Source: Desulfoscipio geothermicus DSM 3669 (GTDB lineage: Bacteria > Bacillota > Desulfotomaculia > Desulfotomaculales > Desulfallaceae). From it: a stretch of 64,000 nt of DNA. Shown here one piece after another: positions 1 to 64,000 of the stretch; positions within the stretch are counted from its first letter, which is position 1, and every line of letters starts with the position of its first letter. The notes below the pieces were generated by a model. That model did not search any database. It was not told the origin of the DNA and saw only the letters and a list, made by a program, of their open reading frames with translations. Where the stretch lies: contig NZ_FOYM01000018.1 in the NCBI RefSeq assembly GCF_900115975.1, positions 1 to 64,000 of the forward strand, given 5' to 3'. The position numbers and the translations under genes are program-made.

Positions 1-1
1 A

Positions 2-475
2 AACGCCAAAACACCGGAAGTTGTTAAAGTCGACGCCAACACCGGCGACATTCGCCAAGTCATTAAAGACATCGTGCGGCAGGTTTCCGAGCGCCCGGAA
101 CTTACCGAGGCCGATATCATCGTCAGCGGCGGTCGGGGTATGAAAGGGCCGGAAAACTTCAAGATTCTGGAAGAGTTAGCCGACGTGCTTGGTGCCGCCG
201 TGGGCGCCTCCCGGGCGGCGGTGGATGCTGGTTGGGTGTCCCACAGTTTCCAGGTGGGCCAGACCGGTAAAACCGTTTCTCCCGTGTTATACATTGCCTG
301 CGGTATTTCCGGGGCCATTCAGCACCTGGCCGGTATGAGTTCCGCCAAGTGTATCGTGGCTATCAACAAAGATGAAGAGGCCAATATCTTCAAGGTGGCG
401 GACTATGGCATCGTCGGCGACCTGTTTGAAGTGGTGCCTGTATTAAAAGAAGAATTAAAGAAAATATTGGCTTAA
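2..475 (+). CDS. etfA: Electron transfer flavoprotein alpha subunit, C-terminal part
   Basis: This is the 3' part of an etfA gene whose start lies before the window; the reading frame is open from base 2. EtfA with EtfB forms a cytoplasmic FAD heterodimer that moves electrons between acyl-CoA dehydrogenases or similar enzymes and other carriers. The visible part is the FAD-binding C-terminal domain. It contains the family segment [13 protein letters not shown], the SRAAVDAGW loop, the [11 protein letters not shown] motif and the ending [11 protein letters not shown]...[13 protein letters not shown], all in the expected order. A rho-independent terminator follows about 60 bases after the stop, so this appears to be the last gene of its operon. 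The identity is clear; the missing N-terminal half cannot be assessed. Confidence 0.95.
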
Positions 476-538
476 AACAGTTGCAGCAGGGTAAAAGAAA
501 ATACGTTTTATTGCTAACTTATTTATAGATTAGAATGC

Positions 539-570
539 GGGTAGCCACCATTAGCTACCCCTCTTCTTTT
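539..570 (+). terminator. Intrinsic terminator after etfA
   Basis: A 7-bp stem (GGGTAGC/GCTACCC, 539-560) is followed by a pyrimidine-rich CTCTTCTTTT run. It lies just downstream of etfA. Confidence 0.75.
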
Positions 571-633
571 ATACTTTGGTTCTTGAGAAGAACCTAAAAG
601 AAATTAAACTTTGCGACAAAACCTATTAAGTTA

Positions 634-786
634 ATGGTCGGCCTGGGGGGCATTTTTGTGGAGGTGCTGGAAGACGTGGTCTTCCGGGTGGCCCCGCTAA
701 AAGAAATTGATATAAATCCGTTGTTGGTGTATCCTAAATGGCAAAGGGTCCGGGCAGCCGACGCCCTGGTGGTGAAAAAAAGATAG
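634..786 (+). pseudogene. Remnant of an ADP-forming acyl-CoA/acetyl-CoA synthetase (ATP-grasp end)
   Basis: A 50-codon frame reads MVGLGGIFVEVLEDVVFRVAP directly joined to KEIDINPLLVYP and a DALVV ending. Both pieces are hallmark segments of the ATP-grasp domain at the C-terminus of NDP-forming acyl-CoA synthetases. In intact proteins they are separated by several dozen residues. The sequence therefore looks like the last part of such a gene with an internal deletion and no 5' portion. It has no convincing ribosome site and stops immediately before the next gene. That it is a remnant rather than a functional peptide is an inference from family architecture. Confidence 0.75.
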
Positions 787-804
787 TTGGAAAGGGTGAA
801 TTTT

Positions 805-1326
805 TTGTACCGGGTGGATAATATTTTAAAGGACCCGTGGTACAACAAATGCCTGGAGCACAACGCCGCCTGGGAGCGGGAGAGACGCTTCTGCCGGCAC
901 GATTTGCAGCACATGCTGGATGTGGCCCGCATTACTTACATGCTCATGCTGGAGGACGGTTGCCTGGGGAAAGTGGCGGCTATCGGCGCGTCCGGTAAGC
1001 CCCTGGATGGCAAGGAAATAATTTACGCCGCCGGACTGCTGCACGATATGGGACGCTGGGTGCAGTACAAGACCGGCGAGGACCATGCCGTTGCAGGCGC
1101 CCGTATGGCCGGGCCGGTCCTGGACCGGGCCGGTTTTGACGCTGCGGAAAAGGAAATCATCACCACGGCCATCCGGGAACACCGCACCGGCGGCCCCGCA
1201 GCCAGCCCGCTGGGCCGGTACATCTGCCGGGCCGACGACCTCGCCCGCCCCTGCAGCCGCTGCGCGGCCCGGGCCGACTGCTATAAAATCGACCGCATGG
1301 AAACCGCCCGCCTTCTCCTCTACTAA
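805..1326 (+). CDS. HD-domain phosphohydrolase-like protein
   Basis: A predicted cytoplasmic HD-domain protein of about 173 residues. The conserved metal-binding pattern is visible as RHDLQHMLDVAR early on, then LLHDMGRW (the HD pair), then a later conserved H in TAIREHRTGG. It ends in a Cys-containing tail (CSRCAARADCYK) typical of small clostridial HD proteins. The family hydrolyses phosphate esters such as nucleotides, but the substrate here cannot be told. I chose TTG at 805 because AAGGGTG lies 7 bases upstream; TTG at 787, directly after the preceding stop, is in frame but lacks a good ribosome site. No stem-loop with a T-run is seen after the stop. The IS605 left end begins about 55 bases downstream. 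Confidence 0.75.
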   Translation: MYRVDNILKDPWYNKCLEHNAAWERERRFCRHDLQHMLDVARITYMLMLEDGCLGKVAAIGASGKPLDGKEIIYAAGLLHDMGRWVQYKTGEDHAVAGARMAGPVLDRAGFDAAEKEIITTAIREHRTGGPAASPLGRYICRADDLARPCSRCAARADCYKIDRMETARLLLY

Positions 1327-1507
1327 GGGGGTCAGGCCTTTCCTAGCTGTAATAACTTGTTTATCGTAATTTGCCCAGAGGGCTCCCGCCTCTACAGGCG
1401 GGAGGTGAATGGGCAGCCGGGCTAAAAGCCCGGCAATATTGTTGCAACTTACCAAAAATTGCTGTAAAATAGAATCAGTAGCAATTAACGAAAGCCTTGG
1501 TGAAACA

Positions 1508-1909
1508 GTGAAACTTGACAGCAATTATCATTCAGTGTTCAAGTTGACTTATCACCTTATCCTGGTGGTTAAATACCGCCGCAAGGTGATTGACGACCTA
1601 ATTGCCGCGCGAATCAGGGAAATCGGCGAGTATATCGCGCCAAACTACAACATTACGTTTTTGGAGTATAACCACGACCAGGACCATGTGCATATACTTT
1701 TCAGTGCCCACCCTAACAGCGCGTTGTCAAAATACATCAATGCCTTCAAGAGTGCCTCGTCCCGGCTTATTAAAAAGGAGTTTCCGAGAATCAAGAAATA
1801 TCTCTGGAAGGAATATTTCTGGTCCCGGAGTTTTTGCCTTTTAACCACCGGTGGAGCGCCGATGGAAGTGATTAAAAAATACATCGAATCACAAGGTGAA
1901 AAGAAGTGA
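1508..1909 (+). CDS. tnpA: IS200/IS605 transposase TnpA (Y1 HUH enzyme)
   Basis: A single-strand-specific Y1 transposase of about 133 residues that nicks and rejoins the element ends. The HUH metal-binding motif is seen as DHVHIL, and the catalytic tyrosine lies in VIKKYIESQG near the C-terminus. The family segments YHLILVVKYRRKV and FWSRSFCLLTTGG are intact. The frame is open from 1409, but homology begins only at KLDSNYHSVF, so GTG at 1508 is taken as the start; the ribosome site is weak (TTGGTG). The stop overlaps the tnpB start by four bases (GTGA), indicating translational coupling. No disabling mutation is visible. Confidence 0.92.
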   Translation: MKLDSNYHSVFKLTYHLILVVKYRRKVIDDLIAARIREIGEYIAPNYNITFLEYNHDQDHVHILFSAHPNSALSKYINAFKSASSRLIKKEFPRIKKYLWKEYFWSRSFCLLTTGGAPMEVIKKYIESQGEKK

Positions 1910-2976
1910 TTATCGTTCACCGGTTCCATATTGAGCCAACCAAAGAGCAGGAGCAAAAGTTATTCCTAACCCTCACCCTTTGCCGCCGGCTTTACAATGC
2001 CGCCCTGGAACAGAGAGAGATTTGTTACAGGCAAAGAGGAAAATCGCCTACCTGTACTTCACAGAAGAACGAACTCCCAATGCTGAAGAGAGAGCTGCCG
2101 GAATACAAGCAGGTCAACGCCCAGGTCCTGCAGGATTGCCTCCAGAGATTGGATAACGCATTTGGGCGGTTCTTCAACAGCCTGGCCGGGTATCCCCACT
2201 ATAAAGACCATCACCATTACCGCTCTTTTACTTATCCGCAAGCAGATAAGCAGGACCATTTCAAAAAATCCGGTTGCATTTACCTGCCAAAGATCGGTCA
2301 CGTCAAAATGAAGGCGCACTTCGAGTTTGACCCTACAACGGTCAGCCGGATAAACGTCAAGTACCAAAACGGCAAGTGGTACGTCAACCTCACCTCGGAG
2401 ATTCAAGAAGCCGATACTGTGGAAATTGTGAACAAAGTCGGTATTGATGTTGGGCTACTAACCTTTGCCGCCCTTTCTGACGGCACTAAAATTGATAACC
2501 CAAAATACTTTCGCGAGTCCGAAAAAAAGCTGGCCAGGTTACAGAGGCGGCTTTCCCGCAAAAAGAAAGGTTCAAACAACCGAGGGAAGGCTAAAGCCAA
2601 AGTAACCAGGTTGCACGACAAGATCGCCAACCAGCGCAAGGACTTCCTGCACAAAACCACCTGCGGCATAGTCAAAAAATATGACTTAATTGCCGTGGAG
2701 AACCTGTCAGTCAAAAATATGGTCAAAAATCGCCGTTTAAGCAAGAGTATTGCCGATGCCGGATGGGGGAAGTTCTTGGACTACCTCGAATACAAGTGCC
2801 TGAAATACGGCAAAACATTCGTAAAAATCCCGCCCGGCGGCACTTCCCAGACCTGCGTGTGCGGCGCTCATGTGCCCAAGGATCTGGGTATCCGGGTGCA
2901 TAAGTGCCCTGAATGTGGACTAATTGCAGACCGGGATCTGGTTTCGGCAATGGTGTTACTGCAAAGAGCATCATAA
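1906..2976 (+). CDS. tnpB: IS605 TnpB RNA-guided nuclease
   Basis: A 356-residue TnpB, the transposon-encoded RNA-guided DNA endonuclease ancestral to Cas12. The split RuvC active site appears intact: GIDVGLLTFAAL (Asp), LIAVENLSVKNM (Glu) and CGLIADRDLVSAM (Asp). A zinc finger with CVCGAH and CPEC lies between the last two. The N-terminal helix-turn-helix-like segment (RFHIEPTKEQEQKL) is normal. TnpB does not transpose DNA. It cuts sites specified by an omega RNA copied from the element's right end, which helps the element persist after excision. The GTG start overlaps tnpA. The full length and catalytic residues suggest an active protein. Confidence 0.93.
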   Translation: MIIVHRFHIEPTKEQEQKLFLTLTLCRRLYNAALEQREICYRQRGKSPTCTSQKNELPMLKRELPEYKQVNAQVLQDCLQRLDNAFGRFFNSLAGYPHYKDHHHYRSFTYPQADKQDHFKKSGCIYLPKIGHVKMKAHFEFDPTTVSRINVKYQNGKWYVNLTSEIQEADTVEIVNKVGIDVGLLTFAALSDGTKIDNPKYFRESEKKLARLQRRLSRKKKGSNNRGKAKAKVTRLHDKIANQRKDFLHKTTCGIVKKYDLIAVENLSVKNMVKNRRLSKSIADAGWGKFLDYLEYKCLKYGKTFVKIPPGGTSQTCVCGAHVPKDLGIRVHKCPECGLIADRDLVSAMVLLQRAS

Positions 2977-3090
2977 GTTTTAGTTTAAGTAGGGCTGGGA
3001 GCACCCGAACTCATGCCTGCGGAGATTGCGTAAGACCTTTAAGGCTGCGGTCGATGAACCAGGAAGCTCCCACCTCTACAGGTGGGAGAG
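2940..3090 (+). ncRNA. Probable omega (reRNA) guide scaffold of the IS605 element
   Basis: In IS605 elements the guide RNA runs from the 3' end of tnpB through the right-end hairpin and takes its guide from flanking DNA. The region between the tnpB stop (2976) and the right hairpin (3067-3088) is non-coding and ends in that hairpin. The guide would then be read from bases soon after 3090. This is placed by analogy with studied TnpB systems; the exact ends are not visible. Confidence 0.45.
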
Positions 3091-3225
3091 GCTTCACATA
3101 ACAAAAGTAACATACTTGGGAAACTATTAAACTAAAAATTTGCAGTTGACCGTTGTTTTTTTAAGTTAAGTTGTGCACCGGTAAAAATACCTACATATGA
3201 ATATTTTTAAGGAGTGAACAAGCAG

Positions 3226-4410
3226 GTGTCCTTTAACTTGCATAGTATAGTGATCAGCAACCGGGGTGATATACAGGAGGAGTTTGGTAAAATAGGCGTG
3301 GACAAGGCCGGCAGTGCCATCATGGCGCCCAAGGCTATGCACCGGCTGATTAAAATTTACGACCTGGCGCCCAGGCAGGCGAATATTATCAAGCAGGAAA
3401 TGCTCAGCAAGGGCGGCGACGCCGCCGTTGCCCGGGGTACCGTCGACGCCTCGGTGGAAAAAACCGATGTATTGATGATGGGCACCGAAAAACAGTACCG
3501 GGCTGTCATTAAAAAGCTGCGCATGCAGCCCTTCGGGCTGGCCGCCCTGGCCGACCGGCTGGAAGAAGCCCTGAATAACCTGGCCGGGCGCAAGCCCAGG
3601 GAACTGGCCTGCCGTGATAAAAAACTGGTGCTGGGCGAGAGAACCCTGGTGATGGGCATCCTTAACGTAACGCCGGACTCCTTTTCCGACGGCGGCAGGT
3701 TTTACGATGTTGAGAGCGCCGTGGCCCAAGCCCGTCGCATGGAGGCCGAAGGGGCGGATATTATTGACCTGGGGGGTGAATCTACGCGGCCGGGGCATAC
3801 ACCGGTGGGTCCGGAAGAAGAATTGAACCGGGTGCTGCCGGTGTTGAAGGCGCTGGTGCAGGAAATCAGCCTGCCCATCAGCGTGGACACCACCAAGGCT
3901 TTGGTGGCCCGCCGGGCCCTGGAAGCGGGGGCGCATATTATCAACGACCAGTGGGCGCTGCGGGCTGACCCCGAGATGTCGTCAGTGGTGGCGGAATTCG
4001 GGGTGCCGCTGGTTATCATGCACAACCAACAGGGTACGGAATACCGCGACCTGATGGGCGATATGATCTGCTATTTCCGGGAAAGCATTGAAATGGCCGA
4101 GCGGGCCGGTATAGCCCGGGAAAACATCATTATTGACCCCGGCATCGGTTTCGGCAAAACCGTGGAGCAAAACCTGGAAGCATTGCGCAGGCTGCGGGAA
4201 CTGGACTGCCTGGGGCTGCCGGTGCTGCTGGGTACTTCCCGCAAATCAGTGATCGGTAAAACTTTGGACCTGCCCCCCGACCAGCGGGTGGAAGGCACCG
4301 GGGCCACTGTATCTATCGGGATAGCGGGCGGAGCGGATATTGTGCGTGTGCATGATGTGAAAGAAATGGTGCGGGTGGCCCGGATGACCGATGCTATTGT
4401 CCGGCGGTAA
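3226..4410 (+). CDS. folP: Dihydropteroate synthase with extended N-terminal domain
   Basis: Dihydropteroate synthase joins p-aminobenzoate to 6-hydroxymethyl-dihydropterin diphosphate in folate synthesis. The TIM-barrel domain starts near residue 145 with MGILNVTPDSFSDGG, followed by DLGGESTRPGHTPV, SVDTTKALVA, the IINDQWA segment and the late GTSRKSVIG motif. An extra segment of about 130 residues precedes it (FGKIGVDKAGSAIMAPKA, QEMLSKGGDAAVARGTVD), a layout seen in clostridial and archaeal versions. GTG at 3226 is chosen because AAGGAG lies 11 bases upstream; the in-frame GTG at 3214 overlaps that ribosome site. folB and folK follow closely, forming a folate operon. Confidence 0.93.
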   Translation: MSFNLHSIVISNRGDIQEEFGKIGVDKAGSAIMAPKAMHRLIKIYDLAPRQANIIKQEMLSKGGDAAVARGTVDASVEKTDVLMMGTEKQYRAVIKKLRMQPFGLAALADRLEEALNNLAGRKPRELACRDKKLVLGERTLVMGILNVTPDSFSDGGRFYDVESAVAQARRMEAEGADIIDLGGESTRPGHTPVGPEEELNRVLPVLKALVQEISLPISVDTTKALVARRALEAGAHIINDQWALRADPEMSSVVAEFGVPLVIMHNQQGTEYRDLMGDMICYFRESIEMAERAGIARENIIIDPGIGFGKTVEQNLEALRRLRELDCLGLPVLLGTSRKSVIGKTLDLPPDQRVEGTGATVSIGIAGGADIVRVHDVKEMVRVARMTDAIVRR

Positions 4411-4423
4411 GCATGGAAATGAG

Positions 4424-4810
4424 GTGTTTGGTCTGGATAAGATAATTATGAACGACATGGCCTTTTACGGGTATCACGGAGTGCTCCCCCAGGAGCGGGA
4501 GTTGGGTCAAAAATTCGTGGTGGACGTGGAGCTTTACCTGGACCTGCGCGCCGCCGGGGTGCATGACGACCCGCAAATGACTGTAAGTTACGCTGATGTA
4601 TACGAGGTGGTGCAGCGTGAGGTGACTGGCCGCCCCTGTAAGCTGATTGAGGCGTTGGCCGAGCGCATTGCCGCCCGTTTGCTGGAAGGCTTTCCCTTGC
4701 AGGAAGTGCTGGTGCGGGTGAAAAAGCCCGCCGCACCCGTGCCGGGCCATTTCGGTTACATGGGCGTGGAAATCCGAAGGCTTAATGAACAGGTGGGAAA
4801 CCGGCCATGA
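4424..4810 (+). CDS. folB: Dihydroneopterin aldolase
   Basis: Converts 7,8-dihydroneopterin to 6-hydroxymethyl-dihydropterin and glycolaldehyde. The protein has the family start DKIIMNDMAFYGYHGVLPQERELGQKF, the VSYADVYEVV segment, LIEALAERIA and the VRVKKPAAPVPGHF ending; the conserved Glu and Lys are present. The length of about 128 residues is normal. The frame opens inside folP, but GTG at 4424 with GGAA upstream gives a standard N-terminus; ATG at 4448 is another possibility. The stop overlaps the folK start (ATGA), so the three folate genes are translationally linked. Confidence 0.92.
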   Translation: MFGLDKIIMNDMAFYGYHGVLPQERELGQKFVVDVELYLDLRAAGVHDDPQMTVSYADVYEVVQREVTGRPCKLIEALAERIAARLLEGFPLQEVLVRVKKPAAPVPGHFGYMGVEIRRLNEQVGNRP

Positions 4811-5340
4811 CGGGACATGAAGTGCGCTGCTACATCGGACTTGGTTCGAACTTGGGGGATAGCCTGGAAAATATTCGGCAGGCCTTGCGGCAATTGGCGG
4901 ATACAGAAGGGGTGGCGGTTATGGCCGTGGCCCCCTTTTACCGTACCGCCCCGGTGGGTTATGCAGACCAGAACTACTTTATTAACACTGTGGCTGAAAT
5001 TCATACTATACTCGCACCACGGCAGCTGTTGAAAAGGCTGCAGGAAATAGAAAACAAGCTTGGCCGGGTGCGGGTAATCCGCTGGGGCCCCCGCACCGTG
5101 GACCTGGACATTTTGCTTTACGGTAACCAAATTATCAATGAACCCGACTTGGAAATACCGCATTCCCGCATGCACCAACGCGCCTTTGTTATGATACCCC
5201 TGGCCGACTTGAACCCGGGGCTGGAGGTTGCGGGTGAAAAAGCCGTCACGCTGGCGCGCCGCCTGGCCGGGGAACAGGAGATTGAGAAATTGTATTGTAA
5301 AATAGATCACGTTTGGTGCAAAAATAAAAGAAAGAGTTAG
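4807..5340 (+). CDS. folK: 6-hydroxymethyl-7,8-dihydropterin pyrophosphokinase
   Basis: Transfers pyrophosphate from ATP to hydroxymethyl-dihydropterin, the step before dihydropteroate synthase. Motifs are complete: YIGLGSNLGDSLENI at the N-terminus, YRTAPVGYADQNYFINTV, and the catalytic stretch WGPRTVDLDILLYG followed by IPHSRMHQRAFV. The start overlaps the folB stop by four bases. The length of 177 residues is typical. No obvious stem-loop terminator follows, and the next feature is the riboswitch about 100 bases on. Confidence 0.95.
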   Translation: MTGHEVRCYIGLGSNLGDSLENIRQALRQLADTEGVAVMAVAPFYRTAPVGYADQNYFINTVAEIHTILAPRQLLKRLQEIENKLGRVRVIRWGPRTVDLDILLYGNQIINEPDLEIPHSRMHQRAFVMIPLADLNPGLEVAGEKAVTLARRLAGEQEIEKLYCKIDHVWCKNKRKS

Positions 5341-5444
5341 TTAGAGGGATTAGATTTACTTATATAGCTTATGAATAATTTGTACTTTACGCAAAAATAC
5401 TATAAAATTTATTTATAAATACTGCAAAACAGAATAATTCTTCT

Positions 5445-5540
5445 CCACGGGTTAGGCAAACCTGGCGAAAGCCAGGGGCGCTAAAGCTATGGGTCTAAGG
5501 CTTTAACAAATAAAGCTACGATTGCCAGGCTATAACGGTT
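5445..5540 (+). ncRNA. Cyclic di-GMP-I (GEMM) riboswitch aptamer
   Basis: The RNA matches the GEMM-I class by eye. It has CACGGGTTAGGCAAACC, then a CCTGGC-GAAA-GCCAGG hairpin capped by a GNRA tetraloop, then GGGCGCTAAAGCTATGGGTC and a second arm closing with GCTACGATTGCCAGGCT. The base that pairs with the ligand (G20 in the Vibrio Vc2 aptamer) aligns with G here. In cGAMP-selective relatives it is A, so c-di-GMP is the likelier ligand. The aptamer is followed at once by a terminator hairpin and then the transporter gene at 5673. This is assigned from recalled consensus, not from a covariance search. Confidence 0.8.
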
Positions 5541-5548
5541 CGTCTACT

Positions 5549-5593
5549 GGGGGGGGTAGTCAATTTATTTGGCTGCCCCTCTTTTATTTTTTT
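5549..5593 (+). terminator. Riboswitch-linked transcription terminator
   Basis: A stem of GGGGGGTAGTC against GGCTGCCCCTC, with G-U pairs and a short AT loop, is followed by CTTTTATTTTTTT. It starts about 10 bases after the c-di-GMP aptamer and ends about 80 bases before the transporter gene, so it is probably the expression platform. Whether ligand raises or lowers read-through cannot be told from the sequence. Confidence 0.75.
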
Positions 5594-5672
5594 CCACAGC
5601 AGGGGGGTGTCAAAAAGCGTTCAGTTGTAGATTTATTAAATGCAAACTTTTTAAACAGGAAGGGAGATGAAA

Positions 5673-7070
5673 ATGGAAGCACAAACTCAAGTAATCTTTG
5701 CTACGGCCGTTTTCCTGGTGACCTATGCCATCATAGTATCCGAAAAAATTCACCGGGCGGTGGCCGCCTTTTGCGGTGCGGCAGTAATTATCATAGCGGG
5801 CATTCTCAATGTCGAACAAGCTGTTCATTTTGTGGACTTTAACACCATCGGCCTTTTGGTGGGTATGATGATTATTGTTGGTATTACGCGCCAAACAGGG
5901 GTATTTGAGTATCTGGCCATTAAAGCAGCCAAACAGGCCAAGGGAGAACCGATCCGGATAATGGCCGCCCTTGCTTTTATAACGGCGGTGCTGTCGGCGT
6001 TGTTGGATAATGTCACAACTGTGCTGCTCATAGTTCCGGTAACCTTTGCCATAGCCCGCCAGCTGCAGGTTAATGTAATACCGTTTTTAATTGTTGAAAT
6101 ACTTGCCTCCAACATTGGCGGCACGGCAACATTGATTGGCGACCCCCCGAACATTATGATCGGCAGTGCCACCAAACTAGGGTTTATGGACTTTGTGGTT
6201 AACCTTACCCCCGTGGTAGTTGTAATTTATGTTCTAACTATCTTTATTTTAAAGTTGATATACAGACGGCAAATCACCACCAGACCGGAATTAATGCAAA
6301 ATATCATGGCCATGGACGAAAAGGATGAAATAAAAGATCAAGCCCTGCTGAAAAAGTGCTTAACGGTTTTAGCCCTGACCATCACCGGTTTTGTCTTGCA
6401 CCAGTTTGTCCACCTGGAAAGCTCGGTAATCGCCCTTTCAGGCGCCGCATTGCTGCTGCTGGTTACCCGCATGGACCCCGAACACGCCTTACATTCCGTA
6501 GAATGGCCGGTTATCTTCTTCTTTATCGGTTTATTCGTTGTAGTAGGCGCTCTGGAAGAAGTGGGGGTTATCGAAGCCATTGCCCAATATGCCCTGGAAG
6601 TAACGGGCGGAGCGTTACTGCCCGCAGGCCTTTTAATTCTGTGGCTGTCTGCCGTTGCCTCCGCCTTTGTGGATAACATACCCTTTGTGGCCACCATGAT
6701 TCCGCTGATACATGACATGGGGCGCCTGGGCGGTATCCAGGACCTGAACTTCCTGTGGTGGTCGCTGTCCCTGGGCGCTTGCCTGGGCGGCAACGGCACT
6801 ATCATTGGCGCTTCGGCCAATGTGGTGGTAATCGGTATGGCGGAAAAAAGAGGGTCCCATATCGGTTTCATGGGGTTCTTTAAAATAGCCTTTCCGCTGA
6901 TGCTCCTTTCCATTGTCATAGCTATGCTTTACCTGTTTTTATGGTATACCCTTCCTGTTGCGAAGGTTATCCTGGCGACTTTGGCGTTCGGTATATTGCT
7001 GGCCTTTGTCTTAAGCATAATGGACAGGGGTTCGACTCCTGCCCAAAACCAAAAAATATCCGTAAAATAA
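5673..7070 (+). CDS. ArsB/NhaD-type ion transporter (CitT/SLC13 fold)
   Basis: An integral membrane transporter of about 465 residues with 10-12 hydrophobic segments. The two repeats each carry an NxxT/NxxP type re-entrant motif. In the first half this is LLDNVTTVLLIVPVTFAIA and ASNIGGTATLIGDPPNIMIG. In the second half it is FVDNIPFVATMIPLIHDMG and LGGNGTIIGASANVVVIG. These are diagnostic of the ArsB/NhaD/P-protein superfamily, which moves Na+/H+, arsenite or carboxylates; the substrate here is not determined. ATG at 5673 has AGGAAGGGAG about 7 bases upstream; the ATG at 5667 is too close to that site. The c-di-GMP riboswitch and terminator immediately upstream indicate control by this second messenger. 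Confidence 0.9.
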   Translation: MEAQTQVIFATAVFLVTYAIIVSEKIHRAVAAFCGAAVIIIAGILNVEQAVHFVDFNTIGLLVGMMIIVGITRQTGVFEYLAIKAAKQAKGEPIRIMAALAFITAVLSALLDNVTTVLLIVPVTFAIARQLQVNVIPFLIVEILASNIGGTATLIGDPPNIMIGSATKLGFMDFVVNLTPVVVVIYVLTIFILKLIYRRQITTRPELMQNIMAMDEKDEIKDQALLKKCLTVLALTITGFVLHQFVHLESSVIALSGAALLLLVTRMDPEHALHSVEWPVIFFFIGLFVVVGALEEVGVIEAIAQYALEVTGGALLPAGLLILWLSAVASAFVDNIPFVATMIPLIHDMGRLGGIQDLNFLWWSLSLGACLGGNGTIIGASANVVVIGMAEKRGSHIGFMGFFKIAFPLMLLSIVIAMLYLFLWYTLPVAKVILATLAFGILLAFVLSIMDRGSTPAQNQKISVK

Positions 7071-7083
7071 AAGTAATGTGAAC

Positions 7084-7134
7084 GAAGCAACCCGGGCGAG
7101 GCTTTCACTGATTCAGATGTGAGGGTCTCGCTTC
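7084..7134 (+). terminator. Hairpin downstream of the ArsB/NhaD gene
   Basis: An extended stem (GAAGC.. CGAGGCTTTCAC against GTGAGGGTCTCG..CTTC) begins 14 bases after the stop. The following bases are only moderately T-rich, so it may be a weak terminator or an RNA-protecting structure. Confidence 0.5.
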
Positions 7135-7458
7135 ATCTAATTATTTATTGTTGAAATTATTGCTGCTCTTAATTATAATAGTTGTTAATGCAACTAAATA
7201 ATATTTTTATTGATCTTTGGTAATTCTATCGCAGGCTAATAATCTGGGGATTTTTTTATAGCAGCAATACCGGCTGTATTAGCATTGGTGATATATCTAT
7301 TGCAAAATAAACGTGGCATAAAACAACCTGAAGAGATGAGGTGAAAATGTACAGAAGAGAGAGCACCCTAAGAATGGTGCTCTCTCTTATATAACATAAT
7401 TATTATTTTTCTGATATTATTTTCTTGATATTTTTTCTCTTAAAGGAAGGGACTTAGC
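7135..7458. other. AT-rich gap with a short hydrophobic frame and an inverted repeat
   Basis: No intact gene is seen. A frame at 7243-7344 reads a hydrophobic stretch and a basic tail (AAIPAVLALVIYLLQNKRG) but has no good start or ribosome site; it may be the end of a lost membrane protein. A 12-bp perfect inverted repeat lies at 7356-7387 (AGAGAGAGCACC/GGTGCTCTCTCT). Confidence 0.4.
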
Positions 7459-7688
7459 TTGGTAAACAAAGACTTATCCATTGGCCGGTGGATCTCCGTA
7501 TTATATCGTTATGGACAATGCTATCTGGAGAATGAATTAAAAACCTTTCAATAAGATGGTCTGATGCTTTAACCTCTAAATTTACCCCCGAAGAAAAAGA
7601 ACAGGTTATTGTCTTATTGCAAAAAATGTTCCAAAATGCCTGTCCTTGTAAAACTAGTTTTCCTTTATCAGAAACGCTACTTTTTTAA
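7459..7688 (+). pseudogene. MarR-family regulator with internal deletion
   Basis: Two collinear pieces of a MarR-type regulator are visible. The N-terminal piece (TTG start at 7459, GGAAGGGAC upstream) reads LSIGRWISVLYRYGQCYLENEL and then stops. A second piece in another frame reads RWSDALTSKFTPEEKEQVIV and ends LLQKMFQNAC. In intact proteins the winged-helix DNA-binding domain of about 80 residues lies between them; here it is missing. The gene is therefore broken by a deletion. It probably once regulated a neighbour, but no partner is evident now. Confidence 0.75.
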
Positions 7689-8007
7689 AAATTAAAAGTT
7701 CTAATTGAATAAATAGTTTAGTTTTGGCCAAAGCAAAAATAGTTAATGCTATCCATATAAAAACAAAAGATACTAAATGAACAGATGTGTGTATGCGTTT
7801 TTAACTTAAATTCGGAAAGTAACCAATACCAACTACCATTAATCAGGCCGTAAAAAAACATTATGCTATTAGAATTTATTTAAATAGTACCATAAGTATG
7901 GTATAATTTATTGCTGAAAGTTTTGTATAGTTTAAATTTAATGAAAATTTAGCCCATTTTAAGCATGATGCTTCAGAAACATCTTTTAAAAAAACAGGGG
8001 GGAATTT
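7689..8007 (+). promoter_or_regulatory. acs promoter region with operator-like inverted repeat
   Basis: Upstream of acs a perfect repeat TACCATA-AG-TATGGTA lies at 7888-7903. It overlaps a good -10 box (TATAAT, 7902-7907), so a protein bound there would block RNA polymerase. The -35 region is weak, which suggests activator dependence or tight control. A related perfect palindrome lies downstream of acs at 10366-10379. The rest of the gap is AT-rich with no gene. GGGGGG at about 7995-8001 serves acs translation. Confidence 0.55.
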
Positions 8008-9990
8008 ATGGTGGCTGAAAAAAGTGGTAGTGTGCAGCATTTAATGGCAGAAAACAGGGTGTTTGAACCACCAAAGGATTTTTCCGAAAAGGCCAGGGTT
8101 AAAAGCCGGGAACAGAGGGACGAGCTTTACCGCAAGTCAGTAGAAGAACCGGAAGCATTCTGGGCCGAAATGGCGGAGGAAAACATCGAGTGGTTTAAAA
8201 AGTGGGACTCCGTTGAGGAGTATAGTTTTACAGACGATATATATATAAGATATTTCAACGGCGCCCAGTTGAACGTGTCTTACAATTGCCTGGACCGCCA
8301 CCTGAAAACATGGCGCAAAAACAAGGCTGCTCTGATCTGGCAGGGTGAGCCTCTGGAAGAAAGCAAGACATACACTTACGCGCAACTCCACCGGGAAGTA
8401 TCCAAATTTGCAAACGTGCTGAAGGGTCTCGGTGTTAAGCGTGGGGACCGGGTAACCATTTACTTGCCCATGATCCCCGAACTGGCGATCGCCATGCTAG
8501 CCTGCACCAGGATTGGTGCCATTCATAGCATTGTATTCGGTGGCTTCAGCCCGGACGCCTTGCGGGACAGAATCCTGGATGCCAAGGCGGAAACACTGAT
8601 TACGTGCAACTATGGATACCGGGCCGGCAAAGTGCTTAAGAGCAAGGATAACGCGGACAAAGCCCTGGAGGGATGCCCAAACATCAAGAACTGCGTCGTG
8701 GTTAAAAGGATAGACCAGGATTGCAACATGGTTGCTGGTCGGGACCTATGGTGGCACGATCTGATGGCCGGCGCATCCCAGGAATGCGAACCCGAGCGTA
8801 TGGAATCTGAAGATCCGCTATTTATCCTCTACACCAGCGGCAGCACCGGCAAGCCCAAAGGCGTCATGCATACCACCGGCGGTTATCTGACATACGTCAC
8901 CACCACGTTTAAGTATATCTTTGATTACAGAGATGAGGATATTTACTGGTGTACTGCTGATATCGGCTGGGTTACCGGTCACAGTTATATCGTTTATGGT
9001 CCGCTTTCGGCTGGCGCAACTTCGTTGATGTTTGAGGGCGTGCCCAACTACCCGCAGCCCGACCGTTTCTGGGAAGTGGTTGAAAAATACGGTGTAAACA
9101 TTTTCTACACTGCCCCTACCGCTATCAGGGCCATGATGCGGGACGGCGAGAAGTGGCCTAATGGCAGGAACCTCGAAAGCCTGCGCCTGCTGGGCACTGT
9201 GGGCGAGCCCATTAACCCGGAGGCCTGGATGTGGTACCACCGGGTTATCGGCAAAGAAAGCTGCCCCATCGTCGATACATGGTGGCAAACCGAAACCGGC
9301 GGCATATTGATCACACCGCTTCCCGGGGCGATTCCCACAAAACCGGGTTCGGCCACCCTGCCGTTTTTTGGCGTTAATCCCAAAGTCATCCGCCAGGACG
9401 GCAGTGAATCCGATCCCAACGAGGGCGGTTACCTGGTGATGACCAAGCCCTGGCCCGGTATCATGCGGGGCGTATTCGGTGACCCCGAGCGGTTCAAAAA
9501 CACTTACTTTGTCCAGTACCCGGGTTATTACTTTACCGGCGACGGCGCCCGCAGGGATGAGGACGGCTATTTCTGGTTGATGGGGCGGGTTGACGACGTA
9601 ATTAACGTGTCCGGCCACCGCCTGGGTACCGCCGAAGTGGAAAGCGTGCTGGTGGCTCACCCCAAGGTGGCTGAGGCTGCCGTGGTCGGCTACCCGCATG
9701 ACATCAAGGGCGAAGGTATTTACGCCTACGTGACGTTAAAAGAAGGGTTTGAGGACACCGACGACCTGAAGAAAGAATTGGTCATGCACGTCCGGAAGGA
9801 AATCGGACCCATTGCGACCCCGGACAAGATCCACTTTTCAGTGGGCCTGCCCAAAACAAGAAGCGGTAAAATTATGCGCCGGATCCTGCGCAAAGTGGCC
9901 GCCGGAGAAATTGAGTCTCTTGGCGACACCTCCACCCTTGCCGATCCCACCGTGGTCGATAACCTGATCAAGGGGCGCCCGCAGGTATAG
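8008..9990 (+). CDS. acs: Acetyl-CoA synthetase, AMP-forming
   Basis: Activates acetate to acetyl-CoA through acetyl-adenylate. All core motifs of the ANL superfamily Acs type are present: [14 protein letters not shown] (P-loop, about residue 272), [29 protein letters not shown], the hinge [13 protein letters not shown], and [10 protein letters not shown] carrying the catalytic and acetyl-regulated lysine. The length of 660 residues is normal. ATG at 8008 has a G-rich ribosome site 7 bases upstream. In this kind of anaerobe it would serve acetate uptake or oxidation. It seems to be monocistronic: decayed sequence follows, and a terminator lies at 10295. Confidence 0.97.
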
Positions 9991-9991
9991 G

Positions 9992-10132
9992 CCGGAAGAG
10001 GACGCCGGTTTACTGGAGCTGGGGTACGGTCTGACCAATATAGTGTCCCGCCCCACCCGGGCGGCAGCCGATATAACGAATCAGGAATATAAGAATGGCG
10101 GGGCGGAACTATACCGGAAGAGCCGCGTGTAG
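9992..10132 (+). pseudogene. Remnant of a mismatch-specific uracil-DNA glycosylase (Mug/TDG type)
   Basis: Immediately after the acs stop a frame reads LLELGYGLTNIVSRPTRAAAD followed by ITNQEYKNGGAELYRK and a stop. GLTN-(I/L)V-RPT-AADLT-E is a signature of Mug-type uracil-DNA glycosylases. Both the N-terminal catalytic part and the C-terminal half are absent, so only about 45 codons of the middle remain. Recognition is by eye from the motif. Confidence 0.6.
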
Positions 10133-10294
10133 TGTGCTTTGTTGGAAAGGGAGTATATGAAAAATACAGCGGCCGGCGGAATGTACCCTGGGGTAAGCAA
10201 ATTAAGCCTGTAGTATCCGGGGTATGTCTCTGGATATCTACTGAATCTTTGAATTTTGTTTTTTAATGGCTTCCTTATGATGCAATATCAATAG
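10133..10294. other. Short intergenic stretch with an 18-codon frame
   Basis: A small frame (10157-10213, MKNTAAGGMYPGVSKLSL) follows a good ribosome site (GGAAAGGGAG). There is no homology I recognise; it could be a truncated gene start. Confidence 0.3.
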
Positions 10295-10340
10295 AATGCG
10301 CCACTCGGCTGTTGCCGAAAGAGGCGCATTTGTCTTTTTT
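10295..10340 (+). terminator. Strong intrinsic terminator
   Basis: AATGCGCC..TCGGC/GCCGA..GGCGCATT forms a long stem (10295-10330) followed by TGTCTTTTTTT. It ends the acs transcript. Confidence 0.85.
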
Positions 10341-10365
10341 TATTTGTTTGAATAATTTTTGCAAT

Positions 10366-10379
10366 TTACCATATGGTAA
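10366..10379. promoter_or_regulatory. Perfect 14-bp palindrome TTACCATATGGTAA
   Basis: A perfect palindrome sits in an AT-rich gap 266 bases upstream of the lipoprotein operon. It shares the TACCATA/TATGGTA half-sites with the repeat at the acs promoter. The remaining bases to 10644 hold no gene I can support. Confidence 0.4.
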
Positions 10380-10644
10380 CTGGACGGGAGTGTCAATAGG
10401 CGCCATTTAAGGATATGGCATAGAATCATGGACTTTCACAATTTCCCATAATCTCTTGATAATTACCCCATATTTGTTTAGTAAATTTTTACTATGAAAG
10501 CCTATTTTTAAACTACATTTATTCAGTAAAAGGTTGGTGATTATATAGTAAGCATCAAAAACGCAACCATAAATGCAATATACCATTGCCAAGTAAATAA
10601 TGTTGCAATTAATCTTATTTAAATATTAGGTATGAGGTGTGATT

Positions 10645-11250
10645 ATGAAATTAAATAAATTGCTTTTAGTGTTAATATTAGCTTTTATTTCAGCAACAGC
10701 TATTGGCTGCGGCAGCAATACAGAGGCGCTTAAGGAACCGTCCAAGGAGGATAATGCAGCTACTGTTTCTGAGGGCGAAAAGGTCGTGTTTCCTGAAGAA
10801 AAACCGGCTTTAATCGGTCAAGTAAAAGATGTTATCGGCAATGAAGTTACGGTGTACAAATTACAAGACTCTCTGAACGAGGGAACGCCGTCAGAAGGGC
10901 GTCAGGAACCAACGGGTCAAGAAATAAACCCAAACGTACAAGGTCCCGGGCCGGGAAACCGAGCCGGGTTTAAAGTAACCGGGGAAACTGAAACTTTTAT
11001 AATACCGGTAGGCACACCAATCGTAACAGTGCAAAGGGGGACTAATGAAACTACCCCCATGGGGTTGACAGAGATTAAAAAAGACCAAATGTTAAGAGTT
11101 TGGAAAAAAAATGATGCAGTTAGTTTTGTTCAAGTGATGGGCGGCAATGGACCGAGAACAGGCAACCCTGAAGGCGCCAACGGGCAAAGACCCGGCAATG
11201 GTCAAGGTTTTGGCGGCATGGGTGGTATGGGTGGTAACAGGCAACCATGA
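10645..11250 (+). CDS. Predicted lipoprotein, first gene of a MacAB/TolC-like export operon
   Basis: A 201-residue exported lipoprotein. A signal peptide (MKLNKLLLVLILAFISATA) ends in the lipobox IGCG, so the mature protein would be anchored through Cys. The body is polar with a small beta-rich core (LIGQVKDVIGNEVTVYKL, GETETFIIPVGTPIVTV). It ends in a Gly/Met/Asn-rich tail (GFGGMGGMGG). Similar lipoproteins occur next to MacA/MacB-type exporters in clostridia, but I know no assigned function. ATG at 10645 has GAGGTG 5 bases upstream. The stop overlaps the next start (ATGA), so it is co-translated with the ATPase and is likely an accessory part of the exporter. Confidence 0.75.
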   Translation: MKLNKLLLVLILAFISATAIGCGSNTEALKEPSKEDNAATVSEGEKVVFPEEKPALIGQVKDVIGNEVTVYKLQDSLNEGTPSEGRQEPTGQEINPNVQGPGPGNRAGFKVTGETETFIIPVGTPIVTVQRGTNETTPMGLTEIKKDQMLRVWKKNDAVSFVQVMGGNGPRTGNPEGANGQRPGNGQGFGGMGGMGGNRQP

Positions 11251-11936
11251 TTGAGAATGCCAAATGTATCATAGATGCCAGAAACATTGTAAAAATTTAT
11301 CAAAATGGCTCTGAAAAGCTAAAAGTATTGGATGATGTAAGCATGCAAATTCTGGAAGGTGATTTTATTGTAATTTTAGGTCCTTCCGGTTCAGGTAAAT
11401 CCACTCTGATGAACTTACTTGGTTGTTTGGATTTACCCACTTCCGGTCAATATTATTTGGATGGCCTGGATGTTTTAAAAGCCAAAGATAATCAATTAGC
11501 TGAAATACGAAACCAAAAAATTGGTTTTGTATTTCAGAAGTTTAACTTATTACCCAGGTTAACAGCCATCCAAAATGTCATGCTTCCCTTGCTTTATCGC
11601 GGCGCCAAAGAGGAAGAAGCCAAGGAATCGGCCAAGGAAAAATTAAAGCTTTTAGGCTTGGGGGAAAGACTTAATCACCGGCCCAATGAACTATCAGGGG
11701 GGCAGCAGCAGAGGGTGGCCATTGCCAGGGCCATAGTCGGCAATCCACATCTGGTTTTGGCAGACGAGCCCACTGGAAATTTAGATAGCAAATCCAGCAA
11801 AGATGCTATGGAGATTTTTAAAGAGCTGAACAGGCAAGGAAATACAATAGTAATCATTACCCATGATATTGAAGTGGCTGAGCAGGTGAAAAAGGTAATC
11901 TACATACGAGACGGTAGAATCTATGACAAAAATTAG
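11247..11936 (+). CDS. MacB-type ABC transporter ATP-binding protein
   Basis: A 229-residue ABC ATPase of the LolD/MacB group. Walker A is GPSGSGKST (about residue 48), the Q-loop FVFQKFNLLPRLT, the signature LSGGQQQRVAIARA, Walker B LVLADEPTGNLD and the H-loop ITHD. This class powers mechanotransmission exporters of peptides, lipids or antibiotics rather than bulk import. The gene overlaps the lipoprotein gene and is followed by the adaptor and permease genes, giving a complete exporter. Confidence 0.93.
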   Translation: MIENAKCIIDARNIVKIYQNGSEKLKVLDDVSMQILEGDFIVILGPSGSGKSTLMNLLGCLDLPTSGQYYLDGLDVLKAKDNQLAEIRNQKIGFVFQKFNLLPRLTAIQNVMLPLLYRGAKEEEAKESAKEKLKLLGLGERLNHRPNELSGGQQQRVAIARAIVGNPHLVLADEPTGNLDSKSSKDAMEIFKELNRQGNTIVIITHDIEVAEQVKKVIYIRDGRIYDKN

Positions 11937-11954
11937 GGGTGGGGGTTAAAGGAG

Positions 11955-13109
11955 TTGGTTGATCATAAAACCCAAAAGAACCTGGGTGTTGTTCTTATAT
12001 TAATTATCTTCCTGGCAGCCGGCATGGGTTTTTGGCTGCAAAACAAAAGTAATGATGCAAGCTCGGAAATACAATACGAACAGGTGCAAGTGAAAAGAGA
12101 TGATATTATTGTTGGCTTTGACTCTGATGGAACCATTGAATTTTCCAAGGTTAATTTAAGGTTTGGCGTCAAAGGCACCATTTCGGAAATATTGGTTGAC
12201 GAGGGTGACGAGGTCAAAAAAGGTGCGGTTATTGCCAAATTGGACAACAGCGATTACCAGGACCAATACCAGTTGGCTTTAGCTAAACTGGATGATGCCC
12301 GGGAGCAGCAACAAACAAGCCTGTTGGATTATGAGTTAAAGCTAAAAAGTATGGAATCCGAATTGCAAAAACTCAAAGATGAATACGCAGAAATGGAAAC
12401 AATTCCTGAAGCATACCCGGCCAACGAAATTAAGCTGAAAAAAATGGAACTTGATAACAAAGAGCTGGAATACCGGAATTTAATTAAAAAATATACAATA
12501 GAAAAAAATCAGGATTTCAAGCAAGATGAATTACAGGTGAAAATGGCTAAGGAGAATTTGGAAGACACTATTTTATACGCGCCGGTCTCAGGGGTTGTTT
12601 TGGGCTTATCCAAGAAAGCAGGAGAAAGCATAACTGATGAACAGGATTTTGCCACAATCCATGAAAACAATACCATTAACGCGATCACTAACGTAATTGA
12701 GTATGATATTGGTCAAATCAAAACAGGTCAAAAAGTTTATGTGACTGTGGAAGCCCTGCCGGATAAAAAATTTGAAGGTGAAGTCAGCAAAATAAGCCTT
12801 TTGCCAATATCAGATTCTTCCGGCCTGGTTAATTATTCAGTTGAGGTCAAAATTAAAGACCCCGGCCCTGAATTAAAAGATGGCATGACTTGCATGGTTT
12901 CATTTATAAGAAAAGAAGTTAAGAATTCCTTAATAGTGCCTTACAAGGCGGTTAAAATCATTAACGGTAAGCAGTATGTTACTGTCATTGATAATAATGG
13001 CCAAAAGTCGGAAAAGCAAATAAAAGCCGGTTTCACTGACGGAACCAGTGTGGAAGTCCTGGAAGGTCTTAAAGCAAACGAGACTGTGGTTTACCCGAAA
13101 AGCAGGTGA
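11955..13109 (+). CDS. MacA/HlyD-type periplasmic-adaptor-like subunit
   Basis: A 384-residue membrane-fusion-type protein. One N-terminal transmembrane segment (LGVVLILIIFLAAGMGFWLQ) is followed by a biotinyl-lipoyl-like half (GTISEILVDEGDEVKKGAVIAKLD). A long coiled coil (about residues 95-195) comes next, then the second lipoyl half (LEDTILYAPVSGVVLGL) and a beta-barrel domain with LKDGMTCMVSF. It should dock the MacB-like permease. The start is uncertain: TTG at 11955 is the only in-frame start near the ribosome site, but AAAGGAG abuts it, so GGGGGT at 11941-11946 may be the true site. Confidence 0.88.
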   Translation: MVDHKTQKNLGVVLILIIFLAAGMGFWLQNKSNDASSEIQYEQVQVKRDDIIVGFDSDGTIEFSKVNLRFGVKGTISEILVDEGDEVKKGAVIAKLDNSDYQDQYQLALAKLDDAREQQQTSLLDYELKLKSMESELQKLKDEYAEMETIPEAYPANEIKLKKMELDNKELEYRNLIKKYTIEKNQDFKQDELQVKMAKENLEDTILYAPVSGVVLGLSKKAGESITDEQDFATIHENNTINAITNVIEYDIGQIKTGQKVYVTVEALPDKKFEGEVSKISLLPISDSSGLVNYSVEVKIKDPGPELKDGMTCMVSFIRKEVKNSLIVPYKAVKIINGKQYVTVIDNNGQKSEKQIKAGFTDGTSVEVLEGLKANETVVYPKSR

Positions 13110-13113
13110 TTTC

Positions 13114-14301
13114 TTGAAAATAAAGCAGCTGCTCAAACTTGTTTTAATAAATATCTACCAGAACAAGGTGAGAACCTTCCTAACTACACTGGGAGTAATT
13201 GTCGGGACGGCCACTATTTTTCTGGTGGTGGCGATAGGCGCGGGGGGAGAGGCACAGGTTAACGAGCAATACTCGAAGCTTAATGTAGGAACGATTATTG
13301 TAATGCCGGCCCAAAGGGGCAAGGTAGTTGACCCTTTGACTGAAAAAGATGCCGAGTTGTTTATGGCAAGTGACAACATTGCTCATGCTTTCCCAATTTT
13401 ACAGGGCAGCGGAGATATTAATTACAATAATTTTTCATTTAACAGCAGTTTTATTGCCATTCCCCCCGAGTATCAGGAAAACAATAATCTTACCGTACAA
13501 CAAGGCAGAGCACTTGACGATGAAGATGAGAAAAAGAAACACAAATACGCCGTACTGGGGGCGGAACTGGCCAACACACTTACGGACGGCAATCCTTCTG
13601 AAATAGTCGGTTCGAACATCAGCATCAACAGAAGAAAGTTTGAGGTAATAGGTATTTTCAATCGGGTGGGAGATACCGGTTCACACTCAAGTTATGACGA
13701 CTCAGCGTTTATTGCTTACTCGGTAGGAGAAAAATATTTACTGGGCACCAGGGCCAACCCCATAATTACAGTTCAGGCAACGGGATTGGAAACGGTTCAA
13801 TCAGCTATAAATGATATAACAAACACTTTAAATGAAACTCATCGCATGGGAGGAGCGGAGCAATTTCGTATTCTGGATGCAGGTAGCAGATTGGCGGCAG
13901 CACAGGAATCAGCCAGAACCATGTCTTTACTGTTGCTGGCAGTGGCGGTAGTTGTCTTGATAGTCAGCGGGATAGGAATTATGAATGTAATGTTTGTTAC
14001 GGTAAAAGAAAGAACCAAAGAAATAGGCACCCTTAAAGCAATCGGGGCTAAAAAGAGGGAAATATTGAGCCAGTTCCTGTTGGAAGCCGTAATTATCAGT
14101 TTAGTTGGCGGGTTGCTGGGTGTAATTTTAGGTTTTTTTGCCATCCCTCTGTTGAAATATTTTGAGCTTCCAGCCCTCCCTTCAATTAGCGGGATTTTAT
14201 TGGGTCTGATATTCTCTGTGATTACAGGTGTGTTTTTTGGGTTTTACCCGGCCTGGAAAGCAGCTGAGTTAAACCCGATAGATGCGTTGAGATACGAGTA
14301 A
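13114..14301 (+). CDS. MacB-type ABC transporter permease
   Basis: A 395-residue permease with the MacB/FtsX topology. There is one N-terminal transmembrane helix (VRTFLTTLGVIVGTATIFLVVAIG), a large extracellular domain (about residues 50-270), then three C-terminal helices. It carries the FtsX-domain signature MNVMFVTVKERTKEIGTLKAIGAKKREIL and ends PAWKAAELNPIDALRYE, a family hallmark. TTG at 13114 has AGGTG 6 bases upstream; a longer frame from 13048 overlaps the adaptor gene and is not needed. It pairs with the ATPase at 11247. Confidence 0.93.
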   Translation: MKIKQLLKLVLINIYQNKVRTFLTTLGVIVGTATIFLVVAIGAGGEAQVNEQYSKLNVGTIIVMPAQRGKVVDPLTEKDAELFMASDNIAHAFPILQGSGDINYNNFSFNSSFIAIPPEYQENNNLTVQQGRALDDEDEKKKHKYAVLGAELANTLTDGNPSEIVGSNISINRRKFEVIGIFNRVGDTGSHSSYDDSAFIAYSVGEKYLLGTRANPIITVQATGLETVQSAINDITNTLNETHRMGGAEQFRILDAGSRLAAAQESARTMSLLLLAVAVVVLIVSGIGIMNVMFVTVKERTKEIGTLKAIGAKKREILSQFLLEAVIISLVGGLLGVILGFFAIPLLKYFELPALPSISGILLGLIFSVITGVFFGFYPAWKAAELNPIDALRYE

Positions 14302-14312
14302 AGGAGATGCAT

Positions 14313-15551
14313 ATGAAAAAGAAGTTAGTTTTATTATTAACTATGCTTTTTATGCTGGTTTGTTTATCTGCGGGATATGCGTCCGAAAACGATTCAGAAG
14401 ATGCTGCAGAGAATGTTGTCACCCTGGAACAGGTCAAGGAGTTGGCCCTTGAAAACAGCAGAAACCTGACCCAATACGAAATTAATAAAGAAAAGGCAAA
14501 GTATCAATTTTACCAGGCAGATGATCAGTATGATGAAGCCGAACATGAAAATAATAATCTGCTGTCCGGATATAACAATTTAGGGCAAGAATATTCTACT
14601 CTACAAGAACTTTTAAATGAAGGGGACACATCGGTTATTTCCAGAATGAATGATATTAAAGAGGAAATGTCATCCATTTGGGAAAATATAGATAAGAATG
14701 CCGAATCAATAGATTCCTTATTAGATAAAAAAAGAGATGCAGAAGCCAATTATAATGACGCTAAAATAGATGAAGAAAATTATAAGAAACAGTTGGAATA
14801 TATAGTAGAGGAACAATACACAACAATATTGAACCAGGAGAATAACTTATTAACTTTAGAAAAAGAACTTGAGGTGAAACAGTCCTTGTTAAATCTTGAA
14901 AGAGCCAGACTGGCTCTGGGAAACAGCAACCAACTGAAGGTAGATCAGTTGGCTGTAGATGTTTCCAATATAGATAAGCAAATAATTGAATTAATGAGCT
15001 CAATCAAAAAAACAAAGGGAAATCTTAATGATATGATCGGTAGAGATTATGATGATGAACTGATTTTGGCTCCGTTCGAGATTCCAGAAACGGGTGAAGT
15101 ACCCGATTATGACATATTACTTTCAAGAGCTACCGGGGAATATGATAAAATTGATGAGCTTAAACGGGATATTGAGCAGAGAGAAGACGACCTTGATTAT
15201 GTGGAGGACGACAATTACCAGGAGGAATTATTGGAATTGGAAATCGAGGAAAAGGAGCTGCAGCTGAAAGATGAAAGGTATAAATTAAAGGATGCCATAA
15301 ACAATTTAATGGCTGAAGTTAAATTAAAGCAAGAAGAGTATCAATTATCATTAATTAATTATAATAATGCTCAGCAAAACTATGAATGGGACAAAAAAAG
15401 ATTTGAGCTGGGCCAGATATCCAAAATGGATCTTTTGCAAAGCGAACTGGACTGTTTTAATATGAAAGACAAGAATATCTCCGCCGGTTATGGTTTTTAT
15501 TTGGCCTATCGCTCTTTAAAGCTGGCTGAAGCCGGCATATTATTAAACTAA
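14313..15551 (+). CDS. TolC/OEP-like coiled-coil exported protein
   Basis: A 412-residue exported protein with a signal peptide (MKKKLVLLLTMLFMLVCLSAGYAS) and long heptad-rich helices. Its C-terminal part (YNNAQQNYEWDKKRFELGQ, then SKMDLLQSELDC) matches the second repeat of outer-membrane efflux proteins (PF02321). TolC proteins form outer-membrane channels, yet this organism appears to be a monoderm. In such hosts the protein may act as a wall-spanning or surface scaffold; that is inference. The start at 14313 has AAAGGAG 6 bases upstream. It is the last gene of the exporter operon. Confidence 0.8.
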   Translation: MKKKLVLLLTMLFMLVCLSAGYASENDSEDAAENVVTLEQVKELALENSRNLTQYEINKEKAKYQFYQADDQYDEAEHENNNLLSGYNNLGQEYSTLQELLNEGDTSVISRMNDIKEEMSSIWENIDKNAESIDSLLDKKRDAEANYNDAKIDEENYKKQLEYIVEEQYTTILNQENNLLTLEKELEVKQSLLNLERARLALGNSNQLKVDQLAVDVSNIDKQIIELMSSIKKTKGNLNDMIGRDYDDELILAPFEIPETGEVPDYDILLSRATGEYDKIDELKRDIEQREDDLDYVEDDNYQEELLELEIEEKELQLKDERYKLKDAINNLMAEVKLKQEEYQLSLINYNNAQQNYEWDKKRFELGQISKMDLLQSELDCFNMKDKNISAGYGFYLAYRSLKLAEAGILLN

Positions 15552-15560
15552 CTACTTACA

Positions 15561-15668
15561 GAGGTTGTTCGAAGAGTCCGCGAGAGACACACGTTTGATA
15601 GGTGCCAGGTGTTGAAAGTTGAAAAATCCTCGATTTTCAACTTTCAACACCTGGCACCAAAGCTAATT
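15561..15668. repeat. MITE-like palindromic element, copy 1
   Basis: An end motif GAGGTTGTTCGAAGAGTCC (15561-15579) is followed by a hairpin with a stem of about 27 bp (15601-15658, arms GGTGCCAGGTGTTGAAAGTT). The same hairpin recurs at 44524-44580 and 51374-51431. Copies 1 and 3 also share the adjacent bases (TTGATA on one side and AAAGCT on the other). It sits between the convergent TolC-like and kinase genes, where its hairpin could also end transcription. Confidence 0.8.
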
Positions 15669-15715
15669 TCCAAAAGCGAAAAACCAGCCTATCCCCTTTT
15701 TGCTTTTCGCCACTC

Positions 15716-17041
15716 CTATCTAAATGGGATAATAACAGTTGAAGTTACACCGCCTCTTTCATTTTTCAAGGTGATTTGCCCCTGATACATTTTTACGATT
15801 CGCTGCACTATGGTTAACCCCAGTCCGAACTTACCTTCTCCGGCTTTATGGAAAGGCTGGAACAGCCGGTTTAGGATATGGGGCTCAATCCTGGAGCCGT
15901 CATTCCAGAAACTGAGTATTATTTCCGTTTTTTTACTGTTTAACCCAAGGTTAACCTCAAGGCGGGAAGCAGCATGACGAAGGTGATTTTCCAGCAGGTT
16001 TTCAATCATGACCCTTAAGGTTTCTTCGTCCCCTGCAATAGTTACCGGCTGCAAATCCAACTGCCAGGTTATTTCCGATCGCTGCAAGTATAAAAGCTGA
16101 ACTGTTTTTTTAACCAACCTGTCCAATTCTATCTCCTTCTGAACCTGCTCCCGGGTATCCAGGTAGTCGAGGCGTGTTAAATAAAGCAGCTGTTTAATCA
16201 ATTTTTCCAGGCGCGCACCTTCCGCATCGATCACCTGGATACTGCCGGCCAGATCGCCTTTGGGGTAGACCCCGTCCTGGATGGCCTGGGCATAGCTGCG
16301 GATCACCATGACCGGCGTTTTCAACTCGTGAGAAATATTTTGCAGCATGGATTGCTGCGCTTCATCCTGCCTGACAAGCTGCCGGCGCATGGTTTCAATG
16401 GAGCCGGCCAACTGCCCTATTTCATCACCTTGTTTTACAGTAAGGGGTTCATGCCAGTTGCGGTTGGCTATGCGCTTTACATGCTGCTTCATTTGAACCA
16501 GGGGCCGGGTTAAGTAACGGGCAATAAAAAGCGAGGCAAACCAGCTGATTACCAGGGTAATACCGGCGAACACCATAAAATTAAACAATAAAGTTTTTAT
16601 AAATTTGTCTTCTTCCGATCTTTTAAAAAACGATACCTGATACAAAGGGCGCCCATAGGCAATGTTTTTGCGGATAACATAGCGAACTCTTTCCTGTCCA
16701 TCGACATATTCGTACAGATGCCTGGATGTTTGCTGAGTTGAGGCGTTTTGTTTTATATTTTGTAAAAGAGCATCAGGAATCGCTTTCGGGGCATTGGGTG
16801 GTATTGTTGTCCCGTCTTCCAATATAATAAGGTTGCGAATATTGAATCCCCGGACACCAAGAAAAGAGGGTAACGGTTCCTTGATAATATTTTTTTCCGG
16901 TGGTACATGTGGTTGCATTAAGGTAGCTGTAAAAAAGTTGCGAATTAAGTGAGGCATAATAAGCAATACAATTAAATATAACAATAAGCTAACCAGGGAA
17001 AGGGCCAGCCAAATTTTTACTGTCAGCGATATATTTTTCAT
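15716..17041 (-). CDS. Membrane sensor histidine kinase
   Basis: A 441-residue two-component kinase. Two transmembrane segments (about residues 7-35 and 150-175) flank an extracytoplasmic sensor of about 115 residues. A HAMP region (ARYLTRPLVQMKQHVKRIA) follows, then the dimerisation and phosphoacceptor box NISHELKTPVMV, the N-box MIENLLENHLRHA and the G-boxes FWNDGSRIEP and GKFGLGLTIVQRIV. Its start overlaps the stop of the response regulator gene (ATGA), so the pair is co-translated. The operon converges on the exporter operon, making export of a cell-envelope signal a plausible output; that link is inference. Confidence 0.92.
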   Translation of the reverse strand: MKNISLTVKIWLALSLVSLLLYLIVLLIMPHLIRNFFTATLMQPHVPPEKNIIKEPLPSFLGVRGFNIRNLIILEDGTTIPPNAPKAIPDALLQNIKQNASTQQTSRHLYEYVDGQERVRYVIRKNIAYGRPLYQVSFFKRSEEDKFIKTLLFNFMVFAGITLVISWFASLFIARYLTRPLVQMKQHVKRIANRNWHEPLTVKQGDEIGQLAGSIETMRRQLVRQDEAQQSMLQNISHELKTPVMVIRSYAQAIQDGVYPKGDLAGSIQVIDAEGARLEKLIKQLLYLTRLDYLDTREQVQKEIELDRLVKKTVQLLYLQRSEITWQLDLQPVTIAGDEETLRVMIENLLENHLRHAASRLEVNLGLNSKKTEIILSFWNDGSRIEPHILNRLFQPFHKAGEGKFGLGLTIVQRIVKMYQGQITLKNERGGVTSTVIIPFR

Positions 17042-17706
17042 TTGGCCGTCATCCTGTATCCAAAACCATATATGGTTTCAATGCGGAGGTCCGGCATTTT
17101 TCTTCGCAACCGCCGTACCAGGTCATCTACGGAGCGGTCGGTGCCGACGTAGTCCTCTCCCCATACATGGTTGATAATTTGTTCCCGGGATAAGGCCTGT
17201 CCCCTGTGTTTGGCAAAAAATAAAACAAGGTCGTATTCCTTTGACGTTAATTCAATGTTATTATCCTCTTTAAGAACTATGCGCCTGTTTTCATCCAGAA
17301 TATAGGGATGCAGGTTAATAGCTGAGTTTTTTGCCTCAGTTGATTTGTAAACCCGTTCCAGGAGCCGGTGTGTGCGAATAACCAGTTCCCGGGGTAAAAA
17401 TGGTTTTGCCAGGTAGTCATCACTTCCCATCTCCAGGCCAATAATGCGATCCAAATCGGCATCCCGGGCGGATATAAAGATAACGGGAACGTCCGGGGAC
17501 GCCTCTTTGATGCTGCGCAACAGCTGGTAGCCGTCAATATCAGGGAGCATAATATCTAAAATCCACAGGTGAGGGTGCTCTTTAATGGCTTGCAGTGCAG
17601 ATTGCCCATCAGTAAAGGACCGTACTTCCCAGCCTTCTTTTGCCAAATAGGAAGTTAATATTTGACTTAAGTTTATCTCATCTTCAACCAGGAAAATCCG
17701 AAACAA
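17038..17706 (-). CDS. OmpR/PhoB-type response regulator
   Basis: A 222-residue regulator. The receiver domain has the acidic pair in LVEDEIN, the phosphoacceptor Asp in LWILDIMLPDIDG, the conserved Thr/Ser position in VIFISARDAD and Lys in YLAKPFLPREL. The C-terminal winged helix has ELTSKEYDLVLFFAKHRGQ, GTDRSVDDLVRRLRRKM and the terminal IETIYGFGYRM. It starts at TTG (17706) with AAAGGAGGG 6 bases upstream. A terminator at 17752 separates it from the secreted-protein gene. Confidence 0.94.
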   Translation of the reverse strand: MFRIFLVEDEINLSQILTSYLAKEGWEVRSFTDGQSALQAIKEHPHLWILDIMLPDIDGYQLLRSIKEASPDVPVIFISARDADLDRIIGLEMGSDDYLAKPFLPRELVIRTHRLLERVYKSTEAKNSAINLHPYILDENRRIVLKEDNNIELTSKEYDLVLFFAKHRGQALSREQIINHVWGEDYVGTDRSVDDLVRRLRRKMPDLRIETIYGFGYRMTAK

Positions 17707-17751
17707 GTGCGACCCTCCTTTTAACGCTTCTGTGTTATTATATCAAAAAAT

Positions 17752-17782
17752 CCAGACTCCCATTGAAAAGGGAGTCTGGTTT
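17752..17782 (-). terminator. Terminator of the secreted repeat protein gene
   Basis: A 10-bp stem CCAGACTCCC/GGGAGTCTGG with T-rich sequence on the minus-strand side lies between the secreted-protein gene and the response regulator gene. Confidence 0.75.
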
Positions 17783-17819
17783 AAGTCATCGCATACTCTT
17801 GCTGCTTTTTTTCGGGGGG

Positions 17820-18527
17820 TTAATTTGTTTCCGACAGCCTGACAGAAAGTTGCTGATTTTTTTCTTTCAGTTGTTCCAGTAGCTGGGGCAACAGTTCCTT
17901 AATTGCAGATTCATCATCCGCTTTTACCGCTTTATTAAATTGGATCATCAGGTTATTGTGGCCGGCGAAATTTTTCTTACCTTGAAGGCCAAGGCTTTTC
18001 AGTTCTTCTGCAGCCTGTTCACGAGTTAGCTTGCCGTTCTTGACATCTTCACGAATGGCCTTGACTTTTTCTTTTACTTCATCGGATAACCGGGGATTTT
18101 GCTTATTTTGACGCACTCTGTCAAGACCAAGGTTTTTCAGTTCTTCCCCGGCCTGTTCCCGGGTAATTGTACCGTTTTTTACGCCTTCACGGATAGCTTC
18201 AACCTTTTCTCTTATCTCATCGGATATTTGAGGTCTTTGCCTTTGCACCGGCGCCTTTTCCTTCAATTCACTCATTAATTGCTCGCGTTCAGCAAAGGCA
18301 TTTTTCCAATCTTCCACATCCCCCGGTGTATACTTGCCAACCATATCCAGCATCTTGTCCATAGCTGCAGTGCGCTGATCAACGTCAAAGCGTTGATAAT
18401 GGGCGAATCCCTTTCTAACCGGCATATCCTGGGTGGCAGTGACGGTATCAGCCGCAAAAGAGGCAGTGGGCGCCAGTACTGACAATCCTAATACAATTGA
18501 TAAAACCTTCGTCTTCCAGTTCTTCAC
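17820..18527 (-). CDS. Secreted protein with two SHOCT-like repeats
   Basis: A 235-residue exported protein with a clear signal peptide (LSIVLGLSVLAPTASFA, cleavage near residue 25). Two repeats of about 34 residues occur at about 102-135 and 148-181. Each has the pattern SDE-(I/V)-(R/K)EKV-AIRE-VKNG-(T/K)-(I/L)TREQA-EELK-LGL, a short helical hairpin resembling SHOCT or DUF2680 modules. The C-terminus is helical (ESAIKELLPQLLEQLKEKNQ). No enzyme motif is seen. The position just upstream of a two-component system suggests an extracytoplasmic sensor partner, comparable in logic to CpxP; that is inference. AAAGGAGG precedes the start. Confidence 0.7.
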   Translation of the reverse strand: MKNWKTKVLSIVLGLSVLAPTASFAADTVTATQDMPVRKGFAHYQRFDVDQRTAAMDKMLDMVGKYTPGDVEDWKNAFAEREQLMSELKEKAPVQRQRPQISDEIREKVEAIREGVKNGTITREQAGEELKNLGLDRVRQNKQNPRLSDEVKEKVKAIREDVKNGKLTREQAAEELKSLGLQGKKNFAGHNNLMIQFNKAVKADDESAIKELLPQLLEQLKEKNQQLSVRLSETN

Positions 18528-18715
18528 GATTCATACATTCCTCCTTTAAAATATATATTAAGTGGCCAGCCCCATTTACAATATACAAAGCAAATGCGGA
18601 ACAATTATCAATGAATTGTGGGAAAATATGAAAAAAATATAATAGGATAGAGGTAGTGCCATGCGCAGGGAAATAGCTATTAAAAACATGTCCCGTGTTG
18701 AAAAGCTGCGACTGG

Positions 18716-18990
18716 TCAGTAGTAACGGGGGAACGGTTTAGTTTTCGGGGGAAAATTGTTATAAGCCGTAAACGCTTGCTCAATGGTGTCTCGGCTTTCG
18801 GGAAACTTTAAAAATTCACTGTGGATTCTGGCGAAGGCCCGGCGAAATTCCGGGCTTTCATGCAGTAAAGTGATGCCTAGCTCGGTAAGATTAGTTAGTG
18901 CTTCAACCAGCTTTTTCGTTCCGATTCATCGGCTTCCTTTAGTTCCCGCGCTGTTATTTGACTGATCCCGGTAAGTACCTCTGTAAACAT
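18716..18990 (-). pseudogene. Small gene with a single-base frameshift, function unknown
   Basis: From ATG at 18990, with GGAGG 8 bases upstream, the frame reads MFTEVLTGISQITARELKEAD then SERK before hitting a stop. Reading continues cleanly in the next frame as LVEALTNLTELGITLLHESPE, then FRRAFARIHSEFLKFPESR, to a stop at 18716. One missing A in an A5 run (CGAAAAAGCTGG) would restore a protein of about 91 residues. The good ribosome site and the coding look of both halves support a real gene, either broken, sequenced with an error, or read by slippage. I recognise no family. Confidence 0.6.
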
Positions 18991-19195
18991 GCTGTAAACC
19001 TCCATTAATATGTAAATCTATTTACTAGCTGCATTGTCACTGGTAAACGAAACTCGAGGGAATGTGTTATACGTCTTCGCCACTAAATCAATTAATGAAC
19101 AAATTAAAGACAAAGCAATTGACCTATAATTTGTAGTTGATAGGAAGTGTGAAGATGAATGATTACGAACTTTATAATCTTTTATATTTGTTTAA

Positions 19196-19240
19196 AAGCA
19201 AGCCCACCCGGCAATACCGGAGGGGCCTGCTTGTTGCAAG
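19196..19240 (-). terminator. Terminator of the cooS-cooF-oxidoreductase operon
   Basis: A long stem AAGCAAGCCC..CCGG against CCGG..GGGCCTGCTT (19196-19232) has a T-run on the minus-strand side. It lies about 50 bases after the oxidoreductase stop. The rest of 18991-19284 is AT-rich without a gene. Confidence 0.7.
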
Positions 19241-19284
19241 TTTTTAACACCCGGTGCTTAAAGGTGTTAGATTTTTAGCAGCTT

Positions 19285-20541
19285 CTAAATGGTAAAGTAA
19301 AAGGCTCCATTTTCTTTTTGGGTAAAGAAATTTGCATAGGTAAGATCGAAAACCCGTTCCTGATAATTTGTTACATCTATTCCTTCTTTGATCAGGGCGG
19401 CCAGCAAACCGGCGCCGGTAATGTCCCCTTGTAAAACAGCCCCCTTGATGCGCCCATTCTGGAGGATTACTTTTTTGTAAGCGTCGGCATCTTCGTCAAT
19501 AAGCTCCCGGTAACTTGCATCCGGTGGATTGATGAAGCCGAAGGATGCCGCCGGAAGGCCGAAAAAGGTCATAGCATTCCGGAAGGCGAAGTTATCCTCC
19601 ATACGTTTGGGCACGCCGGCCATATTAGAACCGGCCACCTGCCCCTGCTTGACTGCCGCCGGCCAAATTGGCGTAAGCATTACCTTGCCGGTAAAAGTTT
19701 CCCGGGATTCGCAAACATCCCCCGCGGCGAAAACACCCGCCACCGAGGTTTCCTGGAATTCATTGACCTTGACCCCCCGCCCGGTTTCAATGGGGGTACC
19801 TGCGAGGAATTCTATGTTTGGCCTTACCCCGGTCGCCACAATTACCATACCACAGGGTACGGTTTTACCGCTTTTGAGTTTTAAGCCGATCACATTGTCC
19901 TGCGCGTCCAGAACCACTGAGCCGACCATCTCGTTGAAAAAGAATTCCATACCATGCTGTCGGCATAGCTGCTCATACTTTTCCGCCGCCCGCCGGTCCA
20001 GTTGTAACGGTAGAAGCTGCCCGGCCACTTCGATAACCGATACCTTGACCCCGCGCCGGGCCAGGGCGTAGGCGGCATCCATACCCACCAGCCCGGCGCC
20101 GATCACTGCTGCGGCGTCTGTCTCACCGGCCATCCGGGCAATGGCCCGGGCGTCCGCCAGGTCGCGCAGGCCCCGAACCTGCTTGCCCCGCGCCAGGTTT
20201 TCCACGGGCGGCAGCACGGAGGATGCACCGGTGGCAATCAACAAGCGGTCATACCGCTCTTCTTCGCCATTTGACAGCTTGACTTTTTTACCTGCCGTAT
20301 CCAGGCTAATCGTTTCCCGACCGGCCAGCCAGCGAACGTTATACCGCTTAAAGAAATCTGCTTCCACAAAACCGGCTTTTTCCGGGGAACGCTCCCCGCT
20401 GATCACATGGTGCAGCATACAGCGGGAATATACTTGCTCATCCCTGGAGATCACGGTAATATCACCGGCACTATCCAACTCGCGGATGGTTTTGGCCGCG
20501 TTGATACCGGCGGCACTGGCTCCCAAAATAAGATATCTCAC
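19285..20541 (-). CDS. FAD/NAD(P)-dependent oxidoreductase of the CooS-CooF cluster
   Basis: A 418-residue pyridine-nucleotide disulfide oxidoreductase-like flavoprotein, related to NADH oxidases and rubredoxin reductases. It has the N-terminal FAD motif RYLILGASAAGINAAK, the mid NAD motif AAVIGAGLVGMDAAYALARRG, and the second FAD motif GVFAAGDVCE. A single Cys in VYSRCMLHH sits where NADH oxidases have their redox cysteine. GTG at 20541 overlaps the cooF stop (GTGA). In CooS-CooF-FNOR clusters this enzyme passes electrons from the ferredoxin-like protein to NAD(P). A longer frame from 20595 overlaps cooF and has no better ribosome site. Confidence 0.9.
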   Translation of the reverse strand: MRYLILGASAAGINAAKTIRELDSAGDITVISRDEQVYSRCMLHHVISGERSPEKAGFVEADFFKRYNVRWLAGRETISLDTAGKKVKLSNGEEERYDRLLIATGASSVLPPVENLARGKQVRGLRDLADARAIARMAGETDAAAVIGAGLVGMDAAYALARRGVKVSVIEVAGQLLPLQLDRRAAEKYEQLCRQHGMEFFFNEMVGSVVLDAQDNVIGLKLKSGKTVPCGMVIVATGVRPNIEFLAGTPIETGRGVKVNEFQETSVAGVFAAGDVCESRETFTGKVMLTPIWPAAVKQGQVAGSNMAGVPKRMEDNFAFRNAMTFFGLPAASFGFINPPDASYRELIDEDADAYKKVILQNGRIKGAVLQGDITGAGLLAALIKEGIDVTNYQERVFDLTYANFFTQKENGAFYFTI

Positions 20542-21059
20542 TGGTGCGCTCCCTCCTCCGGTGCGGTCTCGCCGGCAACTGGTTCCGGCAGACAAATTTT
20601 CTTTACTGTGCCCTGCGCGTCCACCTCAATTAGTGTAAGGGCGCCGGTGGGGCAGGCTTCCACACAGCGGGGGAAGGGCCTGCCATGACAGAAATCACAC
20701 TTGATCGCCACCTTGGATTCCCGGCTGTCCGGGCGAATAACCCCAAAGGGGCAGGACATTACGCACATCCAACACCCGGCGCATTTTCCCGGGTCATGGT
20801 CAACGGTTCCCGTAGCGGGGTTTTTGGTTAGCGCCCCGGACATACAGGCGGTAACACAGGCCGGTTCATCGCAGTGACGGCAGAGGATGGGCACCGGTTG
20901 CCCATGTGGGCCGGCCTCGATGAAATTCCTGGCCCGGTTGGCCGGGTCCTCCAGGTCCAGGCATAGTACGGATCTGTTCGCGGTATGCTCGGCCATGCAG
21001 GCCAGCTGGCAGTTCCTGCAGCCCTGACACAATTCTTTGTCAATGAGGATGCGTTTCAC
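20538..21059 (-). CDS. cooF: CooF-like four-cluster ferredoxin
   Basis: A 173-residue iron-sulfur protein with four cysteine clusters: CQGCRNCQLAC, CRHCDEPACVTAC, CAGCWMCVMSC and CDFCHGRPFPRCVEAC. This is the pattern of CooF and other HycB/DmsB-type electron carriers. It would carry electrons between CooS and the flavin oxidoreductase encoded next. GTG at 21059 has AGGGGGA upstream, and homology begins there (KRILIDKELC); the longer frame reads through the end of cooS. It is 13 bases downstream of cooS and overlaps the oxidoreductase gene. Confidence 0.9.
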   Translation of the reverse strand: MKRILIDKELCQGCRNCQLACMAEHTANRSVLCLDLEDPANRARNFIEAGPHGQPVPILCRHCDEPACVTACMSGALTKNPATGTVDHDPGKCAGCWMCVMSCPFGVIRPDSRESKVAIKCDFCHGRPFPRCVEACPTGALTLIEVDAQGTVKKICLPEPVAGETAPEEGAHQ

Positions 21060-21072
21060 TGTTATTCCCCCT

Positions 21073-22944
21073 TTACAATTCCAGGGCTTTTCTTTTCTGC
21101 TCGATGATCTCCGCCAGTTTTTCCGCCGCCGGCACGATTTCACCCTCCAGGATGACCTTGCCGCCGGTTAGCTGTTCCATATCCTCCGTTAATACTTTGC
21201 TCACCAGCTTGCTGCCGGTAACAAAGGGCGGGATGGCCAGATGCAGCGGCAATCCCAGGGCCAGGCCGAATGCGCCGTCAGCCAGGGCTTGTTCTTCCAG
21301 CCACTGCGGAGCGGACAAAACCAGGGGCAACTGCGGGATGTCGATATCAAGGGCCCGGGCCAATTCGGCGGCCACTATTTCCAGCCGCCCGATGGCCAGG
21401 CAGGGGCCAAAGTTCAGCACCGGCGGTATACCCAGCGTCCGGCAAACCTCTTTAAGGTTGTCGCCGGCCAGTTCCGCCGCCCCCGGGGAGGTCAAACCGA
21501 CATTTTCCAGGCCGCCGCTGGTACAGCCGGCGGACAGCACGATGATATCCCGCTTGATCAGTTCTTTGGTTAACCCCACGGTAAAAACATCATGTCCCTT
21601 GGCTGTAAGGTTGGAACAGCCCACCACCGCGGCAACTCCCTTAATTTTGCCGCCGGCAATCAGGTCGATCAGCGGTTTAAAATTGCCGCCCAGGAATTTT
21701 GGCAATGATTTTTCACTAATACCGGTGACCGCGTCGTCGTAGCCGTGTTCGGGTATATCCACTTGCACTTTACCCCGGCGCCGGATATAACTTTCCAGGG
21801 CCGCGTGCATAATTTTTTCCGCTATGGCCGCACTCTCGTTGCAATCGAACCGTACATAGTCGGCGTTGGCCTTTTTAGCCACGTCATCCAGGCAGATCTG
21901 CCGCACCAGAAACTGCTCGCAAATGGGCTCAATGCCTGGCACCGTGCAATTGAACTCAGATACTACCAGGTCGATGCCCCCGGTGGTCAGCAGGGCTTCG
22001 CTGGTAAAGTTGTTTCCGGCGTGGCCGGCAAAGACCTCCCGGCAGTGCGCCCCACGCAGCTGCATGTCCTGGCCCACGCAGGTGCAGCCCACTATCTTGA
22101 ATCCTTTAGCTCCACCCCGGCCCGCCAGCGCGGCCGCCTCGGGAGTAACCATCTTCTCCTGCAGCACCCCGATAAGGGCCTGCTGATGGCCGGTAACCAT
22201 AATATTGATATAATCCGGGTCCACCACGGAAAAACCCACTCTGGCGGTGGCAATTTGGGGTTCGCCCAACATGATGTCATTTAAATAATTGGTTACAGTC
22301 AACCCGTATAGCCCCGTAGCAATGCCCAATTTTAAAGCATGCAGCAGCATATCCACCGGGTCGCTGGACAGGTTGGTGCTGGTTTTGACGATGGCGTCGA
22401 ACACTTCGGACTTGGCACCGCCGGGTAGTATCCCCAGTTCCTGCCAGCGCCGGAATCTCGGCTGATAGGCCAGTTTTTCCACCAGGGTCATCTGTTGTCC
22501 CCGGGGGCGGTACAGGTCTTCCAGCACCCGGTCCGCCACTTTGACGGCCTGCTGTGCCGGGTCGGTTTCCTTGATTTCCAGCACCCCGGCCAGCTCACGC
22601 AGTGTTTCCGCTCCCTTAATGGTCAACCCGGATTTTCCCTGGCCAACAGCCCGCAGGTTATTGGCGGTGTTTTCCACTATGTGCAGGTAGCAGGCCGCTC
22701 CGGCAGCCACGGCCCGTAAAAAGTTCCGGGCTACGATGGTGTCGGCGGTGGCCCCGCAGACGCCCTTGGGGGACTGGGGGGTGATCCGGCAGGGTCCGTT
22801 GGAGCACAGCCGGCAGCATACCCCTTGCATGCCAAAGCCACACTTGATGGCTTGCCCTGGCACGCGGTTGAAGGATGTCTCCACTTCGGGTTTGGAACCC
22901 ATGAAATCAATCAGTTTGCTGTCCGCGGAAGTACACATTTTCAT
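21073..22944 (-). CDS. cooS: CooS-type carbon monoxide dehydrogenase homologue with altered catalytic residues
   Basis: A 623-residue homologue of the Ni-Fe CO dehydrogenase. Ligands of the D and B clusters are all present (C35, C43, C44, C47, C52, C63). The C-cluster ligands also align: His in VTGHQQ, and Cys in VGCTCVGQ, EFNCTVPG, VVGCSNLT, SAGCTSGG and NFGPCLAI. The residues that do CO chemistry in C. hydrogenoformans CODH-II are changed, however. His93 and the tunnel histidines 96, 99 and 102 align with Y86, I89, N92 and N95. GHNP becomes GHQQ, and active-site Lys563 aligns with Gln (LEEQA). It is followed by cooF and an NAD(P) oxidoreductase, and the start has GGAGGG upstream. CO oxidation is doubtful; another redox role is possible. 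Confidence 0.85.
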   Translation of the reverse strand: MKMCTSADSKLIDFMGSKPEVETSFNRVPGQAIKCGFGMQGVCCRLCSNGPCRITPQSPKGVCGATADTIVARNFLRAVAAGAACYLHIVENTANNLRAVGQGKSGLTIKGAETLRELAGVLEIKETDPAQQAVKVADRVLEDLYRPRGQQMTLVEKLAYQPRFRRWQELGILPGGAKSEVFDAIVKTSTNLSSDPVDMLLHALKLGIATGLYGLTVTNYLNDIMLGEPQIATARVGFSVVDPDYINIMVTGHQQALIGVLQEKMVTPEAAALAGRGGAKGFKIVGCTCVGQDMQLRGAHCREVFAGHAGNNFTSEALLTTGGIDLVVSEFNCTVPGIEPICEQFLVRQICLDDVAKKANADYVRFDCNESAAIAEKIMHAALESYIRRRGKVQVDIPEHGYDDAVTGISEKSLPKFLGGNFKPLIDLIAGGKIKGVAAVVGCSNLTAKGHDVFTVGLTKELIKRDIIVLSAGCTSGGLENVGLTSPGAAELAGDNLKEVCRTLGIPPVLNFGPCLAIGRLEIVAAELARALDIDIPQLPLVLSAPQWLEEQALADGAFGLALGLPLHLAIPPFVTGSKLVSKVLTEDMEQLTGGKVILEGEIVPAAEKLAEIIEQKRKALEL

Positions 22945-22977
22945 TTGTTTTCCCTCCTGTTTATAATTCTTATACTA

Positions 22978-22993
22978 GACTCAAATAGTATAC
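22978..22993. promoter_or_regulatory. Operator-like motif upstream of cooS
   Basis: GACTCAAATAGTATAC lies 34 bases upstream of the cooS start. Its reverse complement matches 14 of 16 bases of the motif at 23583-23598 ahead of the Rrf2 gene, making a shared Rrf2 operator likely. Confidence 0.5.
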
Positions 22994-23070
22994 TTTGGGA
23001 TATAACTATAGTAAAAATTTTCTTTTCCGACTGATTCAGAAATTAGCATTTGGATAATGGTGATTTTAAA

Positions 23071-23091
23071 ACTATACTAACATAGTATAGT
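23071..23091. promoter_or_regulatory. Perfect inverted repeat between cooS and the Rrf2 gene
   Basis: ACTATACTA, three bases, then TAGTATAGT: a perfect 9-bp repeat in the 200-bp gap upstream of cooS. It shares the TATACTA core with the two GACTC-type motifs. Confidence 0.5.
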
Positions 23092-23148
23092 CTGGTGGAA
23101 AAAAATAGTTTCAATTATACAAGTCTAAATCAAGTATAACAACGCAGC

Positions 23149-23556
23149 TTACGATTTACTTAAAGTTTCAAAATCATATTCCTCCAGCTTATCATTAATG
23201 GTTTGCTGGATGGAAAAAAGGGCCTTGTGAATGGCGCATTTGGCAGTGTTTCTTTTATTACACTCATCAGGGGCAATCAAACACCTGTTAACATAGACCG
23301 GTCCCTCTACCGCTTCCACTACATCCCGCATAGTGATTTCCCGGGGCATTTTGGCCAATGCGTAACCGCCGCCTACTCCACGGTAAGATTCCACAATGCC
23401 GGCCCGGGTCAGCATGCGGAGTATCTTTAACATAAAACGGATGGGGATGTGTTCTTGTTCCGCAATGGCCCTGGCCTCCACCACTTCCCCCCGGGGGAGC
23501 CGGGATAAATATAATACCGCCCGAAATGCATAATCCGTTGCTTGATTGAGCTTCAT
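23149..23556 (-). CDS. Rrf2-family iron-sulfur transcriptional regulator
   Basis: A 135-residue winged-helix regulator of the Rrf2 family (IscR/NsrR/CymR). The DNA-binding part has TDYAFRAVLYLSRLP, ARAIAEQEHIPIRFMLKILRML and the wing GIVESYRGVGGGYALA. Three cysteines in NRCLIAPDECNKRNTAKCAIH match the cluster-binding loop of iron-sulfur Rrf2 proteins, so it probably senses redox state, NO or iron-sulfur status. It is encoded directly upstream of cooS on the same strand. A motif shared with the cooS promoter lies 27 bases before its start, which suggests it controls both itself and the cooS operon. Confidence 0.9.
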   Translation of the reverse strand: MKLNQATDYAFRAVLYLSRLPRGEVVEARAIAEQEHIPIRFMLKILRMLTRAGIVESYRGVGGGYALAKMPREITMRDVVEAVEGPVYVNRCLIAPDECNKRNTAKCAIHKALFSIQQTINDKLEEYDFETLSKS

Positions 23557-23582
23557 TGTTTATACCTTCCTTCAGGCTTAAA

Positions 23583-23598
23583 GTGTACTATATGAGTC
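23583..23598. promoter_or_regulatory. Operator-like motif upstream of the Rrf2 gene
   Basis: GTGTACTATATGAGTC lies just upstream of the Rrf2 start and matches the reverse of the cooS upstream motif. Probable autoregulatory site. Confidence 0.5.
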
Positions 23599-24053
23599 TA
23601 TTTTTAAAAAATATAGCCTATTTGAAACCGGTTGTCAACCCCCGGAAGTAATATGTTGTCAACCGCACCGTCATAAAGCATTAAGCCCGGGGGAAACATT
23701 ATCCCTCTGAGTTTATTGTGCTTTATGTAAAAATGTTTCAGCAGATATTTTCTGCCATTACACACCAATTCTTGTGTTTATATTCTTGGATAATAATTAC
23801 TTTGGGATCCATTTAGCTTCCGATAAATGATATAATCTCGGGTTATAGGGGGGATTCCTTCAGCCATTTTGCAAACTGGCGAACCGGGGCCATGTATGAA
23901 TAAATTGTGTTATTGGATTTTCCCTGGTTTTTTTAAGATACTGTTATGTTGCTCTATATAAGAGTTCATTTTTACTTCCGGCTTAACCGGGTTAGGTATG
24001 TAAACGTTAGATGATGTTTGAAATAATTTTTCCTACATAGGGAGTGTATTTAT
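23599..24053. other. Intergenic gap without a recognised gene
   Basis: AT-rich. It holds an inverted repeat CATAAAGCA/TGCTTTATG with a wide loop (23672-23727) and a TATAAT-like box near 23829. Nothing else is supported. Confidence 0.5.
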
Positions 24054-24396
24054 TTGTTTTTGCGTAGAGTAACTCTTTTGTAAAGAAAAAATCAAATATT
24101 TTAAAACTTACCCTTTCTCTATAGCAATAAAGGGAATGGACGAGTTGGATTTCGTTAGCGAAGTAACCTTTTTCGTAGGGGAAAATGGTTCTGGAAAGTC
24201 TACTTTACTTGAGGCAATTGCGTGCCAGTATGGTTTTAACACCGCAGGTGATGGGAGAAATAACGCATATGACGTTGATTCATCCCAAGCTGCATTGGGA
24301 GATTACATTCTCCTTTCTTGGCTGTCAAAAGTCACTCAAGGATTCTTTTTTAGGGCGGAAAGTTTTTATCATTTTGCATCTCATCTTGACCAATAG
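24054..24396 (+). pseudogene. Frameshifted and truncated AAA/ABC-like ATPase (COG3910 type)
   Basis: A predicted ATPase fragment. The N-terminus reads LFLRRVTLL in one frame from TTG at 24054, stops, then continues one frame over as KEKIKYFKTYPFSIAIKGMDEL. It then runs into EVTFFVGENGSGKSTLLEAIA (Walker A) and LGDYILLSWLSKVTQGFFFRAES. A stop at 24396 removes the remaining half, including the Walker B. After the stop, weak traces of the family continue in another frame (SHGRS..). At least two lesions make this a decayed gene. Intact relatives are standalone cytoplasmic ATPases of unknown role. Confidence 0.75.
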
Positions 24397-24796
24397 CCAT
24401 GGACGATCCCACTTTCAATTATCAAGGTTGTGCTTAAAGTGGATGGGGTTTACCCTACAGTGGAAACAATCGGCAGCGGTTATCTCTGCGGGATCCGGTG
24501 GTTCGCTGCTGCAACCGGTTATGGCCCTCCCCTACCATTTGTACATTCTGTTCAGCCAACATTAACCTTTTTTTCTCTAAAGGATTTATACTTAAGGTAA
24601 CTTCCGGTACACACCTCCTTCGGAGGAATGTCCCCAATTAATGTAGCAAGTAAAGATTTTCACAACCTGCCGTGTATCGTTCAGATTGCCAATTGTGGTA
24701 TAATTACCAGTGTTGGTATACGATTCCGGTAACTGTAATTGGAACGTTCTTAAAAAGGTATCAAAATAACAAAATACGTGTTGGAGATGAACTGCT
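24397..24796. other. Decayed sequence and pyrF promoter region
   Basis: The first part looks like further decayed ATPase coding sequence. A TATAAT box lies at 24699-24704 with a poor -35, followed by a small TACCA/TGGTA repeat at 24705-24718. These are the likely pyrF control region. Confidence 0.4.
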
Positions 24797-25525
24797 ATGC
24801 CAAAGGAAAAATTAATCGTGGCTCTGGACGTGGACGACCGGAACCGGGCCATGGAACTGGTGAACAAACTGGCCGGGCACGTTGGTTTCTTTAAAGTGGG
24901 GATGGAACTTTTTTACGCCGAAGGACCCGGGATTATCCGGGATATCACGGAAAACGGCGCCAAAGTGTTCCTGGACCTGAAGCTGCACGACATTCCCAAC
25001 ACCGTGGGGCGTGCCGCCCGGGTACTGGCGCGCTACGGCGCCTCTATCATCAACGTGCACGCGGCTGGGGGCGGGGACATGATGCGGGCCGCCCGGGAAT
25101 CCGTCGCGGATGAAGCCCAAAATAAAGGACTGCCCACGCCCATGGTGGTGGCGGTGACCGTACTGACCAGCATTAATCAGGCAGTATTCAGCCGGGAAAT
25201 GGGCATGCCGGGCGAAATAGAGGACCGGGTACGGGCCTGGGCTCTGCTGGCCCGGGAATCCGGATTGGACGGAGTGGTCTGCTCGCCCCGGGAAATAGAA
25301 CTGGTACGGGAAGCTTGCGGTCCTGGTTTTAAGATCATTACCCCGGGCATCAGGCCGGACGGCGCGAAACTGGGTGACCAGCGCCGGGTGATGACACCGG
25401 CTGAGGCGGTTCGTGCCGGAGCAAGTTACATTGTTATCGGTCGGCCTATAACAGGCGCACCTGACCCGGCGGCAGCCGCCAAGGCTATCCTGGAACAGAT
25501 TAGCGGAGTTGCCGATAATGGATAA
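24797..25525 (+). CDS. pyrF: Orotidine 5'-phosphate decarboxylase
   Basis: Decarboxylates OMP to UMP, the last step of pyrimidine synthesis. The catalytic Asp-Lys-Asp array is in FLDLKLHDIPNTVGRAA (about residues 58-72). The N-terminal LIVALDVDDRNRAMEL, PGIRPDGAKLGDQRRVMTP and the phosphate-binding VIGRPITGAPDPAAAA are intact. The length of 242 residues is normal. GGAGATG lies upstream of ATG 24797. No other pyr gene is nearby; it stands alone among decayed genes. Confidence 0.96.
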   Translation: MPKEKLIVALDVDDRNRAMELVNKLAGHVGFFKVGMELFYAEGPGIIRDITENGAKVFLDLKLHDIPNTVGRAARVLARYGASIINVHAAGGGDMMRAARESVADEAQNKGLPTPMVVAVTVLTSINQAVFSREMGMPGEIEDRVRAWALLARESGLDGVVCSPREIELVREACGPGFKIITPGIRPDGAKLGDQRRVMTPAEAVRAGASYIVIGRPITGAPDPAAAAKAILEQISGVADNG

Positions 25526-25677
25526 ATTGGGTGCAAAATGACAGAAACGATAGTGGTCAGGGTTTTCGGCTGGTCAGGGTGAGCACACCGGGGGCTGCCG
25601 TGCAGCTGCCTCGACGCGGTGTCGCTGGATAGTGTAACCAAGCTCTTTGCTGCAAGACTGAAGGCAATGTATGAGAT

Positions 25678-25860
25678 AAGGTGCAGGTGGAGTTTGTGGA
25701 TCTGACCGGGGAAGTAGAAAATGAACGGTACACCGGTCTGTGGAAAATGGTGCAAGGGCAGATATTTGCTACCCATAACCATTATGGACGGTGATGTAAT
25801 AAACTCGGCAAATAACCTGTCCAGTTCGCGCTTTGACGTTCGGAAAGTGGTTTTCACGAC
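25678..25860 (+). pseudogene. Frameshifted remnant of a small thioredoxin-like protein
   Basis: One frame reads KVQVEFVDLTGEVENERYTG then LWKMVQ. A neighbouring frame continues as GRYLLPITIMDGDVINSANN. Joined, they resemble the middle of small thioredoxin-fold proteins that have a substrate loop followed by a cis-proline (LPITIMDG). No active-site Cys or start is preserved. The assignment is by eye and tentative. Confidence 0.4.
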
Positions 25861-26075
25861 GCGAATCATGCTTTTTCACCTCCTTTTTCGCGTTTGGACA
25901 CTTTCATTGTAGCACAAAATGTTAGCCATAAGAACAAGTGTTCTTGAGAAGTGGCTGGCATTCATCCCACGACTTGAAGAAGTCGGGGTCTTCTGCCGAG
26001 AGATGATAAAATGCAGCAACAAAAAAAGCCCTTTGGTAGAACAAGGGCATATGTCCATTGACACATATAAGACCA
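25861..26075. other. Intergenic gap with an IS200-like end hairpin and a terminator
   Basis: A hairpin CCCACGACTT/AAGTCGGGG at 25966-25988, within GGCATTCATC..., resembles a right end of IS200/IS605 elements, but no transposase is attached. A second hairpin (GCCCTTTG..CAAGGGC, 26028-26048) has a T7 run on the minus strand and would terminate the yhhQ remnant. Confidence 0.4.
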
Positions 26076-26372
26076 TCAGTATGATTCCAGGTTTATGTCT
26101 TTAAACGAAAACTTGAAGGGATTAAAATTAGTGTCTATATCGTAGTAGTCAAAGGATTCTACTTTCTTTATATAGCCAACCGTGGCGTATGTCAGGTGAG
26201 TGGCTAAAATCTCAAAAGCTGTTTTGAAAATGTAATTTGATATGATCATGTATAATAGCAGGTTAAACGGCAGAAGGCCTGAAAACGCTATGACTACAAA
26301 TATGACTGTGTCTACCCCCTGGCCCACTATTGTGGACCCGATGGTCCTGGCCGGGCTGAACCAGTATGGCAC
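26076..26372 (-). pseudogene. C-terminal fragment of a YhhQ-type queuosine-precursor transporter
   Basis: The frame encodes the last 98 or so residues of a Vut_1/YhhQ membrane protein. It contains RTIGSTIVGQGVDTVIFVVIA, YMIISNYIFKTAFEILATHLT and YIKKVESFDYYDIDTNFNPF. The first half of the roughly 210-residue protein is missing. On its upstream side the frame runs to a stop near 26414, five bases from a MITE (26419-26576). The element, or a deletion with it, seems to have removed the start. A minus-strand terminator remains downstream. Confidence 0.8.
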
Positions 26373-26418
26373 CAGGATGGGGACCTCGGACCCGACCGCT
26401 GCTGCAGTATATTACGAG

Positions 26419-26576
26419 CGCTTACTAGTACTACAGCGTAATTTAAAGGTTGGCGGAGCCATGGGGACGGTTCGAGCGTCCCCGAAGCGAAGGGCCGAAG
26501 GGAAGACGATGGAACCGTCCCCATGGCGTAGCGGGCATAACGAAATAAGCAATATTACGCTATAGTGCTAGAAGCG
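26419..26576. repeat. 158-bp MITE with terminal and internal inverted repeats
   Basis: Imperfect terminal repeats of about 25 bp (CGCTTACTAGTACTACAGCG at the left; the right end reads similarly in reverse) enclose a perfect 14-bp internal repeat CCATGGGGACGGTT (26459-26472 and 26513-26526). There is no coding capacity. It adjoins the truncated yhhQ gene. Confidence 0.75.
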
Positions 26577-26664
26577 GAGGACACCCTCGAAGCCAGGTCG
26601 GACCCTGGCCGAGGTTCACTTCAATGCCGGCAGGGATGACCGGGCAGAGACTTTGTACCGTTCC

Positions 26665-27684
26665 CTAAACCAGATACTCCACCCGGGCCTCGGGAAAATG
26701 CCGGTTTAGCTCCCCGCGGAAGAAATCATTAATCTCTTCCAATGTTTCCTTGGGATAAATGTACTTTCCGTAGCCGAACTGCCCGTATTTAAACTTGCGT
26801 TTTGATTCTTCCATGGGCAGGGTGGTGTCCGGGAACACTTCCAGGATGCGCTTTTTAGCGGACTGGGTGAACCGGTGGGATATCAGCTCAAAGGTAAGGT
26901 CTTCCAGATCGGTGGACTTTAACTCCTCCGCCAGGGATCGAATAAGCGAGGCGTAGTCTTCTTTCCATCCCGGGTAAACAAAAATCGGGGCGATTAAAAA
27001 TCCCATCGGGTAGCCTGCCGCCGCCACTCGCCGGGCGGCGCTTACCCGCGCTTTGGCCGCCGGGGTGCCCTGCTCATAGGATTTGATGATATGGTCCGCG
27101 TTGATGCTGAAGCGGAAGCGGGTGTGCCCGTTATGTTTAACATCGAGCAAGGTGTCGATGTCGGTGAACTTGGTGACAAAACGAAACCGGCCCAGGGGCT
27201 GCCGGCCGAAAAAGGCTACAGCCCGGGCCAGGGAGCCGGTATAGGGCTCCACGGGCACGGGATCGGAGGTGGCTGCCCCTTCAAAAACGGTTATTTCCGG
27301 GGCCCGTTTTTTTATGTATTCTTCCGCCTGTTGCAGGATTTCTTCAACATTGACGTATATCCGGACGTAAGGCTTTTTGCCCAGGGTGGTGTTCAGGTAA
27401 CAGTACTGGCACTGGCCGGTGCAGCTGGTGGCTAGGGGTAGTTGATAATGGGCAGAGGGCTTGCAAGAAGAAAACTGCAGGGTACGCCGCACCCCCACCA
27501 CCAGGGTGCGCTTGGCTTCCAGATAGGCCTCACGGAAGGTTTTGCCGGGAATGCCTGTAACCCGGTTATGGCTGCCGATCATGGATACCGGCACTTTTTC
27601 CAGTTTAAACTTTTGATATAGTTGCCTGCCCAGAGGGTAATCCAGTGCTTCCTGTTCAAAAAAGACCCGCTTGGGATTAAACAA
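26665..27684 (-). CDS. splB: Spore photoproduct lyase (radical SAM)
   Basis: A 339-residue radical SAM enzyme that repairs 5-thyminyl-5,6-dihydrothymine in germinating spore DNA. The cluster motif CTGQCQYCY (CX3CX2C) is preceded by QLPLATS and followed by LNTTLGKKPYVRIYVN. The conserved RFRFSINADHII, GYPMGFLIAPIF and the C-terminal KFKYGQFGYGKYIY segments are present. TTG at 27684 has GAGGTGAT about 7 bases upstream. Its presence strongly implies an endospore former. It appears monocistronic. Confidence 0.95.
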   Translation of the reverse strand: MFNPKRVFFEQEALDYPLGRQLYQKFKLEKVPVSMIGSHNRVTGIPGKTFREAYLEAKRTLVVGVRRTLQFSSCKPSAHYQLPLATSCTGQCQYCYLNTTLGKKPYVRIYVNVEEILQQAEEYIKKRAPEITVFEGAATSDPVPVEPYTGSLARAVAFFGRQPLGRFRFVTKFTDIDTLLDVKHNGHTRFRFSINADHIIKSYEQGTPAAKARVSAARRVAAAGYPMGFLIAPIFVYPGWKEDYASLIRSLAEELKSTDLEDLTFELISHRFTQSAKKRILEVFPDTTLPMEESKRKFKYGQFGYGKYIYPKETLEEINDFFRGELNRHFPEARVEYLV

Positions 27685-27898
27685 TAAAGATCACCTCGGC
27701 ATTAGTATGTTAAAAGCGGGCCGGTTTATTACTGCAAGCTGGCAGCAGGTAAAAAAAAAAGCGTTTAAATCGTTCAGGCTCAAATATTAATAAAATATTA
27801 AAATTATGTACCTTTTTTCGATTATCAGCTTAATTGTTACATTTTATTTAAATTACCGCAATATAATTGCAAATATTTTTCATTATTATAGTTACTGT

Positions 27899-27924
27899 AA
27901 ACCCCACGTAATAGCGTGGGGTTT
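27899..27924. other. Leader hairpin upstream of the M23 peptidase gene
   Basis: A 10-bp perfect stem AAACCCCACG/CGTGGGGTTT lies 42 bases upstream of the peptidase start. There is no T-run, so a transcript-stabilising or regulatory role is as likely as termination. The remainder of 27685-27965 is AT-rich and empty. Confidence 0.45.
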
Positions 27925-27965
27925 GGAGTTTTGGTAAAGTCTATCAAAAAAAACAGGAGGAATAG

Positions 27966-29282
27966 ATGAAAAACAGGTTAATTACAGCATTTTTAGTGAG
28001 CTTTTCTTTGTTGATAATAATTATTATTAGCTGGTTGATTTATGCCGGCCCCTACAAAAAAATATACATGGTAACTATCGATGATAATTTTATAGGATAT
28101 GTCCAAAGTAAGGATATAGTAAATAAAAAAATAGAAACTATAAAGCTGAAACTTTTGGCAAACGAATTTCAAGAAGTGGCAACAAAAGAAAAGGTTAACC
28201 TTGTCCCGGTTAGGAAATATGGTCAAAAATATCTAACAAATAATGAACTAACTGATGCTTTGGAAAAAAATCTGACTTTCATTGCCAAAGGAATATCAGT
28301 AGATATAAACGACAAGAGCACAGTTATTGTTAAAGACAGGTCCGAGGCAGATTTTATTTTAGATGTCATAAAAAATGAATACACAGGAACCAATACAGAA
28401 AAAATATATTTTCTGGAAAGAGTTAGTTATTCCAGTGGTAAGTTTCCCGTTAATAGTTTTTATGATAAACAAAGAGCTGTAAATTACTTTCTTAATAAAC
28501 AGAAATTGACCACGTATAAGGTCCAACCCGGGGAAACCCTCTGGGATATTGCAGCAAAAAATAATTTGGCAGAAAAAGACCTTTTAGAAGCCAACCCAAC
28601 ACTAACACCTGAACTGCTGCAGATTGACCAGGAAATATTTTTGCCCCGGAAAAGTATGTTAACGGTTGTAACAACTGAATTAGAAACCGACCAAGAAGAA
28701 ATACCTTTCAAAACGAAGGTTACCTGGAACGATTCAATACCTTATGGCCAATCGAAAGTAATGCAGAACGGTATTGCTGGGTCTAAACGGGTTGTTTACA
28801 GAAAAATATTACATAACGGTAAAGAAGTCGACAAAGTTAAGCTTTCAGAAGAAATCATAAAACAACCTGCAACCAAAATTATTCAAAGGGGCGCACAAAG
28901 AGCAGCGGTTTCGCGCAGCGGGCGTTTTCTATGGCCCACAAAGGGTTATGTTTCATCCCGCTTAGGACAGCGTTGGGGAAAGATGCATGAAGGAATAGAT
29001 ATCGCTGCATCCTACGGCCAAGTTGTTAAAGCGGTTACCGACGGGAAAGTGATTTTTTCTGGTTGGAAAAGCGGCTATGGCCTGGCTATAGATATCAAAC
29101 ATCCCAACGGACTTGTGACAAGATACGCACATCTTTCGCAAAAAAGTGTTTCCACCGGGCAACAGGTAAAGCAGGGACAAGTTATTGGTCAAGTAGGGAC
29201 TACAGGAAAGGTAACAGGGCCAAACCTGCATTTTGAAGTGCGGAAATACGGTAAGGCTGTGGACCCGTTGCAATTCCTATGA
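27966..29282 (+). CDS. Secreted LysM-G5-M23 peptidoglycan endopeptidase
   Basis: A 438-residue cell-wall enzyme. An N-terminal signal/anchor (LLIIIIISWLIYAG) is followed by an unassigned region. A LysM domain (about 182-227, YKVQPGETLWDIAAKNNLAEKD) comes next, then a G5-like stretch (PYGQSKVMQNGIAGSKRVVY) and a C-terminal M23 domain. The zinc site is visible as H in KMHEGIDIAA with the Asp, and GPNLHFEVRK with its His; RYAHLSQ supplies the third His. M23 enzymes cut peptide cross-links of peptidoglycan; a role in sporulation or wall turnover is likely. AACAGGAGGAA precedes the ATG. Confidence 0.93.
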   Translation: MKNRLITAFLVSFSLLIIIIISWLIYAGPYKKIYMVTIDDNFIGYVQSKDIVNKKIETIKLKLLANEFQEVATKEKVNLVPVRKYGQKYLTNNELTDALEKNLTFIAKGISVDINDKSTVIVKDRSEADFILDVIKNEYTGTNTEKIYFLERVSYSSGKFPVNSFYDKQRAVNYFLNKQKLTTYKVQPGETLWDIAAKNNLAEKDLLEANPTLTPELLQIDQEIFLPRKSMLTVVTTELETDQEEIPFKTKVTWNDSIPYGQSKVMQNGIAGSKRVVYRKILHNGKEVDKVKLSEEIIKQPATKIIQRGAQRAAVSRSGRFLWPTKGYVSSRLGQRWGKMHEGIDIAASYGQVVKAVTDGKVIFSGWKSGYGLAIDIKHPNGLVTRYAHLSQKSVSTGQQVKQGQVIGQVGTTGKVTGPNLHFEVRKYGKAVDPLQFL

Positions 29283-29363
29283 TAGTTTATTTTTAAAAAT
29301 GATACAGGAGCATTTTCTATAAATTAACATATTATGTAAATAAAAGCAGGGGAGGTGTATATA

Positions 29364-29813
29364 ATGGCTGAAAGTTATGCTTATTACCCGATTACCCAAT
29401 ATAGCAATGTATTAAGAATTGTTCAAGAATGTGAAGCAGTATGCGAGAATACGTTCACTGCGGTGCTGGGAAGGCAAGATGTCTCTTCAAGGGTGACACA
29501 ACTTCAATTATTACGTGATTGCGCAGACATTTGTACTTTAACTGCAAAATATATTGCTCGCTGCAGTATGTTTGCAAGGTCGCTCGCTGCTTTATGTGCA
29601 CAAGTTTGTGAAGTTTGCGGAAACCATTGTTTGAGAATGCCTGACCCGGTATCACAACATTGTGGCCGCATTTGCATGGATTGTGCAAGAGAATGTCGGG
29701 CTTATGCAGGGCAAGCTTCATATCCGACTCCAGGATACCAGGGGCCTGGATATAGCTATTCTGAATTTCCTGGTGTTTATTCCCAGTCGGAAAAGGAAAA
29801 TGAAAACAAATAA
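29364..29813 (+). CDS. Cys-rich four-helix-bundle protein (DUF326/Csp-like)
   Basis: A 149-residue protein with cysteines regularly spaced along predicted helices: QECEAVCENT, RDCADICTLTAKYIARCS, CAQVCEVCGNHC, and CGRICMDCARECR. This is the pattern of DUF326 four-helix bundles, some of which (Csp) store Cu(I) through inward-facing cysteines. The C-terminal tail is rich in Pro, Tyr and Gly. No signal peptide is seen, so it is probably cytosolic. GGGGAGGTG lies upstream of ATG 29364. Copper storage fits the nearby csoR/copA and Met/His-rich proteins but is not proven by sequence. Confidence 0.8.
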   Translation: MAESYAYYPITQYSNVLRIVQECEAVCENTFTAVLGRQDVSSRVTQLQLLRDCADICTLTAKYIARCSMFARSLAALCAQVCEVCGNHCLRMPDPVSQHCGRICMDCARECRAYAGQASYPTPGYQGPGYSYSEFPGVYSQSEKENENK

Positions 29814-29855
29814 ATCCAAAATTCTAATAGTATTGTACCATTCATGTAACGTTAT

Positions 29856-29898
29856 AAAAAAAAGATAGCCCGGCGGTTATCGCCGGGCTATCTTTTTT
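29856..29898. terminator. Bidirectional terminator
   Basis: A stem GATAGCCCGGCG/CGCCGGGCTATC with an A-run before and T-run after lies between the convergent Cys-rich and Met/His-rich protein genes. Confidence 0.9.
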
Positions 29899-29933
29899 AC
29901 TGGCTATTAGATGAGATTTTAATTTAATCTGGG

Positions 29934-30452
29934 TTAGCGGCGCATGCCTCCCATTGCGCTGCTGCCGGATTTGGAATTATTTTTGTGTACTTCATTCATT
30001 TGATCAACCATGTCATTATGTGTCTCAACCATTTGTTTCTGCATGCTGTCGTGTACTTCATTCATTTCTTCTACGTCAATGTTGCCGTTTTGATGAACAT
30101 CCTGCATTTGTTTTTCCAAATCAGGGTCATTAACCATTTGAGGGCCCATTACAAAAGTGTTGGAATCAGTGTCTTCATCGTCAGCAGTTGTTTCTTCTTC
30201 AGTGGTAGCTTCATTATCGGTAGTCGCCTCGTTATCGGCAGTTGCCTCATCATCAGCAGTTGCCTTTTCGTCAGTTGCTGCTTCATCCTGGGCCGGAGTC
30301 GTATCATTTACATCCTGCATAATAGCGTTCATTTCATCCACGGTCATTTGAGCACCGTTGATAGTCGCTGCGTTTGCTATGCCAACCAGTGCAACTCCCA
30401 AAACCACTACAAACAATGTCAGCATTAATTTGCTTTTTGCGTTCCTTATCAT
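29934..30452 (-). CDS. Exported acidic Met/His-rich protein
   Basis: A 172-residue exported protein with signal peptide MLTLFVVVLGVALVGIANAA. A low-complexity acidic segment of repeating (A/T)-T-(A/D)-(D/E)-(N/D)-EAT units spans about residues 57-95. It is followed by FVMGPQM and a helical region with regularly spaced Met and His (QMQDVHQN, MNEVHDSMQ, MVETHNDMVDQMNEVH), ending SAMGGMRR. Met/His spacing suggests copper or silver binding outside the cell. The signal peptide and the MGPQM core are shared with the protein at 41772, so the two are paralogues. I know no assigned family. TAAGGAGGAAA precedes the start. Confidence 0.7.
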   Translation of the reverse strand: MIRNAKSKLMLTLFVVVLGVALVGIANAATINGAQMTVDEMNAIMQDVNDTTPAQDEAATDEKATADDEATADNEATTDNEATTEEETTADDEDTDSNTFVMGPQMVNDPDLEKQMQDVHQNGNIDVEEMNEVHDSMQKQMVETHNDMVDQMNEVHKNNSKSGSSAMGGMRR

Positions 30453-30732
30453 CGCATTTCCTCCTTAATTATTAAGTTAATTTTATTTATGCGGCGCCTT
30501 ACCGGTGGCCACCTTCTTTTGCCGCCTTCAATCAGTCTTTCGCTATGGTTATATTTTTTTGGTGGGTAGTTTTAAAATTTTTTATAAAAAAACAAATAAA
30601 TAACCAAATATTATATAAGCCAAATCTTAAACGTTAACAATCATTTTTGATTGCTTTAAACCTGCAGTAACTGTTTTTGAAAAGTATACATTTTGTGACT
30701 AAAACGTAATATTTACCTTGTATCATTATTGC

Positions 30733-31271
30733 ATGGAGAGTTTTAAAGGACATGATAAAAAGTTTTTCACCGAAATGTATGGTTTTCCGCTTACGATTTA
30801 TTTTTTTCCGGATGGTTGGGCTCAAATTACCCGGAATTAAACTTTTTTACTCACGATGCAGGCCACTTATGGTATACTCTTTTTGGTTTTAAGGGTGACC
30901 CTCATACCGCACCTCCCCATTTGTTAAGCAATGTGCTTGTTTTTATAGGAATGTACATGATTTTCAGTGCCTGGAAAGCACTTCATAATGCACAAAAGAA
31001 CCATACTATGGTAACCACCGGGTTATATGCCCATGTGCGCCATCCGCAATATGTTGCGTTTATTATGATTATGTTTGCATTTTTGCTGCAATGGCCAACT
31101 TTATTAACAATCCTTATGTTTCCTGTATTGGTATTTATGTACGTACGACTTGCTCGCCAAGAAGAGCTTGATTCCATTGCCGTATTTGGTGAACAATACA
31201 TTTGGTACGCTGAAGAAACACCCGCTTTTATTCCGAGAATCAAACGAATGAAAAAAGTTGAGCATTCGTAA
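30733..31271 (+). pseudogene. Isoprenylcysteine methyltransferase-like membrane protein, frameshifted
   Basis: The main frame (from about 30816) encodes GSNYPELNFFTHDAGHLWYT, two or three membrane helices and TTGLYAHVRHPQYVAFIMIM, then RLARQEELDSIAVFGEQY, the ICMT/PEMT signature. Upstream, another frame from ATG 30733 reads FFTEMYGFPLTIYFF. Adding one T to the T7 run at 30801-30807 joins the two as LTIYFFSGWLGSNYPEL, the normal family sequence. Intact proteins are about 50 residues longer at the N-terminus. It is therefore a frameshifted and shortened gene, or a homopolymer sequencing error plus an unusual start. Confidence 0.75.
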
Positions 31272-31322
31272 TGCCCCTACCCCCAAATAGTTTATTTTTG
31301 TTGGGGGTAACAGAACAAAATT

Positions 31323-31348
31323 ACAGCCCCCTTGCATGAGGGGGCTGT
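31323..31348. terminator. Terminator between convergent genes
   Basis: A stem ACAGCCCCCT/AGGGGGCTGT lies between the methyltransferase-like gene and pspA; only moderately T-rich flanks. Confidence 0.6.
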
Positions 31349-31382
31349 TCAGTTGATATTGCAAGCTCCTGCCACTTCTATT

Positions 31383-32072
31383 TTATAAACTTTCCTTAAG
31401 TTTTTTCAGTTCATCTTTAGCTTTAAAAGCTATCTCAGCTTTTAACAGTTCTCTATCAGCTTTATCCTCATTAACTTTATCTGCAAATATATTTATTTCT
31501 ACAAGCTCCTCAATCGCTGTAGTTTTAGCTTTTAACTCTAATGTTTTCTCCTTGACCCTTTCCATGGCGGTGCCTATGTCTGTAAAATCCTTGGACAAAC
31601 CGGTTACAGCTTCATCAATTTTGACTTGAGTCTTAGCTGCTGCATATTGTGCTTTAATAATCTCTTTTTGAGCCCTTAAAAATTCCAAGTTATTGGTTAA
31701 TTTGGCTTCTGTAGCTATTAACTGTTCTTTTTCCGCATCAAGTTCTTCAATTTTGAGCTTTATTTCCTCAATTTGCCCTAATAGTTCGTGCTTTCTCAGT
31801 AATAATGATTCTGCTAAATCTTCCTTACCTAATTCGACTAATCGATGCGCTTTTTGTTCAAATTCTTTTACCGATACATTAAGGCGATAAATTTGAATTT
31901 CCAGTCTTTTTTTTGAAGTTAAAACGGATACGATGCTTCTTTTAATCAATATTAAAAGATCGCTTTGTTTTTTAAAGGAATATTCCAATGTTTCCATTGG
32001 ATCCTCCAAACGATCCATTATTTTGGAAAACCGCATTTTAAAAAAGTTTGATAACTTGCTGGATGTGCTCAT
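31383..32072 (-). CDS. PspA/IM30-family envelope stress protein (first copy)
   Basis: A 229-residue PspA/Vipp1-like protein. It is almost wholly helical coiled coil, with the N-terminal amphipathic segment (LSNFFKMRFSKIMDRLEDPMETLEYSF) that binds membranes and the core LEFLRAQKEIIKAQYAAAKTQVKI. PspA proteins polymerise on the inner leaflet when the membrane is damaged. A second PspA (37727) has the same core. A small membrane frame lies just upstream on the same strand, and the two could form an operon. The start has GGAGCAAAT upstream. Confidence 0.88.
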   Translation of the reverse strand: MSTSSKLSNFFKMRFSKIMDRLEDPMETLEYSFKKQSDLLILIKRSIVSVLTSKKRLEIQIYRLNVSVKEFEQKAHRLVELGKEDLAESLLLRKHELLGQIEEIKLKIEELDAEKEQLIATEAKLTNNLEFLRAQKEIIKAQYAAAKTQVKIDEAVTGLSKDFTDIGTAMERVKEKTLELKAKTTAIEELVEINIFADKVNEDKADRELLKAEIAFKAKDELKKLKESL

Positions 32073-32092
32073 AACATTTGCTCCTTCAGAGA

Positions 32093-32293
32093 TTATTGAT
32101 GGTGTGCATTATGGTCAAAAATATAAGAGAATCCGTTACTTTGTTGTGTATTCTCTTCTTGTTGAGGAATATTTTGTTTGTAATTGTTATAAGTAAAATT
32201 ATTGTTCTGATTAATAAAATAAGTTTTTAAAAAAGCTATTAATATAAATATAATGATTAAAAGGACTAACCAATGTACTAACTTTTTTATAAT
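32093..32293 (-). CDS. Small membrane protein upstream of pspA, probable ATT or ATA start
   Basis: A 65-66 residue frame begins with a transmembrane segment (KKLVHWLVLLIIIFILIAFLK) and continues into an Asn/Gln-rich tail ending FDHNAHHQ. An ideal ribosome site (GGGAGG) lies 5 bases before an ATT codon and 8 before ATA, yet there is no ATG, GTG or TTG in frame. A stop upstream excludes a longer version. It is 21 bases upstream of pspA on the same strand, which suggests co-expression. The rare start codon makes this a prediction of moderate confidence. Confidence 0.5.
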   Translation of the reverse strand: MIKKLVHWLVLLIIIFILIAFLKTYFINQNNNFTYNNYKQNIPQQEENTQQSNGFSYIFDHNAHHQ

Positions 32294-32481
32294 TACTACC
32301 TCCCTCGTGCATTAATTTTTTATTTATTTATATCATTTTACTTTTTCGATTTGTTTAAGATTATTTATCGATTTTTTTAAAATGTATAAGATAAAAAATT
32401 AAAAAAAACTTATTTTTTATGTAAATATTTTGCAATAAATATGCCTTAAAATCAGTATAGACAGCAAAAGGAGGTTATGCA

Positions 32482-32811
32482 TTGGCAGGTTTACTAGTGA
32501 AATTCAGGGAAAGCAGTGTCGGTCAGGGTACAAGCGGTGGTCTTCTAGCCGGGTTATGCTGCATATTGCATGCGGTTGCATTAGCCATAGGTTTTAGTGC
32601 CGGAGCAACACTTTTTGGGCAATGGATGGTCGAGTATCGTTTATATTTTCTGGCAGCGGGGATGTTTTTTATGGGGTGGACATTTATGCGTAGCATAAAA
32701 AAACATAACCTTAGCACTAAAAGGGCCATCATCACCCATCTTGCCATTATGCTAGGTACGTTCACCATTGTTTTCACGCTTTTAAATATCTACCTGATCC
32801 TTGTATCATAA
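32482..32811 (+). CDS. MerT-like small membrane protein
   Basis: A 109-residue protein with three predicted transmembrane helices. The first carries a vicinal cysteine pair (GLLAGLCCILHAVALAIGFS), the arrangement used by MerT/MerC-type mercury importers to pick up metal ions. The second helix (YRLYFLAAGMFFMGWTFM) has the aromatic pattern of that superfamily. No MerR, MerA or MerP is encoded nearby, so mercury is not certain; another soft metal is possible. TTG at 32482 has AAAGGAGG upstream. Confidence 0.7.
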   Translation: MAGLLVKFRESSVGQGTSGGLLAGLCCILHAVALAIGFSAGATLFGQWMVEYRLYFLAAGMFFMGWTFMRSIKKHNLSTKRAIITHLAIMLGTFTIVFTLLNIYLILVS

Positions 32812-32841
32812 GAACAGGCGCGATAAAAAAAGGCACTGGCG

Positions 32842-32912
32842 AAAAAGGGGACTGGCTTTTTTTTCTCTTTTTGAAAAAATTGCCTGTCCTTTTTTTTGCC
32901 TGTCCCCTTTTT
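32842..32912. repeat. Palindromic repeat, AAAAAGGGGACTGGC family
   Basis: AAAAAGGGGACTGGC at 32842-32856 is mirrored by GCCTGTCCCCTTTTT at 32898-32912. The same arms form the outer repeat at 59747-59920. It lies between convergent genes and could act as their terminator. Confidence 0.65.
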
Positions 32913-32918
32913 GTTTTT

Positions 32919-34385
32919 TTACTTTCGCTGGTTATTTGGGATGGAGATAGTAAAAGTAGTTCCTCTTCCTACCCGGGATTGAACATTTATCATGCCTCCG
33001 TGAGCTTCAACGATACCTTTAACGATTGCCAATCCCAGCCCTGTGCCGTTACTGGCATCATGTCTGTTTGTGCTTCTTTTCCGGGATTTGTCCGTTTTAT
33101 AAAATCGTTCAAATATAAATGGTAATTCTTCCTTTGGTATGCCCGGACCGGTATCGCTTACCGAAATATGCAAACAGCCTGCTCCCGAACCGGCCGTAAC
33201 CATTATTACATCCCCGGGAGCAGAGACATTAATTGCGTTAGCTATCAGATTGATTAATACCTGTTCCAATCGGTCGGCATTACCCATGATAGGCTCGAGA
33301 TTAGCAGCAAAACTGGTTTTAATTTGTATTTTATTTTTCTTAACAGATGGCTCAAATTTTTTAACTACCTTTTCAACTGTTGTCTTAATATCTACAAAAT
33401 CCTTTGTAAAGTCATGTTGTCCCGACTCTAAACGTTTTAGGTCCAGCAGGTCCAAAACAAGGCGATTAAGGCGCTTTAATTCATCTTGGATGTTATTTAA
33501 ATAAAAATTTTGTTCTTGGGGATCATCTGCTATTCCATCTACCAGCGCTTCCGTGTAACCCTGCATGATTGTGAGAGGCGTACGCAATTCATGGGCAACA
33601 TTGGCCACAAATTCGCGTCGTGTGCTGTCTATCTTTTCCAGCGCGGTTATCTTTTCTTCCAGTTTTAAAGCCAAAGTGTTTAAAGAATTCGCCAATAAAC
33701 CTACTTCATCATTGGATATTTTATGCACCCGACGCCTGTAATCTCCATGTGCCATTGCCTGCGCTACTTTATTCATTTCCAGCAACGGGTTGGAAAAACG
33801 CCGTGATAGTAAAAAGCTTAATATGGTTGCAATAAATATACCTTCCAGCCCCACATTTAAAGTGACCTGCTTCAGGTCGTTTATCCGATTGCTTATAGGA
33901 GCGACCGGGGCATGGAGCATTATTATTTTTTCTACTTTGTCACCCGACATAACAGGTACACCGGCTGATATTACTTCCAAATCTAAAATCTTACCCGGAC
34001 CCAGGTGTACAATGGGCTTTCCCGCAAATAAACTTTTTACTTCACTATCAACAAGCGGGTCATGGTGAATCAGTTTTGGATCATTTCCGGAGTAATTATC
34101 ATGAAGATTTTGGCATTGTTCCAGAAATTCTTCTTTATCCATAAGCATAATAACTGCATTTAAGACTTTCGCAGAAGTGCGAAGTATTTGTTCCTGTTGT
34201 TCTTTGCTCTGTTCCTTTTCCAGCAAAGCTGAAATCCTATAACCTTCCCTTACAAGTTCATCACCTTGCTGCTGAAAATACCTTCTGGTTTGAATATTTG
34301 TATGGACAAACCAAGCCAATGTCAGGACCAGCAGTACCAGTGCTATCATATAAAGCCAAAGTTTAAAAACAATACTGTTGCGCAA
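32919..34385 (-). CDS. Membrane sensor histidine kinase of the metal-stress region
   Basis: A 488-residue kinase. Transmembrane helices lie at about 8-28 and 170-190, with a sensor domain of about 140 residues between. A HAMP region (SNPLLEMNKVAQAMAHGDY) follows, then the H-box VANVAHELRTPLTIM, N-box NLIANAINVSA and G-boxes SDTGPGIPKEE and NGTGLGLAIVKGIV. It starts at TTG 34385 after GGGGGT. The cognate regulator gene (34968) is divergent, with a DUF2933 gene between. The sensor holds scattered His and Cys (ECQNLHDN-like EQCQNLH, LIHHD) that could contact metal; this is inference. Confidence 0.92.
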   Translation of the reverse strand: MRNSIVFKLWLYMIALVLLVLTLAWFVHTNIQTRRYFQQQGDELVREGYRISALLEKEQSKEQQEQILRTSAKVLNAVIMLMDKEEFLEQCQNLHDNYSGNDPKLIHHDPLVDSEVKSLFAGKPIVHLGPGKILDLEVISAGVPVMSGDKVEKIIMLHAPVAPISNRINDLKQVTLNVGLEGIFIATILSFLLSRRFSNPLLEMNKVAQAMAHGDYRRRVHKISNDEVGLLANSLNTLALKLEEKITALEKIDSTRREFVANVAHELRTPLTIMQGYTEALVDGIADDPQEQNFYLNNIQDELKRLNRLVLDLLDLKRLESGQHDFTKDFVDIKTTVEKVVKKFEPSVKKNKIQIKTSFAANLEPIMGNADRLEQVLINLIANAINVSAPGDVIMVTAGSGAGCLHISVSDTGPGIPKEELPFIFERFYKTDKSRKRSTNRHDASNGTGLGLAIVKGIVEAHGGMINVQSRVGRGTTFTISIPNNQRK

Positions 34386-34457
34386 ATTATTTACCCCCGC
34401 AATAAAATAATAATTTTTAAAAGGGAAACAATGGCCGGAAATTTAATTAAAACTAAT

Positions 34458-34490
34458 AAACCCCGTTTTATAACAAAGCGGGGTTTATCC
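34458..34490 (-). terminator. Terminator of the DUF2933 gene
   Basis: AAACCCCG/CGGGGTTT stem with a T-rich minus-strand flank, directly downstream of the DUF2933 gene. Confidence 0.65.
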
Positions 34491-34533
34491 AATGGGGGAG
34501 ACTATATAGGTTGGGAAGGAGGTTAATTTATAA

Positions 34534-34698
34534 TTAATGCTTAACTGTTTGAGAATCTTGGGTTTTTTCTTGGTCAATTTTACTATCATGTTTATTATCT
34601 TGTTTTCCGTGACAAGATTGATTCCCATGACCTCGCATCATGAAAATATGCATGAGTGGACATAGTAAAAGTATTAACCATGGAATATACTGTTCCAT
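34534..34698 (-). CDS. DUF2933-type small membrane protein
   Basis: A 54-residue protein: MEQYIPWLILLLCPLMHIFM forms one membrane helix followed by MRGHGNQSCHGKQDNKHD, rich in His with one Cys. CPLMH-F-M-GHG is the DUF2933 pattern, often found beside copper resistance genes. ATG at 34698 has AAGGAGGT 6 bases upstream; the longer frame is not needed. It lies between divergent sensor kinase and regulator genes, so it is probably part of their regulon. Metal binding is inferred from His content. Confidence 0.75.
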   Translation of the reverse strand: MEQYIPWLILLLCPLMHIFMMRGHGNQSCHGKQDNKHDSKIDQEKTQDSQTVKH

Positions 34699-34967
34699 AT
34701 AGCTACCTCCTTGTAAATGAATAATAACAAAATTTTTTTTCAAAAAATCCACCTTATTTTAAACTTTTTGTTACATTAACAAGTCAGTTCTCAAAAAAAG
34801 CCAGGTAAAATTAAATTTTATAATTGTAACAAAAATGAAACAGATTTTTTTAAGAATCGCAATATAAATGTTTTATATTAGATACAATCTAAGTTATTGT
34901 TACTTTGAGTGGTTTAGAGGTATTTTCCGGCAAAATCCTTATATCACTTAAGCAAAGGATGGTTAAA

Positions 34968-35678
34968 GTGAAAAAAGAAACCATACTAATTGCAGATGAT
35001 GAAGAAAAGATTCGCCAAATTGTTAAAAAGTATCTCGAAAAAGAAGGTTTTTCAGTATTAGAATGTGTTGATGGGCTTGAGGCAATTCAAGCTTTTACCA
35101 AACACGCCCCTGATTTAGTAATTTTAGACATTATGATGCCGGGCGCTGATGGGTGGGAGGTCTGTCGCGAATTGCGAAAAACTTCAAAAGTACCCATTAT
35201 CATGTTGACTGCAAGAGAGGACGAAGTAGACAGGGTACTTGGACTTGAGATGGGAGCAGATGATTATGTCGTTAAACCATTTTCCCCCAGGGAACTTATG
35301 GCGAGAGTAAAAGCTGTATTACGTCGTCTTAATGATCGTAATTTAGGTGAAAAAGAAAATATTTTAAGTTTTGAAGGGTTAACTATTAATCTTGATGCCA
35401 GAAAGGTAACTATTAATGATAAAGAGATAATTCTTACACCTAAAGAATTTGATATTCTGTATTTTCTGGCAAAGTCATCGGGAAAAGCTTATAGTCGAGA
35501 TCATATTCTCTTATCTGTATGGGGTGATGATTATTTTGGAGATACCAGAACAGTTGATACACATATTAACCGTTTAAGAGAGAAACTTGCCAAAGCTAAT
35601 AATAAAATTAATTATATTAATACAGTTTGGGGCGTTGGGTATAAATTTGAACCTGTAGTCAAAAATGATTTGGGTTGA
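34968..35678 (+). CDS. OmpR/PhoB-type response regulator of the metal-stress region
   Basis: A 236-residue regulator. The receiver has ILIADDEEKIRQ, phosphoacceptor Asp in LVILDIMMPGADG, IIMLTAREDE and DDYVVKPFSPREL. The C-terminal winged helix has LTPKEFDILYFLAKSSGKAY, DTRTVDTHINRLREKL and NTVWGVGYKF. GTG at 34968 is chosen because AAAGGA ends 8 bases before it; ATG at 34959 overlaps that site. It is divergent from the kinase at 32919, its likely partner. It ends in a clear terminator. Confidence 0.94.
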   Translation: MKKETILIADDEEKIRQIVKKYLEKEGFSVLECVDGLEAIQAFTKHAPDLVILDIMMPGADGWEVCRELRKTSKVPIIMLTAREDEVDRVLGLEMGADDYVVKPFSPRELMARVKAVLRRLNDRNLGEKENILSFEGLTINLDARKVTINDKEIILTPKEFDILYFLAKSSGKAYSRDHILLSVWGDDYFGDTRTVDTHINRLREKLAKANNKINYINTVWGVGYKFEPVVKNDLG

Positions 35679-35698
35679 TATGTGATTATTGTTTTTTA

Positions 35699-35730
35699 AA
35701 AAGGTTTCTCATCAGAGAAACCTTTTGTTT
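35699..35730 (+). terminator. Terminator of the response regulator gene
   Basis: AAAGGTTTCTC/GAGAAACCTTT stem with ATCA loop and a following TTTGTTTT. Confidence 0.85.
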
Positions 35731-35754
35731 TCCCAATGCTCTATCATAAATCAG

Positions 35755-35880
35755 ATGTTTGACTGGGGAAAACAGTGGGCCAGACAAGCTCAACAAAACG
35801 GCACTATTACCGAGGAGCAGGCCAACGCATGGCAGGATCATTTTAAATACATGAATGACTTTCATCGGTTTTTATTTTAA
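35755..35880 (+). pseudogene. Fragment of a secreted DUF2680-like protein
   Basis: A 41-residue frame reads MFDWGKQWARQAQQNGTITEE then QANAWQDHFKYM. The NGTITEEQA segment is the same helical-hairpin motif as in the repeats of the secreted protein at 17820. There is no signal peptide and only a weak ribosome site, so this is probably the C-terminal remnant of such a gene. A small functional peptide cannot be excluded. Confidence 0.45.
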
Positions 35881-35895
35881 AAACCACAATAAAAA

Positions 35896-35937
35896 AAGGT
35901 AAGCAAAGGTTGATTTGATTTCACCTTGCTTACCTTG
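35896..35937 (-). terminator. Terminator of the CAP-domain gene
   Basis: AAGGTAAGCAAAGGT against ACCTTGCTTACCTT forms a long stem just downstream of the CAP-domain gene on the minus strand. Confidence 0.75.
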
Positions 35938-35950
35938 AGTCAAGAAATAT

Positions 35951-36676
35951 TTAACCTATAAACAGTTGAACAAACATTTTGCCATATGGCCCTCCATCAA
36001 CAATACCAATTCCTACTTCTTTAAAATTGGGGTTCAGAATGTTAGCCCGGTGACCGTCTGAATTCATAAGGGCATTGTGAGCTACGTCAACACTGTATGC
36101 CCCGGCAAGGTTTTCACCAGCGTAATAATATTTAATCCCTGCAGAATTAATCATATCAAAAGGTGACCCGTATGTTGGGGAAGTATGGCCGAAATAACCC
36201 AGATCGATCATGTCTTGGGCTTTTAGACGCGCCAATCGGACCAGTTCCAGGTTTGATTTTAATGGCGCCAAGCCTACCTGCTGTCTTTCCTGGTTCACGA
36301 GATTAAGCATTTTTTGCTCGTCTGTGCTCAGGCCGGTTGGGGCCGGGGAAGGCGCCGGTTCCGGTTTCGGTTCCACGGGTTGAGGTTGCGGAGTTGGTGT
36401 TATGGGGTCACTGGCATTTGTATTATCAGGATTGTATTTACTTGTTGTGCCTGCATATTTAATAATTATTTCGTCTGGATTTAAGTTATATTTATCTATC
36501 AGTTGTTCAATAAAGCTATATAGCACTTCCTGACTCACGTTGCCGGATACGCTAATTGTTAGAGTTGTTCCTGCTGATGCCGGTGATGCGGGTATAGCAC
36601 TGAAAAACAGTCCTGTCACTAACAAAAAAATTGCCAGAAAGGATAATAATTTACTGCCCAACCTAAAAGATGTCAA
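35951..36676 (-). CDS. Secreted CAP/SCP-domain protein (YkwD-like)
   Basis: A 241-residue exported protein with signal peptide (FLAIFLLVTGLFFSAIPASPASA). A segment of about 50 residues (ISVSGNVSQEVLYSFIEQL) comes next, then a Pro/Glu linker (PITPTPQPQPVEPKPEPAPS) and a C-terminal CAP domain of about 120 residues. CAP hallmarks are LVNQERQQVGLAPLKSN, GYFGHTSPTYGSPFDM, AGENLAGA, ALMNSDGHRANILNP and the final GIGIVDGGPYGKMFVQLF. Bacterial CAP proteins of this type are abundant in spore formers; their role is not settled. TTG at 36676 follows AAGGAGG by 8 bases. Confidence 0.9.
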   Translation of the reverse strand: MTSFRLGSKLLSFLAIFLLVTGLFFSAIPASPASAGTTLTISVSGNVSQEVLYSFIEQLIDKYNLNPDEIIIKYAGTTSKYNPDNTNASDPITPTPQPQPVEPKPEPAPSPAPTGLSTDEQKMLNLVNQERQQVGLAPLKSNLELVRLARLKAQDMIDLGYFGHTSPTYGSPFDMINSAGIKYYYAGENLAGAYSVDVAHNALMNSDGHRANILNPNFKEVGIGIVDGGPYGKMFVQLFIG

Positions 36677-37089
36677 TATTAATTCCTCCTTGTTGTTTTG
36701 GGATTTTTAAAACTGATGCTATTGAGCCTTGGTTAAGGTTACTATGCCTTGGATACACCTCCTTTTCTGTAAGATATTCGCAATATTAGTCTTTTTTTGG
36801 GGGGGTATCTAACAAAATAAAAAATTTTTATGAGCCGGGCCCGTGTTTTATTAGGTGCCGGTTTCTCCATTTTATTCATAAACTTTGCCGGCTCTAAACC
36901 CCACGTTAATCTAAAATTCATATTCGGGGCTAAAGACTATGTTTTGGAGTATCTATTTTTTGCATCTAGACAAAAACGTTAAACTTTAGTCATATTTACC
37001 TAAAAGTTTTATTGTATAGTTAATAAACAAAGAAGCTGCTTACTTGGTACACGTTATTGGAGTAAATTGTCAACAAAATAAGAATTAAA
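36677..37089. other. AT-rich gap
   Basis: No gene is seen. It contains a G7 tract (TTTTTGGGGGGGTATC near 36790) and an imperfect GAGCCGG/CCGGCTC repeat (about 36832-36896). Confidence 0.4.
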
Positions 37090-37700
37090 CCGGGTGGTGA
37101 TAGCGAGCAGAAAATTTTTAGCGATTTTATGTTTTATTAATAGGCGGTTCGTAACAGCTACCGACATGCCAACAACTATTGATTCCTTACCTGGGGAAGG
37201 AAAAGGGATGACCCGAAAGATAAAGCGGCTCTTTGGCCGGCTGGACGGAAAGGTTTCTGTCCATAACGGGCTGACCCGTTTTAAGTAGGAATCCTTTTAC
37301 TCCGTCTGGCATGATCTAAAGCAACTCGCTTTATCAAGTAGGTGACCCCGTTAGCCGGAGTGCGGAAATAACCGGCAGGCTGTATCTAACAGATCACGGG
37401 AGGCGTCCGGCCACTCAAAGAACTTGAGTGCCGGATAGCTTAACAGTCATGGTAAGATTATTTTTCGCCCGCAAACTAACGGATGCAGAGGAATTAGCGG
37501 ACCACGGTGAGTGCCGGGCCATTAGTCCGTGTCTTGCGCCTGTTAAGCGCCATTCTCCCGTCCGGGTGAAACTCCCGGAGCCGAGGTCTCCCTGTCGCAA
37601 AGCCTGCTGCCTCAAAGTAGGCAAAACAAATCACGAAAGGAGCGAAAGCCTGGTCATGGGGAGGCCGAGTTTGCAAAATCTAACTATTGTTAGGTCTTAT
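37090..37700 (+). ncRNA. Candidate large structured RNA, class not recognised
   Basis: A block of about 600 nt is much richer in GC than its AT-rich surroundings and holds no convincing gene. It is dense in perfect hairpins. Examples are TTCCTT/AAGGAA near 37185; GGACGGAAA/TTTCTGTCC at 37243-37262; CGGGctgaCCCG at 37267; nested GTTAG..GCCGG/CCGGC..CTAAC at 37350-37390; and a 12-bp stem TCCGG.CACTCAA/TTGAGTG.CCGGA at 37406-37435. CATGCCA (about 37164) can pair with TGGCATG (about 37307) to close a multi-branch domain. A CTAAC/GTTAG hairpin with a T-rich tail near 37680 may end it. The size is in the range of OLE-type RNAs, but I cannot confirm any family. Confidence 0.5.
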
Positions 37701-37726
37701 AAACTTTTTTGAACCAGGGACTTGGA

Positions 37727-38422
37727 ATGGGCGTACTTTCACGTGTATCTTCACTGGTAAACACTAAAATAAATAAATTATTGGATCGAGTAGAAAAACC
37801 TGAAGAAATTTTGGAATACTCGTATCAAAAACAGCTGGAACAATTGCGTAAGGTAAGACGTGGCCTGGCAGACATTGGAGCTTCTAAAAAAATGTTGGAA
37901 TTTCAGTTAATTAAACTTAAAGAAAAAATGCTCGAACTGGAAAAACAGGCCAAAAAGGCGTTATCCATGGGAAGGGATGATCTGGCTGCTATTGCTTTGG
38001 AAAGGAAGATGGAAATCCAAAAGCAGGTAGAACAACTCAACGACCAAATCAGTGAGCTCGAAAAAGAACAGGAAAAACTGGCAACTGCCAAGGTGCAGCT
38101 CTCAGTTAAAGTGGAATCTTTCCGCACGCAAAAGGAAGTTATAAAGGCCCAGTATTCTGCGGCTGAAGCTCAGGTTAAAATTAGTGAAGCTGTCTCAGGA
38201 ATTTCCGAGGATGCGGATGATCTGGGACTGGCCCTGGAACGGGCCAAGGATAAGACAAAGAGCTTAAGGGCCAGGGCTGCTGCTATTGGACAACTGACGG
38301 ACCTCGGGATACTGGAAGATCATTTGGATAATACTCATATAAATAGCGAGTTAGATGAGATTTCTAAAAAACAGAGTGTTCAGGAGGAATTGAAAAGACT
38401 AAAAAAAGAATTACAAAATTAA
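37727..38422 (+). CDS. PspA/IM30-family envelope stress protein (second copy)
   Basis: A 231-residue PspA-like protein: N-terminal amphipathic segment MGVLSRVSSLVNTKINKLLD, then long coiled coil with LEKEQEKLATAKVQLSVKVE and SFRTQKEVIKAQYSAAEAQV. It is a paralogue of the copy at 31383, sharing the FRTQKE/LRAQKE-IIKAQY-AA-AQVKI core. ATG at 37727 gives the standard MG-LSR start, with GGGACTTGGA before it. It lies directly downstream of the candidate structured RNA and has its own terminator. Confidence 0.88.
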   Translation: MGVLSRVSSLVNTKINKLLDRVEKPEEILEYSYQKQLEQLRKVRRGLADIGASKKMLEFQLIKLKEKMLELEKQAKKALSMGRDDLAAIALERKMEIQKQVEQLNDQISELEKEQEKLATAKVQLSVKVESFRTQKEVIKAQYSAAEAQVKISEAVSGISEDADDLGLALERAKDKTKSLRARAAAIGQLTDLGILEDHLDNTHINSELDEISKKQSVQEELKRLKKELQN

Positions 38423-38461
38423 AAAATCAAACGAAAAATAAGTAACTGTTTTATAAGTTAA

Positions 38462-38508
38462 AAAGCAAATCATAATGCCTTAGAGGGTCGTATGGTTTGC
38501 TTTTTTTA
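38462..38508 (+). terminator. Terminator of the second pspA
   Basis: AAAGCAAAtCATA..TATGGTTTGCTTT stem followed by TTTTTTATA. Confidence 0.85.
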
Positions 38509-38622
38509 TAATAAACTTAAAATAAATTAAAAGCATGAAAAGTTTTTAATGTTTCGTTGTATGTATAGGTTTTATAAGGGTTAATATGGAAGCCGATATA
38601 AAATAGTAATAGTAATACCTTA

Positions 38623-38682
38623 TTGACAAAAACAAAATGCCGGTATAAAATATGCTTAAAATACAATACCCCCCTATGGTAT
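38623..38682 (+). promoter_or_regulatory. csoR-copA promoter with CsoR operator
   Basis: TTGACA at 38623-38628 and a TATAAAAT box at 38644-38651 form a promoter. Directly downstream, ATACCCCCCTATGGTAT (38666-38682) matches the GC-cored ATACC..GGTAT operators of CsoR repressors. Copper binding to CsoR would release it. Confidence 0.75.
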
Positions 38683-38706
38683 ATAAAAAGAGGAGGACTG
38701 GATTTT

Positions 38707-38970
38707 TTGCAGGGAGATAAGAAAGAATTAATGTCCAGGCTTAAAAGAATTGAGGGGCAGATTCGGGGAATACAGAAAATGATTGAAGAAGATCGTTACT
38801 GTATCGATGTTTTGTACCAGGTCAGCGCCAGCCGGGCGGCTTTAAAAAAGATTGGATTGTTAATGATCAGAAACCATACCCGGGTATGTGTGTCTAATGC
38901 TATTAAGCAGGAGCATGGTGAAGAAGCAATCGCCGAGTTGATGCAGTTGCTGGACAAGTTTATGGACTAA
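38707..38970 (+). CDS. csoR: CsoR-type copper-sensing repressor
   Basis: An 87-residue all-helical repressor of the CsoR/RcnR/FrmR family. The Cu(I) ligand set Cys-His-Cys is visible in [20 protein letters not shown] and IRNHTRVCV, which assigns it to the copper-sensing branch rather than RcnR or FrmR. The N-terminal basic helix [16 protein letters not shown] contacts DNA. TTG at 38707 has GAGGAGG about 10 bases upstream; ATG at 38731 is an alternative start. It is followed by copA 29 bases on, and its own promoter holds a CsoR-like operator. Confidence 0.92.
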
Positions 38971-38999
38971 TATTTTTCAACAAGTGGAGGTGCTGCTGG

Positions 39000-41423
39000 G
39001 TGAAAACCGAAACTGAAATTGAAAAAATTGAATTTAAAGTAACGGGTATGTCCTGTGCCGCCTGTGCGGCCAGGGTGGAGAAAAAGCTGGCCGGTACGGA
39101 TGGTGTTCAAAGCGCGACAGTTAACTTTGCCACCGGTACGGCTGCCGTTAAACACGACCCCGCTCGGATTGGTCCGGACCGTCTGGCTGAAATCGTAGAA
39201 CAGCTTGGTTACGGCGTATTGAAGGAAAAAGCTGAATTGAGAATAACCGGTATGACATGCGCCGCCTGCGCGGCCAGGGTGGAAAAAAGGTTAAATTCTC
39301 TGCCGGGGGTACAGGGTATTGTGAACATAGCTACGGAAAAGGCCGTAGTGGAGTTTAGTCCTGCTACTACCGATCTAAGGCAAATAATGCAAGCTGTCAC
39401 GGACATTGGCTATGGGGCGGAGGAAATTAATGCCGGTGGAATGGATGCAGAGAAAGAGGCGCGGGAGCGGGAAATTCGCTGGTTTAGGAATATGTTCTTG
39501 TTTTCAGCCGTACTGTCGCTGCCGCTGCTGCTTTACATGTTTGGCATGTTGTTCAGGTTAACAAACTTGCCGCAAATTATTTATAATCCTTATTTTCAGC
39601 TTGTGCTGGCAACTCCCATTCAGTTCGTTGCGGGATGGCACTTTTACCGGGACGCTTATCACGTACTGAAAAACAAGGGGGCCAATATGTCGGTACTGGT
39701 GGCTCTTGGCACCACTGCCGCCTACGCTTATAGTGTAGCAGTGGCCTTTTTCGGCAATTATATCGGCACCGAGGAAGTATACTTTGAAACCAGTGCTCTG
39801 ATCATTACACTAATATTGCTCGGGCGTTTCCTGGAGGCGGTAGCCAAGGGCAAAACATCTGAAGCCATAAAAAAATTAATGGGCTTGCAGGCTAAGACCG
39901 CCAGAGTTATACGGGACAGTCAGGAAATGGAAATACCCGTTGACCAGGTTATGGTTGGAGACGTTATCATTGTTAGGCCCGGCGAAAAAATTCCTGTCGA
40001 TGGGGTACTGCTCGAAGGTTACTCCAGTATTGACGAATCCATGCTCACCGGTGAAAGCCTACCGGTGGATAAAAAAGTCGGAGATACGGTAATTGGTGCC
40101 ACAATCAATAAGTTGGGAACTTTTAAGTTTAAGGCCACCAAGGTGGGTAGGGATACCGCACTGGCTCAAATTATCCGCATTGTTGAGGATGCACAGGGCT
40201 CCAAGGCTCCCATTCAACGCCTGGCAGATGTTATTTCCGGTTATTTTGTACCTGTGGTGGTGGCTATTGCCCTGATCACCTTTGGCTTGTGGTACTTTAT
40301 AGGCGACCCCGGCAACTTTACCTGGGCGCTGATCAACTTTACCGCTGTGCTGGTGATTGCCTGTCCATGTGCCCTCGGTCTGGCTACACCCACCTCGATC
40401 ATGGTGGGTACCGGCCGGGGTGCCGAGAATGGTATTTTGATCAAGGGGGGCGAATACCTGGAGCGGGCCCAAAAAATTAACGCTATTGTGCTTGATAAAA
40501 CCGGCACCATTACCCGCGGCGAGCCGACCCTTACCGATCTGGTGGTACTGGACTCCTCGGCGGGCAGTGAACGGGATTTATTAGTCCTGGCTGCCGGGGC
40601 GGAAAAAGGGTCGGAACACCCCCTGGCCCGGGCTGTAGTACAAAAAGCTGAAGAGGAGGGTCTGAAGCCGGCGGATCCGGAGCAATTTGCAGCTATCCCG
40701 GGACACGGGGTGCGGGCCAAGATGCAAGGCCGCGAATTGCTGCTGGGAACCCGTAAATTAATGGAAGAAAACGGTGTGCAATGGGACATCCATGAGAGTA
40801 AAATTGAAGAATTGGAGCGGCACGGCAAGACCGTGATGATTATGGCCCTGGATGGCCGGGCAGCGGCCTTGCTCGGTGTGGCCGATACTGTTAAGGAAAC
40901 CTCGGCAGAAGCAGTGCAAGCCCTGCAGCAAATGGGTATTGAAGTCTGGATGATTACCGGTGACAACAGGCGCACGGCAGAAGCTATTGCAGCCCAGGTG
41001 AGCATAAACAATGTACTGGCCGAGATATTACCCGAGGATAAAGCAAATGAAGTACAAAAATTGCAGCGATCCGGCAAAGTCGTGGGTATGGTTGGTGACG
41101 GTATAAACGACGCTCCGGCCCTGGCTACGGCAGATGTAGGCTTTGCTGTGGGTACCGGCACTGATGTGGCCATTGAAGCGGCGGATATCACACTGATGAG
41201 CGGAGATCTCAGGGGTGTTGTAAACAGTATCAGGCTGAGCAGGGCTACTATGCGCAACATCAAACAAAACTTGTTCTGGGCACTGATCTATAATACGGTA
41301 GGCATACCGGTGGCCGCACTGGGCTTTTTAAGTCCCGTATTTGCCGGAGCCGCCATGGCTTTCAGTTCAGTTTCCGTGGTATCCAATGCTTTACGGTTGA
41401 AGCGAGTTAAATTCCAGCAGTAA
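39000..41423 (+). CDS. copA: Cu(I)-exporting P1B-type ATPase
   Basis: An 807-residue copper efflux ATPase. Two N-terminal heavy-metal domains carry [15 protein letters not shown] and [15 protein letters not shown]. The membrane metal site [13 protein letters not shown] (CPC) and the late [16 protein letters not shown] (M-x2-SS) assign it to the Cu+ subgroup. The catalytic DKTGT, the phosphatase motif TGES, the nucleotide-binding SEHPLARAV and the hinge [10 protein letters not shown] are all intact. GTG at 39000 has GGAGGTG 9 bases upstream. It is co-transcribed with csoR and expels copper from the cytoplasm. Confidence 0.97.
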
Positions 41424-41491
41424 TAATAGTTCAATCAATTTCATAAAAGATTTATTGGATAAGTAAGAACTATTTGTACAGGGGGGGTGAA

Positions 41492-41557
41492 ATGATGCTG
41501 AGAAGGCAATACATGCTTCGTCCTGTAGCGCATTGTAAAGGCGGTTGCCGAAGTTAG
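41492..41557 (+). CDS. 21-residue Cys/Arg peptide after copA
   Basis: A tiny frame reads MMLRRQYMLRPVAHCKGGCRS, with a G7 ribosome site just upstream and a strong terminator downstream. H-C-x3-C could bind a metal ion. It is 68 bases after copA and could be on the same transcript. I know no family for it; coding status rests on the ribosome site and position only. Confidence 0.4.
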   Translation: MMLRRQYMLRPVAHCKGGCRS

Positions 41558-41590
41558 TCCCGGGCATGACGCAAAACTGCCTCTACGCAG

Positions 41591-41624
41591 AGGAGGAAGG
41601 AATGCTTATACCCTTCCTCCTTAA
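41591..41624 (+). terminator. Terminator of the csoR-copA operon
   Basis: GGAGGAAGG/CCTTCCTCC stem with a moderately T-rich tail. The following bases to 41771 are AT-rich with no gene. Confidence 0.65.
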
Positions 41625-41771
41625 TTATTTATCTTTTATAAATTTGGTTTTAAAATGGGGGTTGCTCCGGTCAATCTTAAAATTTTTATTTTAACCCTCC
41701 CAAAATCATTATCAATCTACGAACAACTAACCACAAAACAAAAAACCATTTAAAACTTAGGAGGGTTAAAA

Positions 41772-42185
41772 TTGATAACCAAAAAAATTGTTACCGGAAT
41801 TTCAGTTACAGTGCTGGGGATAGCCCTGATGGGAGTAGCAAATGCTGCTCCTTTACAAAACACCAAGGACTATAAAATGCCGCAGTCTCAAATGCAGATC
41901 CAGGATTCGGCCGGTAAGTCGGGTGATCAGGGTGCTTTGCAGTTTGAAATGTCGGGGAAATACATGAACAAGTACACCGGTGCAGTTGAAAACCAGGATA
42001 AAAACAAAAATGATTCTGTAACCGCCAAACAATACGGGCAGTTTAACATGGGCCCTCAAATGGATTATAAAACCATGCAGCAAAATCATGAAACGATGGT
42101 ACAATATATGAATGGCGCGGGTATGATGGGCGGCAGTCGCGGTAGTATGGGAAGCGGTATGGGTTCCGGCAGTATGGGCATGTAA
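41772..42185 (+). CDS. Exported Met-rich protein, paralogue of the 29934 protein
   Basis: A 137-residue exported protein. Signal peptide GISVTVLGIALMGVANAA is nearly that of the protein at 29934. The mature part is rich in Met, Gln and Lys and contains the shared FNMGPQMD core. It ends in a Gly/Ser/Met run (MMGGSRGSMGSGMGSGSMGM) like the Met motifs that bind Cu(I) or Ag(I) outside cells. No enzyme motif is seen. TTG at 41772 follows GGAGGG by 6 bases. Its place after csoR-copA supports an extracellular copper-binding role, which remains inference. Confidence 0.72.
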   Translation: MITKKIVTGISVTVLGIALMGVANAAPLQNTKDYKMPQSQMQIQDSAGKSGDQGALQFEMSGKYMNKYTGAVENQDKNKNDSVTAKQYGQFNMGPQMDYKTMQQNHETMVQYMNGAGMMGGSRGSMGSGMGSGSMGM

Positions 42186-42201
42186 TTTAAAATAACACGT
42201 T

Positions 42202-42235
42202 AGGCTTGCGTTTGGTTTAACGCAAGCCTTTTTAA
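42202..42235 (+). terminator. Terminator of the Met-rich protein gene
   Basis: AGGCTTGCG/CGCAAGCCT stem followed by TTTTTAAT. Confidence 0.85.
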
Positions 42236-42330
42236 TAAGTTTAAATTTATTTAAAATGTTATACTTTTGCACAATATCCTTAAATTTATTATTTTAAAAT
42301 ACTATTAAGCAAAATATCGAGGAGGTTGCA

Positions 42331-42570
42331 ATGAGTATAAGCAAGCGTATAAGAGTTTCTACCGGAACCATAGCCTTTATTGACATTGATAACGGTTTAG
42401 TGGGATTAACTGACGCTTCAGGCCATGTAACAAATTATAATATCTTACCGGCAGATTTATATGATACCGATGGAAATCGCATATTCATTGATGAATTGCG
42501 GCCGGGAGACCATATAATGATAAACGAAACGGGGTATCTGATGATTATGAGGGTACTGAAAACGGCTTAA
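42331..42570 (+). CDS. Small protein of unknown function
   Basis: A 79-residue, beta-rich protein: IRVSTGTIAFIDIDNGLVGL, then LRPGDHIMINETGYLMIM. The pattern of short strands with GD and NG turns resembles a small OB- or SH3-like barrel, but I recognise no family. GAGGAGG lies 6 bases before the ATG, so translation is likely. It lies 145 bases downstream of the Met-rich protein gene and abuts a truncated transposase on the opposite strand, which may have removed downstream genes. Confidence 0.65.
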   Translation: MSISKRIRVSTGTIAFIDIDNGLVGLTDASGHVTNYNILPADLYDTDGNRIFIDELRPGDHIMINETGYLMIMRVLKTA

Positions 42571-42599
42571 AGATAATAGGCCGGCGATAAGAAATAAGA

Positions 42600-42957
42600 T
42601 CTGGTAAAAGCGCTCGACCCCTACTTTGGTCCTAAAGTCGCTCATGCTGTTATGTGAGGGTATACGTTGTGAACCGTCTGCAGAAATAAAATTCCGGTAA
42701 CTTTGGTTTTGAGGCTCTTTCAATTTACGCTCTAAATCACGGTAAGAGGTAATTTCGCTTTTGGCAAAATACAAGTAATGAGCCCGGAACATAGTTACCG
42801 GGTTGTGTGGATTGCGTCCGCCTTGCCTGTATAACGGTAAAACCAAATCATAAATAATTGAATCATCCACAATATCAATATAGTCAATGAGTTCTCTATC
42901 AAAGCCAAGTGTGTTATAATAACTCATGGGAAAAAGGTCCAATTGAACTGTTGCCAT
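42600..42957 (-). pseudogene. N-terminal remnant of an IS1182-like (DUF772) transposase
   Basis: From ATG 42957, with GAGGTG upstream, about 120 residues of a DDE transposase are readable. They include FDRELIDYIDIVDDSIIYDL, GGRNPHNPVTMFRAHYLYFAK and SYRDLERKLKEPQNQSYRNF. The catalytic C-terminal two thirds are missing; homology stops near 42600, next to the 79-residue gene. The element end to the right (about 43045-43080) carries TTTTCGAACAGACTC, similar to the MITE ends in this window. Confidence 0.75.
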
Positions 42958-43118
42958 AATTGTGCACCTCACTTGGTTTTCGGTAGTTTTGTCCTTATTA
43001 CTACCTAATACGACAAGTGACGGTGCATTTCCTATTTATGGTTGCCTAAAGTTTTAACTTTTCGAACAGACTCTTACAGAATAAAAAATATGTTTTAAAT
43101 AAATTGTTAACGTTATTA

Positions 43119-44339
43119 TTAAGGTACGATAACATACTGCACATTTCGCAAAGCATCGATTTCCTGCAATGGGTCGCCTTTCAGCGCTATCAACGCGGCG
43201 GGGCGGCCCGGCTCGATGCGGCCCCAATCAAGGCCCAGGATGCGGGCACCGTTGACGGTGGCGCACTGCAGTATTTGTGCCGGTGACAGCCCGGCTTGCC
43301 GGTACAGCGCCATTTCTTCCAGGTATCCGTACCCGTGGCGGACCCCGGCGGCGCCGGCGTCTGTGCCCACTCCCAAGGTGACCCCCAGGGCGACGGCTTC
43401 ATTGATCATGGCCAACTGCCGGTCTACGGTTTTTTCTATAACGTAGGGCTGTGCCAGGTCCGTACCGTTCCCCGCCCGGTTATGCAATTGGGCGGCCACC
43501 GGGATCACGGTGGGGACCCAGGCGATGCCCTTTTCGGCCATCAGCTCCAGGGTATTCCGGGTTAAAAAGTAGCCGTGCTCCACGGTGTCCACGCCGGCCC
43601 GCACGGCCATGGCCACGGCCGCGTCCGAACTGGCATGCGCCATTACGGGCAATCCCCGGTTGTGCGCCCCCTTTACCAGGGTTGCCAGTTCCCCGGCTGT
43701 GTACTGCAGTGCCCCCACCCGACCGTAATCGGTGAAACTGACCACGCCTGAAACGATAACTTTTACCTGGTTGACACCGTGCCTGACCAAATTATCCAGG
43801 GCGCTGTCCAGTTCACCCGCGGTAATGCCCCGTCCCAGGAAGGACCCGTATTTTCCGGGCTTGCGCAGGGCGAACCCCGCGGCGCGCACTACGGGACCGG
43901 CCATGGCCCCCCCGGTCACCAAATTCCGAAAGCGAAGCGCGATGCCCGCGCGGTCGCCCCCGTCCCGCACCGCCAGTATGCCATGGCGGAGGGTGTCCTG
44001 CAGCGCGTTTTGCACCTGGGATGTTATTTCCCCCGGGGTGTCCCAGCGCCGCCGGGCCGCCGCGAAATCCACGCCGTCCAGGGCCAGGTGCACATGACAG
44101 TCCACAGGCGGCGCTAATGCCGTTAAACCGGTCCAGTCCAGCACAACGGTTTCCCGGGTAGGGCCGGGGAAGGTGAATTGCGTATCGCCTTCTTTGGCCA
44201 CGGCTGCTATCCGCCCCTCTGATAGGTACAAGGTCCGGTGGCGAGTTGACCAGCCGGGCGAATCACACAGTGAATCATATAATAGAAGGTTTGTTTCAAT
44301 AATATAATTTTTATCAGTACTCAAATAAACCGGTTGCAT
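43119..44339 (-). CDS. Amidohydrolase-superfamily protein (imidazolonepropionase-like)
   Basis: A 406-residue metal-dependent amidohydrolase. The N-terminal beta-sandwich precedes the metal motif PVDCHVHLALDG. Further ligands are the probable carboxylated Lys in QVKVIVSG, and His in MAHASSDAAV and VEHGYFL. The final Asp is in GVGTDAGAAGVRHG. The C-terminal ILQCATVNGARILGLD and GRPAALIALKGDP are standard. Relatives hydrolyse cyclic amides or dipeptides; the substrate here is unknown. The ATG at 44339 lies in an AT-rich gap that separates it from panC. Confidence 0.88.
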   Translation of the reverse strand: MQPVYLSTDKNYIIETNLLLYDSLCDSPGWSTRHRTLYLSEGRIAAVAKEGDTQFTFPGPTRETVVLDWTGLTALAPPVDCHVHLALDGVDFAAARRRWDTPGEITSQVQNALQDTLRHGILAVRDGGDRAGIALRFRNLVTGGAMAGPVVRAAGFALRKPGKYGSFLGRGITAGELDSALDNLVRHGVNQVKVIVSGVVSFTDYGRVGALQYTAGELATLVKGAHNRGLPVMAHASSDAAVAMAVRAGVDTVEHGYFLTRNTLELMAEKGIAWVPTVIPVAAQLHNRAGNGTDLAQPYVIEKTVDRQLAMINEAVALGVTLGVGTDAGAAGVRHGYGYLEEMALYRQAGLSPAQILQCATVNGARILGLDWGRIEPGRPAALIALKGDPLQEIDALRNVQYVIVP

Positions 44340-44503
44340 ATGTAAACTTTATCACCGGTCGCCTGGATGATCAAACAGATTTTTACTTTATTGAAAATTT
44401 TAAAAACAATTGCCCTGTTTGTAATGATATGATAAAATTGGTGGCACAGGGCGGTATCTGCTTTGCGGAACCGTACCGTAATCACTTGATCCGGTTAATT
44501 AAA
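44340..44503. other. Gap with a possible coding fragment
   Basis: A forward frame (about 44346-44500) reads GRLDDQTDFYFIENFKNNCP, then VCNDMIKLVAQGGICFAEPY, before the MITE. It looks like coding sequence with a CPVC pair but has no start, so it is probably the cut end of a lost gene. Confidence 0.4.
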
Positions 44504-44608
44504 GTGAGTGTTCGAAAAGATTTGGTGCCGGGTGTTGAAAGTTGAAAGTCTTTGATTTTCAACTTTCAACACCCGGCACCAGTTGCGCGGGCTTTTTTGA
44601 ACAACATC
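44504..44608. repeat. MITE-like palindromic element, copy 2
   Basis: A hairpin at 44524-44580 (arms GGTGCCGGGTGTTGAAAGTT) is flanked by GAGTGTTCGAAAAGA and TTTTTTGAACAACATC. These flanks match the element ends at 15561 and 51506. It lies about 100 bases upstream of panC. Confidence 0.8.
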
Positions 44609-44666
44609 TTGAAAAGAACCGCTTGGAGCCGGGAAGGACCGAGACGGGTTTAATGGGGGAAATATG

Positions 44667-44700
44667 CCCTCCGGACTTGTCCGGGGGGTTTTATTATTTA
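44667..44700 (+). terminator. Terminator-like hairpin in the panC leader
   Basis: CCCTCCGGA/TCCGGGGGG stem followed by TTTTATTATTT, only about 15 bases before panC. It could be an attenuator or the end of an upstream transcript. Confidence 0.55.
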
Positions 44701-44713
44701 GGGGGTAGTTGAT

Positions 44714-45559
44714 ATGCAAATTTGCCGTACTGTTGAGGAAATAAGGACTTTTGTGCGCCAGGCCCGGGCGGACGGGAAAATTGTGGGTCTCGTGCCCACC
44801 ATGGGTTATTTTCACGAGGGGCATCTGACTCTGATGCGCGAAGCCAAAAAATCGTGCGATGCAGTGGTTGTCTCGCTGTATGTTAACCCCCTGCAGTTTG
44901 GCCCCAAGGAAGATTTGGCGCAATATCCCCGGGATTTCGACCGGGACTGTGCCATGGCCTGGGAAGTAGGGGTAGATGCGATTTTCTCTCCCGCCGATGA
45001 AGAAATGTATCCCGCGGGTTTCAGCACTTTTGTGGAGGTAACCGGAATTACCGAAAAACTTTGCGGGTTGTCGCGGCCGGGCCATTTTCGCGGGGTGGCC
45101 ACCGTGGTGACCAAGCTGTTCAATATAGTCCGGCCGGACAGGGCTTTTTTCGGCCAGAAAGACGCCCAGCAGGCCATGGTTATTGAAAGAATGGTGACGG
45201 ATCTGAACATGGGGCCGGAAATTGTTCTGGTGCCCATCGTGCGTGAAGATGACGGGCTGGCCATGAGTTCCCGCAATGTGTATTTAAATGATGAGCAGCG
45301 TCGTGCGGCGCCGGTTCTTTACCGGAGCTTGTGCGCCTTCCGGGAGGCCGTGGCCCGGGGCGAACGGGATGTGCAGGAATTGCGCGGGCAAATTGTGCAA
45401 ATGATTGCGTCGACCCCCGGCGCGGAAATGGACTACGTGGAAATATTGTCGGTGCCGGACCTGGAACAGCTGGATAAAGTGCGGGGCAAGTGTATTGCCG
45501 CCCTGGCGGTGCGGTTCGGCCGGACCAGATTGATTGACAACATTATTGTGGAGGTTTAG
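44714..45559 (+). CDS. panC: Pantothenate synthetase (pantoate-beta-alanine ligase)
   Basis: Condenses pantoate and beta-alanine with ATP to give pantothenate. Motifs: [19 protein letters not shown] (HIGH-type, about residue 31), [45 protein letters not shown] and the KMSKS-like [11 protein letters not shown]. The length of 281 residues is normal. GGGGGGTAG precedes the ATG. panD follows by 4 bases, so the two make beta-alanine and use it in one operon. Confidence 0.97.
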
Positions 45560-45563
45560 ATTT

Positions 45564-45944
45564 ATGTTTTTAACTATGTTTAAGTCCAAGATTCATCGCG
45601 CGACAGTTACTCAGGCCGATCTGAACTACGTGGGCAGCATTACCATCGACGAAACCCTGATGAAGGCGGCCGACATTTTGCCCAACGAAAAGGTACAGGT
45701 GGTAAACAACAATAACGGGGCCCGGTTGGAAACCTATGTCATACCAGGTCCCCGGGACTCCGGGGTCATCTGCCTCAACGGGGCCGCCGCCCGGCTGGTA
45801 CAGCCCGGGGATACTGTAATAATCATTACTTACGCTGCAATGGACCGTGATGAAGCGCGCAACCACAAGCCGACAGTGGTTTTGGTTGATGAGCAAAACA
45901 AAATTTCTCGGATTATCGAGGAGAAGCACGGCGAAACGGCTTAA
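45564..45944 (+). CDS. panD: Aspartate 1-decarboxylase proenzyme
   Basis: Makes beta-alanine from aspartate. The proenzyme cleaves itself between Gly and Ser in NYVGSITID to create the pyruvoyl cofactor. The conserved [42 protein letters not shown] and VIIITYA are present. ATG at 45564 has GGAGGT 8 bases upstream; ATG at 45576 would give the more usual MFKSKIHR start and cannot be excluded. It lies directly after panC. Confidence 0.96.
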
Positions 45945-46075
45945 TTTAGCGGCTGACGCCTGTTTTCCTCAAATATTTTGTTGGCTCGAAAGAAATTTGC
46001 GTGTATAATATTTGGGTAATTAATTTTATTTTCAAAAATTAAAATCGGCGTTAATTTAACTAAGGAGTGATTCAA

Positions 46076-46999
46076 GTGCCCGACGCTGCCGGTATCAAAC
46101 AACTGACGGACAAAATAATACAGCTCAAGCAACAACGTAACGCGATTATTTTAAGCCATGTTTACCAGCGGCCCGAAGTTCAGGAAATTGCCGACTTTGT
46201 AGGTGATTCCCTGGAACTTTCCCGCAAGGCGGCCGGCACCGACGCCGATGTAATTGTTTTTTGCGGCGTTCATTTCATGGCTGAAAGCGCAGCCATCCTG
46301 TCACCTGAAAAAACAGTGCTGTTGCCCGAAGAAGACGCCGGGTGCCCCATGGCGGACATGGTTACCGCGCAGGACCTGCGGGCCCGCAAAGCTGAAACGC
46401 CGGGCGCGGTGGTGGTTTGCTACGTTAACACCTCGGCCGAGGTCAAAGCAGAGTGTGACATTGCCTGCACGTCGGCAAACGCCGTTAAGGTGGTGGGTTC
46501 GCTGCCGGCTGATCGACCGGTTATTTTTGTGCCGGACCGGAACCTGGGTCATTATATATCCAGCCGGACCGGACGGGAAATGATTTTATGGGAAGGTTAT
46601 TGCAATACCCATCACCGGCTGACCCGGGATGAAGTGCGGAAAGTGCAGTCGGAACACCCGGATGCTTTATTGCTGGTACACCCTGAATGCCGCCCGGAAG
46701 TAGTGGAACTGGCGGATCACGTGGCCAGCACCACCGGCATGTTGCGGTTTGCCCGGGAAAGCGAGGCCGGGGAATTTATTATTGCCACCGAAAAGGGTAT
46801 TTTACACCAGTTTGCCAAGCAATGTCCCGGTAAAAAGTTTTACCCGGCATCGAATAAGTTGATTTGTCCGAATATGAAGGCGACCACTCTGGAAAAGGTG
46901 CTCCGGTCCCTGGAGACGCTGGAACCGCGGGTGACCGTTCCCGAAGACATCAGGGAGCGTGCCTTGAATTGCCTGGAAAGGATGCTGGCGGTACAGTAA
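46076..46999 (+). CDS. nadA: Quinolinate synthase A
   Basis: A 4Fe-4S enzyme that condenses iminoaspartate with dihydroxyacetone phosphate to quinolinate in NAD synthesis. Cluster cysteines are visible in [19 protein letters not shown] and [32 protein letters not shown] and [15 protein letters not shown] are family segments. GTG at 46076 has AAGGAG 8 bases upstream; the GTG at 46067 overlaps that site. It heads the nadA-nadB-nadC operon. Confidence 0.96.
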
Positions 47000-47014
47000 C
47001 GGAGGTTTTTGCCA

Positions 47015-48598
47015 GTGGCTGATCATTATATTATGAACTTCAATACCCGGGACCTGCCCGGGTATAACTCTGATTTCATTATCCTGGGCAGCGGCATCGC
47101 CGGGTTTTTTACCGCCATTTTGGCCGGCAGGCTGGGGGCCGGCGTTACCGTGCTCACTAAGCAAACCATTTTGGACAGCAATACGGACAAGGCCCAGGGC
47201 GGCATCGCCGCGGCCATGGATACCGAGGACTCGCCGGAATTGCATTACCAGGATACGCTGCGGGCCGGCGCCGGGCTCTGCGACCGGGGAGCGGTGCGCA
47301 TCCTGGTGAACGAGGGGCCGCGCCGGGTGCTGCAGCTGATGGATATGGGTGCCCGCTTCGACGTGGAGGGCGGACGCCTGGCCCTGACCCGGGAGGGGGC
47401 GCACAGCTGCCGGCGTATTCTGCACGCCAGCGGCGACGCCACCGGCGCCGAAATTCAGCGGGTTTTGAACAAACAGGCCCTGGCAGAAAAGAATATCGAA
47501 GTGCTGGAGCAGCACTTTGCCGTGGACCTGCTGGTACGGGATAATGTTTGTTACGGGGTCCTGGCATATGATTATAAAAACGACACTCTTAAGGTTTATC
47601 GCAGCCGGGCGGTCATTTTGGCCACCGGCGGAGTGGGGCAGCTGTACGCACACAGCACCAACCCCGAGGTGGCTACCGGGGACGGCATTGCCATGGCTTA
47701 CCGGGCCGGTGCCGAAGTCATGGACATGGAATTCCTCCAGTTCCACCCCACCGTCCTGAACTTGCCCGGTGCGCCTCGTTTTCTTATTTCCGAGGCTGTG
47801 CGGGGCGAGGGTGCGTACCTGCGCAACGGGCGTGGGGAGCGGTTTATGCCGCGTTATCACGAGCTGGCGGAACTGGCGCCCCGGGACATTGTGGTGCGGG
47901 CCATTCTGGAAGAAATGCAGCACGACCCGCAAGGCGGCGTGTTCTTGGATCTGTCCCACTTGGACACTGAACTGGTGCTGCACCGGTTTCCCAATATCAA
48001 CCGCACCTGCAAGGGTTACGGACTGGACATCACCCGGGACATGATCCCGGTGGCCCCGGCCGCCCATTATATGATGGGCGGTGTAAAAACCAATTATTTC
48101 GGGGAAACAACTATTGAGCGGCTTTATGCCTGCGGTGAAGCGGCCTGCCAGGGTGTGCACGGGGCCAACCGTCTGGCCAGCAATTCCTTGCTGGACGGCC
48201 TGGTTTTCGGCGGGAGAATAGTGGAGCGCACCGCCGGCCTCTGGCGGGAGAAGATGGAGACCCGGGTTGACTTTGCCGCTGAACTTCCTTATATGAATGA
48301 ACCGTTGGACTGCCTGGCGCTGCAGGAGGAACTCCAGGCACTGATGAGCCGGTATGCCGGGCCGCTGCGTGACCGGCAAGGGCTGGAAAAAGTGCTTTCT
48401 TATTTGAGCGAATTGTCCGATATGGAAAATACGGCGGCCCAAACTCCGCGGCAAGCCGAAATGCGTAACCGGCTCATGGTCTCCCGCCTGGTGGCCGAAA
48501 CGGCGTTAATGCGCACCGAGAGCCGGGGCGGTCATTTTCGCAGGGATTACCCCAGGCCGCGCAAGAGCTGGCTTAAGCATATCATTTTGCGTAAGTGA
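47015..48598 (+). CDS. nadB: L-aspartate oxidase
   Basis: An FAD enzyme that oxidises aspartate to iminoaspartate for NadA. In anaerobes fumarate is the likely electron acceptor. It has the N-terminal dinucleotide fold DFIILGSGIAGFFTAILAGR, QGGIAAAMD, AGLCDRGAVRILV, the active-site HASGDATG and LQFHPTVL, AVRGEGAYLRNGRGERFM, and MMGGVKTN. Near the C-terminus it has YACGEAACQGVHGANRLASN. GTG at 47015 has GGAGG 9 bases upstream; TTG at 47009 is in frame but too close. It follows nadA by 15 bases. Confidence 0.96.
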   Translation: MADHYIMNFNTRDLPGYNSDFIILGSGIAGFFTAILAGRLGAGVTVLTKQTILDSNTDKAQGGIAAAMDTEDSPELHYQDTLRAGAGLCDRGAVRILVNEGPRRVLQLMDMGARFDVEGGRLALTREGAHSCRRILHASGDATGAEIQRVLNKQALAEKNIEVLEQHFAVDLLVRDNVCYGVLAYDYKNDTLKVYRSRAVILATGGVGQLYAHSTNPEVATGDGIAMAYRAGAEVMDMEFLQFHPTVLNLPGAPRFLISEAVRGEGAYLRNGRGERFMPRYHELAELAPRDIVVRAILEEMQHDPQGGVFLDLSHLDTELVLHRFPNINRTCKGYGLDITRDMIPVAPAAHYMMGGVKTNYFGETTIERLYACGEAACQGVHGANRLASNSLLDGLVFGGRIVERTAGLWREKMETRVDFAAELPYMNEPLDCLALQEELQALMSRYAGPLRDRQGLEKVLSYLSELSDMENTAAQTPRQAEMRNRLMVSRLVAETALMRTESRGGHFRRDYPRPRKSWLKHIILRK

Positions 48599-48628
48599 GG
48601 ACCGATTAATGTTGGGAGAAGAGAGCCT

Positions 48629-49498
48629 ATGGAGATTAATGAACGGGCTTTGCATGAACTGATTGACCGTTGTTTGGCCGAGGATATCGGGCCGGGCGAC
48701 CTCACAACGAACAGTATCGTTCCGCACCGGATGCAAGTTACCGGTTTTATTAAGGCCAAGCAGGACGGAGTGGTGGCCGGCTTACCCGTAGCCCGGGCTG
48801 TTTTTCATCGTTTGGATCCCGAGTTGGAGTTTTTGTCGCAGGTGAACGAGGGGGCGCGGGTCAGAGCAGGCGAGGTGCTGGGGCGGCTGTGCGGTCGCGC
48901 CCGAACCATACTTACCGGTGAACGGCTGGCCTTGAATTTTTTGCAACGCTTATCCGGGATTGCTACCGTTACTGCTAACCTGGTGGAACTGGTGCGCGAC
49001 TATCCGGCGCGTATCGTAGATACGCGTAAAACCACTCCCGGGCTGCGCCTGTTGGAAAAATACGCCGTGCGGGTGGGGGGCGGCCACAATCACCGCCTGG
49101 GCCTGTATGACGCTGTGCTCATCAAGGACAACCACATCCGGGTGGCCGGCGGCATTGCCAACGCAGTCAGGCGAGCTAGGGCGTCAATCCCGCATACGGC
49201 TAAAATAGAAGTGGAAACCGAGGACCTGGCCGGCGTGGCCCAAGCCCTGGAGGCGGGGGCTGATATTATTATGTTGGATAATATGGACCCGGAAACAATG
49301 GCCGTCGCCGTACGGCAGGTAAACGGCCGGGCGCTGCTTGAGGCCTCGGGCGGCATTAGCGCCCAAACCATCAGAGCGGTGGCGGCCACCGGGGTGGATA
49401 TAATTTCGGTGGGTGCGCTGACCCATTCCGCCCCGGCGCTGGACATCAGCCTTGACGTAGGGCAACTCAAGCCCATGCCCGGGGTCATTGAAACGTAA
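48629..49498 (+). CDS. nadC: Quinolinate phosphoribosyltransferase (decarboxylating)
   Basis: Converts quinolinate and PRPP to nicotinate mononucleotide. Motifs: LAEDIGPGDLTTNSIV near the start, LNFLQRLSGIATVT, VDTRKTTPGLRLLEKYAVRV with GGGHNHRLGLYDAVLIKDNH, KIEVETEDL, MLDNMDPE and EASGGISAQTIRAVAATGVD. The length of 289 residues is normal. It is 30 bases after nadB with GGGAGAAGAG before the ATG, completing the de novo NAD operon. Confidence 0.97.
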   Translation: MEINERALHELIDRCLAEDIGPGDLTTNSIVPHRMQVTGFIKAKQDGVVAGLPVARAVFHRLDPELEFLSQVNEGARVRAGEVLGRLCGRARTILTGERLALNFLQRLSGIATVTANLVELVRDYPARIVDTRKTTPGLRLLEKYAVRVGGGHNHRLGLYDAVLIKDNHIRVAGGIANAVRRARASIPHTAKIEVETEDLAGVAQALEAGADIIMLDNMDPETMAVAVRQVNGRALLEASGGISAQTIRAVAATGVDIISVGALTHSAPALDISLDVGQLKPMPGVIET

Positions 49499-49572
49499 AC
49501 TCTGCCAGGTTTGTTGGTTGACAATCTTGCCGGTAAATTTTAAAATTAACTTGGCCGTATGGAGTGGCTGGC

Positions 49573-50544
49573 ATGAAAGACAAGATATTGAATATCTTAA
49601 AAGAAAGCAATGACTGGGTATCCGGCGAGTTGTTATGCCGGGAGTTGGGGGTATCCCGCACCGCTGTGTGGAAGCATATTCGCGGTTTGCGGAAGGGTGG
49701 CTACGATATCGAAGCGCGGGCCAATCTCGGCTACCGCTTGCGTGAAGTGCCCGATATACCTTTTCCCGGCGAGGTGGCCTCCGGATTGGCCACTGCCGTT
49801 ATGGGCACGCGAATCGAATACTTTGCTGAACTACCGTCCACAAACGGGGAGGCCAAGAGGCTGGCCCGGGAGGGAGTCCCTGAAGGTACGGTGGTGGTGG
49901 CCGAAAGCCAAAGCGGCGGCAAGGGCCGGATGGGCCGGTGCTGGTTTTCGCCCCGGGGAAAGGGCTTGTGGTTTTCCACTGTGCTGCGGCCGCCGGTCAA
50001 CCCGGTGGAAACTCCCCGGGTGACGATGGTGCTGGCCGTGGCCATAGCAACGGCGGTTCGCAAGCATACCGGTGTGCCGGCGGATATCAAGTGGCCCAAC
50101 GACATTCTGGTGCAGGGAAAGAAGGTCTGCGGCATTCTGGTGGAATTAAATGCCGAAATGGACCGGGTTAATTTCCTGGTTGCCGGCATCGGGCTTAATG
50201 TAAATATCGACCGGAAGGATTTCCCCCTTGACGTGGCAGACATAGCCACTTCATTAAAGCTGGAGGCGGGGCGTTACATACCCCGGGTGCCGCTGTTGCG
50301 GGCTTTGCTGGAATCAATTGATAAATGGTACCGGTGCTGGCTGAGCGACGGCTTTGCCCCTGTACTGGGAAAGTGGCGCGAATTATGTATAACCCTTGAT
50401 TGTCCCGTAACAGTACATACCATGCAGGGCAGTTATGACGGCCATGCTATTGATGTGGACGAAAAAGGGATGCTGCTGGTGCGTACGCGGGACGGTTCTG
50501 TACAGCGACTGGTGGCCGGGGAGGTGTCGTTACGTAAAAAATAG
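49573..50544 (+). CDS. birA: Biotin-protein ligase and biotin operon repressor
   Basis: A two-domain BirA of 323 residues. The N-terminal winged helix (GELLCRELGVSRTAVWKHIR) binds DNA. The ligase domain has the biotinyl-adenylate loop ESQSGGKGRMGRCWFSPRGK and WPNDILVQGKKVCGILVE, and a C-terminal SH3-like cap. It attaches biotin to carboxylases and represses biotin genes when biotin is ample. ATG at 49573 has GGAG 8 bases upstream. A BirA-type operator lies just after the gene, ahead of bioY, and bioB follows, so regulator and targets are neighbours. Confidence 0.96.
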   Translation: MKDKILNILKESNDWVSGELLCRELGVSRTAVWKHIRGLRKGGYDIEARANLGYRLREVPDIPFPGEVASGLATAVMGTRIEYFAELPSTNGEAKRLAREGVPEGTVVVAESQSGGKGRMGRCWFSPRGKGLWFSTVLRPPVNPVETPRVTMVLAVAIATAVRKHTGVPADIKWPNDILVQGKKVCGILVELNAEMDRVNFLVAGIGLNVNIDRKDFPLDVADIATSLKLEAGRYIPRVPLLRALLESIDKWYRCWLSDGFAPVLGKWRELCITLDCPVTVHTMQGSYDGHAIDVDEKGMLLVRTRDGSVQRLVAGEVSLRKK

Positions 50545-50561
50545 CTTTTTTGGGGGAAAAT

Positions 50562-50642
50562 GGTTAACTTGGTTTGTGGAACGGGTTAACGATTGAGCTT
50601 AAAATTAACATATATATGGCTATCTATATATATGGTTAATTT
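50562..50642 (+). promoter_or_regulatory. BirA operator and long inverted repeat upstream of bioY
   Basis: GGTTAAC (50562-50568), 16 bases, then GTTAAC (50585-50590) matches the TTAAC-N15/16-GTTAA form of Gram-positive BirA operators. Right after it an imperfect inverted repeat of AAATTAACATATATAT against ATATATATGGTTAATTT spans 50602-50642, possibly a second operator or leader hairpin. Confidence 0.6.
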
Positions 50643-50691
50643 AGTTATTTTAAAGAAGTTAAAGTCTGACCCTCTGAAAGGAGTGCTTGGA

Positions 50692-51270
50692 TTGGGTAAA
50701 TTAACTCCCAAGGATTTGGTGCTGGTAGCGTTGTTTGCCGCCCTGGCCGTGGTGGCGGCGTTGTTGTTCCGTTTCTTTGGCGGTATGATCGTACCTTTCA
50801 GCTTGATGCCCTTTGTGGCGCTGCTGGCCGGTGGCTTGCTGGGCGCCCGGCTGGGAGCGTTAAGTATGGGTGTTTACGTGCTGATGGGGTTGATGGGTAT
50901 ACCGGTCTTTGAAAAACCCCCCTTTGGGGGTCCCGCTTACGTACTTTCACCCACCTTTGGATTTTTGCTGGGCTTTATCGCTGCCGCCTTTGTTGTCGGC
51001 CTCGTTCTGAAGGGTAAGCGTGACGCAGGCCCCGTGCGCCTGTCCCTGGCCATGCTGTCCGGCATTGTGGTGATTTACGCCGTGGGGCTGCCTTATTTAT
51101 ATGGCATCCTTAATTTTTACATGGGCAAGTCAATTGATATTTCCGGATTGTTGATGATCGGGTTTGTACCGTTCATTGGTTTTGACTTTCTGAAAGCGCT
51201 TGTGGCCGGAACGCTGGTGCGCATGGTGGGGATGCGCCTGCCGGAATTCAAGGAGCAGCAGGCCCGTTAA
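50692..51270 (+). CDS. bioY: BioY biotin transporter S component
   Basis: The substrate-binding membrane subunit of an ECF-type biotin importer, about 192 residues with six hydrophobic segments. Family traits are PFSLMPFVALLAGGLLGARLGALSMGVYVLMGLMGIPVF, shown here as its two halves PFSLMPFVALLAGGL and LMGLMGIPVF. GPAYVLSPTFGFLLGF and GFDFLKALVAG are also present. TTG at 50692 has AAAGGAG 8 bases upstream and gives the usual size; the longer frame from 50593 would start inside the operator region. ECF ATPases are not in the window. Confidence 0.92.
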   Translation: MGKLTPKDLVLVALFAALAVVAALLFRFFGGMIVPFSLMPFVALLAGGLLGARLGALSMGVYVLMGLMGIPVFEKPPFGGPAYVLSPTFGFLLGFIAAAFVVGLVLKGKRDAGPVRLSLAMLSGIVVIYAVGLPYLYGILNFYMGKSIDISGLLMIGFVPFIGFDFLKALVAGTLVRMVGMRLPEFKEQQAR

Positions 51271-51307
51271 AAAGGCCACCCGAAAGAAGCAAAATATGTC
51301 TTTTGCA

Positions 51308-51347
51308 AGGCCGCGCCACTACCGATTCGGTGGCGCGGCGTTTTTGG
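51308..51347 (+). terminator. Terminator of the birA-bioY unit
   Basis: CCGCGCCAC/GTGGCGCGG stem followed by CGTTTTT. Confidence 0.88.
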
Positions 51348-51367
51348 GTTGAAAGGGTAAGCATTGA

Positions 51368-51506
51368 AGCTTTGGTGCCAGGTGTTGAAAGTTGAGAAAT
51401 CTTTGATTTTCAACTTTCAACACCTGGCACCTATCAACAAGGCGGCGAATGCTTTGAGGAGCGGAGCGACTAGCGCGGATTTCGCGCGGACTTTTCGAAC
51501 AACCTC
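51368..51506. repeat. MITE-like palindromic element, copy 3 (inverted, longest)
   Basis: The hairpin at 51374-51431 matches copy 1 closely and is followed by about 50 extra bases, then the end motif GGACTTTTCGAACAACCTC (to 51506), the reverse of the end of copy 1. It lies 30 bases upstream of bioB, so it forms part of that gene's leader or promoter. Confidence 0.8.
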
Positions 51507-51536
51507 TTTTAGAATGACGGAATGGAGTTGAAAAAA

Positions 51537-52511
51537 ATGCGGGTCATGCTGAATGAACTGGAAGCGAAAATATTGCAAGGGTATGAAATAACTGAACAGG
51601 AAGCTTATCGGTTGGGGGAACTGCCCGGCTCATATATATTTGACCTGCTGGCGACAAGCGGAAGGGTGACCAGGTTATACGGCGGCCGGCGGGTGGAACT
51701 TTGCTCTATCGTAAACGCCCGTTCAGGCCTTTGCAGCGAAGATTGCGCGTTTTGTGCCCAGTCGGCGCATCACCGGACCAATATTCAAACTTACCCGCTG
51801 TTGCCGGCGGAGGACGTTTTACGCCAGGCCGCGAAAATGGAAGAGGCGGGGGTGAAAAGGTTTTCCCTGGTGACCAGCGGTAGAGGCATCGGCCGGCGCG
51901 ACCTGGAAAAGGTGCTGGAAACTGTGCGCCTTTTGCGCCGGGAGACAAATCTGCATATTTGCGCTTCCCTGGGGATTATCGGGGAGTCCGAGGCCAAAAT
52001 GCTGGTTGAAGCCGGGGTGGCAACTTACCATCATAATCTGGAGTCCGCTGCCGAATATTACCCCAGTATTTGCACCACCCATGATTACCGGGAGCGGGTG
52101 CAAACCATCAAGGCCGCCGTCCGGGCGGGATTGCGTGTTTGCGCCGGGGGTATTATGGGAATGGGTGAAACCATGGCCCACAGGGTGCAGTTGGCGCTGG
52201 AACTGCGTGAGCTGGGTATTGACTCGGTGCCGTTGAATTTTCTTAACCCCGTACCCGGAACACCGCTGGCACACCTTACGGCGCCGTCGCCGTTGGAAAT
52301 GCTGCAGGTGGTCGCCATATTCCGGCTCGTCCTTCCCCGGGCGGTAATTCGCCTGTGCGGGGGCCGGAGGGAGGGCCTGCGCGGGACGCAGGCTATAGCG
52401 TTCACATCGGGCGTCAACGGTCTGATGGTGGGTGATTATCTGACCACCCGCGGCGGAGCGCTGGCCGAGGATATACAATTGCTACGCGACCTGGCACTGG
52501 AAATAGTTTAA
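51537..52511 (+). CDS. bioB: Biotin synthase
   Basis: A radical SAM enzyme that inserts sulfur into dethiobiotin. The cluster motif is CSEDCAFCAQS (CX3CX2C). VKRFSLVTSGRG, NLHICASLGIIG, YHHNLESAAEYYP, GLRVCAGGIMGMGE and LNFLNPVPGTPL are typical; the conserved Cys, Asn and Arg that bind the second cluster and substrate are present. ATG at 51537 has GGAG 8 bases upstream; ATG at 51522 is the longer choice. No other biotin synthesis gene (bioF, A, D) is in the window. Confidence 0.96.
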   Translation: MRVMLNELEAKILQGYEITEQEAYRLGELPGSYIFDLLATSGRVTRLYGGRRVELCSIVNARSGLCSEDCAFCAQSAHHRTNIQTYPLLPAEDVLRQAAKMEEAGVKRFSLVTSGRGIGRRDLEKVLETVRLLRRETNLHICASLGIIGESEAKMLVEAGVATYHHNLESAAEYYPSICTTHDYRERVQTIKAAVRAGLRVCAGGIMGMGETMAHRVQLALELRELGIDSVPLNFLNPVPGTPLAHLTAPSPLEMLQVVAIFRLVLPRAVIRLCGGRREGLRGTQAIAFTSGVNGLMVGDYLTTRGGALAEDIQLLRDLALEIV

Positions 52512-52513
52512 TA

Positions 52514-53233
52514 TTAACGCCGGCCCGGGCTGCCCGTTGCTCGTACGGCTTTTACTATATCCCCAATGGCTGCGGGGTTGTCGTAAATAACATTGCCGAC
52601 GATTACGGTGTCAGCCAGCCGGGACATGGCCAGCGCCCTGGTCTCCGAGTCTATGCCGCCTCCGTAAAACACATGGATGCTCTCCCTGCGCCGGGCCACG
52701 GCTTCAACCAGCGCAGGATCACCGAAAGTACCGCTGTATTCCAGATAAATTACGGGCAGTCCCAGAATTTTTTCGGCTATATCGCAATAAGCCGTAGCGT
52801 CCGGGGTTTTTACGCTGTTTACCCGGGTCATTATGCCGGCGGCACAAGCAGGGTTGCAAATCACATACCCTTCCGCCAGCGTCCTATCCCAGGGAATTCT
52901 GCCGGCGTAATGTTTTATGGCCCGGTGATGCAGGCCGGTAATCCATTTAACATCCCCCGCGTTGAGAACAACGGGTAGAAAATAAGCATCCACGTTTTGC
53001 GCCACCACGCCCGGAACAGTTATTTCGTGCACCAGGGGGCCGGGGTAATTTGCTTCCCGGATCAGGTTGATCAATCCGTCCGTATTATCCGAGTTGATCC
53101 CCTGGGTGCCCCCCACTATTAGGGCGTCAAACCCGGCATCAATAATTGTTTGCAGGGTATTCTCACGCAGTTTTTTATCAGGATCAAGTTTGGCCGCTAT
53201 GCGCCAGTTTTTCCAGTTCAGCCCGTTCCACAT
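52514..53233 (-). CDS. pcrB: PcrB-type (hepta)prenylglyceryl-phosphate synthase
   Basis: A TIM-barrel prenyltransferase of the PcrB/GGGP synthase family that joins a polyprenyl diphosphate to glycerol-1-phosphate, giving archaeal-type ether lipids in Firmicutes. Signature segments: RIAAKLDPDKKL at the start, DALIVGGTQGIN, VYLEYSG-like VIYLEYSGTFGDP and VFYGGGIDS, then DTVIVGNVIYDNP. ATG at 53233 gives a normal length of about 239 residues; the frame extends to 53287 without need. It converges with bioB, the stops being 2 bases apart. Confidence 0.9.
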   Translation of the reverse strand: MWNGLNWKNWRIAAKLDPDKKLRENTLQTIIDAGFDALIVGGTQGINSDNTDGLINLIREANYPGPLVHEITVPGVVAQNVDAYFLPVVLNAGDVKWITGLHHRAIKHYAGRIPWDRTLAEGYVICNPACAAGIMTRVNSVKTPDATAYCDIAEKILGLPVIYLEYSGTFGDPALVEAVARRRESIHVFYGGGIDSETRALAMSRLADTVIVGNVIYDNPAAIGDIVKAVRATGSPGRR

Positions 53234-53465
53234 TTTCCTGTCACCCACATTTGTGCACCCTGCCGGGCGCCGGCAAAATCGCTTCAATTTCGCAAGGTAA
53301 ATTATATTATAACCGGGTTGTCCTGTAAAACGGAAGTTATTGCGCGGGTTTTGTTGTTCTGATAAAATTGGCGTAGTGCAAAGGGGAGTTTTATTATAAG
53401 TTCCCGGCTGCGCAAGCCTTTGCGCTGATCAAACAGTTTAACGGAAGAAAAGAGGGGAACTGCCG

Positions 53466-54233
53466 GTGATACTGGTATTTGATGTGGGTAATACTAATAT
53501 AGTGCTGGGTGTTTTCCGGGGGCGGGACCTGGTGCATAACTGGCGCCTGTCCACCGCCCGGCATCGTACCGCCGATGAATACGGCATGCTTTTGAAAAAC
53601 TTGTTTGAAGCATCGAAATTGTCCATGGCCGAAATTCACGCCGGCGCATTATCTTCAGTAGTTCCGCCCATTAACCCGGTTCTGGAAAAGACCTGCCGGA
53701 AATATTTCGGCTTTACTCCGCTGACCGTGGGCCCGGGCACCAAAACCGGCATGCCCATTAAATACGAAAACCCGCGGGAAGTGGGAGCCGACCGGATTGT
53801 CAACGCGGTGGCGGCCTACGAACAATATGGCGGGCCGCTCATTATCGTGGACTTTGGCACAGCCACCACATTTTGCGCCATTTCCGGCAAGGGAGAGTAC
53901 CTTGGCGGGGCCATCGCCCCCGGAATCGGTATCTCCACCGAGGCGCTGTTTGCCCGGGCGGCCAAACTTCCCCGGGTGGAGCTGGTGAAACCCCCTTCCG
54001 TAATCGGCAAAAATACCGTGAACAGCATGCAGTCCGGGATTGTGTACGGTTTTGCAGGACAGGTTAACGAGGTTGTAAGGCGGATGAAAAAGGAAATGGC
54101 CGGCATCCCCAGGGTTATTGCCACCGGCGGGCTGGCCGAACTGATTGCCGGGGAAACGCCCATCATTGACCGGGTAGATAAATATCTTACCTTAAACGGA
54201 TTGCGGATCATATATGAACGCAACAGCCATTAA
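53466..54233 (+). CDS. coaX: Type III pantothenate kinase
   Basis: Phosphorylates pantothenate, the first step to coenzyme A. The ASKHA-fold motifs are [15 protein letters not shown] (phosphate loop), [31 protein letters not shown] with the catalytic Asp nearby, [18 protein letters not shown] and [11 protein letters not shown]. The length of 255 residues is normal. GTG at 53466 has AGAGGGGAA upstream. Together with panC and panD, encoded 8 kb earlier, it supplies CoA. dusB follows by 34 bases. Confidence 0.96.
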
Positions 54234-54267
54234 TTTTTTAAGCGTACTGTAAAAGGATGGAGTAAAC

Positions 54268-55281
54268 ATGTCCAGTCTACCACCGAATACCGACCGTCGG
54301 CTGCCGGCGGCCTTTCATATTGGCGGGGTGACGATAGCCAACCCGGTGGTGGCGGCGCCCATGGCGGGGGTAACCGACCGCGCTTTTCGGATTTTAGCCC
54401 GCGAACACGGTTGCGGCCTGGTTTGTACGGAAATGATCAGCGACCAGGCCCTTATTTACGGCAATCCTAAAACCAATATTTTGCTGGACTGCCGTGGGGA
54501 AAAGGGGCCCATCAGCATGCAAATATTCGGCAGCAGCGTGGAATACATGGCCCGGGCAGCGGAGATTGTGGCCGGGCGGGGCGCGGACATTATAGACATC
54601 AATATGGGCTGCCCCACCCCCAAAATAGTCAAAAACGGCGAGGGGGCCGCTCTGATGCGCGACCCGGAACGGGCGGCCCGCATAGTGGCGGCGGTGGTGT
54701 CCCGGGTGGACTGCCCGGTAACGGTAAAGATGCGCAAGGGGTGGGATGAGGATTCAGTCAACGCCGTGGAACTGGCCCGCCTGATGGTGCAAGCCGGTGC
54801 GGCGGCGGTGACGGTGCACGGACGCACCCGGTCGCAGTTTTACAGCGGCGTCGCCGATTGGGAAATTATCAGGCAGGTAAAGGAAACCGTGGACGTACCG
54901 GTGATCGGCAACGGTGACATAGGCACCCCGAGGGACGCCGCGCGGATGCTGCGGGTTACGGGGTGTGACGGGGTGATGATCGGGCGGGCGGCGGCGGGGA
55001 ACCCGTGGATTTTCAGCCGCACAGTGCATTACCTGGCCACCGGGGAAATATTGCCGCCCCCCACTTGGGAAGAGCGCCGGGAAACCGCCGTCCGGCATTA
55101 CAAGCTGCTGGTGGAAACCAAGGGGGAAGACGTGGCCAACCGGGAGATGCGCAAGCACCTGGCCTGGTACACCAAAGGTTTGCGTGGTGCCGCCCGCTTG
55201 CGGGCGCGAGTCAACCAGGGCTGCAGTTACCGGTTTTTTACGGAGGAATTTTGGGAGATGCTGCAAGAAGAGCAAGACTAG
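54268..55281 (+). CDS. dusB: tRNA-dihydrouridine synthase B
   Basis: A flavoenzyme that reduces uridines in the tRNA D-loop. Typical segments: NPVVAAPMAGVTDRAFRILA, MQIFGSSVEYMA, INMGCPTPKIVKNGEGAALM with the catalytic Cys, TVKMRKGWDE, VTVHGRTRSQFYSGVADWE, PVIGNGDI and GVMIGRAAAGNPWIF. The length of 337 residues is normal. It lies in the coaX transcript and ends in a terminator. In many Firmicutes dusB sits between coaX and greA/lysS, as it does broadly here. Confidence 0.95.
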   Translation: MSSLPPNTDRRLPAAFHIGGVTIANPVVAAPMAGVTDRAFRILAREHGCGLVCTEMISDQALIYGNPKTNILLDCRGEKGPISMQIFGSSVEYMARAAEIVAGRGADIIDINMGCPTPKIVKNGEGAALMRDPERAARIVAAVVSRVDCPVTVKMRKGWDEDSVNAVELARLMVQAGAAAVTVHGRTRSQFYSGVADWEIIRQVKETVDVPVIGNGDIGTPRDAARMLRVTGCDGVMIGRAAAGNPWIFSRTVHYLATGEILPPPTWEERRETAVRHYKLLVETKGEDVANREMRKHLAWYTKGLRGAARLRARVNQGCSYRFFTEEFWEMLQEEQD

Positions 55282-55285
55282 ACGC

Positions 55286-55311
55286 GCCGCCTGCTAAAGG
55301 CGGCTTTTTGC
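55286..55311 (+). terminator. Terminator of the coaX-dusB unit
   Basis: GCCGCC/GGCGGC stem with TTTTT tail. Confidence 0.85.
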
Positions 55312-55342
55312 ATGCTTGCTGTTTTTTAAAGTAGAATAGGCT

Positions 55343-55397
55343 TTGACTTATTTGGGAACTGCTGTTAAAATAGTGCTGTACACAATATTGTGCACAG
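55343..55397 (+). promoter_or_regulatory. Promoter and palindromic operator of the HTH regulator gene
   Basis: TTGACT at 55343-55348 and TAAAAT at 55366-55371 with a 17-base spacer form a near-consensus promoter. The predicted start point falls in a 22-bp near-perfect palindrome at 55376-55397 (half-sites CTGTACACAAT and ATTGTGCACAG). This arrangement is typical of autorepression by the regulator encoded next. Confidence 0.7.
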
Positions 55398-55417
55398 TTT
55401 TGGGGGAGGCTGGGGCC

Positions 55418-55948
55418 GTGGACTTAATCCGCATCGGCGACAAGGTGGTCAGCAGACACAAGATAGACACCTTAATCAATGAGATTCTACGGCTTCGCTC
55501 GGCGGGGCTTTCCCAGACAGATGTGGCAGCCGGCCTGGGCATCGACCGCACCTTGGTATCTCGCCTGGAAAGCCTGGGTGAGGTGCGCAAGGGCAAAAGT
55601 GTGGCGGTGATCGGCTTTCCCATCGCCAACCGCGAGGAAATTTATGCGCTGCTGCAGGATGAAGGGGTGGATTTCGCGCTGCTGATGAGCGAAGCCGAGC
55701 GACTGGATTATGTCCGGCAAAAAAGCGGCATCGAACTGTTTGACAGCATCATGGAGTTGATTGCCAAGGCTCACTCTTACGATCAGGTGGTAGTCATCGG
55801 CTCCGATAAAAGAATTAAAATTATCCGGGCCGTGCTGGACAAGGAAGTGGTGGGCCTGGAAATCGGGGAGTCCCCCCTCAAGGAAGACAAATATGTGGAT
55901 CCTGCCGAAGTGGCGGCGGTAATCCGGGCCGTCAAGGCCGGTAATTAG
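55418..55948 (+). CDS. Helix-turn-helix transcriptional regulator
   Basis: A 176-residue regulator. The N-terminal domain has a lambda/XRE-like helix-turn-helix (RSAGLSQTDVAAGLGIDRTLVSRLESLG, seen as SQTDVAAGLGIDRTLVSRLE). The C-terminal half (KGKSVAVIGFPIANREEIYAL, then VVVIGSDKRIKII) looks like a small ligand- or nucleotide-binding fold I cannot name. GTG at 55418 follows GGAGG by 9 bases; the longer frame from 55343 starts inside the promoter. It is 12 bases upstream of the reductase-like gene and preceded by a palindromic operator, so it probably controls both. Confidence 0.8.
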   Translation: MDLIRIGDKVVSRHKIDTLINEILRLRSAGLSQTDVAAGLGIDRTLVSRLESLGEVRKGKSVAVIGFPIANREEIYALLQDEGVDFALLMSEAERLDYVRQKSGIELFDSIMELIAKAHSYDQVVVIGSDKRIKIIRAVLDKEVVGLEIGESPLKEDKYVDPAEVAAVIRAVKAGN

Positions 55949-55960
55949 GGGAGGAATTTA

Positions 55961-57052
55961 TTGGTGCATACATTTGCTTTCATGATTCACCCTCTGGATA
56001 TTAACGACATTGCCAGGAAATTCGGCCTTTTGGGCAAGTTGCCGCCCCGCCTGGTGGAAGGTTTGTTTAAATACTCGCCGCCCATCAAGGTATCCAGAAT
56101 AACCGGCGTATGTTCACCGCACGCCCGGGCGGAGGGCTGGTTCGTGGCCTGCCCCATAACCGCCCGTTTAATGGTGGAACTGCCCGAGAAACAGGTGCTC
56201 AATAAAATTATTCAAACCGGTAAACTGGCCCAGAAGTTGGGGGCTAAAATACTGGGGCTGGGCGCATTTACTTCCGTGGTCGGGGATGCCGGTATCACGG
56301 TGGCGAAAAACCTGGATATCGCCGTCACCACCGGCAACAGCTATACCGTGGCCACGGCGCTGGAGGGCGCCAAGGAAGCGGCGCGCTTGATGGGGCATGA
56401 TCTGCAAAAATGCCACGCCGTGGTGGTGGGTGCCACCGGGTCCATCGGGCGGGTGTGCGCCCGCATGCTGGCCCGGGATGTGCGTTCCCTGACCCTGGTG
56501 GCCAGGGAAAAAAAACGCCTGGAAGAACTGTCCCACAAAATATTGTATGAAACCGGGGTTGCGGCCCGGGTAACTTCGGATATCAAGCAAGCCTTGCAAA
56601 ATGCCCAGATCGTCATTACCGTTACCAGTGCCGTGGATACCATTATCGGCCCGGAAGACCTGATGCCCGGGGCGGTGGTGTGTGACGTCAGTCGCCCCCG
56701 CAACGTATCCAAACAGGTGGCCGAAAAGCGCAAGGACGTACTGGTCATCGAAGGCGGTGTGGTGGAAGTGCCCGGCGAGGTCAATTTCAACTTTAATTTC
56801 GGCTTTCCCCCGGGCATGTCCTACGCGTGTATGGCGGAAACTATGATGCTGGCCATGGAAGGCCGGTTTGAAAGTTTCACCCTGGGGCGTGACTTGTCAT
56901 TGCAGCAGGTGGAGGAAATCTCCCGGTTGGCCCGCAAGCACGGTTTTCGCCTGGCCGGTTTCCGCAGTTTTGAAAGGGCGGTGAGCCCGGAAGAAATATC
57001 ACGCATCAGGGAGCGGGCCCGGGCCGCGCTGGCCATGGCCGGGGTAAAATAA
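55961..57052 (+). CDS. Acyl-ACP-reductase-like NAD(P) dehydrogenase (COG5322 type)
   Basis: A 363-residue protein with an N-terminal domain (AFMIHPLDINDIARKFGLLG, KVSRITGV) and a Rossmann fold (KCHAVVVGATGSIGRVCARML). The layout and the segments LGAKILGLGAFTSVVGD and VTTGNSYTVATALE match cyanobacterial long-chain acyl-ACP reductase. The motif that carries its catalytic Cys is kept as MSYACMAETMMLAMEGRFES. In Firmicutes such genes are often named shikimate or amino acid dehydrogenases without evidence. Thioester reduction to an aldehyde is a reasonable but unproven function. TTG 55961 or GTG 55964 follows GGAGG. It appears to form an operon with the HTH regulator. Confidence 0.75.
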   Translation: MVHTFAFMIHPLDINDIARKFGLLGKLPPRLVEGLFKYSPPIKVSRITGVCSPHARAEGWFVACPITARLMVELPEKQVLNKIIQTGKLAQKLGAKILGLGAFTSVVGDAGITVAKNLDIAVTTGNSYTVATALEGAKEAARLMGHDLQKCHAVVVGATGSIGRVCARMLARDVRSLTLVAREKKRLEELSHKILYETGVAARVTSDIKQALQNAQIVITVTSAVDTIIGPEDLMPGAVVCDVSRPRNVSKQVAEKRKDVLVIEGGVVEVPGEVNFNFNFGFPPGMSYACMAETMMLAMEGRFESFTLGRDLSLQQVEEISRLARKHGFRLAGFRSFERAVSPEEISRIRERARAALAMAGVK

Positions 57053-57128
57053 CTTGTTGCATATTCTTTACATTACCTTGACAAAGTATAAAGGCCTTCA
57101 TATAATGTTATGGAATGAAACAACAAAA

Positions 57129-57168
57129 TAAAAGGCACTGCAAAAATCCCTTTTGCAGTGCTTTAATA
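57129..57168 (+). terminator. Terminator after the reductase-like gene
   Basis: GCACTGCAAAA/TTTTGCAGTGC stem with an A-rich 5' side and CTTTAATA 3' side; could work in both directions. Confidence 0.75.
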
Positions 57169-57281
57169 GTAACTGGGGGTTTTTGTTAATAATACGTTTT
57201 TCTCCTGGTTTTTCTTTGAATAAATCATGGGGAAAAACATATATTGTTCTGTAAAAAAAGATAACGTTGAGGAGATCAAGT

Positions 57282-57761
57282 ATGACCAATAATAAAGAAG
57301 TTATTCTCACCTTAGAAGGCCTAAAAAAGTTGGAAGAAGAACTCCAGCAATTAAAAACCGTGCGCCGGCGGGAAGTGGCCCAGCGCATTAAACAAGCCAT
57401 TGAGTTTGGCGACATCAGCGAAAACTCTGAGTACGAAGATGCCAAAAACGAGCAGGCTTTTATTGAGGGCCGCATTCTAACTTTGGAAAAAATGCTGCGC
57501 AACGCCAAAATAATTGATGATGAAAACCTGGGCACCGAAGTTGTGTCCATTGGTTCCACGGTGCTCTTGCGCGACGTGGAGTTTGGCGATGAAGTTAAAT
57601 ATACAATTGTTGGTTCGGCGGAAGCCGACCCGGAAAAAAATAAAATTTCCAATGAATCTCCGGTGGGCAAAGCCATTCTGGGCAAAAACAAGGGAGAGAC
57701 TGTTGACGTTACAGTGCCTGCCGGCGTTTTAAAATATGAAATTTTGGATATTATCATGTAG
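57282..57761 (+). CDS. greA: Transcription elongation factor GreA
   Basis: Rescues backtracked RNA polymerase by stimulating transcript cleavage. The N-terminal coiled coil ends in the acidic tip [23 protein letters not shown], and the C-terminal FKBP-like domain has [21 protein letters not shown], shown here as [13 protein letters not shown], and [14 protein letters not shown]. The length is 159 residues. ATG at 57282 has GAGGAG 7 bases upstream. lysS follows by 30 bases; greA-lysS is a common Firmicute pair. Confidence 0.97.
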
Positions 57762-57791
57762 TTTCCAAAGCTCCGGAGGTTAAGACAAGTA

Positions 57792-59303
57792 ATGTCCCAT
57801 GAAAAAGTACATAACAGCAATAACAAAATAATTGATAAAGAGACGGACCTGAATGAGTTGATACGGGTACGGTTAGAGAAACTGGCCGAATTCCGGGAGC
57901 AGGGTATTGAGCCATACGGCGGCAAGTATGAAGCTACCCATACCACCCGGGAAATTTTGGACAACTATGACGACTTCGAGGGCCGGCAGGTAACCCTGGC
58001 CGGTCGCATTATGGCCAAGCGGGGGCACGGCAAGGCATCCTTTGCCAATTTGCAGGACAGTGTGGGCCGGATTCAATTATACGCGCGGTTCAATGATATC
58101 GGCGAAGAGGCCTACGATTTGTTTACCAAGCTTGATATCGGCGATATTGTGGGGGTGACCGGCAAGGTATTCAAGACCCGGATGGGAGAGGTCACCGTGG
58201 CAGCCCAAGCCCTGCGCCTGCTCAGCAAATCCCTGCGCCCGTTGCCTGAAAAATGGCACGGCCTGCGGGATGTGGAACTGCGTTACCGGCAGCGTTATGT
58301 GGACCTGATTGTCAACCCCGGTGTCAAAGAGACCTTTGTCAAGCGCAGTCGTATCGTGCACGCCATTCGCAATTACCTGGAGCAAAAGGGGTTCCTGGAA
58401 GTGGAGACCCCCATGATGCACCCCATTGCCGGCGGCGCCACGGCCCGTCCTTTTATAACGCACCATAACGCACTGGATATGGACCTGTACCTGCGCATCG
58501 CGCCGGAGTTATACTTGAAGCGCCTGCTGGTGGGCGGATTTGATCGGGTTTACGAAATCAACCGCAATTTCCGCAACGAAGGGATCAGCACCAAGCATAA
58601 CCCGGAGTTTACCATGCTGGAGCTTTACCAGGCCTACGCGGACTACAATGATATGATGGATCTGACCGAGGATCTTATTTATAACGTTGCCAAAGAGGTG
58701 CTGGGCACATCTGCCGTGCGTTACGACGATGTGGAAATCAGCCTGGACAAGCCCTGGGCGCGCGTGCCCATGCTGGAGGCGGTAAAAAAATACAGCGGGG
58801 TGGACTTTGCGGCGCTGCAAACGGATGAAGAGGCTTACGCCGCGGTGCAGCACTTGCATTTGGAAGTGGAGCGCGGGGAATCCTGGGGGTCTGTTTTAAA
58901 TAAAGTGTTTGAAGAAAAGGTGGAACCCAATTTAATACAGCCCACGTTTATTTACGATTACCCGCTTGATATATCGCCGCTGGCCAAGAAAAAGGAGGAC
59001 AGGCCCGACCTTACCTACCGTTTTGAGCTGTTTATTTACGGGCGGGAAATGGCCAACGCTTTTTCCGAATTGAACGACCCGCTGGATCAGAAGGAAAGGT
59101 TCTTGAAACAGCTGGAAAAAAGGCGCGCCGGTGATGATGAAGCCCACATGATGGACGAAGATTATATTAACGCGCTGGAATACGGTATGCCGCCCGCCGG
59201 AGGATTAGGTATCGGCATTGACCGGCTGGTGATGTTGTTGACCGGTTCGGCGTCAATCAGGGATGTTATCCTGTTCCCGCTGATGAAACCCCGGGATAGT
59301 TAA
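57792..59303 (+). CDS. lysS: Lysyl-tRNA synthetase, class II
   Basis: Charges tRNA-Lys. An N-terminal OB fold ([20 protein letters not shown]) precedes the class II catalytic core. Motif 1 is [20 protein letters not shown], motif 2 [18 protein letters not shown] with [16 protein letters not shown], and motif 3 [15 protein letters not shown]. The length of 503 residues is normal. CCGGAGG precedes the ATG. It is downstream of greA and upstream of a tRNA cluster that has its own promoter. Confidence 0.98.
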
Positions 59304-59333
59304 TAATTAAGCAACAGTGGCATAAACTGTCTG

Positions 59334-59362
59334 TTGACTAGAGGCGTGCGCTGTGGTATTAT
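59334..59362 (+). promoter_or_regulatory. Promoter of the tRNA cluster
   Basis: TTGACT (59334-59339), 17 bases, TATTAT (59357-59362). The leader contains a hairpin CGGTTACAGCA/TGCTGTGACCG (59371-59411) before the first tRNA. Confidence 0.7.
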
Positions 59363-59437
59363 TTAAGATGTCGGTTACAGCATCTATGTAACAAGCAACT
59401 TTGCTGTGACCGAAATCTTAAGGCGAGTTGCCAACAT

Positions 59438-59514
59438 GGGCTTGTAGCTCAGCCGGTCAGAGCGCACGCCTGATAAGCGTGAGGTCGGTGGTTCGAGTCC
59501 ACCCAGGCCCACCA
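59438..59514 (+). tRNA. tRNA-Ile (GAT)
   Basis: A 77-nt cloverleaf with encoded CCA. The D-arm reads TAGCTCAG, the anticodon loop CTGATAA gives GAT, and the T-arm is GGTTCGAGTCC. The acceptor stem GGGCTTG/CAGGCCC closes with one G-T pair. Confidence 0.96.
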
Positions 59515-59589
59515 ATTTTGTGGTCGGTGGTCGGTGAAGCAGTACCGTTCGCTGAGTAAGGCGGTAAACCGGCGGCAGGCGACCATCAT

Positions 59590-59664
59590 GGGGGTGTAGC
59601 TCAGTGGGAGAGCACCTGCCTTGCAAGCAGGGGGTCACCGGTTCGAATCCGGTCATCTCCACCA
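59590..59664 (+). tRNA. tRNA-Ala (TGC)
   Basis: A 75-nt cloverleaf with encoded CCA. The anticodon loop CTTGCAA gives TGC, the T-arm is GGTTCGAATCC, and the acceptor GGGGGTG/CATCTCC pairs with G-T wobbles. It follows the Ile tRNA, the order typical of rRNA spacers, but no rRNA is present. Confidence 0.95.
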
Positions 59665-59669
59665 TTTAT

Positions 59670-59744
59670 TCCTCGATAGCTCAACGGTAGAGCATCCGGC
59701 TGTTAACCGGAGGGTTGCTGGTTCGAATCCAGCTCGGGGAGCCA
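59670..59744 (+). tRNA. tRNA-Asn (GTT)
   Basis: A 75-nt cloverleaf with encoded CCA. The anticodon loop CTGTTAA gives GTT, the T-arm is GGTTCGAATCC, and the acceptor is TCCTCGA/TCGGGGA. Only 5 bases separate it from tRNA-Ala, so they are co-transcribed. Confidence 0.96.
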
Positions 59745-59746
59745 AA

Positions 59747-59920
59747 CAACAAAAAGGGGACTGGCTCCGGTAAAAGGGTACAGGCTCCGATTCGATTTGT
59801 GAATCGGTGCCTGTACCCCTTTTACCGGAGCCTGTTCCATTTTACGGGGCCTAATAAGCAAAAAAGGGGGACAGGCACTTTTTTCAAAAAACGAAAAAAG
59901 AGCCAGTCCCCTTTTTGTTG
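59747..59920. repeat. Nested palindromic element after the tRNA cluster
   Basis: A perfect 21-bp outer inverted repeat (starts CAACAAAAAGGGGACTGGCT; 59747-59767 with 59900-59920) encloses a second near-perfect repeat (CTCCGGTAAAAGGGTACAGG.., 59765-59785 with 59809-59830). That one encloses a small CGATTC/GAATCG hairpin (59788-59806). The outer arms match the repeat at 32842-32912. It could terminate the tRNA transcript. Confidence 0.8.
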
Positions 59921-60201
59921 TTTCTTTTTGCAAAACAATATGTATGTAAACAAAATCAAACGGAAAGATTAAAAATTAAGAGATAATTAATTAAGTCAAG
60001 CAAATTTAGCCTTATCTGCAGCTTGAAAATGTAAAAAATCAAGTGCATACTAAGGTTAAGGTAAGGCAAAGTCAAAGTCAAAGCCGGTGTCAGATAATGA
60101 CCCGGTCAAGGTCCCGCCGGCGCGGCAGGGGCTACCGACCCCGCAAGATAACGGAGACTTGGCGAGTAAGGTTCTCAGCGGGAGGTGTTCAAAGAAACCA
60201 A
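59921..60201. other. ctsR upstream region
   Basis: A run of GGCAAA-GTCAAA-GTCAAA at about 60064-60081 resembles CtsR half-sites but with a 6-base rather than the usual 10-base period. No clear promoter boxes are seen. GGAGGTG lies at 60181-60187. Confidence 0.35.
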
Positions 60202-60672
60202 ATGTCCAGCATGGCCAATATAATTGAAAAATACTTACACCGGTTAATTGAACAAAGCGAGCAAAAGCTGGTGGAAATTCAGCGCAACGAACTGGCCGAA
60301 AAGTTCAATTGCGCCCCGTCGCAGATTAATTACGTGCTCGCCACCAGATTTACCATTGAAAGGGGCTATATGGTGGAGAGCAGGCGAGGCGGCGGCGGAT
60401 ATGTACGGATCGTCAAGGTGCCGCTTAATGCCGACGAACTGGACCTGGTAAACGAGGTGGTCAACCTGGTGGGTGATCGAATTTCCGAGCGCAGCGCCAC
60501 CGCCATTCTGGCCCGGTTGCTGGAGGAACAGGTTATCGCCCCGCGGGAGGCCGCCCTGGTCAAAGCCGCCATTAGCCGCAATGTACTGCGCATTGGTTTG
60601 CCGGCACGTGACCAGTTGCGGGCCAATATATTAAAAGCGATATTAATAACTTTGTTTAAAAACTTGAAGTAA
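60202..60672 (+). CDS. ctsR: CtsR repressor of class III heat-shock genes
   Basis: A 156-residue repressor: IIEKYLHRLIEQSEQKLVEI, a winged helix with NELAEKFNCAPSQINYVLATRF, and the glycine-rich wing ESRRGGGGYVRIVKV that reads the DNA minor groove and senses heat. The C-terminal half is the McsB/ClpC-sensitive dimer domain. ATG at 60202 is preferred on homology; GGAGGTG is 14 bases upstream, rather far, and ATG 60211 is an alternative. It heads ctsR-mcsA-mcsB-clpC, the classic autoregulated operon. Confidence 0.95.
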   Translation: MSSMANIIEKYLHRLIEQSEQKLVEIQRNELAEKFNCAPSQINYVLATRFTIERGYMVESRRGGGGYVRIVKVPLNADELDLVNEVVNLVGDRISERSATAILARLLEEQVIAPREAALVKAAISRNVLRIGLPARDQLRANILKAILITLFKNLK

Positions 60673-60686
60673 CGGGGGGTATGGCG

Positions 60687-61196
60687 ATGCTTTGTGAAAA
60701 GTGTCAGGAAAGACCGGCTACCGTGCATTACACGGAGATTATCAATAACAAGCAAAAAAAGATGCACCTGTGCGAAGTTTGCGCCGGGCAGCTGCAGGCC
60801 GAGGGATTCAACTTCATGCCCCAGATGAACCTGCATAATTTTTTGGCCGGTTTCTGGAACCAGGTGCCGGGGACGCAAAATTTCGCCCCGCACACCCGTA
60901 AGGAGGCGGGGTGCCCGGCGTGCGGTGCGCCGGAAAGCCTTCTGGCCAAGAAAGGGTTGTTTGGCTGTGGTGACTGCTACAAACATTTCGGCGATCGCCT
61001 GGAGCCCTTGATGCGCCGGATTCATGGTTCCAGCACCCATACCGGCAAAGTGCCCGAGCGCGCCGGCGGGCGGGCCCGGCTGCTTAGGAAAATTGAAACC
61101 TTGCGGGCCCGGTTGCAGGACGCCGTGAACCGGGAGGCATTTGAAGAGGCGGCTCAGTTGCGTGATCAGATCAAGGAACTGGAGAAACAGTTGTAA
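60687..61196 (+). CDS. mcsA: McsA, zinc-finger activator of McsB
   Basis: A 169-residue protein with paired CXXC motifs, MLCEKCQERPATVHY with CEVCAGQ and CPACGAPE with CGDCYKHF, which bind zinc. A C-terminal UVR motif (REAFEEAAQLRDQIKELEKQ) interacts with ClpC. McsA stimulates the arginine kinase McsB. ATG at 60687 follows GGGGGGT by 8 bases and gives the standard MLCEKC start; ATG 60681 is too close to that site. The gene is 14 bases after ctsR. Confidence 0.95.
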   Translation: MLCEKCQERPATVHYTEIINNKQKKMHLCEVCAGQLQAEGFNFMPQMNLHNFLAGFWNQVPGTQNFAPHTRKEAGCPACGAPESLLAKKGLFGCGDCYKHFGDRLEPLMRRIHGSSTHTGKVPERAGGRARLLRKIETLRARLQDAVNREAFEEAAQLRDQIKELEKQL

Positions 61197-61209
61197 GGGG
61201 GGCGAAAGC

Positions 61210-62274
61210 ATGGGCATAAAGAAAACGGTAAACAGCGCCAGAAGCGGCTGGATGGGAGCGGGCGCCCCGGAAGGGGATATCGTGGTCAGCAGCCGCATCA
61301 GGATTGCCCGTAATTTGCACGGCTACTCCTTTCCGCACCTGCTGGACCGGGAAAAGGCTGAACAGGTCATCCATGCGGTCCAGTTGGCCCTGGAAAACGG
61401 GGAACTTGTGAAGCAGGCGGGCATCCTCGAGATGAACCGCATGGCGGAATTAAGCCCTGTGGAAAGACAAATACTAGTGGAAAAGCACTTGATCAGCCCC
61501 AATTTGCTGGAGGAACATGAGAAAAAAGCCGTGGCCTTGCGGGATGATGAACTGGTCAGCATCATGGTCAATGAAGAAGACCATTTGCGTATCCAGTGTT
61601 TGCTGCCGGGACTGCAGTTGGAAAAGGCCTGGGAAATGGCTGACAAGATTGACGATGGTCTGGAAAAGACGCTGGACTACGCCTTTTCCAGTAAATATGG
61701 CTACCTGACCGCCTGTCCCACCAATGCCGGCACGGGTTTGCGGGCGTCGGTAATGCTGCACCTGCCCGGCCTGGTGCTGGTGGACCAGATCAGGGGAGTG
61801 CTGGCCTCCATTTCCAAGTTGGGATTTACGGTACGGGGCCTGTATGGCGAGGGCACAGAGGCCTTGGGCAACCTGTTCCAACTCAGTAACCAGGTAACCC
61901 TGGGACATTCGGAGGAAGAAATAATCAGCAGTCTCAATTCCATCACCGGGCAGTTGCTGGCCCGGGAGCGGGAGGCCCGCAAGGCCTTGCTGCAGCAACG
62001 CCGGGAACAGCTGGCGGACAGGGTGGGCCGTTCTTACGGAACCCTGATGCACGCGCACATGATGTCTTCGGAGGAAGCTATGCGCCGCATATCCGACGTG
62101 CGCTTGGGTGTAGATTTGCAGATGATAACCGGCATTGCTCCCGAGCAGTTGACGGAGTTGATGGTAATGACCCGCCCGGCATACTTGTTGAAACAGGCGC
62201 AGGGAGATTTAAGCCCCGCGCAACGGGATAATATGAGAGCAAATATTATTAGAAGTAAACTCAATCAGAGGTGA
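61210..62274 (+). CDS. mcsB: Protein arginine kinase McsB
   Basis: A 354-residue phosphagen-kinase-fold enzyme that phosphorylates arginine on CtsR and unfolded proteins, marking them for ClpC-ClpP. It has VVSSRIRIARNLHGYSFPH near the start, the catalytic-Cys loop YLTACPTNAGTGLRASVMLH, NEEDHLRIQ with catalytic acids, and YGEGTEALGNLFQLSNQ. It ends in a region with DVRLGVDLQMITGI and a helical tail. ATG at 61210 has AGGGGGG upstream. It follows mcsA by 13 bases. Confidence 0.96.
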   Translation: MGIKKTVNSARSGWMGAGAPEGDIVVSSRIRIARNLHGYSFPHLLDREKAEQVIHAVQLALENGELVKQAGILEMNRMAELSPVERQILVEKHLISPNLLEEHEKKAVALRDDELVSIMVNEEDHLRIQCLLPGLQLEKAWEMADKIDDGLEKTLDYAFSSKYGYLTACPTNAGTGLRASVMLHLPGLVLVDQIRGVLASISKLGFTVRGLYGEGTEALGNLFQLSNQVTLGHSEEEIISSLNSITGQLLAREREARKALLQQRREQLADRVGRSYGTLMHAHMMSSEEAMRRISDVRLGVDLQMITGIAPEQLTELMVMTRPAYLLKQAQGDLSPAQRDNMRANIIRSKLNQR

Positions 62275-62280
62275 TAAAAG

Positions 62281-64000
62281 ATGTTGTTCGGTAGGTTTAC
62301 ACAACGGGCACAAAAGGTGCTCATGCTGGCACAAGAAGAGGCCAGGCAGTTGAATCATCCATATGTGGGCACTGAGCATATATTGTTGGGATTGATCAGC
62401 GAGGGCGAGGGTGTGGCCGCCAAGGCTCTGGCCGGGCTGGGCATTCAAGCCGATAAGGTGCGCGAATTAGTGCTCCAGTCCATCGGCAAGGGGGAGGAAG
62501 CCCCCCGGGAAATGGCCCTTACCCCGCGGGTGAAAAGGGTGCTGGAACTGTCCGTGGATGAGGCCCGCCGTATGGGAACCAATTACGTGGGCACCGAACA
62601 TTTATTGCTGGGCCTGATCCGGGAAGGCGAAGGCGTAGCCGCCCGGGTGCTGGCTGCGCTGGGCGTGGATCAGGACAAGGTGCGCCAATTGGTGATCCAG
62701 ATGCTGGGCGGTGCCGGCGGGGCGCCGCAGGGGCAGCCGAACCAGCCGGGTTGCGCCGGTGGCGCCTGTGGCAGCAAGACGGTCACCCTGGACCAGTTCG
62801 GACGGGACCTGACGGCCATGGCCCGGGATGATAAACTGGATCCCGTGGTGGGGCGGGAAAAAGAAATCGAGCGGGTAGTGCAGATTTTAAGCCGCCGCAC
62901 CAAAAACAATCCCGTGCTCATCGGCGACCCCGGTGTGGGCAAAACGGCCGTGGTGGAGGGCCTGGCCCAGCGCATCGTGGCCGGCAACGTGCCCGAGGTG
63001 CTGCTCAACAAGCGCCTGGTTACCCTGGACCTGGCTTCCCTGGTGGCCGGAACCAAGTACCGGGGCGAGTTCGAGGACCGGTTGAAAAAGGTAGTGGAGG
63101 AAATCACCCGGGAGAAAAATATAATTGTTTTTATTGACGAACTGCACACCATCATCGGTGCCGGAGCGGCGGAGGGGGCCATTGACGCCGCCAATATATT
63201 AAAGCCGGCCCTGGCCAGGGGTGAACTGCAGTGCATTGGGGCCACCACCCTGGATGAATACAGAAAGCACATCGAGCGCGATTCCGCCCTGGAGCGCCGC
63301 TTCCAACCCATTACCGTGGAAGAACCCACCGTGGAGGAAACGGTGGAAATACTAAAAGGGCTGCGCGACAAGTATGAGGCTCATCACCGGGTGCGGATCA
63401 GTGACGCGGCCCTGACGGCGGCGGCTCGGCTGAGCGACCGGTACATTACCGACCGGTTCCTTCCGGATAAAGCCATTGACCTGATGGATGAAGCGGGCTC
63501 CCGGGTTAGGCTGCGGGCCTTTACTGCGCCGCCGGACGTGAAAGACCTGGAGCAGCGTATTGAAGAAGTACGCAAGGAAAAGGAAGCTGCCGTAAATAAC
63601 CAGGAATTTGAAAAGGCGGCCCAGTTGCGGGATGAAGAGAGCAAGCTGCGGGAGGAACTGGAAACCCGGCGTTCTGACTGGCAGCAGAAAAAAGGCGGCG
63701 AGGAACTGGAAGTGGCCGAGGAGGACATCGCCCAGGTTGTGGCCAGTTGGACCGGCATTCCGGTGCGCAAGCTGGCCGAGGAAGAATCCGAACGCCTGCT
63801 GCGTATGGAAGAAATACTGCACCAGCGGGTGATCGGCCAGGATGAGGCGGTCAGAGCGGTATCCCGGGCCATCCGCCGGGCCCGCGCGGGCCTCAAGGAT
63901 CCCAAGCGGCCCATCGGCTCGTTCATCTTCCTCGGGCCCACCGGGGTGGGTAAAACTGAACTGGCCAGGGCGCTGGCCGAGGCCATGTTCGGCGACGAGG
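62281..64000 (+). CDS. clpC: ClpC ATPase, cut by the window end
   Basis: The first 573 or so residues of the Hsp100 unfoldase that feeds ClpP. Two Clp_N repeats ([20 protein letters not shown], then [19 protein letters not shown]) are followed by the first AAA+ domain. This has Walker A GDPGVGKT near residue 215, Walker [11 protein letters not shown], and sensor residues in [16 protein letters not shown] middle UVR-type segment is [20 protein letters not shown]. The second AAA+ begins with Walker [15 protein letters not shown] near residue 551 and runs off the window. GAGGTG lies 8 bases before the ATG. It is the last visible gene of the ctsR operon. Confidence 0.96.

Follow-up and report, generated by a model that had tools for sequence, protein, structure and literature searches.

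Introduction

Clade C of the Ni-dependent CO dehydrogenases (Ni-CODHs) was described by Inoue 2019 (PMC6344411) as proteins with a full set of C-cluster ligands, in which the catalytic His is replaced by Tyr and the catalytic Lys by Gln. Their genes occur together with genes for an FAD/NAD(P) oxidoreductase (FNOR), a COG0437 CooF, and an NsrR/IscR-like regulator. The same operon with an Rrf2 gene, as well as its likeness to NarB/NarC, was reported by Matson 2011 (PMC3082573), and Böhm & Land 2026 (PMC13056359) found FeS proteins in 72%, NAD(P)/FAD oxidoreductases in 71%, and transcriptional regulators in 58% of clade C operons. Many anaerobes, gut bacteria among them, possess clade C enzymes, and genome annotations routinely label these as CO dehydrogenases.

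Two further relatives are relevant for comparison. The first is CooS-V of C. hydrogenoformans (group D-1, PDB 7b7q), which is inert toward CO and reduces hydroxylamine slowly and weakly, while NO reduction was not detected. It carries Glu at the position of the C-cluster ligand Cys295, an exchange (C295E) thought to be a prerequisite for its hybrid cluster. Furthermore, Glu556 of CooS-V is a ligand of the Fe/S/O cluster and Asn337 forms a hydrogen bond to a cluster water. The second is the hybrid cluster protein (HCP), which belongs to the same Pfam family (Prismane) and has a Glu two residues before the position of Lys563. Here, we analyzed a clade C locus in a 64,000-nt stretch of DNA from Desulfoscipio geothermicus DSM 3669 (the window). 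A preliminary description had presented its cooS gene as an unusual single homologue that has lost the residues for CO chemistry.

The Window Encodes an Intact Clade C CooS

The cooS gene is located at positions 21073–22944, the coordinates given in the preliminary description, and forms an intact ORF of 623 aa on the minus strand; the plus-strand reading of the same interval contains many stops. Its product matched the CooS equivalog TIGR01702 with 786 bits (cut-off 478). As expected from that description, all cluster ligands are present, i.e., C35, C43, C44, C47, C52, and C63 for the D- and B-clusters, and H253, C289, C333, C443, C474, and C515 for the C-cluster. Of the latter, His253 (codon at 22186–22188, minus strand, as for all codons given below) lies within a GHQQ motif, and Cys289 (22078–22080) aligns with Cys295, the ligand that is Glu in CooS-V. 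The alignment also confirmed the proposed replacements at the catalytic positions: Tyr86 (22687–22689) takes the place of His93, Gln552 (21289–21291) that of Lys563, and GHNP reads GHQQ. The combination of His93 and Lys563 that marks active Ni-CODHs is absent. Kinetic data for the H93A/K563A exchanges in CODH-II were not found in a literature search.

Conservation was assessed in 81 sequences, comprising the window protein and homologues of 63–94% identity, with counts that ignore kinship. Cluster ligands, Tyr, Gln, and GHQ were each found in 81/81 sequences. GHQ is followed by His in 73 sequences and by Gln in the remaining 8, which makes GHQQ a minor variant of GHQH. Conservation to this extent excludes chance and indicates that the Tyr/Gln/ligand pattern is under strong selection. 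Two observations concern the vicinity of Cys295: Cys287 (22084–22086), two residues ahead of this position, is nearly conserved (66/81, otherwise Ser), and Cys294, adjacent to Cys295 in canonical CODHs, is Thr in the window protein.

The preliminary description had named a phylogeny against the CODH clades as a check. In a tree of 74 proteins, for which own-genome paralogues and PDB proteins served as references (clades were anchored by PDB references and signatures, not by Inoue's accession set), the window CooS fell within a Tyr/Gln group that keeps Cys295. Proteins from C. ljungdahlii, C. ragsdalei, and C. difficile belong to this group, too. The other four CooS proteins of the same genome, all canonical with His and Lys, branched elsewhere. 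The neighboring groups carry Tyr/Lys and Cys295 (D-3 like), Asn/Lys (D-2 like), or Tyr/Lys and Glu295 (D-1, with CooS-V), and thus reproduce the published clade D signatures. The complete C-cluster ligands, the Tyr/Gln replacements, and the position in the tree place the window CooS in clade C. Its type II D-cluster motif (C-X7-13-CC, present as C35-X7-C43-C44) and its N-terminus, which lacks the Cys x2-4 motif and has a single Cys4, fit group C-2. With this group (C. ljungdahlii/C. autoethanogenum cooS1 type), it has in common the C-cluster ligands, Tyr, Gln, the type II D-cluster, and the CooF/FNOR/Rrf2 operon, whereas it differs by GHQQ instead of the commoner GHQH and by two operator copies before cooS.

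As the whole published clade has exactly these substitutions (PMC6344411), the view of an unusual single homologue does not hold. Both clade and operon are already published, and the locus is therefore a further, ordinary and intact example of a described, poorly characterized branch. Among named relatives, Desulfotruncus arcticus is the closest (94% identity). In a phylum-wide sample of 300 genomes, about a dozen yielded matches of 64–88% identity; the next matches, clearly set apart, reached no more than 45%. To our knowledge, no close relative of the window CooS appears to have been purified, and we found no biochemistry of one in the literature.

Identity with either of the two comparison proteins was rejected. 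For CooS-V (D-1), the change of Cys295 to Glu is absent, with Cys289 retained; for HCP, the score of 23.9 bits against TIGR01703 is far from the cut-off of 360.8 bits. Compared to HCP, which the window CooS matches with only 24 bits as opposed to 786 bits for the CooS model, the protein has an extra D-cluster and Cys295. The host genome itself encodes two HCP-like proteins of 568 aa and 427 aa (L002 and L008; contigs C40 and C46).

The Active-Site Pocket Resembles a CODH/HCP Chimera

Two pocket residues had been missed by the preliminary description. Glu550 (21295–21297), which precedes the Lys563 position by two residues, corresponds to Glu556 in CooS-V and to the hybrid-cluster ligand Glu494 in HCP, and Asn332 (21949–21951) aligns with Asn337 of CooS-V. 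Both residues are invariant in the 32 clade C and 29 clade D proteins sampled. In canonical proteins, the Glu550 position is occupied by Ser or His and the Asn332 position by Gln (13/13). Canonical enzymes of clades E and F (CODH-II, AcsA, and CODH-IV) have the same fold and all cluster ligands, but differ from the window CooS at these two positions as well as by His93, Lys563, and a Pro after GHx. Inoue 2019 (PMC6344411) reported the Glu for group D-1. Its spread across the sampled clades C and D shows that it is not tied to the change of Cys295 to Glu, and the equivalence of Glu550 and Asn332 in both clades is, as far as we can see, new here. Since CooS-V-type Glu and Asn occur in the sampled proteins of clades C and D and in none of the canonical ones, the pocket appears to be a chimera of CODH and HCP and not merely a degraded CODH. 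An HCP-type Glu in both clades would offer a mutational handle on how this scaffold moved between CO and nitrogen-oxide chemistry.

The AlphaFold model of the window CooS (pLDDT 91) is nearest to CooS-V (TM 0.96, rmsd 1.9) and less similar to active CODHs (TM 0.91–0.93). In addition to fold, Tyr, Glu, and Asn, the window CooS has in common with CooS-V an insertion after the Cys295 region. It differs by Cys at 295, Gln at 563, and a type II D-cluster motif, where CooS-V has Glu, Lys, and a [2Fe-2S] motif, respectively. As Cys295 is kept and C295E is thought to be required for the hybrid cluster, the site may still assemble a Ni,Fe cluster. Regarding the tunnel histidines, which the preliminary description had listed as lost, only position 96 turned out to be informative: Val/Ile is found here in clade C only, and the sampled proteins of clade D and of the canonical group have His. 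Positions 99 and 102 (N92 and N95) carry little weight, because they vary among canonical CODHs, too.

CooF and FNOR Form a Portable Electron-Transfer Module

In line with the preliminary description, cooS belongs to an intact operon that also includes cooF, the gene for an NAD(P)/FAD oxidoreductase, and an rrf2 gene, whose product has three Cys. The adjacency of CooF, FNOR, and Rrf2 corresponds to the FNOR operon of clade C (the COG0437 label is that of the literature). The cooF-like gene (20538–21059, minus strand) encodes 173 aa with four [4Fe-4S] motifs (16 Cys), and its GTG start is located 13 nt past the cooS stop. The start of the FNOR gene (19285–20541, minus strand) overlaps the cooF stop (GTGA). 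In FNOR, the Cys of a YSRC motif is conserved, and the second Rossmann motif is followed by VIE. A glutamate after this motif usually indicates NADH, which suggests NADH as the cofactor.

FNOR matched best, and CooF second best, to chains of the aldehyde oxidoreductase 8c0z from Aromatoleum, and PadI/PadH (phenylglyoxylate dehydrogenase) were their matches among curated families. These matches characterize the pair as a portable NAD(H)–FAD–FeS module, which here serves CooS. Similarly, 8c0z and the nitrate reductase NarABC (PMC3082573) have a homologous Fe-S and FAD/NAD pair beside their catalytic subunits, although the catalytic subunits are unrelated. CooF and FNOR genes follow cooS in 54/76 loci and are absent nearby in the other 22, where we found no consistent replacement among the genes after cooS. 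Isolated neighbors of clade C cooS genes look suggestive: one locus without CooF/FNOR has a rubredoxin/rubrerythrin-like gene approximately 254 nt downstream (L021:8123–8668), and another has a flavodiiron protein near cooS (L022). Within the host genome, a canonical His/Lys CooS on contig C63 (L001) has its own CooF and FNOR, so that both types of CooS are provided with an FNOR module in one genome.

The Rrf2 Regulator and Its Predicted Operator

The rrf2 gene (23149–23556, minus strand) was assigned by profile match and alignment. Its product contains Cys92, Cys99, and Cys107 with the spacing C-X6-C-X7-C and is likely an Fe-S sensor. An Rrf2 gene with three invariant Cys codons lies upstream of cooS in 51/81 loci, and the same spacing is found in 47 of these 51 proteins. 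NsrR and IscR reference proteins are spaced C-X5-C-X5-C, which differs from the window Rrf2, and the scores against the curated NsrR and IscR models (63 of 182 and 70 of 207 bits, respectively) stayed below their cut-offs.

A palindrome, TATACY-N5-RGTATA (with up to one mismatch), is found ahead of cooS in 43/51 loci that have an adjacent Rrf2 gene (0.5 expected) and in 9/30 loci without one (Fisher p 2e-6, kinship ignored). The palindrome is 37-fold denser upstream of cooS than in the rest of these loci, and 42/50 rrf2 genes have a copy within 200 bp upstream. We consider this conserved predicted operator to be new, as we know of no report of it in the part of the literature we covered. It would provide a direct route to the inducing signal.

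In the window, predicted operator 1 (TATACTATGTTAGTATA, 23073–23089) is a perfect match, and predicted operator 2 (22976–22992, one mismatch) covers a −10-like element. Two promoter-like sequences precede cooS on the minus strand: TTGTTA-17-TATAAT (23114–23142), upstream of operator 1, and TTTACT-17-TATACT (22987–23015), whose −10 element lies inside operator 2. A third, TTGACA-17-TATATT (23610–23638, minus strand), precedes rrf2. Just downstream of it, a weaker operator-like site with two mismatches (23584–23600) points to possible autoregulation of rrf2.

A whole-genome search returned only five perfect matches to the palindrome, and 36 matches with up to one mismatch compared to 29 for the reversed-pattern control; the flanks of the remaining matches offered no sensible target. 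For both reasons, we do not claim a wider regulon. The sole other good match to the extended operator (AAACTATACCATATTAGTATACATA, L090:1501–1517, contig C44 of the same genome) lies near an integrase-like ORF and has no clear target.

In D. arcticus (L009:5740–5830), rrf2 has an internal deletion of approximately 330 bp that leaves the first dozen and last dozen codons. The rrf2 promoter is intact and unchanged relative to the window, and the operator copies before cooS depart from the palindrome. Unless due to an assembly error, this represents a natural loss of the regulator, likewise new here.

Possible Functions of Clade C CooS

NADH has a potential of −320 mV and CO2/CO one of about −520 mV. 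NADH can thus drive the reduction of NH2OH or NO, but not that of CO2; the transfer of electrons from CO to NADH is downhill as well. Family, ligand state, and the conservation of operon and operator are direct observations, whereas the substrate, the direction of electron flow, the metal content, repression, and its signal are inferred. For the function, we draw on published data for orthologues of about 67–69% identity and for one more distant enzyme. The redox- or NO-type stress role suggested in the preliminary description fits the orthologue data. In C. difficile, the operon CD0174–0176 is activated by sigma-B with a log2 fold change of about 8 (about 300-fold), alongside oxidative and nitrosative stress genes (PMC7494833). 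A clade C operon of C. ljungdahlii is increased upon O2 exposure according to Whitham 2015, as cited in PMC6344411, and an acsA knockout of C. autoethanogenum with intact cooS1 did not oxidize CO (PMC4895105). For the window CooS, CO oxidation is probably not the main task.

We favor, with about an even chance of it being correct, a NADH–FAD–[4Fe-4S]–CooS reductase for reactive nitrogen or oxygen species that is derepressed by Rrf2. FNOR would pass electrons from NADH via FAD to the four [4Fe-4S] clusters of CooF, and from there they would reach the D- and B-clusters of the CooS dimer and finally the active-site cluster. This site combines all six CODH ligands with Tyr, Gln, the hybrid-cluster-lining Glu also found in HCP, and the Asn of CooS-V, and it is this pocket that leads us to propose that CooS reduces some small oxidant, be it hydroxylamine, NO, or a stress species related to these, and that any CO chemistry is slow. 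The dedicated Fe-S Rrf2 would repress the operon at TATACY-N5-RGTATA and release it when its cluster is damaged or lost. More tentatively, the active site could be a true intermediate between C-cluster and hybrid cluster, with both Cys295 and the HCP-type Glu as ligands, in a NADH-dependent reductase for reactive nitrogen (or oxygen) species under a new dedicated Fe-S Rrf2 repressor. Several observations weigh against a reductase: Cys295 is kept, T. kivui CooS oxidizes CO (see below), the C. difficile operon is decreased at low iron, CooS-V is slow on hydroxylamine and showed no NO reduction, the HCP-type Glu is common to the clade D groups, and 22 of the 76 loci lack CooF and FNOR nearby. Should clade C proteins act as stress reductases, CO use has been predicted wrongly in many cases.

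A genuine CODH that is slow or works at low CO is possible, albeit something we doubt. Electrons would then flow from CO via CooS, CooF, and FNOR to NAD+, for CO detoxification or as reductant under oxidative stress, with Tyr and Gln only slowing proton transfer. Ni-CODH/FNOR units have been interpreted in this way by Inoue and others, the invariance of the C-cluster ligands including Cys295 agrees with it, and the reaction is exergonic. CooS–CooF1 of T. kivui, assigned to clade C by others, shows 13.9 U/mg CO:MV and 0.5 U/mg CO:Fd activity (214 and 111 for AcsAB; PMC8683389), and this CooS is essential for growth on CO, which its deletion abolishes. To call the CO chemistry lost was therefore too strong. 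However, T. kivui CooS branches early in the clade and may be unrepresentative (PMC13056359), and the acsA knockout lacked CO oxidation despite its intact cooS1. The host already has four canonical CODHs, one of them with CooF and FNOR, and the pocket contains HCP-type Glu and CooS-V-type Asn. We rank the NADH-driven reductase ahead of slow CO oxidation.

It is unlikely that the enzyme plays the part suggested for C. autoethanogenum cooS1, namely that of a redox valve or CO2 reductase that disposes of reductant or limits CO metabolism. The cooS1 knockout grew better on H2/CO2 and worse on CO, and acsA-knockout cells made extra CO (PMC4895105); the cooS1 phenotype could, however, have an indirect cause. 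The protein lacks the acid-base residues that serve CO2 chemistry, and NADH at −320 mV is too weak to drive CO2 to CO, so that another donor would be needed. Finally, a decaying paralogue devoid of catalysis, or a protein with a solely structural or regulatory role, would explain the loss of the catalytic His and Lys, but is very improbable, because drift would not preserve an intact gene in 81 loci spanning several phyla, together with the invariant ligands and Glu550 and a widely conserved operator.
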